Assembly (NCBI GenBank): GCA_963662155.1
Contig: OY759269.1
Span: 14,709,142-14,773,141, forward strand
Origin: Lamellibrachia columna
Taxonomy: Eukaryota > Annelida > Polychaeta > Sabellida > Siboglinidae
Reading direction: 5' to 3'
Length of the DNA stretch: 64,000 nt
Positions 1 to 64,000 of this stretch are shown one piece after another. Position numbers and translations under genes: made by a program. The notes beneath the pieces were generated by a model that had not been told where the DNA came from, made no database searches, and saw only the letters and a program-made list of their open reading frames with translations. Position 1 is the stretch's first letter, and each line of letters opens with the position of its first letter.

Positions 1-2
1 TT

Positions 3-1952
3 CCCTTCCAAAAACAAGGAAAACGGTGTAGAAAGAAACACTTGTCAAAAGAGGCTATTAGAAAAATAATGCTAAAACAAACTATGTGGAGGGTTTATAG
101 GCGTACCAGAAAGGATGAAGACTATGCAAAATACAAAGAGGCACTTAATGCAGCTACAACTGAAATCAGACAATCTAAAAGAAGCTATGAGCAAAAACTA
201 GCATGTAACATAAAAAATGACAGCAAGAGTTTTTATGCATATGTCAGGAGTAAACAAAACGTACAAGACAAGGTTGGACCTCTAGAAGACAGTGCTGGAA
301 ATATAATATCACAGGGGTTTTTAATGGCGGAAGACCTAAATGGTTACTTTAGTTCAGTGTTTACCAAAGAAGATATTAATTCATTACCAGTTGCTGATGC
401 TAAATTTCAGGGGGCTAAATCTGACTATTTAGGTCCGTTAGTTGTAACTCCAGAATTGGTAGCTAAGAAAATAATGGCAATGAAGGATAACAAATCACCG
501 GGAGTGGATGGGATTCCTCCAAAATTACTAATGGAAACAGTAGAACAAATCAGTATACCACTTGCAAGAGTATTCAACTTGTCATTAAAAGAGGGAGTTG
601 TGCCATTTGAATGGAAAGAAGCAAACATCATACCATTATTTAAAAAGGGTTCGAGAAATAAGTCAGAGAATTACAGACCAGTGAGTTTAACGTCAGTGAT
701 TTGTAAATTATTAGAAAGGTTACTTAAAGACCATATGGTGGAATTCCTCGTTAAGCATAAATTATTAAATTCATCTCAACATGGATTCCTTAAAGCGAGG
801 TCATGCTTAACAAATATGTTATGTTTTTTGGAAGAAATCACTAAGTGGATAGACGTGGGATCGCCAGTAGATATTATCTACTTAGATTTTCAGAAAGCTT
901 TTGACAAAGTGCCACATCAAAGATTACTACTTAAATTAAAAGCCCATGGTATCGGGGATAGCATAACTGACTGGATAGAACAATGGCTGACTGACAGAAG
1001 ACAACGAGTTGTAGTAGATGGAGAAGTTTCAAATTGGAAATCGGTTTTGAGTGGGGTACCTCAAGGATCAGTATTAGGACCTATATTATTCTTAATTTAT
1101 ATCAATGACTTGGACGACAGTATAACAAGTAACGTACTGAAATTTGCGGATGACACAAAACTGTTTAGAAAGGTTAATACTGATGGTGATAAACAACATT
1201 TACAAAACGATCTAGACAGATTAGTGAAATGGTCTGAGAAATGGCAGATGCTGTTCAATTTTGGGAAATGTAAATGCCTACATACAGGACATGGGAACTT
1301 GAATGTAAACTATAAAATGGGAGATACTGTTCTGGGTACTACTGTAAAAGAAAAGGACTTAGGAGTTACAATAAGCGCTGATATGAAAGTTTCAGAGCAG
1401 TGTGGTATTGCAGCTTCAAAGGGTAATCAAATTCTTGGATTGATTAGAAGAAACATAACATACAAGGGAAAAAAGTTAATTATACCTCTTTATAAAGCAA
1501 TAGTTAGACCTCATTTAGAATACTGTATACAAGCATGGAGACCATATCGTAAGAAGGATATATATACGCTTGAACGCATACAAAGGAGAGCAACTAAAAT
1601 GATTCCAGAACTTAGAGACCTTAGTTATGAAGAACGCCTGAAAGAATGTGGTTTAACAACTCTAGAGACAAGGAGGTTAAGAGGAGATCAGATTGAAGTT
1701 TTTAAGATATTGAATGGGTATGAAAATATTGATAGAAATATGTTTTTCTCACTCAAGAAGGATAGCAGAACTAGAGGACATGAGGTAAAATTAGTAAAGG
1801 ATCAATGTAGATTGGACATCAGGAAGCACTAGTTCTCACAGAGGACAATAAATGAATGGAACAAATTGTCTACAGATTGTGTAACTGCTAGCAGCGTGAA
1901 TATGTTTAAAAACAAGGTTGACACATATCTCAGGAGGGCGGGCTATAAGTAG
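3..1952 (+). pseudogene. CR1-like LINE ORF2, 5' end outside window, late nonsense codon
   Basis: The frame is open from the left edge; the first in-frame stop is TAG at 1830-1832, so the true start lies upstream. The product is a non-LTR reverse transcriptase: a basic linker after the endonuclease region, then fingers with NKSPGVDGIP, the LDFQKAFDKV block near 884-913, SGVPQGSVLGP near 1050-1080, the catalytic FADD box at 1143-1154, and a thumb/C-terminal region with ERIQRRATKMI. Order and motifs fit the CR1/Jockey group. After the TAG the same frame stays open for 39 more codons to a second TAG at 1950-1952 and encodes the usual SQRTINEWNKL-type tail. Other fragments of the family here (27236 onward) have TTG at that position, so the stop looks like a point mutation in this copy. 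The N-terminal endonuclease is not in the window. Clade assignment is by motif only. Confidence 0.88.
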
Positions 1953-2055
1953 ATGAACATTGTTGGACTCTCGATAAGCCAATGGCTTCCTTGTCCACTT
2001 GCCATCTGGGCCTTTGGCTTGGATGGCAAATCTTGTTAAATCTAAATCTATTCCA
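1953..2055 (+). mobile_element. 3' UTR and terminus of the CR1-like LINE
   Basis: This stretch follows the ORF tail and ends in short TTAAATCT-type repeats near 2034-2052. The same tail recurs at 5701-5758, 27506, 27583, 30656 and 47398, which defines the 3' boundary of the family. A short 8-bp-like terminal repeat, rather than poly(A), fits CR1-type elements. Confidence 0.75.
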
Positions 2056-2093
2056 GTAGGATAGTATGATGCGTGTTTAAATAATTGATACAT

Positions 2094-2600
2094 TTACGGT
2101 AGGCAGCTGCTCAGTGACTGTGTTGGATACGTACATGTATACGGCCCTGCAATTAGATATTTTATGGCGTCTGCAGAAAAATTTTATGTTTGGTTTGAAA
2201 ATGCCAATAAATTATATTCTGTATGTTTGGCGTATCTGTTTGGGTCGACAAGCGATTGTAGTTCTTGCCTGGATTATGTGAATAATAAGTGTTATATTTT
2301 ATGTTTGCTGCGTGAATGTAAAATATACACTACAGTAACATTCAAACACGCGTAGTCAGCGTTGCTATACTGTCATACACGTATAATACTGTCATACACG
2401 TATAATACTGTCATACACGTATAACAAATCTAGCTTGTTCAATTTTCTGCAATAAATTCTTTGTCTGTATAGAACATGTACTTTCATCTGAGGTAGTCAG
2501 TACAATAGAACGTAATAGCTTATATTTTGTTATATCTTACAGTTGGGATGCTGATGCATGGATTCTCTCTTATAGGAGCATAACATATATGCATATACAT
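2094..2600. other. Gene-free stretch with a 20-bp triplication
   Basis: No credible exon is seen. A 20-bp unit containing GTCATACACGTATAA is repeated about three times at 2369-2424. The rest is AT-rich unique-looking sequence. Confidence 0.5.
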
Positions 2601-2608
2601 ATATACAC

Positions 2609-2610
<2 letters not shown>

Positions 2611-2703
<93 letters not shown>

Positions 2704-2704
2704 T
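2611..2704. repeat. Compound microsatellite (TG)n-(CGTG)n
   Basis: About 19 TG dinucleotides pass directly into about 14 CGTG units. Open frames over it on both strands (Cys-Val or His-Thr rich) are repeat artefacts. Confidence 0.95.
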
Positions 2705-2842
2705 TTGCATGTATATGCATGTGTGCATATGTATATGTATTATGTTCTTTCCTCGGCGAATTGGAGCTGCAGAAACAACGTTGTAACCAAGATTGCAATG
2801 GGGCAAATGTCCAACACTTCACATACGCATTAAGGAGACAGT

Positions 2843-3590
2843 ATGTCGTCTGTAGTCTTCGTGATCTACTTGGAAGCTGCCCTCAGTGGTCTGAGAGACA
2901 ACTTGCCGCAACTCCCTCGAGACGACACTGAAGGGCTATACTACACGGCATACACCGACGACGTTGACTTCATCGGCAACGCCAGCCAATTCATGGATGA
3001 GGTACAACGAATCGCTCCTGGTTGCCTGTCAAAATGGTATCTTAATTAATATCAACGAAGCCAAAACAGAACGTACCAACATTCACAGGAGAAACAACCG
3101 TGCTGGAGAGCTATAGTCTCTTTACTTGTGAGCCTGCAAGACGTGGCACGGATCGAGGCAAGGAGAGTCACTTGCGGCTGTAGCTTTCCGGAAGCTGTGG
3201 TCTCTCTGGGTCAGACACCATCATGTATCCCAAGACCCCCGGCTGCGATTGTACAATGCGTTTATAGTCCCTGTGCTCACATACAACGTGGGCACGTGGG
3301 GGACTAACGCCAACAGAATGGGCCAGGTTTAATGCATTCCACGGTCGTCCGCTGGGACAGGAAACCGGCATCAAATACCCTCAATAAAGATCTGCAGGAA
3401 GTCGGCAAGCTTCTTCGAAGCCAGCGAGATCTAGACTGGCCGAGATCGCATGACCGAAGTCAATGGAAGAACATAAGCGAGAACATTCTGAAAGCGGTAC
3501 AAGCGATACTGTCCCCGCTGTTGCAGAAAGGTGCACGTACCCTGCTACAGATAATGGTTTATGCAATCAACAACACAACACAGATGTAGA
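2843..3590 (+). pseudogene. Decayed non-LTR reverse transcriptase fragment
   Basis: The first 68 codons include a YTDDVDFIG box, a variant of the YADD catalytic motif, followed in a shifted frame by a stretch reading LRLYNAFIVPVLTYN and GTWGTNANR, typical of the region after the polymerase in LINE proteins. Several frame changes and stops interrupt it. It differs from the CR1-like element at the left edge, so it is a second LINE lineage. The clade is not resolved. Confidence 0.65.
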
Positions 3591-4310
3591 GATATGAAAA
3601 GGCCAGATGAATGACGTTTATTGTGGGGATTAAGGGTAAGCCCACTTTCAAAGAAATGTAAAACAAAGAAATGTGGGCTCCACAACCCAACGCCAGGCTG
3701 ACTACGCCCAATGCGAGCCTCCTGGACGTCGTGTTCAATAGAGCCCACATTTCAACACAAAGCAGTAGCAGTATTCCTAGAACAAATAAAAGAAACAATG
3801 GCATTACTATTGTCATAGAACACCCTTAAACCAAATAGCATAATGCCCTACATGCTATCACGCAGTCTATGAATACAACTACCTGCTTAAAAATACACTA
3901 GCTCTAACTGGAATAACTACAAAGGTGGGGCCAATTCGCCACCGGTCACCGACACATGTGACCACCCCAACTACAGATAATGGTTTATGAATAAACCCAT
4001 GGAAGCTCGGTTTGTACCGATTGTGTTTATATGATACTATGGCTATGAGAGAGTTCATCCGATATAAATGTGGCGCCAAGCATAACAGTCTATCTGGACC
4101 AACGAAGCCGACAGTAGCAGGGAACTAGTTGCAGGAGACTGATGGTTAATTGCTGATCTTTGTACCGTGCTACAGAAAGACTACTAGAGCATTATCACAT
4201 TATCACTTTATCATCTTCGTTGATGGTGGCCATTTTTATTAACGCGCCATGAGTGGAGACAGAAATGGCTGATGGAAACAGAACATCCTCTGCAGCTGGT
4301 TGGGTCAAGA
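3591..4310. other. Gene-free stretch
   Basis: No exon recognised. A segment with CTACAGATAATGGTTTATG occurs at about 3543-3563 and again at about 3969-3990, suggesting remnants of one dispersed repeat. Confidence 0.4.
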
Positions 4311-4316
4311 ACGTCG

Positions 4317-4771
4317 GTGTTGATTACGTTGATTGACAGGCCGACACGCTTGTAAGTAGCGACTGGTTTCCGATGATTCTTCTTCGTATGTTTCATGAGT
4401 CTCTTCGGTGTTAATTACGTTGATTGACAGGCCGACACGCTTGTAAGTAGCGACTGGTTTCCGATGATTCTTCTTCGTATGTTCCATGAGTCTCTTCGGT
4501 GTTGATTACGTTGATTGACAGGCCGACACGCTTGTAAGTAGCGACTGGTTTCCGATGATTCTTCTTCGTATGTTTCATGAGTCTCTTCGGTGTTGATTAC
4601 GTTGATTGACAGGCCGACACGCTTGTAAGTAGCGACTGGTTTCCGATGATTCTTCTTCGTATGTTCCATGAGTCTCTTCGGTGTTGATTACGTTGATTGA
4701 CAGGCCGACACGCTTGTAAGTAGCGACTGGTTTCCGATGATTCTTCTTCGTATGTTTCATGAGTCTCTTTG
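4317..4771. repeat. 91-bp tandem repeat, five copies
   Basis: Units start at 4317, 4408, 4499, 4590 and 4681 and differ by single bases, for example TTC versus TCC in the GTATGTTYCATGAG segment and one TTAATTACG variant. Because 91 is not a multiple of three, the minus-strand open frames repeat in rotating frames and are not coding evidence. Confidence 0.95.
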
Positions 4772-5700
4772 GTGGTCAGGTGTTGCACTCAAGTCAGGCA
4801 CACGCACTTTATTTTAAACTGACAGTGTCCCTAGTGCATCCGTACAGGGGACATTCACTGGTGACATGGTGTGTGGTGCATCTGTCACTCATATGACAGT
4901 GATGGCACCAGCGCCATTTTGAGCATGACGCCAACGACCCCATCTCGTATTATAAAGTGTAACGTAAACACAGACAATAACAGATTCCACTTCTGTGGCT
5001 ATGGAGCAGTTACTGCAAGTACGACCAATGATAGTGAAAGGTCACAGGAAGCTGTCACCGCGAGACCATCAACAGCGAAAATCAAGATATTTAGTTTCTA
5101 CACGTGTACACTTTTCGATTTGTCCTTGGCGGCTCACATATTAAATTAAGTTTAGTACATTTCAGTCAACACCACTACAACAAAGTAGTTGTCCACATAG
5201 GAAATTATATTCTTGTATGCAAAAATCGGCCATTTCTTTGCAATGACATGTTAGTGACTGACATTATACTCATACACTATGGTAGATAATTGATATACGC
5301 ATGCACCATTCATATAATGAATTGTTTAGTGATACAACATTGGCAGCCAATAGACGGACTATAGAACGGCAGAATCAAATGAGAGTTAATCAGATACGCC
5401 AGTAAAGTATCAATAGAAGTCAAGAATGGCATGGAACTAGAAGCGGGATTATAGATGAACATATCAGCGTTCTCAGAGACAATCAGACGGAAGTGAGCCC
5501 TATTTGCAGGTCACTGTTCCAGAAGGAAAGCAGTGGTGAGAAAGCTGGCTACTCGGCAGACAAAACATGGACAGAGACGATCAGCGAGACCCAAACTACT
5601 CGCATCTGAATTCTGGATGACAGTTTCAGAACTTGACAAAAGTTATGCAGGACAGGCACTATTAAAAGACAAACATTCACACTTTACACACACAGAATAT
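4772..5700. other. Gene-free stretch
   Basis: Mixed sequence without recognisable exons, RNA genes or repeats of note. Short open frames here show no family motif. Confidence 0.4.
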
Positions 5701-5758
5701 ATTTAACAAGATTGCCATCCAAGGCAAAGGCCCAGATGGCAAGTGGACAAGGAAGCCA
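5701..5758 (-). mobile_element. CR1-like LINE 3' terminus, first half (interrupted)
   Basis: Reverse complement of the CR1-like 3' tail (ATTTAACAAGATTGCC onward, ending AGGAAGCCATTG). The continuation is found at 6300 after an inserted LINE, so 5701-5758 and 6300-6610 form one fragment. Confidence 0.8.
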
Positions 5759-6299
<541 letters not shown>

Positions 6300-6610
6300 A
6301 TTGAGAGTCCAACGTTTTTCATCTATGTGTAACCTGCCCTCCAGAGATATGTGTCAACCTTGTTTTTAAACATATTCATGCTGCTAGCAGTTACACAATC
6401 AGTAGATAATTTGTTCCATTCATTCATTGTCCTCTGTGAGAACGAGCACTTCGTGATATCCAATCTACACTGATCCTTTACTAATTTTACCTAATGTCCT
6501 CTAGTTCTACTGTCTTTCAGTGATAAAAAATATTTATATCAACATCAACGCATTCGATATCTTAGACTTCAATTTTATCTCCCTTTAACCATCTCTAAGG
6601 TTGTTAAATC
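6300..6610 (-). mobile_element. CR1-like LINE 3' fragment, second half
   Basis: Reverse complement of the ORF2 C-terminus and 3' UTR of the left-edge element (GAGAGTCCAAC, then ACACAATCAGTAGATAATTTG and TTGTCCTCTGTGAGAAC). It resumes exactly where 5758 stops. Internal differences show it is old. Confidence 0.85.
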
Positions 6611-7755
6611 ACATCACATTCTTTTTGGCATCTGCATTTTTGGCTTTTTTTCACCGTAACTAAGGTGAACTTTTGTTTTTGTTGGGGGAAGAAAAACTTC
6701 AGATAACTCGAAAGTCTCTTCTTTCCTGTTTCACTGGGGTGCATGTTTTCCTCCTTAAATTCATTTAAATTAGTAATAACTTGTGTATTATATACTATCA
6801 TGAACAACTTTTATGGGATTTCTCCTCCAGAAAACTACATAATGAAAACCAAAAATAGTTAATTGGCAATAGCATGTTGAAGCTTCTGATGAGTGGTGCA
6901 CTGACGATGGCTGATAGGACTGTATTAAACGTTGCCTTTTTATCTTAATGCAACATGAATTTATTCCAACAAACTGTCATTAAAAATACATTGTGATACT
7001 GATACACAACCACCTGCCGACACAATATGTTATCCTGCAAGATAGATGTATCGTCATGCAACACTGAAGACATACGTCCTCAGATTGTATAGGCTTGCAA
7101 TCATCAACAGAGTAGCTTGTTGTCTGTGTTCCTCTGGCAAGGATCAATCCTTCTCCTTTCCTTAGCACGCCACACAACATGTCCCATGATGACACCATAA
7201 CTAAACGTTCCTGTCTCTTTATTTCTTCTGCTTCTGTTTTGAACTTGATCTCCACAAAACCATCTGTTAGAGACCGGATTAGTGGTCTATGGTCGACTTG
7301 TTTGTTTTCATTGACTTGTAGTTTTGTTGCAAGTCATGCTCACCTGTGCCCTGGCCTATGTTACTGATTTGAAGCTAAGACAATTGTTTGAAAATCATCA
7401 CAACACATGTCATAAAGCACATTTGACAGATTTATGCATGTAAAATAAATTAAATGTTATTTAGGGAATTTTGGTGGCCACTCCCCTCTAAAACCACTGG
7501 AACTGACTTTGTCTCTGAACAACTGCTGATTATGTCTTTATTGCTGACACTGAGTCTGCCTTCACAACTTATGCCGACTTCATCTTCACTACCAACACTG
7601 ACTCTGCCTTCACCGCTGATGTTGACTTTGTCTTAACTGCTGATGCTGACTTTGTCTTCAATGATGTCGCAGACATTGCATTCACTGGTGCAGACTTCGC
7701 CTTCACCGCTGGTGCCGAGTTTATTAACCAGCTGTCTCGGTGTAAAGAATGTTTC
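6611..7755. other. Gene-free stretch downstream of PTRH2
   Basis: Nothing here is assigned with confidence. At 6980-7262 the minus strand has a 90-codon open stretch preceded by a possible acceptor (TCTCTAACAG), but no family is recognised. At about 7530-7725 an imperfect 24-30-bp repeat rich in CTGACTTTGTCTTCA lies in the PTRH2 3' flank. A minus-strand AATAAA at about 7717-7722 could serve PTRH2 polyadenylation. Confidence 0.35.
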
Positions 7756-10700
7756 TTAATATAGCTTGAGATGTCCTGTGACCTTGTCGACTAGATTCTG
7801 GGGTCCTGAAACAAATAAAGGACACTTTATCATAGATGGATTCATCATACTCAGTAACTGTTGACAATGTTTTAGTAATTGTACTCCAAAAAGCAAAGTA
7901 ATCGTATTTGATTACATTGTAAAAGTAATCACAATATTCTTGTGTATATTCCTTCCAAAGTTACTACACTGCAAGCAGGCTTTTCTCTTTGTTTTGTATA
8001 TAATGCATGTACTGTAACTGTTTTAATACTGTATATGACTTTGTCTTTAATAACATTTGTGACACTAATAACTTGAGGGTGTTTCTTTATTTCATTATGT
8101 CAATTATATTCTTGAATGTAATCATGATTGTAATCACAGACAATGTGCTCATCGGGCTTGCTCCATTTGTGAGCAAATTTGGCAGCAGCTAATGCATGAT
8201 TTTTTACAGATCGAGACCAGCTTTTAGTGTCTACGTTCATTCTGAAAGACACAGGCAAACTGGGGTGAACAAAATTGCCCAAGTTTCAGAATTGCAGTAG
8301 GTAGACTTGAACCATGGTCCTCTTGACTGACTGTTGGGTATTCTATCCGTGAACTACTTTACCCCCTGTTTGGTGTCTTCTGCTAAGTGTTAAGACCTAC
8401 CTGGCCCAACTCCTAGGACTGTTTTTGAGCCTGGGGCAATCTGCGTGCGACCGGCATCACAGATCACACTAATTGTCAAGCCAAGTGCCCGGGCATGCTC
8501 TGCGAGTTGTAATCTACAATAATGCGTCCAGTAAATTAATAGTGCCGTTGGATTTGTACTAGACATAAACAATAAGTATACACCCTGTATATGATTACTG
8601 GAAGTAAACAGTTAATTAATAATGTAGAAAAATCATATATTATCCATATCCACTTTGATTTTTTAAGAATATGAACCAATAAGGTTTACAAATAATGTAA
8701 TTTTATTACAGGGTGTAGTAGTTAATTTGGTATTTCAAAAATTAAAGCAAAACAAAAGTTATAGTTTTGAGGCTATGCATCCAAGAGATAATAAAAACTA
8801 ACCATGTGCAACTAAAATCAAGAATATTGCATCAGTGGTTTAATCAGAACGTGTTCTAAAGGTGGGAGATTCCAGTCATTTCTCCAGTTCAATGGGAGCT
8901 GACATGTTAACCAGCATGGCTGATAAGCGCATGCACAGTTCTATGAAAATCAGGTAATCTAGACTACGTGTGATCAGCATACACAAAACCAACACAGTCT
9001 CAAACAAACTTGCTATTTTGTCAGAAAGAGTTTAGTAAACAAAAATATGTTACATAAGTTGAGTTTGGACGCAAATAGCATGGCATATCCTATTGGCAAG
9101 AATAGGTGTATACAAATATATATTTTCATTTGGCGAGTGAGTTTTGCTAGATTATGACACTTGTGGTATGAGGTTATCTAACAGTATGTATTTTAATACA
9201 TCAGTAGATATTATTGAAGACAGCGACTGTTGTTTCATATATTCTACAAAGTTACAAACTCAAGAGGTGTTGGTTTATGCCACATTTCAATGTGCCAATT
9301 TTGTATGTCATTATTGTGGTTATTACATTGTCGAACTGCTGATGTGTTTGATAACTTACAGCATGTCCTCGTTCTCAGTTTTAACGACCACCTTTGGCTG
9401 GCCATTGTGTTCCCACTCTTTGAGGATAGCTGCATTGGTTCGTCGCAGCTGCTTCGTGGCATCCACAGCTGCGTGCGAACACTACCGAGAAACATACATA
9501 CATATTTGTCAATTCTCAGCATAACAAGCTTCATAATCACCCCACTTAAGTTAGCAAGCTTACCATAGCAATCAACTATACATGTATTATTAGAAATGGT
9601 AATGCAATACGATCACATCACAATTATGAACTTGACATTTTTTAAACATAAAAAGGTAAATGTTCACACTTTGTACACACAGAATGGATGGTTGAACGTC
9701 TTTTGTTTATCTTGAGGGGGGGGAAAAGTCTCTTATTTCCTCGTTTCACTAGTGTGCATATTTTTCTTCATCAAATTCATTAAAATTAATAATAATTTGT
9801 GAATTATTTACTATTGTGAAATAAACGTGTTTGTTCGTTCATTCATATTATGAAATAAACTTTTTCGTTCGTTCATTCATATTATGAAATAAACTTTTTC
9901 GTTCATTCATTCATACTGTGAAATAAACTTGTTCATTTATTTATTCATATTGTGAAATAAACTTGTTCGTTCATTCATTCATATCATTCATACTGTGAAA
10001 TAAACTTGTTTGTTCATTCATTCATATTGTGAAATAAACTCGTACGTAAATTATTTCCCCGTTCCTCCATTCATTTATTTATTCATTCAACTAGTCAGTG
10101 TTACCTGTGCTGCGACCTTGCCTTTGCCCATCTTGAGATCTGTTCTTACAACAAGGACCAGCTTGTATTCACCTCTTTCTCCGGGTGTGCTGACCTGCAA
10201 CTGAAATTGAACTCCATCCTCAATGGATTTATCCCATCTTGAATCACATTCAAAGTGTAATATATTTTTTATGTTTTTTTCAATAGTTTAAGTAATAGTT
10301 GGTTTAATGAAAAAGTGTGTACTTTTGTTAAACTCAGTTACCTAGCAAAAAACAGTGAATAGCCTCAATGCTACATTGTATCTGTATTGTGCTGGCACTG
10401 CTGGGCCACTTTTGCGATGTTTTGCAAATGTGAAAGCTGATGAGGTTGGTTTCATTTCAAAGTTCTGAGATCTGGATGTTCAGTGCATTAATTTATCAGA
10501 TCAGATATGGGATCTGTGCTTGGTGTATTTTTTATTTACGTTGTAGTTTACATAGTCCACATTTTGAAAACTGCCAAAAATCTACAGAAGTACAGAGCGT
10601 CAGAAGTGTGAAGTTTACATCAAAACAGCTAAACTGGGAGGTAGTGTAGCGAGTTTAGAAATCGAGATCACTAGCTCTATGAGGCACACTGAGTCCACAA

Positions 10701-11373
10701 CAGGTTTTTTCCATTTCCCTCTGTTGAATATTTTACTTCCCCTGGCATAGATACTAGAAAGAAAGGACCAACGGCTTTTAGTATCTCTTCCAAAAGACAC
10801 GGGCAAAGTGGGGTGAATGAAGTTGTCCAAGTTTCAAAACGGCAGCAGATGGTTTCGAACCCTAGTCCCTTCGACTGAAAGCCTGACTACCACACGACCA
10901 CTGGCACTGCACCCCACAAAGCAAATATAAATTACAGTCACAACAGCGACCAAACACAGTCTCAGTTGGAGTCTTTCTGCCCTATAATTATTTTTGTCGC
11001 ATTACCAAATTTAAAAAAATCTTTATAATAATTACAATTTACATACGACGTGATACGAATAAAAAATATTGCTTTTTTGTTTAAATGAAATTGTCATGGT
11101 ATTGTATGTATGTATCTATGTGTGTATATGACTGTAAAGTGTCACTGTTTTGGGTCAAAATAAAGCAAAACAACAAAGCTAATTCAAATTGAATTTCGTC
11201 AGAATTTGTGGCAGCACGATCACTAATTATCGCTCACACTTGGCACTAACCGCGGTTTTGCCCGTTGCAAGCGACGTAGCTTTCGAGCGAAACTTTCCTC
11301 TCATAAGCCATCCTATGCACATTCCACATCCCAAACCAAATGCAAACCCAAACAAAGAGCCGGATTCTAACAT
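7756..11373 (-). CDS. PTRH2: Peptidyl-tRNA hydrolase 2, mitochondrial type (Bit1)
   Basis: Five exons on the minus strand join in phase to 165 codons plus stop: 11373-11251, 10194-10105, 9481-9360, 8513-8401, 7805-7756. The enzyme hydrolyses the ester bond of peptidyl-tRNA to recycle stalled tRNA; in animals the membrane-anchored form sits at mitochondria and takes part in anoikis signalling. Residues 6-24 form a Gly-rich hydrophobic segment with CGMCIGW, matching the N-terminal anchor of vertebrate PTRH2. The PTH2 fold starts near residue 50: [45 protein letters not shown], and the conserved end [10 protein letters not shown]. All family motifs are present, and length is close to human (179 aa). 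The start is the first ATG in the frame; an upstream stop-free stretch to 11463 begins only with GTG. The gene is head-to-head with ANAPC7. Introns carry SINEs and a 36-bp tandem repeat. Confidence 0.95.
8200..8365 (-). mobile_element. tRNA-derived SINE in PTRH2 intron 4
   Basis: On the minus strand it has a tRNA-like head (B-box-like GGTTCAAGTCTACC) and a body with GTCTTTCAGAATGAACG and the GACACTAAAAGCTGGT block, shared with the copies at 10700, 14205, 39225 and 60384. Lying on the PTRH2 sense strand, it would be in the pre-mRNA. Confidence 0.6.
9813..10050. repeat. Imperfect ~36-bp tandem repeat in PTRH2 intron 2
   Basis: About seven units, each with GTGAAATAAACTTGTT followed by a TTCATTCATTCATA run, with unit length varying through extra TTCA steps. 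It lies about 55 bp from exon 2 of PTRH2. Confidence 0.8.
10700..10917 (-). mobile_element. tRNA-derived SINE in PTRH2 intron 1
   Basis: Read on the minus strand it starts with a head ending in GGTTCGAAACC (B box), followed by TTTGAAACTTGGACAAC and the GTGTCTTTTGGAAGAGA block, and ends in GCCAGGGGAAGTAAAAT. It is the same family as the copy at 14205. Confidence 0.7.
10930..11180 (+). repeat. Dispersed repeat shared with 18130-18372
   Basis: Both copies carry GCGACCAAAC near the start and end with GAAATTGTCATGGTATTG, TGTATGTA and GGTCAAAATAAAGCA. The 3' end with AATAAA suggests a retroposed or transposon-derived unit. No coding capacity is seen. Confidence 0.65.
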
Positions 11374-12030
11374 TTTGGGCCTAGCATTTGTCGATTTCTT
11401 GGTGTCGATGTCGATGGCCAGCTTTCTGGCCTCATTTATCCAGGTTCCGCGATGAGGCGCCACCGTTCTAACGATAGATTCAGATTCTTCTTTTTTATGT
11501 TAGCTAGGCAGCCACCGTATTAAGCAGAATCTGCTGCGAGTTTAGATTCAGATATAATTTATTCAGATCCATAGCAAACAAAACATACAATAAAGCCTGG
11601 AAACTTTTGTAATCCTCGCTAACCGTAGTAGTGTAATACGCTACCCCTGGTACATAAACCTGTTGAAACGTGGAACTTTCAGTTTTCCTCATGCTATAAA
11701 ATAGCTCGAGAGGCAGTAGCTTAAAAGCGCGCTTATATAATAATGCATGTATAAAATTACAAAGAAATTAATATAACAAAATAGTAGTTATGCTTTTTAT
11801 TCCAAAGTATCTACATATATGACCAATGCGTAGATACGTGGAAACAAGTTGAAAATCGTAACTTATATAACGGATTCTCGTTCAATTGAATTAGCGGCGG
11901 CGTTTGCATTGTTGACAGAATTCCCACCTTTCCTTATATTCACACAACCATACACAATGAAATAAAACCAAATTAATATTTATAAATGTGTGTGTTTTGT
12001 TTTCCTTATAACATCCAAAACGGTTTCCAT

Positions 12031-12235
<205 letters not shown>

Positions 12236-12356
12236 GCATTTAAGGTACGTTGCTATCCAAACCATAACATTTTGGTCGCGAGTTTGTTTATGAAGTACTA
12301 GTACCGGAGAGGGACTATTTAATTATAGGAGGGGTAGTTCTATGAAACAGAACAAA

Positions 12357-12434
12357 TATATAACATCATACGCACGCACGCACGCGCGCACGCACGCGCG
12401 CGCGTGCATGCGTGTGTGTGTATGATGTTATATA
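12357..12434. repeat. Inverted repeat flanking alternating purine-pyrimidine core
   Basis: TATATAACATCATA (12357-12370) is mirrored by TATGATGTTATATA (12421-12434). The 50-bp core is GCAC/GCGC/GTGT, itself nearly self-complementary and of Z-DNA-prone type. Confidence 0.9.
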
Positions 12435-12509
<75 letters not shown>

Positions 12510-12514
12510 CATAC

Positions 12515-12650
<136 letters not shown>

Positions 12651-13062
12651 TCCTGTAGCTATGATAGTTTTCCACAGGGCGGTAATAGTATGTAGGTTGT
12701 ATGTAGTAGTTAGGGACCTATAGTACTATGCACACTTTAGCAAGTACATCAAAAACACATTCTGCGTTGTCTACAAGAAAACATTAAATTTATGTTAATA
12801 ATAGCCATTAATTCAATACTCAATAAAATTTTATAGTGTCTACTTATAATATGTTGGTCTCTTAAATATTTATTTATGTTGAAGTTTTCATTTATATTCA
12901 GATAAAGTCATTATTCATTTTAGTACTCGAGCGAGTTTATTTCGAGACGTCATGCAAGTTGCAGGGGTAGATATTTACAAAGCACACTTGTTTCATGGGA
13001 TTCGCGCTTTTCTACTTGCAAGATAATTTGTAGTAAATTGTTATCGTATCAACACAGTTATC

Positions 13063-16000
13063 ATGAATTTAGTCGACCAGATCAAGATTCTTTATGAATC
13101 AAAACTTTTTGTCGACGTAAAATTAGCGGTAAATGCAATACTTTGCTAGCAATTGTGTAATTTGTGTATATGTGCACGCATTATCGCTCACATAATGTTT
13201 CCTGTGCTTTCGTGTGGCCAGTTAATCTTGTTCGAGTGGGAACATTATTTTGCGTTTATACTGGTTACACCTAATTTTGCTGTACTAAGACATTCGCGCT
13301 TCAAGGGTATGGAATGGCAAATGCTCGCAGCATTCACAAAACTTGTCGGTTTGACATGTGACATGATGTGCATTTTTGATGTGTTCCTTTAATTATTGTT
13401 TATATGGTGCTCTAGCGCCTATGAATGTTCAGAAGATGATAAATTTACAAAAAGCTCTGCTTTGCACAGCAAGCGCCCATTTGAACTATTCCCTAATTTT
13501 GTGATATCGAGTATATAATGGTTATGCGATGTCACTATTATTATCAACAAATGCAATGATTTTGACAGGTCGGCATGTAAAGATAGAGTTTTCCATAAAT
13601 GTGGAATTGTCTCTATGCACTCACTTTCTGCACACCGTCAATTTTATAAAGAAATCTTCTTAATGCAATATTTCAGCGCTGTTGATACAAATAGCTTACC
13701 ATACAGTCATACTTCTTAGATTAATATCACTTGTCTGATCTTTATATATCACGTTAAAGAAGCATAAGTGTTTTAGATGCTGCACATTTAGGGATACCAC
13801 AAAACCCAACCAAACAGTACTAAAGGTTACATCAGCTAAACAGCCATTGTTTTTCCAGTGCTGAATGTTTGTCACATCTGTTTTAGACGAGCATTGTTTT
13901 GACGATGTCCGAACATAACGAAGAGTTGCTCACTCCCACCATAAAATACCAAATGCTGGCATTCCAGGGTGAGGCCTTTTATGAGATGGGCGAATACCGC
14001 AGGGCAGAAGTAAGTAATTGTGAGTCACCGTGATGACAAATAGAAATACCATACAAGCTTCTAAGGCACCCAGATGTGGATATATGAAGTGTCTGTGTTT
14101 CTTGCCATTTGTTAAGGACGGTTTACATGAGCGATTTTTTTCTTTTTATATTTATCGCAAGAATCAGTCATGCGAGACCAATTAGCAATGTGAACTACGA
14201 TTGTGGGGAGCGGTGGTCTAATGGTTAGGGCACCCACCTGTTGATCGAGAGAATGGTGGTTCAATTCCACCTCCACCGTTTTGAAACTTGCCTGTGTCTT
14301 TCTGAATAGACACTAAAACCTGTTGGTTCCTTCTAACTGGTGTCTATGCCAGGGAAATTAAAAGATCCCACACAGGGAACTAGAAAAAACATGTCATGGA
14401 CTCATTAACTCTAGAGAAGGACACTCTGAAATAAACCCTCAATGCAATATCCTAGTAGACCTTTGCTGAGTAATTATCCAGGGTGTTGGTGGGTGCTCTC
14501 ATCATGACCTTTCGTCAAAGCTGAAATTGGGATTGGCGCAAGTCAACAGGTCCTACTTGCAGTGTCTAGACATGTGACTCCTCTAAATACACACATGGTT
14601 TACCTGTGCATTGTCATGTGATGCACTGTCGCCCCCACCAGTTGGGGCATTTTGTTTTGTGAAATTATTTGCAATAAGATGCATTGATATATATTAATAT
14701 TTTGCAGGTAGTGCTGGGGAAAGCTCTACAAATGAAGAAGATGATACACAAAGTGAAAGGAAAGACACAGGCATTGGTAAGCTCTGACACTCCTTACCAA
14801 TGTGTGATATGTTTACTGTTTAATCCACCTACACAACAGATTGTTGGTTACAGATATGAAATCTTAGTTTCCAGTCCTGCTTTAAAGGTAAAAATACAAC
14901 ATTTAATTTTGATCAATAAAAAAATAATACAACGTCCTGCTATTGAGACAAGTATAATGTTTGTCATGTTTTTTGATATATGAATAATCACAGTGTGTGA
15001 AAACCAGTCCATCAGATTGATTTCCGAATCAGATCCTGAATGAATTAGCTGCTTGGAAAAGTACTGCAACGTAATAAATGCTGTACTACCATACAGACAA
15101 CAGAAGTTATATTGGGAATACTACCATAGGCAACAGAGCATTTTGTACTATGAACAAGTTTGCGAGTTCAGGAAATGTATCGAGGTAAGCCATTGCTAGT
15201 AATATAACAACACTCAGCGACCACTAATTACTTGGTAGAGCTGGATAATCACAACGAGGTTAATTTATGTATGTTTAACCATACTGGAGGTTATACCAGT
15301 GGAATGTTTGCAGGACATCCCGAGTGAGGTGGAAGTGAAATACATGCTCCACCTCTGTCACTGTCTACTACAGCAACATAAAGAGGCACTGTCCGTGGTG
15401 AGTTACACATGTTGGGATAGGACATGTTGACATCTGCTCATGGAAAAGCGTGAAACACCCTCCCCTCCACTCCGCTGTTGTCGTTTTTAACATGTTTTTT
15501 ACGGGTCACTATTTTGATGTGTTGTTTTCGTTCGCGGTGAACCCACATGTGAGCAATGTGAATCCACTTGAGACCAAAGAAATTAAGTATGCCATTAATG
15601 GCTTTGTGTGTGACACATACCGGGTAGATTGATTTTACCAAGAATTGTTTGTTTTTGAAAATTGGGACAGGTCAGTCAAAAAGCGGGATCAAGGGGGAAA
15701 AGCAGTATTTCCTGCCTTAAAGTGGTAACGTTGACACCCATGGAACTTTCAATAAGGCATCGGTCATTGTCCATGTTCCATCTGGTGTGCGTGTGTAGCT
15801 TTGGATGGCAATCTAGTTAAATCTTGACATTGCAGAAGTGTTTTGCGCTTCAATGGCATTTCTGCATTTTTATTAAACAATATTTCTTTTGTTCAGTTCG
15901 GAAATTATTAAAACGGAACTTCACAACAAAAATAAAGGTCATCGGAAATAATTAAAATGGAATGTCACAACAAAAACAAAGGTCAATTTGGAACAAGGTT

Positions 16001-19000
16001 TTTGACGACCTACCATTTGATGAAACCATTGCTTCACTGTTAGCCAACATGTGTCATACATGTTATAAATAATGTCTATTGTAAAACTGATTACGTACGC
16101 ATTTACCTAAGTAAAACAACCCCTTTAAGAAATTGTAATAAAAAGTATAAAACATTTTGAAACATGTCGCAGTAATGTCACGAGCATATTGCAATGACGT
16201 CACAAACATGACCCGCAGCCGTAGTTTTATTCTTAGCCCATAGATGTTGTACATGTTGTGAAAACTGACAAAGTATCTATGTGAGGTGTTTGTTTGCAGT
16301 TAGAGGGGGTGAGTTCGAAGCAGAGAACAGCCAAGATCAACATGGCCCTGGCCAAGCTCTACCAGCGAATGGGGCAGGATCGGTCAGCCGTGACTGCCTT
16401 CAAGGAGGTGCTCAGGTTAGTCAGGGAAAAATCAAAAAGCCACTTTTTTAAATCCATATTTTTTACTTGAAATTCTGTATAATGCCAAATAAATCTGTAT
16501 AAAGATACAAATTCGAGAGTTGAAGATATCATGTACCAAAGCATTGATTGATATTACTGTGATAACGGTGTGTATCCTGAGATTTTGCAAATATAGTTAT
16601 CATGAACTTGCGAACTACCAAATTATTCTGCCTGGAGGATGGGTAATTTTGCTAGTATACATAATAAAATGTTATCAACTGGAAAACCTGATTAATGTGA
16701 TGATGTCTGGTTTCCCGACTTTCTAGGAAATTATGTTTCATTGTATGTTTCATGAGTACGCTTGAAAAAAATTGTGCCATGGAAAAATGTAAAGGAATCT
16801 GTTTTTATAAACGTACATCAAACTCTGTTTCTCTAGACATTAATTAAGGTAACTGTTTATCACCAATGGTGTCATTTGGGGACTAGTGTAGAACAACTGA
16901 CGAGTTGTGCCAACTGCTTAACACAAGATAGTGAAATTATTCAGTTGTTCTACACTAGGCAAATCACAATAATTATGGATCCTGCTAATTAAAAAAGGGG
17001 GTGTATGCTAAATAGGGCATGTATGCTTAATAGATCAAATACGGTAGGTACAATAATCTAAGGCATGTGTTTGACATTTCAGACAGTGCCCCATGTCCTT
17101 GGAGGCCGCGAGAGGTCTCATGGCTTTGGGGGTGAAGAGCGCAGAAGTGTCCGCCCTTATGATGGTCTGTCTACCAGGAGGCAACTCTAGTGAATGGTAA
17201 GGAAAACAGCGGTTTAGTGCCAGGCATGGGATCATCTACAAATTACGTGTGCAAAAATTTACGAAAAACGACCCCCGCCTCCCGCTTCTGTAAATAATGA
17301 TACTGATATTGAACTTCGTACAGTGTCATCATTCACATGATTAAGCTCATCACAAATTAACTTTGTTGATGTTCTAATCTGTAATGTACAGAAATAGGTT
17401 AAGTAATATGTGCAGGTTTATTAAAAGAGTTTCTTTTGTTAAAATCATTGAGAGAATTGATGATTATCAGGTACATTGCAAAAGTTTGAATAGCCTTATG
17501 CTGTAATATATAGCGCTGGACCAATTTTGGCTTTTTTGCCAATTTTTTGTAGATCCGGTAAAAAAATAATTGATTAGATTGTCCGATGATTTCATTAAAC
17601 ATAAATAAAACATTGTCACATGAGCTAGCGTGTCATAGTCGATACTAGATTTTTGCGAAATGAGTCTGTGATGACGTGTGAACAAATCGAACTGAGGATT
17701 GTCTATTTACAAAACTCTGTGTCATCTTCTGTCATATTGCTGCAGGCTGTGTACTTGGATCAAGGGCCAAGGGCTGGCTGCGGCGAGGGAGTTTGTTCCT
17801 GCCACTCAGATGCTTCGAGCACTCGATGTAAAGGTACAGATAGAAGCCTTGTTTTAGTCTTTGTGACTCGTTTAATTATGGCTGTACCTCTGTATCTTGG
17901 TATCAAAGAAATGCCTGCTGAGTTAGTCACAGTGGTATTGTTTTGTGCTTGGGATCTCAGATAGAGAATTGTCTAATATAAACAGGAATTACCCGGTACA
18001 CAGGGATTTTGAATTTACTGTCCATAAATATGCTTTATAAATGTTCCTAAGTATTAAAATAACATACATTGGTTTTATTTAAGGTGCAATAATGAATAAT
18101 TTGTTTAAATAAATGGTAGTAATAAACAGGGTTGCTCCTATGATAGCGACCAAACCTGGTCTTAGTAGGAGTCGCCCAGACCCATCATTTTCTTTTTTAC
18201 ATATTACCTACTATATAATAGATATGAATATACACAAGAATATTGTGTTTTGTTTAATTGAAATTGTCATGGTATTGTATGTATGTAAGTGTATCGATTC
18301 AGTGTATGTATATGATTGTAATTTATGTTACTGTTTTGTTAGTGGTCAAAATAAAGCACACCATTCAATCGGATCTAGATTTTTGAGAGCAGCGGCGTGC
18401 AGGGCCCACCTGCGTGTGGCCATGGTCCGACACTTGCCATTCCAAACCCCATTTATGGGAATATAATACTGGGCTAGACACACTAATTAGCCTCAGTAGG
18501 CAAGACAGTAAACCCTAACAGAAAACTCAGAGAAAGTCCTGAAGGCAGTCTGATATGAAGCTCCTGCAGCCTGGTTCCAATCATTTCTTTGGACTCCACC
18601 GGGGGAGAGTCCAAAGAAATGATTGGAAGCCATTACCTTGTGAGACAAAGGGATGTAGATGGTTCCGTCATTCAATAGTATTTCGTAGGCAACCATCATG
18701 GAATACTGTCAATTGTTAACTTGAGGCACTGCATAAAATATTATCTTATCTGTGAACTGATGCCTGTGCGGCATGCTGCCTTTCAGCCACTGTTACGAGA
18801 CAATGAAGATCTGCTACTGAGCATTGGGGAGGCAAGCTTCCAGAACGGGGACTATGCCGAGGCTCAGGCTACATTCCAAAGGGTACGTCTCCTGGCAGTC
18901 AATGGGCTCAGAGACAGCCACGGATAAGATAAGATCAGTTGTTAATTAAGTTAACCCTCTGCAATTTTTCGTGAAAATGTTCATCAACTTGGTAGAGAAT

Positions 19001-22000
19001 AACGAAGTAAATTTTTTTTCTGGTAACAGCTATTGATTAAGTAAATCTCAGAAGTCATGATTAGAAGAAAATCGTTGCTTCACCTCTGCAATTCGTTTAG
19101 TCCATTGCGAATCAGGTTCGTCAAAATCATTAAAATAATTTACTTTAATCGTTACATCGGATTACTTGTGAAAATGTGAATAACTTTATGTTATAATATG
19201 ATTTTTTTATAGGGGTGGGACCAATTTTCGGGTTGGCCAAACCAAAACTAATTTAATAATTTATCACATGTACCTGTTTATCACAATATCGGTTGATAGC
19301 AAAAACCAATGCTAGCATCTTTAGGGAAGATACCAAAACATTGTTGTATGCTACTAGACAAAAATTGGCTTTGTTGGGGGAGGGGGGTGTTTCATTTAGC
19401 ACATACATCAATGTGTTTTCCAAAGAAACAATTTATTTTCCGATAGAATTTCATAAGGGTGCTGACTTCATAACGGGGGGTTCACAGGTTAAACAACGTT
19501 GATTTCATGTAGTGTCGGTGTAGTGTCGTCATTTTGCTGTTGCCGCAGCCAATCTGTAGAATCGGTTGCCTGATTCAGTGAGGATGGTGAAGACACTGCT
19601 GCAGTATTAGACACTTAAAAACACTTCTTTTTAGAGTAACTTTTTTTATATGCTGATGTATGGAATATATTTATTATTATTACATATATACATTGTACTC
19701 TCTTTTTTATTATTTATGGTAGGATTATTTTTTTAAATGTTCTTCATAGACTATGTTTTAGAATGATTATTGTTGGTATTGTTTTTCGTATAATTGTAAG
19801 TTATGATTGCACATGCATATGTAATATATGAGAGCAATCTCGATTGATTGGGTGCTATATAAATACGTTTATTATTACTATAAACAACTTGTGTATGAAT
19901 CTGGTTTCTGTGTGACAGGCCCACGCTTTGGATCCGCTACTACTAGAGAAGATGGACGTCCTGGCTTTCCTGCTAGCCAGAGAAAAGAAAATCAAAGAGC
20001 TAGAGAGGTGTGTATAAACCAGGCATATGTTCTTGTGAAAGGGTTTTGTCACTGCATTCGTATCATTTATAATGGGTGAGTTATTAATATTTTATGCTAT
20101 TAATGATATGTTGGTAGTTGTGTCAATTTGATTCATTATCGGTAGCCGTAAATATGCAAGTACACAGATATACAAGTAAAATCGAACCTCGATATTAAGG
20201 TCACCCACAAGACGGTGCCAAAGTGACCTGAATAACGAGGTGACCGCATTAGCAGGACTAAATGTCCTATTCTTTACTGTTATTGAAATAATTTAGGACT
20301 GTCTCACGGTGACCATAATGGTGAGGTGGCTGTAGTACAGAGGTGAATGTAAAGTGAGGTGTGACTGTATATATTCATGTAGGTTTGTACAGTAACGACC
20401 AAGGGCATGGTGTAGATTTCCTTTTAACCCAAACAACCCTTCTTAATTCTCTTCGTTCCAACTGGAACATGTGGTCGAAGCAACACTTCTCCAACGCACT
20501 CTGTTTTTGGCTGATTTCTCTTTCCACGTTGTTCCAAACTTCGTCATTTCTTCAGCTACTACCAAATATTTTGTATGCAAAACTATGGTTTCATAACCCA
20601 TCTAAATGTCTGATAAAAACCGAGAAGTTCTGTGGATAGTTTTGCAATGCCTGATAAGCGTCGATCACGCAACCTGTTTATTCGGTGTTTAGCCTGGCTC
20701 TGCAAATGATGTCCGTCTCAGAAGATGCTGCACAACCATGGGTTGCCATGGGTTACCTGTGTCTGGACACCAAGAAGGCCACCAGGGCAGTTTACTTTGC
20801 CCAGAAGGTACGTGTTTTATCACTGACGCGTTAAATGTAAGGGATGATATCAAAATGACGATTTACAAAATATTTTACCTCAGATCCACTACATGAAAAT
20901 GCTTGTAGTTCCACAGGTTCGATAACTTCCTTTTTAAAACCAATTTGAGCATGCCGTGAAGGGCTTGTTTATCATTAACTAGCAAAAATACCCATCCCCC
21001 GGACGGGACAACTTGCCGTCTTTTATACTCCCCAACAGTGGCGCCACTCAGCATGTCACCCCTGCCACAACTTGATTAAACATTCAAAATGGCAAAGTGG
21101 TATAAGCGATTGGTTGGTTGTGTAAAGCCTTTGTTGCTTATGGCCTGTTACATCTTTGCAACTGCGGATGGTTTACGTAACTTTTTTAAATTTTAAAAAT
21201 TTTAAATTTCTACGATTCAGGGTTATTCTACAAATAGTGGGTTTTTTTTGGGGTCATAGATGAACCCCTGAAATTTTGGCGCTTGAGATGCAAAGCTTGT
21301 AGGAGGAGTAGTGTAACACATGCGCGCATGCATGCGCACACGCATGCACATGCTGGTTGAATTATAGTAAGATGATGATCTATCTTAGACGCACATTGAC
21401 TTCATCTTCATGATGCAGTGATTCAGTATGGATGAAATAAAACGCAGTTCCACAGCCGCTTATAAGTATCAAAATGTTCTGGCACAAAGTGATTCTATTA
21501 TAAACTTTTAGTCCTCAAGTCGGTCAAACCTGCCTGATGGCTGACGCTTAAATTCAGCCAAACCCAACCCAAAATAGCCATGGTATTCCATATGTTTCTC
21601 TGGTGGGTAGTTAAGAGAACACATTGAATATCATGCATGAACATCCTGACGTCACATTTTCCTATATCTAGTCAAATAACTGGGGAACAAGGGTGTTTTC
21701 AAAACATGACTGGTGTCTAAAGGGTTAACAAGTCCACTGTACAGCATGGACATTTTTCATCCGTGATCTGCTGATTTCCAAACTATCAATGATGTACCTG
21801 TTAATTTTTTTAGCTGACTCGCAATATGCGCAGTTGGTACGTTGATTTCCCTGAAAATCACATGTTTCTGACTGTCTGAATTTGACTGGAACTGTGCAAT
21901 GACATGATTATGTTGGCAGGCTCAGAGGCTTGACTCGACATCTCTGATGGCGATACTGCTCAAGGGGACGGCACTGCAGAAGCTGAACAGACTCGGAGAC

Positions 22001-25000
22001 GCTGGCATGTATTTCAGGGAAGCGATACGCCTCGCCCCGCATCAATACGAGGCATACAAGGGTATGTTATGTGTCATTAAAAATTAGAATATCGTATAAT
22101 TTGTAATTTTCTTAAGGATTTGTAAATGTAACTGAACATATCACCGGCCTGCAAATGTTGATGTCCATTTAGAAATTGTAAATTGATGGTTTTGTTGAAT
22201 GTTTTTTTGTGTAATTTAATAAAAAAAATTATAATTTGTATTTTTTTTTACTTGCAGGATTTGTCAATTGATTGGTGTTCTTGTAATTGTAATGACAAGT
22301 TTTATGCATGTATTTATTTATGTTTTATTTATTGTTTTGACTTGTTTGTTTTATCTTGGATTATATAACTGTGGATGTAAGAGGGGATGTGGTCGATGGC
22401 CCATTGATAATGAAGCTATAAATGTGACATGGTTGTGAAATAAAACTTTTGTTACTGTTACTACTACTAGGAACATTCACAAACATTTCTGTTGTGTTCG
22501 TATACTGCAGAATTATCTGGTGTGTTACATGGTTTTCGAAGCAAGGTATTGTCTAACTGAATGTTATGGTTGAAATCCATGATTTTTTGCCATGAAATTC
22601 TGTATAAAGTCGTATAAATCCATACAACATTTTTCGTTGGTCAACCAGCCAGTAGTCTTCCAATTCCAATTGAGTGTCGCCATCTGTGAGGCTACAAAAT
22701 ATATCTACATCAAACTAAACTAAAACTGCTAGGTTTTTCATTCAGAAATCTGCCTTGCATCAAAAGTATTGTGCTTTGACTGCTGTAAATTTGCTATAAG
22801 TTTATACTGATGTGACAAACACAAGAAAGTATGTTCTTTATCATGACTTTTTCATTTAAAAAAAATCTGTCATAATTTTCATTTATACCAATAACCCAAA
22901 ATCTATATAGCATATGGGAAAACCGTATTAAAATTAATTAATTTATGAAAATGTTCATCAAGTTGGTAAAGAATAATGAAGTAACGATTTTCTTCTAATT
23001 ACAACTATTGACATTTACTTACTCAACATTCAGCTACCTTCGGAAGCCTTCATCAGGAACTGAATTCTGGGATGACTAGTTCTTCTTCTGCTCACCAGTT
23101 AGCATAGCAAGCAGGCCGTCCCATATGTAGCTGAGTCACTATCCCCATCATCTCGATTTACAATTGGAGTCATCTTTCTGATCCATATGGCCTCTTTAAT
23201 CCATCTCACGTTGACTGGGAGGGAATTAATTTAGTTTATAATCTATTTCGCCAGGTTTGGTTGACTGTTTGCAAGCAAATCGACGGAACAGAGAGGCTAT
23301 TGCCATTGCCGGCCAGGCTTGTAAACAGGTCGGGATGAATCCCCGCTCATTCACGGTGAGTTGATGATGATGATGACGATGATGATGACATCAATTATGA
23401 TGATGGTGCACAGTCACTGATGCCAATGGTCTGACATGTTAAGCACAGTAGTCAAGTTGTATATAACCTGCAAAAAAGTGTGTTTAATGTCAGCAAAGTC
23501 ACATGCAATTAACCTTTGTAGCATGACCCTTGACCTACTGAACACGACCGTTGACCTACTGGAATATGTTATTTGTTTGCAGTTGTATGCCAGTGTACTA
23601 GCGAAGGAACCACTCAGTCTGGAGAAGGTATGTCGAAACCATTTGCAATGTAGACAAGTCAAATTTGGGAATAAATAATGTTCTACCCCTGTTGTCCTGA
23701 TGAAATGTAGGAATGCTTTAACAAGCCAGGCATCTGTTTAATGACTGCAATAATGTTCTACCCCTGTTGTCCTGATGAAATGTAGGAATGCTTTAACAAG
23801 CCAGGCATCTGTTTAATGACTGCAATAATGTTCTACCCCTGTTGTCCTGATGAAATGTAGGAATGCTTTAACAAGCCAGGCATCTGTTTAATGACTGCAA
23901 TAATGTTCTACCCCTGTTGTCCTGATGAAATGTAGGAATGCTTTAACAAGCCAGGCATCTGTTTAATGACTGCAATAATGTTCTACCCCTGTTGTCCTGA
24001 TGAAATGTAGGAATGCTTTAACAAGCTAGGCATCTGTTTAATGACTGCAATAATGTTCTACCCCTGTTGTCATGATGAAATGTAGGAATGCTTTAACAAG
24101 CTAGGCATCTGTTTAATGACTGCAATAATGTTCTACCCCTGTTGTCATGATGAAATGTAGGAATGCTTTAACAAGCCAGGCATCTGTTTAATGACTGCAA
24201 TAATGTTCTACCCCTGTTGTCATGATGAAATGTAGGAATGCTTTAACAAGCCAGGCATCTGTTTAATGACTGCAATAATGTTCTACCCCTGTTGTCATGA
24301 TGAAATGTAGGAATGCTTTAACAAGCCAGGCATCTGTTTAATGACTGCAATAATGTTCTACCCCTGTTGTCATGATGAAATGTAGGAATGCTTTAACAAG
24401 CCAGGCATCTGTTTAATGACTGCAATAATGTTCTACCCCTGTTGTCATGATGAAATGTAGGAATGCTTTAACAAGCCAGGCATCTGTTTAATGACTGCAA
24501 TAATGTTCTACCCCTGTTGTCCTGATGAAATGTAGGAATGCTTTAACAAGCCAGGCATCTGTTTAATGACTGCAATAATGTTCTACCCCTGTTGTCCTGA
24601 TGAAATGTAGGAATGCTTTAACAAGCCAGGCATCTGTTTAATGACTGCAATAATGTTCTACCCCTGTTGTCATGATGAAATGTAGGAATGCTTTAACAAG
24701 CCAGGCATCTGTTTAATGACTGCAATAATGTTCTACCCCTGTTGTCATGATGAAATGTAGGAATGCTTTAACAAGCCAGGCATCTGTTTAATGACTGCAA
24801 TAATGTTCTACCCCTGTTGTCATGATGAAATGTAGGAATGCTTTAACAAGCCAGGCATCTGTTTAATGACTGCAATAATGTTCTACCCCTGTTGTCATGA
24901 TGAAATGTAGGAATGCTTTAACAAGCCAGGCATCTGTTTAATGACTGCAATAATGTTCTACCCCTGTTGTCATGATGAAATGTAGGAATGCTTTAACAAG

Positions 25001-28000
25001 CCAGGCATCTGTTTAATGACTGCAATAATGTTCTACCCCTGTTGTCATGATGAAATGTAGGAATGCTTTAACAAGCCAGGCATCTGTTTAATGACTGCAA
25101 TAATGTTCTACCCCTGTTGTCATGATGAAATGTAGGAATGCTTTAACAAGCCAGGCATCTGTTTAATGACTGCAATAATGTTCTACCCCTGTTGTCATGA
25201 TGAAATGTAGGAATGCTTTAACAAGCCAGGCATCTGTTTAATGACTGCAATAATGTTCTACCCCTGTTGTCCTGATGAAATGTAGGAATGCTTTAACAAG
25301 CCAGGCATCTGTTTAATGACTGCAATAATGTTCTACCCCTGTTGTCATGATGAAATGTAGGAATGCTTTAACAAGCCAGGCATCTGTTTAATGACTGCAA
25401 TAATGTTCTACCCCTGTTGTCATGATGAAATGTAGGAATGCTTTAACAAGCCAGGCATCTGTTTAATGACTGCAATAATGTTCTACCCCTGTTGTCATGA
25501 TGAAATGTAGGAATGCTTTAACAAGCCAGGCATCTGTTTAATGACTGCAATAAATGTGTTCTGTTCGTCTAAATTTTAATAAGGTTTGACAGACAGTTCT
25601 CTCAAATGTCAGTAAGATTTCACCATGTTAAAATATTTTCATCATCTTGATGGCTATCTATGCCCATGATATGATGCAGAGAACATGGTTTTAGTGACCC
25701 TGAACGTTTGATGAAAAATCAACGACAACATGTTAATGTTATGACAGAAGTAACTCACTGTATATTTTGATACTTATGGAAACTATCCTATTTTTTTTAC
25801 CTGCAACATCTATATTTGTAAACTTTTGGGTACTTTGGCCCTGTATCAATAGTCTGTCGTTTTAGGTTAGATATTTGGTAGATAGAAACAGAACTGGGGT
25901 GTTTTAAGCAAAGGCGTAATTGATGATGATTAAGAAGTTTATTTGCAACCATAGAGGTTGAATATTACACATATTAACAAAATGTATAAAATAAAGAAAT
26001 TCTGTTTCATTTAGCAGGGGAGGGGGTTAAATGACATCGGATTTGTGTAGTCTTGTACATCAGTGTTTTGAGACAATCCCCTAGATATTTCCTCTCCGTG
26101 AGATCTATGCTTTGTCGTGATGGGGTAGCTTGTGGCTTGCCTCTGTGGCCCTAGAAGCTATGCTGGTGGGAGTCTTGTTCTCCTGATGAAGTATTCAAAA
26201 CCAGATTAGTCAAGGGGTAGAAGGCAAGAGGCCAGACTAAAATTATCTCCTGGTTCTTCAGGTTGGGGTTAAATGCAGGGTTAACACCCCCGCCTTATAA
26301 AAAACAACTGTTACAGAAATTTAGTTATGTGTTAGACTGACACTGAGTTGTCGTGTATCAGGCCAAGACATACCTGGAGCGAGCGGTCAAGATGGATGGT
26401 GGTCATCTGGATACTGTGTACCTGCTGGCTGATATTCTTCTACAACAGCAGCAGTTTGACAAAGGCATCGAACTGTGAGTCTTGTGTCATAAGTGGGGCG
26501 TGGTGGCGTTGTGGTTGGAACACCAGACTCAATCAAGAGAATCTGGGTTCAAATCCTCTTGCTGCTGTTTCGAAGCTTGGGCAATTTTGTTCACTCTACG
26601 TTGCCTTAGTTCACTCAGCTGTATAAATGAGAACCTGGCTGCATACAGAGGTGGATATATGAACGAATAGTCTTTGTGCAGTAATTGCAGAGTGGCTGAA
26701 TGCTTCCCAGAGAAGTCCAGTTAGCGTAGGAATGAACAGGTCTGCCAGGGGGTGAAGTGTAAAGCACTTTGAATAGTCCCAAGGACTAGATTCCGCGCTA
26801 TATAAGAACGTAACTTCATAACTTATACCTTTATAACATATTTTCTCACAGTTAGTAAAAAATCAAGGAATTTGAACTATTTTTGTTTCAGGGATGTAAA
26901 ATGTGAAGTGGGTTTATGCTAATTAGGGCATATAGGATACACTTAATAGATCAAATATGGTATATATACATGTCCCTGTAAAAATGTTTTGTGTGATGTT
27001 ATCGTTTATTGTCATAAACTCTGACTATGTTTTGTGACATAATATTTTATGAGCCAGTTAGATTTCTGGTCATGGTTAGGAAGAATATGGTTATACTGTT
27101 CAATGATTGTCTCAATGGTTTGGTGCTTGTCTCTTGACCAAGAGGTACTGGTTTTGAACCCCTGGCTGGTGGCCAACACGGTCGTTTCATTAAAATTGAG
27201 TACAACTTGTCAACTAAAATAAATTAAAATAAGTAAAATTAGTAAAGGATCAGTGTAGATTGGACATCAGGAAGCACTTGTTCTCACAGAGGACAATAAA
27301 TGAATGGAACAAATTGTCTACAGATTGTGTAACTGCTAGCAGCGTGAATATGTTTAAAAACAAGGTTGACACATATCTCAGGAGGGCGGGTTATAAGTAG
27401 ATGAACATTGTTGGACTCTCGATAAGCCAATGGCTTCCTTGTCCACTTGTCCACTGGCCATCTGGGCCTTTTGTGTTGGATGGCAAATCTTGTTAAATCT
27501 TGTTAAACTCGCCTAGCATAGGAAGTTGGAATTATGCATTTTTTGGTACCCATTATAAACATTGCAGTAAGACAGATGTTTAACTAGATTTAACAAGATT
27601 GCCATCTAAAACTTCAAATTCCAGATGACAAGTGGACAAGGAAACCACAGGCTCAAGAGTCCAACCATTTTTCTTCTTTATAACCCGCCCTTCTGAAATA
27701 TTTATTTTTGAAACATATTCACCCTGCTAGCATTTACACAATCAGTAGGTAATTTGTTCCCTTAATTTTGTGAGTGACGTGTGACATCAGAGGCGCTCTG
27801 TGTTGTAGACTGAAGAAACTACTAGAGCAGCAGAGCACCTGTCGCGCCCATCAGATGCTTGGAGACTTCCTGTCACACACTAACCAGCAGCAAGAGGCCC
27901 TGGATCAGTACAGCATCGCCTTAAGGTGACCTCACTCACAAAGATGATGAGATATCTATAACCTGTTTTTCTCTAATTAAAATCCTCTCCTCGATTCATT

Positions 28001-29429
28001 TAAACCATCTTGAATGAGTAGCGCGTGAAGAGTTTGATTGAAATATCAGATAACTTGTAAAGCATTGTATCTAGAGTAAACAGAGGTGGACCACGGTTGC
28101 CACTTTAAAAAAAATGTTGACTGCATCTTGTCAAAGATTTTTTAATAGTTTATCTGGTGATTTCATCAAAACTAAATAACAGATTTGTACAGACGAGCTA
28201 GCATAACGTAGTAGATACTAGAAAGATTAAAATTTTTGTAAAATTAGTCTGAAACAAGGCAAGCAAAATAATCCAATTGCAGACGACCTTTATCACAAAC
28301 AATAACATTTTATGCCAGAAAGAAAGATTAGAGACCTGAAAATGTGATCTGGGTGAACTCTAACATGTGCCATGATAAAGAAAATTTACTGATCTATTTT
28401 AAGTGGGGTTCTGTGTTGTAGTATTGACCCAGGAAACACGCGAGCAAGGCACGGAATGTATCGACTGGAGAAGCGTACAGATGTCGGCCTGGATACGACC
28501 TATGACATGGACGTCGATGATGCAAGCACCAGTGAAAACGAGGTTTGTCTCAATCAGAAGCGGGCTTAACTTTGTTTTAATGTACTTTTAAATGTACAAA
28601 CTCTTCTTGTTTTTGTAATAAAACCATGCTATTTTGTATAGGCTATATCTTGCCTGACATCTTGACAACCCAAATATGTGTTAATGAATCATAATTTGTT
28701 TATGTAATTGGACCATATTTGTTTATGAATGTCAGCCTTCCTTTTAAGCGGATGTCACGTACACTGTCCATATAGGATTTCTGTTTGATTGTCATTATAA
28801 AATACATCAAGATTTCAGGATATTGCATTATCTGATGTGTTTAGGGACGATTTATTATTATTGTTATTATAGTTATTATTATTATTAGTTAAATGTAATT
28901 TATAGTATCATATCAGTTGCATAGATTAGAATATGCTGGCGGCCATTGCATGACATGCTTGGGGATCATCTACAAATTACGTGTGCAAAAATCATGGAAA
29001 AACATCAGCCCCCCCAAGCCCCATGTAACCCCCCCCAGTAATGCTAGTGGTGACCTACCTAAATCTGTAAATAATGCCTCTGCAGATGCCCTGATGCTGA
29101 ACTTTGTACTATGTCATTATTCAATTCATCAATCAATGGTTTGACAACCTGGGATGAAGGTGTCAGAAGCCTGCAGCCCTTCCAAGCCCATAAGCCAACA
29201 ATACGAGCAGGCAACTAGGTGGGTAACTAAGCCCTCCCTCATGTGTATGTAACCACGGTTATATCCCCTACCCCATCCTTGCATACATCATTTGTAGCTG
29301 GCCCCTTGAATCAGTAAAATAAATACTTCAAAAGCAATGTCAGTTTGAGTGTCTTTGTTGCAGGCTGACGTCGAAGGCAGTGACATCGAGAGTGGCTGGT
29401 CCGACTTAGACATTAATCCCGACGCATGA
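13063..29429 (+). CDS. ANAPC7: Anaphase-promoting complex subunit 7 (APC7), TPR protein
   Basis: Seventeen exons join in phase to 554 codons plus stop: 13063-13128, 13887-14009, 14708-14776, 15314-15397, 16300-16415, 17083-17196, 17746-17833, 18787-18882, 19919-20007, 20693-20807, 21920-22061, 23255-23355, 23583-23627, 26362-26474, 27809-27925, 28422-28542, 29364-29429. Every boundary is GT/AG. APC7 is a TPR superhelix of the APC/C arc lamp, the E3 ligase that marks cyclins and securin for degradation. Recognisable blocks are TSIVLTMSEHNEELLTP (residues 23-39), IPSEVEVKYM, SSKQRTAKINMALAKLY, VTAFKEVLRQCP, LLRDNEDLLLSIGEASF, AQPWVAMGYLCLDTKKA, FREAIRLAP, ALDQYSIAL and an acidic tail with EGSDIESGWSDLD. 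Length and block order match vertebrate APC7 (565 aa). The start is the only ATG in phase with exon 2 and gives the expected short N-terminus. Nearby repeats make introns long. Confidence 0.96.
14114..14670 (+). mobile_element. Short inverted-repeat element (MITE) carrying a SINE
   Basis: The left end GGACGGTTTACATGAGCGA and the right part (GGGATTGGCGCAAGTCAA, then CAGTGTCTAGACA) match the uninterrupted element at 61718-62094. The middle is replaced by the SINE at 14205. It lies in ANAPC7 intron 2. Confidence 0.65.
14205..14480 (+). mobile_element. tRNA-derived SINE in ANAPC7 intron 2
   Basis: The 5' head folds plausibly as a tRNA relic: A-box-like GTGGTCTAATGGTTAGG and B-box-like TGGTTCAATTCC about 40 bp later. 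It is followed by TTTTGAAACTTGCCTGTG and the GACACTAAAACCTGTTGG block shared with the other SINE copies. It is nested in the MITE at 14114. Confidence 0.75.
15104..15184 (+). other. Possible in-frame cassette exon of ANAPC7
   Basis: An 81-bp stretch is preceded by CAG and followed by GTAAGC. It is stop-free in the phase (0) shared by the ANAPC7 exons either side, so inclusion would add 27 residues (KLYWEYYHRQQSILYYEQ onward) just before IPSEVEVKYM. Vertebrate APC7 has a variable linker here but no obvious homologue of this segment. The upstream pyrimidine tract is weak. It may be an alternative exon or chance. Confidence 0.35.
16821..16958. repeat. Dispersed palindromic repeat, inverted copy at 30148-30250
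   Basis: The segment with GGTGTCATTTGGGGACTAG and GTGTAGAACAACTGA is present as its reverse complement at 30148-30250. Within this copy CTAGTGTAGAACAACTGA (about 16881) is mirrored by TCAGTTGTTCTACACTAG (about 16940), giving short inverted arms. Confidence 0.75.
18130..18372 (+). repeat. Second copy of the 10930-11180 dispersed repeat
   Basis: Contains GCGACCAAAC, GAAATTGTCATGGTATTG and GGTCAAAATAAAGCA in the same order as the first copy. It lies in ANAPC7 intron 7. Confidence 0.65.
18575..18628. repeat. Perfect 22-bp inverted repeat with 10-nt loop
   Basis: Arms 18575-18596 and 18607-18628 are exact reverse complements (core ATCATTTCTTTGGACTC), separated by CACCGGGGGA. It lies in ANAPC7 intron 7, about 160 bp before exon 8. 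On RNA it would form a stable hairpin; the stem is short for a typical pre-miRNA. Confidence 0.92.
20170..20375. mobile_element. Tigger/pogo-like short inverted-repeat element
   Basis: The left end reads AATCGAACCTCGATATTAAGG, and the right end, reversed, reads ATACAGTCACACCTCAC. GAACCTCGATA-type termini after a TA are typical of pogo/Tigger derivatives. No transposase is present. It lies in ANAPC7 intron 9. Confidence 0.45.
23672..25552. repeat. 75-bp minisatellite, 25 copies, ANAPC7 intron 13
   Basis: Copies recur every 75 bp from the TTCTAC at 23681 to the one at 25481. Units are almost identical; the main variant is C or A in TGTTGTCMTGATGA. Copies 1-5, 12-13 and 22 carry C and the others A. 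Copies 5-6 share AAGCTAGG instead of AAGCCAGG. The array starts about 45 bp after the 5' splice site of the 45-bp exon 13. Confidence 0.97.
26491..26825 (+). mobile_element. tRNA-derived SINE with GCGCTATATAAG tail, ANAPC7 intron 14
   Basis: The head has a tRNA-like layout ending in GGGTTCAAATCC (B box). The body matches the minus-strand copy at 43486-43740 (CAGAGAAG, GCATTCAGCC-type and CTGTATAAATGAG blocks). The 3' end GAAGTGTAAAGCACTTTG...GCGCTATATAAGAA resembles the conserved tail of several widespread SINE families. Confidence 0.75.
27236..27506 (+). mobile_element. CR1-like LINE 3' fragment, ANAPC7 intron 14
   Basis: Matches the left-edge element from about 1790 to its end and encodes the C-terminal tail without the TAG seen there (TTG at about 27278). 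It ends in two TTGTTAAATC repeats. This is a 5'-truncated insertion. Confidence 0.9.
27583..27765 (-). mobile_element. CR1-like LINE 3' fragment, opposite orientation
   Basis: Reverse complement of the same 3' end (TTTAACAAGATTGCC, GACAAGTGGACAAGGAA, then ACACAATCAGTAGGTAATTTG). It faces the 27236 copy tail to tail across about 75 bp and ends about 45 bp before exon 15. Confidence 0.85.
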
Positions 29430-29547
29430 CATACATTTGGTGTTAACAATGACATTTGACACTCTGTAGATACAATTGCTGATATGTGCTACATATTACG
29501 TGACAATTATGTTTTTGCTAATTCAACTGTATTGTTTGCTGCATGTG

Positions 29548-29636
29548 GAGCTGCCACCTGGTGAGTGTGGTGCTGCCACCTGGTGAATGTGATGCTGCCA
29601 CCTAGTGGATGTGATGCTGCCACCTAGTGAGAGTAC
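29548..29636. repeat. ~24-bp tandem repeat in ANAPC7 3' flank
   Basis: Four units around GATGCTGCCACCTAGTG lie about 120 bp after the stop codon, probably within the 3' UTR. Confidence 0.8.
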
Positions 29637-30655
29637 TCACATTTGAAGAAATAATTTCAAACTTTTGTACATTAGCAGTTCGATCATAAAATGAATTGTA
29701 CACAATCTTTTTATCCCACACACACCTACACCCCACCTCAATTTTTTATGTGGGAGTATAAGACTGATGTTTAATTCTCAGTCTGGGATATGGAAACATT
29801 TGACAAAAGATCTGGCAAGGATTATAAGGAGTTCTTTTTTAGATACAGTGGACTCTGCTAACATAATCACGGTTAAAAGAATCTGGCCATTTAGTAGAAT
29901 CAAATATATTGTCTGGCATGGAATCATTCCTATTCTTGCTGTATTAAAATTTGATGCTGATTAAATGACCCAAATTGCTCTGGCCCAAAGTGATTTTATT
30001 CAGCCCCCTGTGTGTGCAACTTCTGGGTTTACATTCAATCGTGCCAGACAGTTAAATAAGGTACAGTCAATTAAAAACCTGGTAGGCAAGAATACTTTCC
30101 CATCAGCTACAATTGTGATATTGATTTTGCGATGTGTCGCCATCTGGTGTTAAACAGTTGGCACAACTTTTCAGTTGTTCTACACTAGTCACCAAATGAC
30201 ACCACTAGTGTTAAACAATTGCTTTATTGCCTAGAGAAACACATTTTGGTATATGCTTATAAGAACAGATTGCTTGAATTTTTTTCAAGTGTCCTGTATG
30301 CTTGTTGGGTTGAATATGGTATATTGATAAATAAAATTATAGTTATGGGAGATAATGTTTAGTAGAAACCCATAAAGTGGCAGCATTTGACATGATTTGT
30401 ATTTAATTTCAATTCCCGTAAAATTTTCATTGTGAAATCTTTTAGAGACTTGTACAGTACAGAGCAGAAGAACTTTCCCATAATACACAGGGACATTTTT
30501 CATATAAGCATTGTTTGTCTTGAACAATACATTTTTATTTTGTGCTTTCAAAAAACAAAAAAAGACTTGCAAAAAGCAAAATAAATAAATGATGATCTGG
30601 TAACTTAACTTTTGGTAGCATAGCAAACATTTAACGATAACAAGATATACCAGGT
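29637..30655. other. Spacer after ANAPC7 with transposon remnants
   Basis: A Tigger-like terminus (ACAGTGGACTCTGCTAACA) occurs near 29843. The inverted copy of the 16821 repeat occupies 30148-30250. No exon is recognised, and no clear ANAPC7 polyadenylation signal can be fixed. Confidence 0.4.
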
Positions 30656-31040
30656 AATTAGATTGCCATCCAAGACAAAAGATCCAGATGGCAAGTTGAC
30701 AAGGAAGCCATTGACTGATGAAGAGTCTAACAATTATTCATCAATGTGTAACCCACCCTTCTGAGATATTTGTCAGTGTTGTTTTTAAACATATTCAAGC
30801 TGCTAGCATTTACACAATTTGTAGATAATCTGTTCCATTAATTTATTGTCCTCTGTGAGAACAAGTACTTCCTGATATCCAATCTACACTGATCCTTTAC
30901 TAATTTTACCTCATGTCCTCTGGTTCTACTATCTTTCATAAGTAAAAAAACATATTTCTAGCAATATTTTCATACTCGTTCAATATCTTAAAAACTTCAA
31001 TTTGATATCCTCTTCAAAACCTCTTTGTCTTTTGTAGGTG
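30656..31040 (-). mobile_element. CR1-like LINE 3' fragment
   Basis: Reverse complement of the family 3' end and C-terminus: GATTGCCATCCAAGAC, GGAAGCCATTGACTGATG, then TTGTCCTCTGTGAGAAC. It diverges more beyond about 30960. Confidence 0.85.
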
Positions 31041-31190
31041 TTCTTCACAAAGTGTGCTACACTCACCTTGCATCTGTTAACTGCTATACATTAACATCTG
31101 TTATATCATCACCTATATGTTGTCGCAATACTTTTTTCCATTTCAATTCATCTTTGATTTGAGAACTTGTTTCAAGATAGTGTCTTCTCT

Positions 31191-31290
31191 GGTATTGATA
31201 TGAGGATCTGTTTCTGTAGACTATTAATATGAGGATCTGTTTCTGAAAATTGTATTAATATGAGGAACTGTTTCTGAAGATCGTTTCTAC
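31191..31290. repeat. ~33-35-bp tandem repeat, about three copies
   Basis: Repeated ATTAATATGAGGATCTG-TTTCTG units with small differences. Confidence 0.75.
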
Positions 31291-32187
31291 TACAGTATGT
31301 GTTTTCTGCATCTGATGTGCATGTAAATTCTGATGAATATGACATGTTATTTCTTGTAAATAAACCTAAAAATCCTAATGCTTTTGTTATACTTATGTAT
31401 GTATAGTATTTATGTTGTACTTTTGTATTAACTTTGTATTGCTAGTTTGTGTGAAATTAGTAGTATTCGAAGCAACATTTCCAAAAAGTGGGTCCACACA
31501 AAGGCGGACTATTATATATATGCTGGGCAGAACAGGCTTTGTTGTGTTGTCCTCGAGTAATTTATTAGTCCAAATTGTACTGACAATATGGAAGTTGGTT
31601 TTATTTGTGCCTTGTAATGATTGTAACAACACGTTTCTCTGGGTTCTGTAATACTTGTATATTTTCTGGTCCACCTTTCTGCTCGAGTTAATGGGGCAGA
31701 CTGCAACACATTTATACATCACGTGGAAGAACTGTGCAGCTATGATCATGACAAAAATATGAAAAATGAACATAACAAAATATTTCCAAACTGTATTCAC
31801 AAATTGGAGGAATAAACGTTTGAAATGAGCACAAAATGGTTGTCAGTCTGCCTTGCCTGCCTTTTAGTCTACCCCCCCATAAAAAAACAGACATTCACAC
31901 AGGTATGCATTAAAACAAGTTAACATGTAATAAATAATTAAAAATAAATAACTGAGATAGAAAAATCACCATTGTACACAATAAGGTAAATAAAGTGTTT
32001 TGTTCATCTAGACCATACAATATTAACAGGTGTATAATTGCAAGGTACGCATTACGACGCTCCTTAGGAGCCCAGTCCTTCACAGGAAGAAGAAGAAATT
32101 TGCATGCACGAAATCTGAAACGGTCCCTTAATTTCTGTTAAGCAGCTTCCGATTTTCCCGCGGTATTCTAGAAATTTAGTTGCAGTG
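31291..32187. other. Spacer upstream of HIRIP3
   Basis: No exon recognised. It should contain the HIRIP3 promoter and 5' UTR, since the coding start is at 32188, but no named element can be supported. Confidence 0.4.
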
Positions 32188-35100
32188 ATGGAGAAATATG
32201 TCAGTAAACTGTTCAAGTCATCGACTGATTTAAGGTAAATATATAAGAACAGGTGGTAATGTAGAAACAACCTGCACTCTAGTCTTGCAACAATCCGATT
32301 TAAAACGCAGAACTTGCATAAACGCGAGAATAACACATTATCGCCCATCTTTACAGAGTGCGTGATTTTGATTTGCAAATTCATTGAGATCGTTGCACGT
32401 TATCATAATACCTATAATCAGTAAAACCAAGTATTATTCTTTAATAGTCGAACACATTATAATAAAAGTTTATTTTCAGACAATGTCCACATTATATATA
32501 ATATATATATATATATGTGTGTGTGGCGGCATGAGAAACCCTTCACATGATGGTCAAAATATTATGTTTCTGTTTTTTTCTGACTCAAAGGATTACAGGA
32601 CACTTTCATTTGTCCAAATCGGGCAATTATTAACAGAGATATCACATGTTTAACATCAAAATACAGGTGCGGTTCGAGAAATATGATTCTGAGAAAACGC
32701 TGTGTAAACATTCAGAACAAATATATACGCACAAATACATATGTGCCATATACAAACACTTTATTGTTGGTCATTCTGGACAAATGTCATTTCAATACAA
32801 CATATATACAGTGCATCACATGAACATTCATCGTAATATGGGTTTCTTTGGTCTGTTATTATTATGACATGACAACAGGAATTTTAGATAGAAAAATGGT
32901 CTAAATTTAGAAACGTAACTACGTGCGAAGTACAACTGTTGTCTGTTCAAAAGTTTCGTCTTGATTATGTTTGGTTAGTTATGTCAAGTTAACATGTACA
33001 TCAGAATAACTGCAGTTTCTTAGGTCTGCCACGACATCGAATCTGGCCTCAACCTTGGCCTTGACCTCGGCCTCTGCCTCGACCACAGCCTCTGCCTCGA
33101 CCACGTTTAGGGGGAGGGGATGCAGTGTCATCATCGCTTTCATCACTTGTCGCACTGTCATTCTCAGCAGTTACAGTTCCAGGTTTGGGGACATTTGGTA
33201 ATGGAGTAACCGTCCTGGAATGTTTCTGGAACAAACTGCCTTATTTCTTGGTAGAGAATCTAGAGATACCACTGGCGTTTAGGGTCTAAGCCCTTTGGTT
33301 GGATGACAAGGGGCATACCCGCTACAGGTGGAGCACATTTCACCAATTTCTGTCAACTAACATCTGTGTCTGAAAATTCACGGAGCATTACATCATTACA
33401 ACTTTCTGAATTCAAAGTGGTGGTATTTCTTGATACCTGTCATTCTGTGGAAGAAAGTGGCAAGGTAGGCAGTTCAGTCATAGATCGGAACTATGATGTG
33501 ACCGTCTTCCGTGCCACACAACTGTGGAACATTAACATGGGATGACTGGTTGACAACTTCTGCAATATCATTCAAACAATTGACATCTGTTTTACGATAA
33601 ACACGTTTCATTAACCCAAAACGCCAGTCACAGCTGAATTTAGTATGCCCTGTTAAAAGGAATGAAAGCTTGATGGAATTATGTTTGCCGGTCAAAAACA
33701 CGCCACAGGAGGTACAAAATCATGCATGAGTTTTTGTTTTGGCCAGCACAATTGTCTGCATGAAGATGCACATCTGTCTCCCCTAACCTGTAGTGATCAA
33801 AGTAGTGGTGGAGTAACTGATTCATCAATTAGGAAATTAACCTGCTTTGGAAAAGCTTCACAACATGTGGCGAGAAGTCCACATTTTCTGGGTGTTTTGA
33901 AGTAGATTGGACCTGGCTGGAGGGCCAATTTCAGAACCAGGCGGAAGATTTGCTGAGGCTAGTTTAGTAATGTCTCTGTACAGAGTATGTTCGAGACTGG
34001 CTCGATGCAGATGTATCTCTGCCTCTGATGATTGCGCTTTTCTCGTGATCAGGTAAGTTGGCAGACCGCATGATTCTGCTAGAGTTTTTCTGGCAGTACC
34101 AACACAAGTCAGTGGCAGGTCGCATTGTGGTGACATAGGGCACCAGCTGTTGCCACAAAAGGCGGAACGTGCAAAGAGCTACTTTACGTACTCCACTGAA
34201 CTCACAGGCAGCACAATAGCTATCATACACCTTCTTTTTGCTGCAATTTGAGGGCAACAGTTTCACATCTGTTTTCCAGTGTCTGGGCATTCGACCAGGC
34301 AGGACTATGCAGTGCACTTCTGCAAAATTCAGGATAAAATCAACCACTGTTCTGGTTTCCTGCAGACTTAGGGCATGACGGGGCCTCCGCTTTGAGTTTT
34401 TGTGTACACGAGGTTTAACCCCATTCACCCTGTAATGACTAATCAAGTTGTTCAGCTTGTCTTGCCCTATGTTGAGTAGATACTTAATAGTGTCTCTGCA
34501 GATACAAAACCCATGGAAGTAGAAGTCAGTACGTTGGGTCTTTCGCTGACTTTGTTGCTTTTTACGTGATTTTGATGTCGTCGCTGTCAGGTGCATGCCA
34601 CAAGACGATTTTGCCAAGATGGCAACGTCCAGCTCTTCATGAGATAATTCTAGGAATCTGAGTCGAACATTCTGCAGGTCTTCTGGCTTGAAGTATGTGG
34701 TGCATGGCGCACCACTGTTGTATTTGCAGCTGCATTGAAAAGCCACGTCAGCTGCGTTTTCTGGATCCAGCTCCAACCCGAGGCTGTCAACAAGATTCTC
34801 AATGATTGGTGGCACACCATCGTCACTACTCTCTGACGCATCTGAAATGGATTAAACGAAACACGCTGTTATAAAAAATCTAACTGGTTAACTAAAGCAT
34901 AGTCAGTTGAAGAAACAATTTGAATAGCAATATCACCCTACGTTGAGGGTGACAGATAGTCTTAGACAAAAATATTTTATGGTTAATGGCATCTGGATCT
35001 TGCGACTTATCTGTGAACAAAATTTTCCGCAATTTCACACACCTATAATCAGACCTCACGTCATAATTATATCCTGCCATTGTTATTGTTAATTTGTTGC

Positions 35101-36158
35101 CTTGGTACCACATAAACACATTTAATAAATAAAACGGAATATAGGTAATTTTACTAAAATTTTTATTTAATTTTCAAACATATACATATTAGTACCATAA
35201 AACATAATAGTTATAGTCACTACAATAATTAAACTCACCTTCTTCAACTTCTTGGTCAACATGTGTGATGTTGACATCAGAGCAGGTGCCAGGGATAACG
35301 CCCCTTTCACGATCAGCTGATTCGTTGTCGTTGCTGTCAGTGTCACTTTCCGATAATTCACCATCACTTAAGTCTCTATTTACAAAATAATCACATATCA
35401 CTTCCTTCAGGACGTTGGCTGCAGCAATAGTTCCCGTTCCCATGTTAATGTCTTGGAGTGCATTCAAATGGCGAGTAATCTCTGTCTCTCTGTCAGTATC
35501 TCTGCATACAGCGGAACGTCTCATAGGCGCCGCCATTTTGGTCCTACGACCTGTCAGCTGTCAAACTGTTCTGATGCAGATTAAGATATAATTGATAAAA
35601 TATGAGAATGCTTATCTCATTGAATTAAGTCCTACCACATTTGTACGTATATTACATGGCACGCTGCCAACTCAAATGCCCAAAATTCGGAATACTTATA
35701 CAGAAATCGCCACTCTTCGAAAATGTAAACAAACTAGTACGATGGGTACTCCGGCCATGTGCAAAGAATGTGCTTTCTATGTATTCATGCGCACTATGCT
35801 GTATTCAACAGCAAGGTTCACGGCGGTTCCAATGATGTATGACACACGGGAGTGCAATTAAAATAACCTTGTAACTAAACGCGGCCGAAATAGTACATCT
35901 TTCTATTGTCTTTAGTGGTAATTATTTGGGTAGTGGGCTTGCATAAATATGATAAAACACAGTATAAAACTAACTTTTAGCTGAAATAGTTGATAAATAA
36001 GAAAGTTAAATAGTATTAGAATGTAATTAGGTTAAAAACAAAAATTCGACTTTTTGACCATACATGCCGGTGTTATTTAGCCTGTATCTCAAATTAGCAC
36101 AGCACAACTTCCGACGGGTTTTCTCATGCCGCCACACACACACACATATATATATATA

Positions 36159-36221
<63 letters not shown>

Positions 36222-39200
36222 TTAACATTATTAATTATTATATAAAAATATTAACTGGTGTCAAATTCAACCTATTCCTAAATTCTACCAGAGCTAGTAA
36301 ATATTCGTAATTTTTTTACTCCGTACAACTTTTCTAATAATTTGTTTGCATTGAATTGATGAAGTAGCTGTTAGTGAATTGATATAAATGTTTCTTCATA
36401 TTTGTGTGAAAATGGCATATTCTATTAAGACTAAGTAGGTTGAATTTGACGCCAACTAGTATACATCAAATACAAGTAAATATATGTACATATATGGCAT
36501 TAAAAATACATGTAGAAAGAATAAAAAGTATATATATATATATAATTTAATATAAAAATAAGACAAGTTGTTCATTCTAGCCCTAAATTCTAAAATCTTG
36601 TCGTATACCAAGGCCCAGGGCTCTTGAGATTTGTTTATTTATTTTCACATTTATTCACCAAATAAATTGCATGTGCACGCACGCACGCACGCACACACAC
36701 ACACGTATAAATGTATAAATATTTATAATTTACAAAGTTTATTATGTAAATTACATAATTTATGCAATTTAAGCTATTTATGTACGTTACATAATTTACG
36801 CAATCAAGGTAATCCACATTCATGTTCTTTACATTTCAGTGGGTTGACACATCGCATTATACGCGAGAAGTATCTCGCCCACGTTGGTCAAGAAGAATGC
36901 AGTGCTGACATGAAAGTGAAGCTGAAGACAATAGTTGAGAAGAAGATGATGGAAAGAATGGTAGAAGTAAGGCAGATAATAGTCAAGGCGCATGCCTTTT
37001 GCTTCCAGTGAAAGGAGAGATTTCCAGCCACTGAAAACATGTTTTCAAGGCTATTTGGATCAGTATTAAAAATGCACGCAATAAACATGTTTCATTCTTA
37101 TCTAGGTATATCACTAAAGTTTAGACGATAAACTTGGCTAGTCAGGCATTGATTTTCATTGGAAATTGGTGGGAGTCGACCGAACTCCCACTCTACTTAT
37201 ATTTGGGAGTCTGCATACAAAATGGTTTAAGATTATCTGCTCCCCGGATCAATCCCATGAGGCGCTGTTAAAATTGGCCAGTTTAACATTTGGATTGTCT
37301 TCTAATGCAGGGAGTCACACGGCCTCCTGCCAAGGGCTGTATCATGAATCCAGAATGTGAAACAAGGAGTCAAGGAGTCATTGACCCCTGAAAAAATTTA
37401 AGCCTAATAGTGCAGATCACAGTTTACAAGGTTGCAGACTGTTGCACATACAGGCAGTTGTGCGTGACGACAACTACTCTCGAGTGCCAAATAAAAGTAT
37501 AGGCCAAATAATAGTATAGGGTGGCAAATCGGTCAAATTTAATAATAATATTGTGCCGAATAACAGATTAGGGGAAACAAAATTTCCAAACAAATAATAG
37601 TACAGTGTGACAAAGTCACTAGTATATTTTTTTTTTAGCGCTGAAGCAATTTTTTTACTCGATGTGAAGCCAAGGTGTCCCTAGAAAACTACGCGGATCG
37701 CCATGTATTTTGGGTTTTTTTCCGGCCAAATAAACTTTGTGCACATTCGCGTCACCGCAGATATTGTAACCGCATTTTATTTATATCTGCGAAAAACTGG
37801 GGAATTTTCCGTTTTTAAATTGACATTAAAGTTTTATTGAATTGAATACGCAAGCCCATTTCAGGGGAAACTGTTATGTGGTGATAATGGCGTTTTAACT
37901 AATAATATACCATGTCGAGCGCCCGAGAACTAAGGATTCATGGAAATAGAAATGAAAAAATGCTTCGGGATCAAAATCTAGGATCCTCAGAAGCACAGGA
38001 TCCCGCTAAATTCACGAATCATTCTAAAGGATGAAAACTTAGCTGTCAGAGGGAGCCACATACAGCTCCAGTTGGGAGCAAGTGATTTTGGCGCGAGCGG
38101 TAAACCGCACCGTGGATGATTGATTAGTGCTAGCAATAGGGAGTGAGAGCGATTGCTCTCCTAAAAATTGTACCTTGCATAATTTGCCACAATTATCGGA
38201 GAATATAGGCTGGCACAAGTGTTTAAATTTAATAATAATATAGTGCCAAATAAGGTGCATATAGGGTGGCATTTTTCATAAAATAAATTCACGTATAGGG
38301 ACGCTTTAATCGGCACTCAAGAGTAATTACGAACTTTTACAACGTGAAGGACAAGGATATAATGATGTAATTCACAGTTTCCTGTGGGTGCGAGATGAAG
38401 TGACGTAGGTTGCGCTTAGTATTAAACATCAGTGTTTTGATATGGTCCCTTATCTGAACATTTTCTTTAAACTATTGCAGTATACGCAGTTCATTCCAGA
38501 GTAAACATTCAGCTTTTGATTTTCCATAGAGCAATGCTCAGCGTAGAAGCATTAGTTGATGTGATGCACATTCTCTAGCCACTTTGAATACTAGAGTGGT
38601 TTCAATAAAAGTCCTTGATAAACTAACCATTTTTTCTCCGCCTTTGCTGGAGATACTGTATAATATTCCTGATGAATAACACTTTTCAGGTTGCTGCTGC
38701 GGATTGGAAACAGACGGCCAGCAGAAAGAAGAAGAGAAAGAAAACAGTAGAAACATCTGAAAGTGACGAGTATGTACACAATACACATACAATATGTACA
38801 CAATACATAATATGTACTAGACTTCGGGTCAATTATATTACAAGTAATTGGAAGTGAAACTCCAATTAAAATTCCGGAATTGGAATTGGTCTATTGTTTT
38901 TAAAAGTAATTGGAATTGGTGAAAATGTAATTGGTATTTTCAGTTACTTTTCTATTACTTTTTTCATTTCCATCATGTAACTTTCTAACTCAAATTATTC
39001 ATTAGAAATAATCTATAGAATATTATATGTTGCATATATCATATGTCATTATATACCATAATATACAACAATTAGATAAAGCTGGTCTAAAATATTTGTT
39101 ATTTTTGGCTGTTCGTGTACTTTTATTTTGATGTGGAATTGTAATTGGTTTATTGGAATTTATATTTTTTAGGTGGATATGGAATTTGTAATTGTTTTGG

Positions 39201-42200
39201 AATATAATTAATTTAATAGACTCAAGTCTGGTGTATAGACAAGAAGAAAGTTGGACTTCTGCCTAGTGTCTGTGCCAGGGGAAGTAAATGACCTCGAACA
39301 GGACGTAAATGTGTGACGTGTCGTGGACTCACAGACCCATTTAGCTGTTTTAATTATGCACTCTAATAGTGACTAGAAATTCAATAATCATTAAATTTGT
39401 AATAAATTTTTTTCCTATACGTGCAAAAGCAAAAATAAATATAGGACTAGAAATATTCTCATAAATCATAACTATTTTAAGGAGATAGACTACTTTAATA
39501 ATTACTACTTTGCTAGAGAACGGAAACATCACTAGGTGTATAATACATAATGACATTAATATTGCATAGTTTCTGTGCATACTCTATCCAACTCGAAGCA
39601 GTTGAGTAAAGTCTGCTAGTGTCGCACCTTATTGCTATAATTCATGCTCTCATATAAACTGTTGTGCATTAATAATATAAGTTTTACGTCTGCAGAGAAT
39701 ATGAATATCCCTCGAAGACGGATTCTCTGGCATCCAAAGATTCTGCAGAGAAAGCCTCTGAACCAAGCCGCGGCAGCTCTGACTTTGAGGAGCGATCTCC
39801 TGTGAAAAAGAAAGTTCGGAGACCGGTAAAACGGAAGTGGTCTTCGACAGATGAATCTGATTTTGAGCAGGAGATTGTGAAGAAAGTTCAGAAGAAAAAG
39901 TCCCGCGATTTACCGCAACAGAAGACAAAAAAGAGAAAGTCTGACAACTCAGGATCTGATTCTGAGGTCGGTGGAGTGAAGGGAAAAAGGGAGAAACATT
40001 TTTCTGGTGATGGAAAGCAAGAGGGATCGTCTGGAAAGGATTCTGAAGCTGATGAGTCTGAGAAAGGGAAAGGAGAGGTTGCAAGAAAAGGACATCCGAA
40101 ACAGATCGAGATGAAAAGCATGGACTTTGATGGTTTGGATTCAGAGGAGAGTGATGGGGAAGAACGACTGGCCATTGTAACTGATTCTGAGGCAGATGAT
40201 GGAAAGATTGCAGAAAAGACGATTAAAGGAAAACGCAGTGATTCTGCTAGTAAGAATTCAGGTGCAAAGATTACCGGTAGTGACGAAAATTCGAGTGACA
40301 ATGATGCAGCTGTAAACGGATCTAAGGTAATGACACCGCAGAGTGAAGTCAAGAAATCAAAGATAAAGACACCGGATGTGCCACGGAGCGAAGTGAAGAA
40401 GAAAATGAATTTAAAGGCACAAATATCTGACAGCTCGGAAGCAGATTCTGAGGCGGAAAAGCAAAAATGTGGTTCAGGAAAAGGGCATAAATTGATGCTA
40501 CTAATTCGTAAAAGAGAATCGGAGAAGATTGGAAAAGGCGAAATCGAGTCACCTGTGAAAAGGTGCAAGATAAAAGCCCAGAAGAAACGACCGATAGCGG
40601 TGGCCTCAGATTCTGATGAGACTGATAAAAACGATCAACTTGACATCAGCAATTCTGGTCAGTCGGATGTTGGAGAAATGAGAGAAAAGGTGAGAAAAGG
40701 AAGTGATGATTCTGTCGAGGAGATTACTGGTGACAGTGATGGTGACAGTGATGCAATTGCAATTAGAAAAAGACCTGTGAAAAAAAGTGGTAAAAACACG
40801 AAGACGGAACACCGTTTTGTGGACTCTGATACCGACAGCGAAACTGAGCCTGATTGGCGTGTCGACACAGCAAAAGAGACTAGCGCAAGTAAACGCCAGA
40901 AAGCCGGTGCTCAAGAAAAGAAACCCAAGTTGAAAATGGCGTCTCATAAATCAACCCACAGTCGGAATATCAACAAGGTAAATGTGTTCAAGAAGTCAAA
41001 GAAACGTTCGGTTTCTTCAAGCAATGACGGCGAGTCAGATGATGACGCAGAGGCTTCGACAAAGAAATCGGCAGCAAAAGGCAGATGTCTGGAGGTAGAA
41101 AAGAAGGAACTGGAATTTCGGAAAAAGAAACCGTCAGGTGGCAAAGGATGTGTGGACACCAGCCAATCAGACGAGAGCAGCTCAGAGGAGGACGAACCAC
41201 TGGTGACCTTGAAGAAGGAGATGGCAGCAGGAGACGTTAAACAGGTGTGTGGCTGCGGGATCATTCCACGTCAAATAACCTTTCAGAATCCCCCTGCACT
41301 ATGTCTTCAGATCGCTTCAATATTTTTACCAGATATTCCCCAAATACCCAAATGAACAATCCTGAAATTTTAGCTTCATACTCCTAATAATTTCTGAGGT
41401 AGCGCCCATTTTTGCACATAAATTACCAGTGTTATAATTTTGGCAAAGTTTGCAGTCCAAAAACTCAGTGCTGCAGGAATTCTGCTGCAGAAATTTCTAG
41501 GTATTTGATAAAGAAAATTACACACAGTTCGGTTATTAGTTATTACAAGTTTCTGGTGTTGTCTTATATTCACCCTCGTAAATATCGACCATTTGTTGTG
41601 TTTCAATGTTGGTCAGACAGTGTTAACATGGATTCTTCCTAGGCCACAAAACCACTGCATTTCCGTTAATTCTGTTCCCAGGGGTTTTGGTGTGGGTGGT
41701 TCAAGTCGTAACAAAATTGGAAAGGTATATTTTTCGAGTATTTCCTGGTTGAAATTTGTCAAGGGCTCAGCTACCCGTTTATTGCATTATCAATGTGTGT
41801 ATATATTTCTGTTATATATTTACAGACCCCGAAGTAAGACACTGAGTAGCCCATGTTAACAGATCTGGATTAAAGGGGTCTAAAAATGGCTGAATGTTGG
41901 TATTATTGATATTCAGAGCTCTGATGATTCGGATGGTGGCAGATCATCATCAGATGACAGTCACTGTGGGGCAAGTCACAAAAACAAACAGAAGAAGGAG
42001 AAAACAAAAAATACAAAGGTAACAACCTGTCAAAGCCCATTCACTTGTCTGCATAATAAAAATAATGTTCATGGTATCTAGTAAAGATCTGACCAGATAT
42101 CCGCAGGTATTGGAAGTTGTCGACAGCCGTTAACTGCTCTTTGCGAATGTACAGTGAGGTTGATATTTGTAAACAAATGATATGAACAAATTATGTATCA

Positions 42201-43316
42201 TTAAAACATATTTTGACGGTCAAGATGTTCGAATAGATATTGTTTATACTGCATAACATGATTGCACGATAAAATTGATTGTAAAATAAAAAAATCTTCA
42301 AAACATACCAATCTGTCTGTGGAAAAAATTCTCAAAGAACGTGCTAAAAATAAGGCTTCTCCGAGTGTGGAAATTTTTTTTCAGAGTTCTAAACCTGGCA
42401 GCGTGTCTAAAAAGGTGACCACTTTGAAGGCCATCTTGCGTGCGTGCAACTCGATGCCAGTTGGCAAGAACTACGGCATTATCTTTAGAGAATGTCACAC
42501 TGATGCTGAATTTGTCAAAAAGCTCAAGGGACTGTTGACAGATGCAGGAATGACGGGTGAGTGGGGAGGTATTGGAGACGATCTCAGGCCAGTACACTTG
42601 TAGTATCTTCCTTAAGCGGGTGTTGGGGACGGTCTCAGGCCAGCACACTTGCAGTATCTTCCTTAAGCGGGTGTTGGAGATGGTCTCAGGCCAGCACACT
42701 GGCAGTGTCTTCCTTAAGCAGGTGTTGGAGATGGTCTCAGTCCAGCACACTGGCAGTGTCTTCCTTAAGCAGGTGTTGGAGATGGTCTCAGGCCAGTACA
42801 TTTGAAGTATTTTCCTTAAGCAGGTGTTGAAGATGGTCTCAGGCCAGTACACTTGCAGTATCTTCCTTAAGCAGGTGTTGGATATGGTGTCAGGCCAGCA
42901 CACTTGCAGTATCTTCCTTAAGCAGGTGTTGGATATGGTGCCAGGCCAGCACACTTGCAGTATCTTCCTTAAGCAGGTGTTGGATATGGCCTCAGGCCTG
43001 CACATTTGCAGTATCTTCCTCAAGCGGGTGTTGTGGAAACTGGTGAGTCTGAAAGTGGTGATGAAACAAATCACTGGACAACCGAACCAAAATCATTGGA
43101 CAACTGAACCAAATTATTGGCCAACCGAACCAACATTTGGCGATAAAAGGCACAAGTGGCCACATGTAGCCAACCTCTAAGAAGGCTATTCACACTTTTG
43201 TAAGTAACCCAATCTAAAGTTAATTCTGTCTGTTGATGGTTTAAAATCTGCATCTTAAGAAACAAGCTCCAGGTGGTATGGGAATTCCTGATGGCACATG
43301 TCGTGCGTGCGTGCGC

Positions 43317-43366
<50 letters not shown>

Positions 43367-45761
43367 GTGTGTTCCAGATAATTCTTCCTGATACAGGAAT
43401 GAGAGGGGGTTTTACAAGATTGAACAAATTTGTCATCGTAAGAAATAATCTCCAGATGTCATGGACAAGTGGCTAGTATTAGTGAACATTTCATGTGCAA
43501 ATGCCACAATTCTTCGTCATAATTCTTCTCTGGGAAGCATTCAGTCATGCTGCAATTACTGCACAAAGACTATTTGTTAAGATATTCATCTCTGTCAATA
43601 GTCAGGTGCTCATTTATACAGCTGAGTGAACTGTGGCAACGTGGGATGAACGAAATTGCCAAAGCTTCAAAATGGCAGAAAAAGGATTCTAGTGATTGAG
43701 AGCCTGACATTCTAACTGCTACGCTACCACGCCTCACGTGTGGCATCCATGTATGAATCGTGTGTGTGCGTGCATGCCTGCGTGCATGCATGATTCCATG
43801 CTTTTGTGAGGGGTTAAGATTAACTTACGATATGATAGCAAATTTTTAGTTACAACGTATAAAAACAAGTAGAAAATCTGCTTGTTGCAAAATATTGAAC
43901 AGTTTATTTTTACCGATAGGCATTGCGTTTTAAGCAATATTTTTTATGAATGTAATTTTAAAGCTGACATAAATGATGACTTATGGCTAAGCTCGTCATT
44001 GATCTAGTTGCAATTGCTAGTGTTGCTGCCACTAATTTCGAGCCTTGACGTATGTATGTACCCCTGGTATGCAATATTTATTTTGTTTCTTTACAAGTTC
44101 ATAATTTTTTCCTTTTTTGGCAACAGACTGATTTTACATTTAAAATATTTTTATTAAGAAAATTCCTCTGATACTGGTGTTTAAAAGTTATAAGCCGAAT
44201 ACAACATTCATAGTCTTATTGGCCTGACGTGTTTACCTCAACGTATATGCTTCTAGAAAGGATTACCTGGTAATCAGGATTTGGAGGAAATGTATGCTAT
44301 TTTCTTCTCATAAATTTGACTACTACAAAGAGTAATTTTGATCAGGAATTCTGCTTGTTCATAGTTTGTGGATGTTTATATTAAGGCCGACCGAGTATGA
44401 AGAAAGCAAAAAACATTCGGTTGAAGAAAGAACTCGCTGAATTGGATACCGGAAACATCATCAGCTCTAAAGGTTGAAACACATTCTTGTTTGTATTTTC
44501 AATGAAATATTTACAAAAGTCTTTGTAATCCACATTCAAATTCAATATACTACTTCCCCTTCCCTCCCCCCCCATGCTGTGGGGGCCACTTCACAAATCC
44601 TTTTTTGCCCACTCGACAATCTCCTCTCGATCTGTTGTCATTTTCTCCAGTTCTCTGCTGTTCACACCTGCCTTTCCCAGATCTCTACCCACGGTCCCGC
44701 CACCTTAATATTGATCTTCCTCTTCTCCTACCACCCCTTCTGTTTTCTGTGCTATCTTTGCTAATCTCTCCTCGCTCATTCCTGAACATGTCCTGCCCAT
44801 CACAGTCTGCTCCCCACGACCTTCATCCTTGGGTGTTTCTTCATTCTGATCTCTTCTCTTATTCCCCATCTTCCTTCTGCCATCTTGTTTTGCTCTACAT
44901 ATTCCCCTAACTTAGTTGTCCTCTGTTTCCTGTAGCTTCTGTCTTTCTGTCAGTTCAAGTGTTCACAACAAGCCTGTGCCACACATGCTACTATCTCTGG
45001 CTGGGGTTAAAGGTCCCTCCTCAATTAAGGGTCCCTCCTGAATTCGATTTTTTGCTAGTCTCATTTCAGATTCATTTAGCAAAAAATCAAAATCTACCTA
45101 GTATCTGCTGCAGCACGCTGGCTCATTTGTGCAACTTTTATATGTAGTTTTTGTGAAATCACTGATGATTATAGTACTTAGTGTTTGGTCAAACAGCAAT
45201 TGAAGTGAAAATGGAAACACTGAAAACTCACAAATTTCACCCTTGGTGAAATTTCGTAACTTTGTCATGTGACCAGCGAGAGGATTAAGGTCACTCCCAT
45301 GATCGGCATTGACCTGCACAGTGTTTACCATTATGGATATCCATTATTTGAACTTTACAACAACAGTCTATTCTTCAATGATTTGAAAAAATTTGCATTT
45401 TTTTATTAAAATGCCTTTGGGTGTTGCATAAACTATTCGCACACTACATATTTGGACATCAACGAACTGTATTTGGCTAAATCAGTTGAGAATGGAGTTT
45501 TAAGCAGTCATATCTATAGGTGGTAGATTTTTTGTCTAACATAATCAGGGTAACCGACCTACTTTGTCCAAACTTCGTACCTTGACTGGACATTTTTCAT
45601 GGTGTGTCATAGGTCGAAATCTTCGAAATACGCGGCGGGGTGGAATTGACTATGGCGCCCCCATTCAGGAGCCTGTGAAACGACCCATAGCACCACCATG
45701 TGACACTTTCAAGAACTTGTCTGGACTGGTCGACAGCGAAGGATCGGACAGCAGTCCGTAG
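32188..45761 (+). CDS. HIRIP3: HIRA-interacting protein 3, CHZ-motif histone chaperone
   Basis: Eight exons join in phase to 770 codons plus stop: 32188-32234, 36840-36966, 38690-38769, 39696-41244, 41917-42018, 42385-42556, 44386-44472, 45613-45761. HIRIP3 binds H2A-H2B and the H3.3 chaperone HIRA in the nucleus. The N-terminal helical domain (LSGLTHRIIREKYLAHVG, residues 15-32) matches vertebrate LTHSIVRRRYLAHSG. The 1549-bp exon 4 encodes a low-complexity Ser/Asp/Glu/Lys region with many SDSE-type acidic sites, typical of CK2 targets. The C-terminal block (TTLKAILRACNSMPVGKNY, FVKKLKGLLTDAGMTG) leads into the CHZ motif LAELDTGNIISSKGR (about 709-723) and ends in SGLVDSEGSDSSP. The protein is longer than human (556 aa) because of the acidic region. 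Exon 1 was found by phase and homology; it lies 4.6 kb upstream of exon 2, separated by an inserted transposon. Confidence 0.92.
32516..36146 (-). mobile_element. 3.6-kb DNA transposon in HIRIP3 intron 1
   Basis: TIRs of about 25 bp face each other: left 32516-32541 reads (TG)nGCGGCATGAGAAACCC, and the right, 36116-36146, gives the same on the minus strand with one extra A. Both ends abut (TA)n (32494-32515 and 36147-36216), suggesting insertion into a TA tract or TA target duplication. A further shared motif, TATGGTCAAAA, sits about 15 bp further in at the left and about 60 bp further in at the right. The inside encodes a minus-strand transposase-like gene. The superfamily is not identified. 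Confidence 0.8.
33040..35536 (-). pseudogene. Degenerate transposase-like gene, two or more exons
   Basis: Exon 1 is 35536-35239 (ATG, MAAPMRRSAVCRDTDRETE onward, acidic linker), donor GTGAGT. Exon 2 starts at 34841 after TTTCAG and continues in phase: a Cys-containing segment (FQCSCKYNSGAPC), then FYFHGFCICRDTIKYLL, KRRPRHALSL, VDFILNFAEVH, LPGRMPRHWKTDVKLLPSN and MRPATDLCWYCQ. This domain order, with DNCAGQNKN further on (about 33731-33760) and TGHTKFSCDWRFGLMKR (about 33650), recurs in a large family of uncharacterised transposase-like proteins in animal genomes. Frame changes occur near 34030, 33900 and 33700. The end (about 33170-33040) encodes RGRGRG repeats and RGRPKK, an AT-hook-like tail. 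The copy is not functional as read. Confidence 0.75.
36147..36216. repeat. (TA)n tract at the transposon right edge
   Basis: About 30 TA units with one TAATGTA break. Matched by a shorter (TA)n just outside the left TIR. Confidence 0.9.
36674..36706. repeat. (GCAC)n-(AC)n microsatellite
   Basis: A short compound tract in HIRIP3 intron 1, 130 bp before exon 2. Confidence 0.9.
37475..38327. mobile_element. ~850-bp non-autonomous inverted-repeat element, HIRIP3 intron 2
   Basis: The left end TACTCTCGAGTGCC and the right end, reversed AATTACTCTTGAGTGCC, form imperfect TIRs. Internally each end has a similar TATAGGGTGGCA block preceded by AATTTAATAATAATAT. No transposase motif is found, so it is probably a MITE-like derivative. 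Confidence 0.65.
39225..39345 (+). mobile_element. SINE 3' fragment, HIRIP3 intron 3
   Basis: Contains TAGTGTCTGTGCCAGGG and GAAGTAAATGACC followed by GTCGTGGACTCA, matching the body of the 14205 SINE. The tRNA head is missing. Confidence 0.6.
42564..43034. repeat. 51-bp minisatellite, nine copies, HIRIP3 intron 6
   Basis: CTTAAGC(G/A)GGTGTTGG recurs at 42611, 42662, 42713, 42764, 42815, 42866, 42917, 42968 and 43019 (CTCAAG). The array begins only a few bases after the 5' splice site at 42557, and the first unit appears to grade into it. Open frames on both strands follow from the period being divisible by three. Confidence 0.95.
43067..43135. repeat. ~23-bp tandem repeat, three copies
   Basis: Three successive units of the ATTGGACAACTGAACC type with point differences. 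Confidence 0.8.
43317..43367. repeat. (GCTT)n microsatellite
   Basis: About 12 GCTT units, preceded by GTGCGTGCGTGCGC. Located in HIRIP3 intron 6. Confidence 0.95.
43486..43740 (-). mobile_element. tRNA-derived SINE, HIRIP3 intron 6
   Basis: Reverse complement of the 26491 family: head at 43660-43735 on the minus strand (GGCGTGGTAGCGTAGCAG), B-box region degraded, then CATTTTGAAGCTTTGGCAA and TGTATAAATGAGCACC. Confidence 0.75.
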
Positions 45762-47190
45762 TTTCGCTCGCCAAAGTGGCTTATGCCAGACTACAAATGT
45801 GCTGGGTCAGAGACCTGGAAATTGTACATAATACAGAAGCCGACAGTTGTGATATCTTGCTAGAAGGCTTTTTTTGTGATTTTGCTATTTTTATACCAAA
45901 ATGAGTTTGGCCCTTTAAAAAGACCATAAATTCTTGTCTCTGACATCCATAACATCCTCTCGGGCTGCTGAGTACATCAGTAGCCCTGGCAGATCGACTC
46001 CTTGAAATGTGTATAAGTTTATCAGTTGCTACATTAAAACTGTCTCCTCAATAAACATTTTTTGCTAGTCTCATTTTAAATTCATTTTGCAAAAAAACAA
46101 ATCCACTGCAACATGCTAGCTCGTTTGTGGGACTGTTATATGTAGTTTTTGTGCAATCATTAAACAAACTATTACGTTACTTAATGTTTGGTCAAACGAA
46201 GTGAAAATGCTGAAAACCGACGAATTACACCCTTGATAAAATGTTGTAACTATGTCGTGATTGTGGAGAGGATGGACGTCATGCACATGATTGGCCTTGA
46301 CCCATACACTGTTTACCATTTTGGTATCCACTCTTGAACCTTACCAGGTGTAAAAACTAAAGTAAATTCTTTTTATGATTTAGACATTACATACACTATT
46401 CACGCGCTACATATTAGTATATGAACAAACCGAATTTGTAATGGGCTAAATCAGTTGTGCTGGAGTTTTTTTAGCCAATTATGAGCATTCATTTCTTAGG
46501 TTTTGGGGAACATAATTGGCAGTGGACCGGTCATTGTTGGTCGAACGGGTAATGATAGGCATTTCCTTGAATTGTTCTTTGAATTTGGGAACGTGCTTAT
46601 GGTTCCTGGAATCGTGGAACCTAAACAGCAAGTGGCACAACGTACACACAGTTCATCGCACATCCATACATTGTGCGTGATAATTGCCAGGGGTTGTGCA
46701 GTATCACTATCATCCCTGATTTTGGTTAAAAAAAACTGCCTTTGAAATTTTTTTAGATATTAAAGATCCCTCCCCAATTTAATTTTTTTAGTTGTCACAC
46801 TTTGTAATACAGTACCATATGCAGTATATTTAGACTCATTTTGTAAAAACAAATGGAACCAATCTACAACATGCTTGCTTGCTTGTTTATATAATTGTAT
46901 TATTTTATTTTGGTGAAATCATCAAACTAGTAAATTATTTTTGGACGGATCCAGTTAAAATTTTGTAAAAAAAAGGACAATGGTAGTCTGACTCTATATA
47001 CTATGGATACGACTATTTGTACATGCAAGTTACTCGACCTAACGATCAAAGTAAATTCTTTTGATGATTTTAACGAGAGTATTAATTAAACCGACTCACA
47101 TATTAAGCTATTCACACAATAAAGATTTGTACATCAACAAACCAGATTCGCGATAGGCTTAATGAATTGAAGAGTTAATTGCACTAGAAA
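45012..47190 (+). repeat. Three direct copies of a ~430-500-bp AT-rich segment
   Basis: Copies at about 45012-45545, 46040-46500 and 46760-47190 share, in order, TTTTTGCTAGTCTCATTT, a TTCATTT-GCAAAAAA block, GCTCGTTTGTG-type and ATATGTAGTTTTTGTG blocks, and a late AATTGAAGAGTTAA- or AATCAGTTG-like block. Copy 1 lies in HIRIP3 intron 7, ending about 65 bp before the last exon. The other two follow the stop codon. Divergence is substantial, so they are old or independent insertions of one repeat. Confidence 0.65.
45762..46039. other. HIRIP3 3' flank
   Basis: Probable 3' UTR. An AATAAA occurs at about 46050, at the start of the second repeat copy, and could be the polyadenylation signal. Confidence 0.35.
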
Positions 47191-47397
47191 TATATTAATT
47201 ATTCTGTTTGCTCATGCAAGCGGGTTTTATGGTTTAGTCAGAATTATTCCTGTTTCTCTTGTTTTTTTTAAATTAATCATTGTTGAAAATTGGCCAAAGA
47301 AGCTGTTTGCATGTCCGAATGTGTGCATGCATGTGTGTGTGGTTGTGTTCATGCATACAAGCTTGTAGATGCAATACGATTCATTGCTGTTATGATT

Positions 47398-47790
47398 TTT
47401 AACAAGATTGCCATCCCAAACAACAAGTTCCAGATGGCAAGTGGACAAGGAAGCCATTGGCTTATCGAGAGTCCAACAATTTTCTCATCTATGTGTAGCC
47501 CGCCCTTATCAAATATCTGTCAATTCTATTTTTAAACATATTCACACTACTAGCATTAACACAATCATTTGGCAGTTTGTTCCATTCATTTATCACCCTC
47601 TGCGAGAAAGAGTACTTTCTCATGTCCAACCTACACTGCTCTTAACTAATGCTGCTTTGTGTCCTCTGGTTCTACTGCCTTCTTAAAGTTTGAAGAACAT
47701 TCCTATCAACATCCTCATAACTGTTCATTATTTAAACACTTCTATTTGGTCTCCTCTTAATCTCCTGGTCTCTAGTGTTGTCAAACCACA
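47398..47790 (-). mobile_element. CR1-like LINE 3' fragment
   Basis: Reverse complement of the family 3' end: TTAACAAGATTGCCATCC, then GCAAGTGGACAAGGAAGCC, then the ORF2 C-terminal region. It extends further into ORF2 than the other short copies and is more diverged. Confidence 0.85.
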
Positions 47791-50220
47791 TTGTAATAAG
47801 CGGCTTTCATAACTAACTAGTGATGTAGTCATTTAAAAGATAACTATCATAATTAGGGCTAATTAAAAAGTGATTACGCACAGAAAATATGGAGGCAATT
47901 TCGTTGCTGTTTGTTTGGCATTTATTGCCTATACTAAGTTATGTTGTTGTTGCATATCAGATCTGTTTGTATATTCATAATTAATTGTTTGGTAGTAATA
48001 AATGTTTACAATTAATCTTTATAATTATGTGTCCAGCTTTTTTTAATTCACAATATGATCGAATCATTGTTGCATGATTTTATGTACACAACAAAATGCC
48101 TATTAGCACCACATTATCCAAGATTGTATTTATTTTGGCACAATATTGATTTTAGAAATTATTTTGTAATTAAAATAAAATTGTTAGTGTTCGTAGAATT
48201 AAAGATTATTCTTGTGTGAAGGTATAAATAAATTACTGCTGTATTTTTATTTTGTTAAATTATGCATACGTAGAAAACAAATGTTGCATTGATAATGCAA
48301 TTTTACTCGCTACAACACATTATTGTTTAATTTATTAGGGAATTTGGTTGTGGTAAAAAGTGATAAGAGGAGTCATCACGTCAATGTTTTTCTGTACACT
48401 GTTCCTATAGATGCAGGTATAGGAGACATCGAACTCGGGTGCTGATTGGTTCAAATGTACTGGCTGCTAACGACCCGATGTATACCATTTTCAGACACAT
48501 GCTAGTTTATTCACAAAGGCCACATCCCAACAACATAATACACGTACTGTTATAAAAACTGATGATCTTCGAATACATATACAATACAAAAGGCAGCTAA
48601 TTATTAGTAACAATTAATAAATGTTAACACTGATTACCTATTCACAATTCATTTATACAACATAATATCTATGCACAAAACTAAGTGGATTTTATATTAT
48701 TAACATTAGTTAACCTACGCATTTGCTAGTCACAATTAAATAGTAAGCTAAACTGAGTTACCAGGTAGTCGAAATTATTAAAATACAACAGACCACAATA
48801 CGCACGATGACCCGTACAAACACGTGCTATATTTTCTTGTTATTAGCATTGACAATGTAATTAATATTTTTTTTAAGAACTTTTTATCATAGTTTTTATG
48901 CTTCAGCTGCTATATTTCATGTCTGTGCATCATCTGTGTATTTCTTTATTCTTGCCGTTATACACCGAGCAACCCGTCTCTACACCTGTATATTAACAAC
49001 ATATCCAATAGTATCAATATAAAGCTCTATGCCTAAACCGTACATAATTGTGGCGATCTAGATCCTAGCGATTACCGATCGCAACCAACGCGGGTTTAAT
49101 ATCAACGCATTCACTAGATGGCGTAGCTGTGCCGTTACCTTGTACAGTGTATGATAAATACGTATTATACCACATAGAAACTACGAGACACCGATTAATC
49201 CATGTTCCACTGGCATGGATCCAGACGCCGAATCTAACCAACACGTATGGGTACAAACTAGTATGGATCCAACACTGACGCCATTGTTAAATAACATTAG
49301 TAATAACTAAGCTACTCATATATTGCTACGTGCCTATGTAATGAGTGCCTTGACTGCATAATGTGTACAACCTATCTCTATTTCCAGCGATATCCATATA
49401 TAGATCGACTAAACTGCGAAATATTCCAGTTTTACAATCCACTTTGATGGCTCTGTTCTCGGTTCCCGATGTTTTACCGGAAGTTTGATCCGCAAAGCTA
49501 AAAGGTCCCGATTAAAACACGAGACTTGACAAACATGGACATACTGCGAGGACAAAGAATTGAAGTCCGGAAGGATAACAAGATTCAAAATAGAACTTAG
49601 TCACAAGACGTTAGTATTGAGGCCGGTTTAGACGAGCCATTTTAACACCGATTTGTCGGACGACAAAATGTCGCACGATGGTCGTTACTGGGGCATTTGC
49701 CGTTAGTCGCTTATTATCACTGCTTCAAAATCGCAGCCAACTGTTAGCGAGATATGACCCAGTCCCAATTCTTCCTGACACAAAACATTGTCTCTCTAAT
49801 CGGTCTCGCGCGGGTGTTTACGCAGTCAATGTTTGCAGAGCGATATCACGCGACACCGACAAATTGGACAACAAATCGCTCAGGCCTTAGCGGTTCACAA
49901 ACAGAACAACGTCACCCATTTATGCAACGTATTCCCACTGTCAGATATCGTGTCACGTCTGTACAATATTATTTTTATTATCTTCAGATGAAGGTTTTCC
50001 AAACTGAAGACAGTGTTTGTCGAGGCCCGACGCCGAGCCGCCATATTGGACCTCGCCTGCGTCAGATCTCGCACTCCCAGGAGGCTGCGCATCAACGTCC
50101 CTTGTTCTTGGTCCACTACACAGCATCAACGAGAGTGTTACCATTTGATTTGGCGTAGATCGATGTCACGTTTGACCGCTGAGTGTCCCGCCACGGGGTC
50201 GTGAGAGTTCGCATCCGCTG
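47791..50220. other. AT-rich gene-free stretch
   Basis: No exon recognised. At 49626-49680 GGCCGGTTTAGACGAGCCA and CGACAAAATGTCG resemble the ends of the MITE at 61718, so a diverged copy may start here. Short open frames around 49.7-50.2 kb have no recognised family. Confidence 0.4.
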
Positions 50221-50224
50221 AAAT

Positions 50225-50445
50225 GTAAGATAAACATCGTTATTTGCGTCACACATGACGGGAAAGAGACAGAGAGGAAGGCCCAGGTTACGATGGACAA
50301 CAACACCAGCAGCCACCTGGGGGGAAAGAACACCAGCCTCAAAGATGTATTAAGAACGGAACAGTACAAGAACCGTACGGAATGGAGGAAGTTGATTTCT
50401 TATTACACTGACAGGAGTCCCAGTGTCACTTGAATTGCCAACTGG
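50225..50445 (+). pseudogene. LINE reverse transcriptase C-terminal fragment
   Basis: Encodes MTGKRQRGRPRLRW, and after a stop ERNSTRTVRNGGS. The GKRxRGRPxxRW motif and a following WR block are standard at the C-terminus of several LINE proteins. It runs into a (TG)n tract at 50463, as is common for LINE tails. Confidence 0.6.
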
Positions 50446-50460
50446 AGTATGGTGAGCATA

Positions 50461-50462
<2 letters not shown>

Positions 50463-50540
<78 letters not shown>

Positions 50541-50625
50541 AGCGAGCGAGCGAGCGAGCGAGCGAGCGAGTTAGTGAGTGAGTGAGTGAGTGAGTGAGTG
50601 AGTGAGTGAGTGCGCGCGCGCGCGC

Positions 50626-50675
<50 letters not shown>

Positions 50676-50682
50676 TACATTA
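50463..50682. repeat. Five-motif compound microsatellite
   Basis: Successive blocks are (TG)n, (CGTG)n, (CGAG)n, (TGAG)n, (CG)n and again (CGTG)n. Each neighbour differs by one base step, suggesting serial mutation and expansion of one ancestral tract. Confidence 0.95.
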
Positions 50683-51049
50683 AATTTGTAAATGTCCACT
50701 GGACAAATATGCTGACAACCAAAGAACTTTATGGGACATTGACAAGCTCTCAAACAAGACTAGATGTGTCCAACTAACTGGTCACTGCTTCGCCACAAAG
50801 AGGAAAACAGTGTCAATGTTTGCGCGTGCACGTGCATGCCTGTGTGTGCGTGCGTGCGTTGAACTACTATTTCCATAAATAACAAAATTAACGTAGCCTG
50901 GTAACGTCTATTGACGTCACAATGATGCGTCAGTCGCGGTCCGTCGAAACTAGAATTACGTCTGCCAATATTCGATCGTGGATCCTGGAGTAGCCCAGTA
51001 GCCCGATTCTCGATACGCAAATCTTAGTGCAGCGGGGTAAGAGGGTGTG

Positions 51050-51830
51050 GTTGAAAGTGAGGTTTAGCCTTGGTTCTTCTCATTATGTTTTCTACTCTGT
51101 CGCTTCGTTGCCTCATTTAGAAGGCCGTCTGACTCGAGGTAGACCGTTGCACCGTGACGTGACAAAGTGGCAGTCCAGCTGGCGATGCTGAACTGGCATT
51201 CTTTGGTATGTCTTCAGAATGTCTGCTTTTTTGGGCACCACGGGTTCTTTGGCAATGGCTCAACTGTAACAAATTGGACTTGTCGTGGGAGGCGGTAGTC
51301 AGGCATTCTGATGCAGTTGGTTCTGGACGATCACTACCTCAATGCTGGTTATCTTGGCCTCAGTTAAGATGCTGGCGTTGGTGCAGCAGTCTTCCCACTG
51401 GATGCATAGCATCTTCCGAAGGCAGGGTCTTTAGGGGGCAGCAATAATTCCCATACAGTACGATAGTGACGAGACAAATCTGTAGATCATGCCTTTGGTA
51501 TCCTTCCTGAGGTGGTGGTCGTCAAAGACTCAGTGATACAGCTTCCTAAAGTAGGTCCTGGCACAGCAAATTCGGTGCTGGATTTCGTCTTCGATGGTTG
51601 CCTTTTGAGATATGTGGCTTTCGATGTACGAGGTGTGGTCTTCTTAATGTTAATGGAGAGTCAGACCCTTCGGTAGTCCTCAGTAAAGATATCTATACTA
51701 GGAAGGAGTTCCTCCGCTGAGTGAGCAAGGATGTCTTCGTCACGTTCGTTTTGGGCTTGCGACGACTCAGGTTGGATAGCCTCCCTTCAAGCGACAAAAA
51801 GGATGGCGCACAGGTAGGTGTTGAAATGGA
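51050..51830 (-). pseudogene. Decayed LINE reverse transcriptase
   Basis: Minus-strand reading gives LAHSAEELLPSIDIFTED and YRRVGLSINIKKT, the usual segment after the catalytic box in LINE polymerases. Multiple frameshifts and stops follow. The FTIRTGIIQGCGVAP motif at its upstream end lies in the 64-bp repeat. Confidence 0.6.
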
Positions 51831-52078
51831 CCGGTGCGACACCGCATCCCTGGATGATCCCTGTTCGAATGGTGAAATATTCCGTTGAAATGGACCGGTG
51901 CGACACCGCATCCCTGGATGATCCCTATTCGAATGGTGAAATATTCCGTTGAAATGGACCGGTGCGACACCGCATCCCTGGATGATCCCTGTTCGAATGG
52001 TGAAATATTCCGTTGAAATGGACCGGTGCGACACCGCATCCCTGGATGATCCCTGTTCGAATGGTGAAATATTCCGTT
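51820..52078. repeat. 64-bp tandem repeat, four copies, from a LINE RT segment
   Basis: CCGGTGCGACACC recurs at 51831, 51895, 51959 and 52023. On the minus strand each unit encodes part of F-IRTG-IQGC-AP-HF, resembling the conserved reverse transcriptase block before the catalytic box. Copies differ at only one or two bases. Confidence 0.9.
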
Positions 52079-52236
52079 TCAGTCTCGTCGTAGGGGACGG
52101 GTGCGATCAGTCATTTTGTCGTGGAGAAGTCGCAGGGTGGTGACGCAATTGGCGAAAAAGTTGGTAAAATTAAGACAATAATTGTTTTCATCTTCATATC
52201 TATCATTTAACTACCGTAGTCACTAGTATCGCGATC

Positions 52237-54976
52237 ACCACCGCCACTACCACTGCAACCCCCGCCACTATCATTGCAACGACCGCCACTACCACTGCAA
52301 CCCCGCCACTATCATTGCAACGACCGCCACTACCACTGCAACCTCCGCCACTATCATTGCAACGACCGCCACTACCACTGCAACCCCCGCCACTATCATT
52401 GCAACGGCCGCCACTACCACTGCAACCCCCGCCACTATCATTGCAACGACCGCCACTACCACTGCAACCCCCGCCACTATCATTGCAACGACCGCCACTA
52501 CCACTACAACCCCCGCCACTATCATTGCAACGACCGCCACTACCACTGCAACCCCCGCCACTATCATTGCAACGACCGCCACTACCACTGCAACCCCCGC
52601 CACTATCATTGCAACGATCGACACTACCACTGCAACCCCCGCCACTATCATTGCAACGACCGCCACTACCACTGCAACCCCCGCCACTATCATTGCAACG
52701 ACCGCCACTACCACTGCAACCCCCGCCACTATCATTGCAACGACCGCCATTACCACTGCAACCACCGCCACTATCAATGAAACGACCGCCATTACCACTG
52801 CAAACCCCGCCACTATCATTGCAACGACCGCCACTACCACTGCATCCCCCGCCACTATCATTGCAACGACCGCCACTACCACTGCAACCCCCGCCACTAT
52901 CATTGCAACGACCGCCACTACCACTGCAACCCCCGCCACTATCATTGCAACGACCGCCACTACCACTGCAACCCCCGCCACTATCATTGCAACGACCGCC
53001 ACTACCACTGCAACCCCCACCACTATCAATGAAACGACCGCCACTACCACTGCAACCCTCGCCACTATCATTGCAACGACCGCCATTACCACTGCAACCC
53101 CCGCCACTATCAATGAAACGACCGCCACTACCACTGCAACCCCCGCCACTATCATTGCAACGACCGCCATTACCACTGCAACCCCCGCCACTATCAATGA
53201 AACGACCGTCACTACCACTGCAACCCCCGCCACTATCATTGCAACGACAGCCATTACCACTGCAACCCGCTCCACTGTCAATGAAACGACCGCCACTACC
53301 ACTGCAACCCCCGCCACTATCATTGCAACGACCGCCACTACCACTGCAACCCCCGCCACTATCATTGCAACGACCGCCACTACCACTGCAACCCCCGCCA
53401 CTATCATTGCAACGACCGCCATTACCACTGCAACCACCGCCACTATCAATGATACGACCGCCATTACCACTGCAAACCCCGCCACTATCATTGCAACGAC
53501 CGCCACTACCACTGCAACCCCCGCCACTATCATTGCAACGACCGCCACTACCACTGCAACCCCCGCCACTATCATTGCAACGATCGCCACTACCACTGCA
53601 ACCCCCGCCACTATCATTGCAACGACCGCCACTACCACTGCAACCCCCGCCACTATCATTGCAACGACCGCCACTACCACTGCAACCCCCGCCACTATCA
53701 TTGCAACGACCGCCATTACCACTGCAACCACCGCCACTATCAATGAAACGACCGCCATTACCACTGCAAACCCCGCCACTATCATTGCAACGACCGCCAC
53801 TACCACTGCATCCCCCGCCACTATCATTGCAACGACCGCCACTACCACTGCAACCCCCGCCACTATCATTGCAACGACCGCCACTACCACTGCAACCCCC
53901 GCCACTATCATTGCAACGACCGCCACTACCACTGCAACCCCCGCCACTATCATTGCAACGACCGCCACTACCACTGCAACCCCCGCCACTATCATTGCAA
54001 CGACCGCCATTACCACTGCAACCCCCGCCACTATCAATGAAACGACCGCCACTACCACTGCAACCCTCGCCACTATCATTGCAACGACCGCCATTACCAC
54101 TGCAACCCCCGCCACTATCAATGAAACGACCGCCACTACCACTGCAACCCCCGCCACTATCATTGCAACGACCGCCATTACCACTGCAACCCCGCCACTA
54201 TCAATGAAACGACCGCCACTACCACTGCAACCCCCGCCACTATCATTGCAACGACAGCCATTACCACTGCAACCCCCGCCACTGTCAATGAAACGACCGC
54301 CACTACCACTGCAACCCCCGCCACTATCATTGCAACGACCGCCACTACCACTGCAACCCCCGCGACTATCATTGCAACGACCGTCACTACCACTGCAACC
54401 CCCGCCACTATCATTGCAACGACCGCCATTACCACTGCAACCACCGCCACTATCAATGATACGACCGCCATTACCACTGCAAACCCCGCCACTATCATTG
54501 CAACGACCGCCACTACCACTGCAACCCCCGCCACTATCATTGCAACGACCGCCACTACCACTGCAACCCCCGCCACTATCATTGCAACGACCGCCATTAC
54601 CACTGCAACCCCGCCACTATCAATGAAACGATCGCCACTACCACTGCAACCCCCGCCACTATCATTGCAACGACCGCCATTACCACTGCAACCCCCGCCA
54701 CTATCAATGAAACGACCGCCACTACCACTGCAACCCCCGCCACTATCATTGCAACGACCGCCATTACCACTGCAACCCCCGCCACTATCAATGAAACGAC
54801 CGCCACTACCACTGCAACCCCCGCCACTATCATTGCAACGACAGCCATTACCACTGCAACCCCCGCCACTGTCAATGAAACGACCGCCACTACCACTGCA
54901 ACCCCCGCCACTATCATTGCAACGACCGCCACTACCACTGCAACCCCCGCCACTATCATTGCAATGACCGCCATCA
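52237..54976. repeat. 42-bp satellite, about 65 copies, with higher-order structure
   Basis: The unit combines GCCACTACCACTGCAACC and GCCACTATCATTGCAACG halves. Variant units carry ATCAATGAAACG or ATTACCACTGCA. A variant block starting ACCACCGCCACTATCAATG occurs at 52761 and again at 53727 (966 bp, 23 units). A GATACGACC variant occurs at 53433 and 54440 (1007 bp, 24 units less one base). Frames are open on both strands for 600 codons because 42 is a multiple of three. No start, splice or domain evidence supports a gene, though one frame would read as a Thr/Ala-rich mucin-like repeat. Confidence 0.96.
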
Positions 54977-55659
54977 ACAACTTACTGCAACAGTTGGCAT
55001 TATAGTTGTTCCTTCATATCACAGTTCGCGGATGGTTTTTGTCATTTAGGTAGAGTCCTGTACACGGGATGTGGAAGATATCGTGGCCATACTGATGCAG
55101 GGGCAGGTGATCATGATGATGTGATGATGGTGATGATGCCATTTACAATTTTATTGAGAATCTGATAAATTGAGAATATATTATATCATGACGTTATGAT
55201 GTGAAATACCTAGCCAATTTGCATATGTAAATATCTTTATGTCTCTAAAATCAACAATACGCTCAGTTTTCATATGGCACAGCTCTGGATAAATCGGAAA
55301 ATGGGTGTTGGCAGCCATCTTGTAATTCGTTATTACATTTAAAACAAGTGTAAGTTTGTTCTAATTTGTTCTAATTTGAATTGCATGGGAACAAATAGGT
55401 TCCATGTGCCTGGAAACCTTCTTCCGGGTACGAGTCAACCCTCTCCTCAAACATACTTATTAAAAAGAATATAAACTGTTAGCGTGGTATTTATAAGCAG
55501 ACATAACAATTTCATGTTTCGGTGGCCACCGTGAGCGCCATTTTGGATTTCACCCTCTTTATATTAAGCTTTTCATATAGATATCAGTGATAATTTCAGA
55601 GTTAAAACAACTAAGATAGTTTCTGTTGCAACTGGTGGTCGGTCTAGCCGGTGATTGAC
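54977..55659. other. Spacer between satellite and SLC6 gene
   Basis: No exon is recognised. The last coding exon of the SLC6 gene could lie here or beyond the satellite, but no matching C-terminal tail was found. Confidence 0.35.
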
Positions 55660-55674
55660 TAAACTGTGCGCACC

Positions 55675-58047
55675 TCACTGAAGGAACCGGTCGCACGTAA
55701 GAGGCTGTACACCGCGAAGACGGGCATGCATAGCATGGACGAGAGGGCGAGACTCCAGCCGACGGCGTTCGCCCAGGACGGGTACACGTATTCGTCATAC
55801 ATCAGCGGCTCGTACATCACGAAGCCGAATATCATGATGCCCTGCAAAGGAAATGCAAAAATAGTTGGTCACTGCAATCGTCGCAAAATACAGGAACAAA
55901 AAACTAGCTTACCACACGATTATGATTTCGATATGTTCTTAATGCGTGAGTGAGTGTTTTATTTCGGAATTGAATAATACAGAACATAAATGAAAGACAA
56001 AAGTAATGCAATATACACAATTCCTGGTTGGCAGCAGAGCCGCGGTTGTTACCAGTGTATACACGAGCGATTTTTGACCTGGTGATTTTTACCTGGCCGA
56101 TACGGTGTCGCGCGATATCGCCGAAGTTTGTGATTTTAGTGGTTAAACATATGCACCATTATGGTCAAACACACTTAGGCCGATGCGGAAATACACCATC
56201 CAGACATACACGCAAAGCGATCGCAATAATCTCGCTAGCCTGTCCGATACTAACCAATATGAAAAGTGGAGCGATGTATTTCCAACAGATCTGCCAGTAG
56301 AGACCCGGTTTGAAGCCAAGCATGTCTTTGATGTCTTGCGCAAAGCGGTCGGTACCTGATGACAAATGCAAAACGGCCGAACAGTTATTGGCAACGTTTA
56401 AAATATTTTCTCCGTAACTAAAATCTAAAATAGCGTCATGTCTACCACCACTAGTACCACTGGTACTACCATTGCAACTACTACTATAAATATTACCACC
56501 GCCCATACAACGACTAACAGCATTATCATTACTTGTTACTACTATCACTACAAATACCAATAACACTGCCAATGCCGCAACCATTATCATTACCATTACC
56601 AATATCATTACCAATACATATACAACTACCCCTACCAATACCACTAGTGCTGCCTCTATCACTGCCCCACGATTGCCACAACAAATGATACTAATCACAC
56701 CACAACACCTGCTCCACCGCCGTCACCATTGCCACCACCATCACCACCACCATCACCACCACAACCACCACCACCATCACCACCACCATCACCACCACAA
56801 CCACCACCACCATCACCACCACCACCACAGCCACCATCACCACCATCACCACCACAACCACCACCATCACCACCACCACTATCACCACCACCATCACCAC
56901 CACCACAACCACCACCACCAACACACTGTTGTATCATACCGTAAAGCCACGAGACAGCGATGGTCTCCAGGAAGACAGCCACGAGTATGGAGTATCCAAC
57001 GGCGTACTTGTCCATCAGATTCACTACGTAGGCGCCTCCCTTTGGCGAAATTGTAAAACAGGTTTAATCGTAAATATTGTTTTACATTACATAAATAATT
57101 AGCATTTGGTGATCATGTGCACCAACTAGGTCACGAAGAGTAAATAAATATTTAGTTGGCATACTCCTGCTATTTTAAAATTTAGTTAAAATTAAACTAA
57201 ATGCACATGAATAGGCAAGCGTACTATACGTATATTTACGACAAGAATTCCCGTTCCAGTTTATAAAAGATCAATGTCCCGTGTAACACGTAACCAGTTG
57301 AAATACGTCAGCAGAGTGATTCTTGCGAGTATGTAAGCCGTGCACAGTCAGCTGCGCCAAAGTCTTGCGAGGTCCAATCAATATATCCTAGTTTGCACGG
57401 CAAGCTCCTTTTGAGCATGCGCAGCAAAACAGCGGACGCACATTATCATACAGATTCATTTGCGGGTCTTATGGATTTATGTTACCAGTCTCACAGGTGT
57501 GCGCCACTCTGGGTCGGCAGCCATTTGTCCGCCACGTACCTGCGTGCAGCTGCCGAGGCCGACGCAGAAGTAGAACGTGAAGAGAACGCCAACGGTGATC
57601 TCACGATGCTTCTTGAGAATCGGGAACTCGTCGCTGACTGCAGTGATCACCGCCTCCGAGCCGCCAAACTGCAGGACACGCGCCATTATTTAGCCAATTC
57701 ATCGATACGTGATAAAATGTTAAATGTGTTGTTTCATGGTAGATGTTAGCAGCTATTTAGTATTGTAGGTCAATGTGTCTTTCCACGAAAACGTCGTTTT
57801 CGTTTCAGATCACAGCTCAACGCGTGTAGGCATTTTTGCAAAATGATGGCTGAATATGAAAAGCATTTGGTGGTTATAGCGTGAAGGACGTGAACATTTT
57901 GAACTATTTTATGTAGTGTGCGAGGAGGTCTGAAGTTAAATGACACCGGTTTCGAGTAGTGCCGTGCATTGTTGTTTTGAGACACCCACACACACTCACA
58001 CACACACACGCACACGCACACGCACACGCACACGCACACGCACACGC

Positions 58048-58089
<42 letters not shown>

Positions 58090-60915
58090 AAACATACATG
58101 ACAAACACGCGCGTTCCCACACTTCCACGTACGTCTTGTGAAACGCAAAGTGGAAGTATTTATAGCGGATTTATTTTGGTGCGGGTTACAGTGGATACAA
58201 ACGACCAACTTCTTATTGTATAATAACCATCGGCCATTTATTTAGGGTCGACGTGAGAATCACACTGAATGGCATGCAGACGTTGACGTACCGAGCTGTC
58301 AAGACCCAGGGTTAGCAGCATCATGAAGAAGATGAGAGACCAGAACGTCGACCCGGGCAAGGTAGCGATGGCTTCCGGGTACACGACAAACACGAGACCG
58401 GGTCCTGGAAAACGACAGTCGGGTTTACGACAAACACGGGACCAGGTCCGATAATACAGCGGACGAAAGGAGAGTTTACATGTTCTATTAAAATAATCAG
58501 ATCATCATCATCATCATCATCTGGTCGAAAGGCTTCGGCATTTGATGGCTCGCCATTCAGCTCTCTCCTTCATACATGCAGTTAACTCCTCTGTATCTGT
58601 CACACCAGCATCCGATTTTAGGACCTCGACGTAGCTAAGAGCGGGCCGTCCCCTTGAAGCCCGGCCGTGTGTCGGCTCCCAGAGTATTAATTTTGTCAGT
58701 GGTGTCCCCGCTCGCCTTATGTTGTGCCCAGCAAACCTGATAAGGCAGATAGGCCTATACAATTACCGTGCGTTGTTACAATACTAAAATCCATTAATGT
58801 TATTTCTTGAGCTGTGCTGTTCTGTGCACTGGTGTTTTTAATTTACAGTTTTTCTCTTTCAAACAATCGGAATGAAATGCAGAATCGTAATCTCGCCGAA
58901 CAATGCAGTTCGTGAGATTGGCCACCGCTCATGACAACAACACTAGCAACGTAAACGACGAACGCGTGTCTACAGATGATACCCGGAGAGTGTCTAACAT
59001 GGTGGTGTTTCTTTTTGAATCCTCGTTCAAGATATTACAAAGTCACCCGATAATGTCAGGGTAATTAATGTATGGAGTAATTATAATTTCTGTGTACGTT
59101 ATGCACACAATAATTACATATTGTCGTAGATGTTTTGTCCCTGCTATCTTCTCAAAATGGCACCCAAGGAAGTCAGTTGAACATGCGCCGTGTGTGCTAT
59201 TTCGAGATGACGATGACGAGACGATTGGGGAAGGGTAAACACGTAGAACAACCTGTATTATTTGCAGGCCACGTAGGCCTCTACATTACCCGTATATTAT
59301 TTACTCGGTACGTCTACGTTAATTACACCAACTTTACCGAGCGATCGTGTGCCAACTACTAGGATCTCACAAAGAGGAGGCCAAAGGGCGATCAAGCGTA
59401 GTCAGCCGTTAGTTTACCAAGTAGTGACGCAACAGGATATATAAGAAAAAAATCAAGAATTAAAGCCAAAGGGTGCCATTGCCCAATGCCCCCCCCCCCT
59501 AAGTACGCCACTGATTTCTTACACCATGACAAAAAAAATTTAAGAACAGGGTTGTTTCTGGTTGGCAGAATATGCACGTGTCAGTTACGGAAGGATCCCC
59601 TGTATACGAAGACAGAATCCGATTTGCTTTGGCCGCGCATGGCGGGGAGCATAGTCATGTCCGTGTTTATATTCTTGAAGACAAAATTGTAGAATTTGTC
59701 AAAAATGCTGCCTCTGGTCGGTGATAAGAAGAGAATCGTGAAAACCACGTCACACATTTTGATGAGGACATATCTGGTGACACCGATAATCAACGTTACC
59801 TTCCGTGGCGACGTTGGCGATGTCCTTGCCGCTGCGCTGAGCCATGTAACCGAGCACGGAGAAGATGACGAAGCCGGAAAGGAAGCTCGTGCCACAGTTG
59901 ATGGTGCTCGTTATTAGAGCGTCTCTGAAACAAGACAGGTTGCTGTTTCACTTCGGTATTCGTTAAACTATTTTTGCACCATGCATTAATTCATTCAAAC
60001 GTGTCCTCGTGCGAGGTAGTTGACATAATCGACTGAGCCACGTCGTGGCCGCTTCTGCCATGACTCGTGGTTAAGAGATGAAGTTCACAGCAAGTAACAC
60101 ATTGAACCCCCCAGGTTACACATTGACCCCCCAGGTTACACATTGACCCCCCCAGGTTACAATTTGACCCCCTCCCCAGGTTATACATTGACCCCCCAGA
60201 TTACACATTGACCCCCCAGGTTACACATTGACCGTCCAGGTTACACATCGACCCCCCCCCAGGTTACACATTGACCCCCCAGGTTACAATTTGACCCCCT
60301 CCCCAGGTTACACATTGACCCCCCAGGTTACACATTGACCCCCAGGTTACACATTGACCCCCAGGTTACACATTGACCCCCTGGATATTTTACTTCCCCT
60401 GGCATAGACGCCAGATAGAAGGAACCAGCGGCTGTTAGTGTCTCTTCCGAAAGACACAGGCAAAGTGGGGTGAACGAAGTTGTCTAAGCTAAGACACCGC
60501 AGCGCGTGAACCGCGGTCCTTTCGATAGACAGTCGTGTGTTTTAAACGCCGAGCAACTGCGCCCCACGTTTACATCATAACATCTTTGACTACAACATAT
60601 TTCCAAATGTTCTTGTTAGTAGATTCAACAGCAGAATAAGAACATAACGAAGCCTATGTTATGTTCCCCGAACTGGTGTGAACACTGTGAAGAGCAAGGA
60701 GGTAGCCAGGATCGGCCTGGTCAACTCTCCCCTTATGCCACGAATGAACACCTTGTTAGTCAAGCCGGCACGTAGCGTAAGGACTCAGTGAGCACGTCAA
60801 GGAATTACACGAATGCATTTGCACGCGGCATAGCCCTCCTGGTAGAAGCTCTGACCGCCAGTACAATAGTCAGGCAGCCAGGTCATAGAAACTGCCCTGT
60901 CATAATCATATTGTG

Positions 60916-60947
<32 letters not shown>

Positions 60948-60955
60948 TGCGTCCG

Positions 60956-61038
<83 letters not shown>

Positions 61039-61462
61039 TTGCGTGTCATCAATCGTGGTTCGTTTGCGTGACCATTTACGGAACATGACGGCTTTGTAGA
61101 CAACCATGACCAATGGTTATACAAATCCTTGTTTCGTCTGTGTCGGTTGCGGGATTGAACCACGGACCATGCTCATGTTCACGTGTACCGTTTTAAACTA
61201 ACCGGACCCTCGTAGTGGCAACTATAACGTACGAACAGTCTACGTTTACCCACCGGTAGACGTTGTTGTGGAACTTGTTGTAGCTGGCGTAGGCGAGCAG
61301 TACTCCGAACCCGGGGCCGAGGGAGAAGAACACTTGAGTCGCCGCGTCGACCCACACCTGTAGACATGTAAGTCACTTCCGAACAACGTAAGCCAGACAT
61401 GCATGGCTCAATTGACTGATGACAGTGCTATGCTAAAACAACACTTCTACATCGTAAGCGCG

Positions 61463-61540
<78 letters not shown>

Positions 61541-62287
61541 TATGAAATGAAATAATGCTACAAATCCAAACATAACACAACAATTTGTTTATTGTATATA
61601 GGTTGTTGGGTAGAAAACTATATAAAACTATATAAAATGATAATGATAATGAAAAAATAAGTTACCCAATAGGCACAATAACTGTAATGGGCAACCAGTC
61701 TGTTCTACGACCAAAGGTCGGTTTACACAAGCGATTATTTGTCCAATTAGTCGGCCGACACGGTAACGCAGTGGAAGAATCGGTCGTGTAAACGCCACCG
61801 GGCCACTAATTAACGAGGCCAATTTGAGGCTACGATTTTGGTGGTCGAATTGGAGCCGGGTCCAACTCCACCGGGAGTCGGTCGCAATGTTGAAACATTG
61901 GCTAATCGGCTGGTGCACCCGTCGTGACTTTTCATCAAAAGTCAAGTCGGGATTGGCGCGAGTCAATAGGTCGCACCCGGAGTGCCTAGACACATCGTTC
62001 GTCTACACGCATATATAATTTAGCGGAGCTTTGTCATCTGACACGGTGTCGTCAGACAAAATGGGACACGAGTCGTTGGTGTAATCCGGCGTTTAATCTA
62101 TGATTCCGCGTGCAAACAGTGGTGCCACCTATCGAGTGTCGTGTCGAATTACCTGGGAACTGGCGAGACGGCGGAAGTCGGGCGTTAGGTAGTACCTGAT
62201 GCCGTCAGCGGCCCCGGGCAGTGTAACGCCGCGCACCAGGAGGATCAGCAGGACGACGTATGGGAAGAGGGCTGTGAACCACACGAC
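55675..62287 (-). CDS. SLC6A-like: SLC6 monoamine-type Na+/Cl- neurotransmitter transporter, C-terminal half
   Basis: Eight minus-strand exons join in phase to 325 codons: 62287-62153, 61357-61254, 59924-59800, 58404-58292, 57668-57540, 57039-56940, 56355-56255, 55842-55675. They cover TM5 to TM12 of a plasma-membrane amine symporter. Landmarks are [19 protein letters not shown] (TM5), [18 protein letters not shown] (TM6, with the Na1 Ser and substrate-site Phe), [12 protein letters not shown] (TM7, the Asn and Ser of the chloride site), [10 protein letters not shown] (TM8, the Asp-Ser of Na2), [21 protein letters not shown] (TM10) and [16 protein letters not shown] (TM12). [11 protein letters not shown] and [11 protein letters not shown] favour the dopamine/noradrenaline/serotonin group over GABA or glycine transporters. 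Exon 8 ends at GAG|GTGCGC; if unspliced it stops five codons on (TAG at 55660-55662). The 5' exons lie beyond 64000. Confidence 0.93.
56440..56925. repeat. Imperfect trinucleotide region, (CAC/CAT/ACC)n
   Basis: A degenerate ACT/ACC/ATC-rich tract passes into a purer CACCAC/CATCAC array at 56715-56925, within the intron between the 57039 and 56355 exons. His-, Pro- or Val-rich open frames are artefacts. Confidence 0.9.
57989..58086. repeat. (CACACG)n and (CA)n microsatellite
   Basis: Hexamer CACACG units flanked by pure CA runs, in an SLC6 intron. Confidence 0.95.
58503..58762 (-). mobile_element. 5'-truncated LINE with (GAT)n tail, SLC6 intron
   Basis: Encodes [32 protein letters not shown] and [13 protein letters not shown], the typical C-terminus of RTE/CR1-like LINE proteins (GRPxxxY...DRxxWR). 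It ends in a (GAT)n tract at 58503-58520, a tail type known from RTE-like elements. It lies in the same strand sense as the transporter. Confidence 0.75.
60105..60385. repeat. ~20-bp minisatellite, about 13-14 copies
   Basis: Units of AGGTTACACATTGACCCCCC with C-run length variation and occasional CCTCCCC insertions. Located in the SLC6 intron between exons 61254 and 59924. Confidence 0.95.
60384..60570 (-). mobile_element. tRNA-derived SINE, SLC6 intron
   Basis: Reverse complement of the 14205/10700 family: TTTTACTTCCCCTGGCAT, AGTGTCTCTTCCGAAAG, GGGGTGAACGAAGTTGTC, and a degraded head ending GCGCCCCAC. It abuts the minisatellite. Confidence 0.7.
60911..61038. repeat. (TG)n-(CGTG)n microsatellite
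   Basis: About seven TG units then about 28 CGTG units with one CCGTG variant. Same motif pair as at 2611. Confidence 0.95.
61468..61538. repeat. (TA)n microsatellite
   Basis: About 35 uninterrupted TA units in the SLC6 intron upstream of the 61357 exon. Confidence 0.95.
61718..62094 (+). mobile_element. ~375-bp MITE, complete copy
   Basis: Left end GGTCGGTTTACACAAGCGA and right end (reversed) ACGCCGGATTACACCAACGA form imperfect TIRs, with GCCGACACGG and GACACGGTGTCG just inside. A diverged, SINE-bearing copy is at 14114; fragments may exist at 49626 and 56050 (GTATACACGAGCGATTTTT). No coding capacity. Confidence 0.7.
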
Positions 62288-62295
62288 CTAGAGGA

Positions 62296-64000
62296 CAGGA
62301 AGGAAGAATACCTTTAAGGAGAGTAATAATAATAAACGTTTATATCACCTATGACCTCGGTAACCTGAGACAGGAAGGAAGAATAAGTCTAAAGAGAATA
62401 ATAATAATAAACTTTTATATCACCAATGACCTCGGTAACCTGAGACAGGAAGGAAGAATAACTTTAAGGAGAGTAATAATAATAAACGTTTATATCACCT
62501 ATGACCTCGGTAACCTGAGACAGGAAGGAAGAATGACTTTAAGGAGAGTAATAATAATAAACTTTTATATCACCTATGACCTCGGTAACCTGAGACAGGA
62601 AGGAAGAGTAACTTTAAGGAGAGTAATAATAATAAACTTTTATATCACCTATGACCTCGGTAACCTGAGACAGGAAGGAAGAATAACTTTAAGGAGAGTA
62701 ATAATAATAAACGTTTATATCACCTATGACCTCGGTAACCTGAGACAGGAAGGAAGAATGACTTTAAGGAGAGTAATAATAATAAACTTTTATATCACCT
62801 ATGACCTCGGTAACCTGAGACAGGAAGGAAGAGTAACTTTAAGGAGAGTAATAATAATAAACTTTTATATCACCTATGACCTCGGTAACCTGAGACAGGA
62901 AGGAAGAGTAACTTTAAGGAGAGTAATAATAATAAACTTTTATATCACCTATGACCTCGGTAACCTGAGACAGGAAGGAAGAATGACTTTAAGGAGAGTA
63001 ATAATAATAAACTTTTATATCACCTATGACCTCGGTAACCTGAGACAGGAAGGAAGAGTAACTTTAAGGAGAGTAATAATAATAAACTTTTATATCACCT
63101 ATGACCTCGGTAACCTGAGACAGGAAGGAAGAGTAACTTTAAGGAGAGTAATAATAATAAACTTTTATATCACCTATGACCTCGGTAACCTGAGACAGGA
63201 ATGAAGGATAACTTTAAGGAGAGTAATAATAATAAACTTTTATATCACCTATGACCTCGGTAACCTGAGACAGGAAGGAAGAATGACTTTAAGGAGAGTA
63301 ATAATAATAAACTTTTATATCACCTATGACCTCGGTAACCTGAGACAGGAAGGAAGAGTAACTTTAAGGAGAGTAATAATAATAAACTTTTATATCACCT
63401 ATGACCTCGGTAACCTGAGACAGGAAGGAAGGATAACTTTAAGGAGAGTAATAATAATAAACTTTTATATCACCTATGACCTCGGTAACCTGAGACAGGA
63501 AGGAAGAATGACTTTAAGGAGAGTAATAATAATAAACTTTTATATCACCTATGACCTCGGTAACCTGAGACAGGAAGGAAGAATGACTTTAAGGAGAGTA
63601 ATAATAATAAACTTTTATATCACCTATGACCTCGGTAACCTGAGACAGGAAGGAAGAGTAACTTTAAGGAGAGTAATAATAATAAACTTTTATATCACCT
63701 ATGACCTCGGTAACCTGAGACAGGAAGGAAGGATAACTTTAAGGAGAGTAATAATAATAAACTTTTATATCACCTATGACATCGGTAACCTGAGACAGGA
63801 AGGAAGAATGACTTTAAGGAGAGTAATAATAATAAACTTTTATATCACCTATGACCTCGGTAACCTGAGACAGGAAGGAAGAGTAACTTTAAGGAGAGTA
63901 ATAATAATAAACTTTTATATCACCTATGACCTCGGTAACCTGAGACAGGAAGGAAGAATGACTTTAAGGAGAGTAATAATAATAAACTTTTATAGCACCT
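62296..64000. repeat. 75-bp minisatellite abutting an SLC6 3' splice site
   Basis: CAGGAAGGAAGAATR recurs every 75 bp from 62296 and is still running at the window edge: about 22.7 copies. The array starts 9 bp beyond the acceptor of exon 62287. On the gene strand each unit contains a pyrimidine run ending CTTCCTTCCTGTCTCAG, a full acceptor-like sequence. The 223-codon plus-strand frame is an artefact of the period being divisible by three. Confidence 0.97.

Follow-up and report, generated by a model that had tools for sequence, protein, structure and literature searches.

What is the antisense, transposase-like gene that lies between inverted repeats in an intron of an animal host gene, and to what kind of element does it belong? 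We addressed this in a 64,000-nucleotide stretch of the Lamellibrachia columna genome (hereafter the window), and the reading we favor, with a probability of about 0.9, is that the copy found there is a decayed member of a DDD transposon family that unites elements of animals and bacteria in a single superfamily.

A decayed transposon copy inside a host intron

A 3619-bp copy of a cut-and-paste DNA transposon occupies positions 32520–36138 of the window (minus strand), within an intron of an animal host gene (ATG at 32188, GT at 32235, acceptor ending at 36839). HIRIP3, the name given to this gene in the preliminary description, is plausible; when three frames from its exons were compared with Pfam, nothing scored above cut-off, which neither supports nor denies the name. 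The element had initially been set at 32516–36146. Its inverted arms are real (32493–32541 and 36117–36165; 49 nt, 90% complementary), and we refined the ends to TGTGTGG at 32520 and 36138, so that the additional TG and TA repeats, which continue outward from both ends, fall outside the element: (TA)n then TGTG at 32493–32519 on the left, and (CA)n then (TA)n at 36139–36217 on the right. The near-identical inverted ends (TIRs) read TGTGTGGCGGCATGAGAAA(A)CCC. From the inverted arms and comparison of copies, the left TIR, TGTGTGGCGGCATGAGAAACCC (32520–32541, plus strand), was placed on the 3′ side of the transposase gene and the right TIR, TGTGTGGCGGCATGAGAAAACCC (36116–36138, minus strand), on its 5′ side; the extent of the whole element follows from the TIRs and from comparison with another genomic copy, L046. 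With up to 3 mismatches allowed, the 14-mer GGCGGCATGAGAAA matches the window twice, a count that is unremarkable because shuffled sequences average 3.4 matches; what stands out is that both matches are exact and in opposite orientation. A small MITE-like inverted-repeat unit with arms AACTGGTGTCAAATTCAACCTA and TAGGTTGAATTTGACGCCAACTAG, recognized by eye, adjoins the element at 36247–36462.

The gene between the TIRs is antisense and contains an intron, as proposed, and its exons and splice sites could be placed on the minus strand. Exon 1 (MAAPMRRS..., 35239–35536) is followed by a 397-bp phase 1 intron (34842–35238; donor GTGAGT, acceptor TTTCAG) and by the remnant of exon 2 (from approximately 33000 to 34841), whose translations show at least four frame changes and several stops. 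Exon 1 resembles the N-terminus of L061 (E = 2e-10) and that of L064 (E = 4e-7), two relatives with a single exon, and this backs the splice model; the 397-bp intron is absent from both. All four motifs named in the preliminary description are present, with LPGRMPRHW, TDLCWYCQ and DNCAGQNKN in one frame, TGHTKFSCDWRFGL in a different one, and PIYFKTPRKC read in the third frame between them. By translation and conservation, the DNCAGQNKN block (33730–33756) carries the second presumed catalytic Asp and the GHTKFSCD block (33627–33650), inside the match to the Pfam domain DUF7869, the third; an Arg-Gly-rich tail, KRGRGRG... (33052–33108), was labeled AT-hook-like by eye. Alignment to L046 revealed a deletion point at 33920–33922, and the approximately 80 bp missing there encode HYSFDFAQQ, which holds the first presumed catalytic Asp. 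With its frames shifted, stops acquired and the first-Asp block gone, the window's transposase gene is dead, and the copy therefore cannot move itself. A piece of it scored 25.9 bits against DUF7869 (cut-off 26), weak matches to RFX_DNA_binding in a window piece and in the related locus L063 stayed below cut-off, and a PHROGs search with two window pieces found no match.

The TIRs recur at other copies in the host genome

At least 68 stretches of the 879.7-Mb host genome, the element itself included, match element DNA. Twenty stretches were retrieved, some of them too short to reach the far end of the element and one (L059) partly masked. At a tolerance of 3/14 or 6/21 mismatches, five (L046, L051, L053, L054, L063) carry a TIR at each end, nine at one end, and six (L050, L052, L056–L059) at neither. 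Allowing at most one mismatch, we counted 15 occurrences of the pattern TGTGGCGGCATGAGAAA in the 879.7 Mb, compared with one for the reversed pattern. Thirteen of the 15 are ends of element copies, the window's two counted; one further site (L072) is unclear and the last (L078) is not at a copy end. The search by TIR and element DNA did yield other genomic copies, several bounded by TIRs, and the recurrence of the TIRs at the ends of these copies bears out the initial view that a TIR transposon carries the unclassified, transposase-like gene.

The window element is 93% identical to L046 (G000:C9:10776733-10780422) over 2.2 kb and 86% over 1.5 kb, gaps included; shortened copies, 1.3–2.1 kb in length, lie at L051, L053 and L054. 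Open frames are kept at three related loci with pairwise DNA identities of 71–77%: L061 (756 residues), L064 (738 residues) and L063 (661 residues, without the N-terminal part). L063 and truncated copies at L065 are ~98% identical over their shared parts, so recent movement or duplication has taken place in this lineage. At L065 (positions 1–8664) we also observed an inverted duplication of 8.7 kb, which matches its own reverse complement at 99.4% identity and carries two truncated L063-type copies, each truncated at a (TA)n run.

Bacterial homologues have similar ends

A protein search with the read-through protein returned 538 relatives. Among the 120 listed, only some of which bear organism names, the named organisms are mostly molluscs and fishes, and also a sponge and a crinoid; one relative (P0002) matches L046 at 99.8% identity, which makes an origin in the same species probable. 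What is new here is full-length bacterial homologues of the animal transposase (33% identity over 572 columns) with similar ends. When bacterial and archaeal genomes were scanned by pattern, 12 loci were confirmed, among them L004 of the cultured Desulfocicer vacuolatum DSM 3385, which is a single open frame. The domain is rare in bacteria: with starting genomes counted, relatives were present in 1 of 297 genomes at the level of a phylum, and at the level of an order in 7 of 389 and, for the order of a Thiomargarita, in 2 of 42. Two scans of viral contigs gave no confirmed relative, plasmid and phage collections held no relative of the Desulfocicer protein, and for five bacterial proteins no NCBIfam model scored above its cut-off. 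Two distant bacterial relatives, L091 and L093, which are 23% and 26% identical to the protein of Desulfocicer, mostly fail the motif patterns; the inverted-repeat pair of L091 measures 42 bp.

Inverted repeats flank the gene in nine bacterial copies (L001, L002, L004–L008, L011, L091), the best being that of L004 (43/43 bp). No convincing pair was found at L003, L009, L010, L012 or L093; L003 and L010 each show one motif-bearing end. In a control of random placements of like geometry, excluding the element itself, 21 of 822 reached a score of 26, a level that L001 (26.5) and L007 (26.0) barely exceed; the five top-scoring control placements all lie in L001, owing to another inverted repeat there. 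This second strong repeat (~12400–16700, score 67.5, on a contig of Desulfobacterales HSG2) is possibly a different insertion element.

Across 15 two-ended copies (nine bacterial, six animal), TG stands at positions 1–2 in 28 of 30 ends and AAA at positions 17–19 likewise in 28 of 30, and when one chosen end per element is shown the agreement is 14 of 14; the TIR starts of the animal elements, L091 and L007 were placed with this spacing in mind, so the agreement is inflated, partly by construction. The ends that depart from the shared pattern are the right ends of L007 and L063 and the left end of L053.

In a careful tree with 22 rows, a single branch (100/99) separates bacterial from animal sequences, nine bacterial rows forming one side. 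A quick tree with 48 rows, of which 23 belong to no group, placed 13 bacterial rows on one side of a branch (99), and L009 and L012, both from a sponge-symbiont assembly, on the animal side. Lacking a root, these trees would fit transfer in either direction. In the 22-row tree, proteins of the fishes Coilia and Morone (P0008, P0013) group with molluscs, away from the fish Misgurnus, which hints at transfer between animal phyla.

DUF7869 as a proposed DDD transposase domain

Both animal and bacterial proteins match Pfam PF25273 (DUF7869) above its curated cut-off, and among eight proteins scanned against Pfam it was the only family above a cut-off. It is catalogued as a domain of unknown function, and its model covers 192 positions of proteins of ~650 residues. 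Animal and bacterial proteins share conserved Asp residues whose usual spacing is 78 then 41 (D-78-D-41-D). Structure prediction around DNCAGQNKN, proposed in the preliminary description as a check for an RNase H-like fold, produced models of animal and bacterial proteins with a predicted RNase H-like core resembling those of retroviral integrases and Mos1. Foldseek alone returned nothing at E ≤ 0.001, its rows against the PDB being weak ones (Argonaute, NurA, TnsB, MutS), and a PDB sequence search with A1 found no match. From the sequence conservation and these models, we read DUF7869 as a DDD transposase domain with presumed catalytic Asp residues.

An excess of TA-rich flanks

The suggestion that the element duplicates a TA target found no support in that form: several insertions lie outside TA repeats, and no consistent target duplication was found among 14 two-ended copies. 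An exact repeat of at least 4 bp at the assigned ends occurs in one of the 14 (L046, inside (TA)n), which is also the only one with TA on both sides of those ends. With up to 4 bases of slack, repeats also appear at L006 (6 bp) and L091 (4 bp), and L063, with (TA)n on both sides, is uninformative on duplication. Nor did the Desulfocicer genome hold a second full copy of its element's left flank that could serve as an empty site.

Flanks of (TA)n are nonetheless over-represented. At least 60% of the dinucleotides in the outer 30 bp are TA or AT at 6 of 21 animal ends (these six deriving from 4 insertions), compared with 1% of 30-bp window pieces; L051, L054, L064 and L065 indicate that (TA)n is not required. 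L046 (around 601 and 4290) sits in the (TA)n center of a longer palindrome, a setting that suggests hairpin or cruciform DNA as a target. At L001 and L004, the frame in the left flank appears by eye not to resume on the right, and that of L004 is a fragment of a bacterial-type rve integrase-core gene. With these frames seemingly broken, the two may not be clean insertions; their flanks would fit a deletion that accompanied or followed insertion.

Weighing the alternatives

That the TIRs are a product of chance, two microsatellites framing an unrelated pseudogene, is brought to mind by the TG and TA repeats that both ends abut, and homology explained by the microsatellite alone had been named in the preliminary description as what would undo its own reading. 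But the part of the TIR that is not repetitive also delimits other copies, of which several have no microsatellite alongside, and since the ends at L051, L054 and L055 have no microsatellite outside them, TG/TA repeats do not explain the TIR homology. We rejected microsatellite-only TIRs because the core recurs at other copies, and give chance framing practically no weight. Only slightly more credit goes to a domesticated host gene that is not a transposase, a very improbable account: the intron and the conservation of the gene across many animals speak for it, but the window copy is dead, TIR-bounded copies lie at several places and deleted versions exist. The bacterial loci, in turn, might be animal contamination or recent gifts from animals, given the rarity of the domain in bacteria and the position of L009 and L012 on the animal side. 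Against this, Desulfocicer vacuolatum DSM 3385 is a named strain in which the open frame is joined to the bacterial-type rve fragment, the relatives of its protein are many and diverse, and the nine bacterial rows keep to one side of the 100/99 branch; we think it quite unlikely.

More finely balanced is how the DDD family should be placed. One reading, to which we give somewhat less than even odds, is an unnamed DDD superfamily of bacteria and animals, with DUF7869 as the catalytic domain and TIRs that begin with TG and carry AAAAC at 17–21; it would insert without leaving a duplication, preferentially into (TA)n or A/T palindromes. Within this reading, animals may have acquired the element from bacteria once, after which it passed between phyla. 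Alternatively, the elements could be a lineage of the Sola superfamily (DDD, bacteria to metazoans), which is not linked to DUF7869 in Pfam; they would then move by the mechanism proposed below, but with a 4-bp duplication. The review PMC10741241 gives for Sola a DDD transposase, lengths of mostly 2–9 kb, hosts among bacteria and metazoans, and duplications of 4 bp, and the size, DDD triad and host range of our elements fit that description; however, the assigned ends of 14 two-ended copies show no exact 4-bp duplication outside (TA)n. We consider membership in Sola doubtful, yet a serious contender.

Proposed mechanism and significance

The case for the DDD transposon family that we favor draws on TIRs that recur at other copies, on homologous elements in bacteria and on conserved Asp residues, all read from sequence, together with a predicted fold. 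Autonomous members would encode a single transposase of ~650–750 residues, composed of a Cys-containing N-terminal part, probably DNA-binding, and an RNase H-like DDD domain (the DUF7869 region). We infer that the transposase would bind the inner TIR block TGAGAAAACC, pair the ends and cut at 5′-TG...CA-3′, with insertion presumably into A/T-rich DNA, often (TA)n.

On this reading, a widespread domain of unknown function gains a testable function, and a further transposase link between bacteria and animals is added. The defined element ends allow copies in animal genomes to be annotated, and the element of Desulfocicer, whose frame is open and whose 43-bp ends are perfect, offers a compact system for testing the chemistry.

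Comparison with known systems

Searches of open-licence papers gave nothing relevant under the domain name, accession or motif letters, and no title about a DUF7869 protein among those on new superfamilies and Sola. Judged from PMC10741241, by description rather than by sequence, Sola is the nearest named kind: it shares a DDD transposase, occurrence in bacteria and animals, and size; its 4-bp duplications were not seen here at the assigned ends outside (TA)n. Tc1/mariner elements (Mos1, SETMAR) and retroviral integrases resemble the present elements in the predicted catalytic fold and in TA-rich insertion sites, whereas in DUF7869 the third residue is Asp at a spacing of 41 and no consistent TA duplication was found; Tc1/mariner Pfam families had no match among the eight proteins, nor was there a PDB sequence match. 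The same eight proteins had no sequence match to rve (IS3/IS481/Ginger) or another known DDE family. According to PMC10045372, IS481EU, IS3EU, Merlin and Zator are eukaryotic transposons with bacterial counterparts, and thus likewise cases of one transposase kind in both; IS3 and IS481 also end in TG...CA, as the present elements do.
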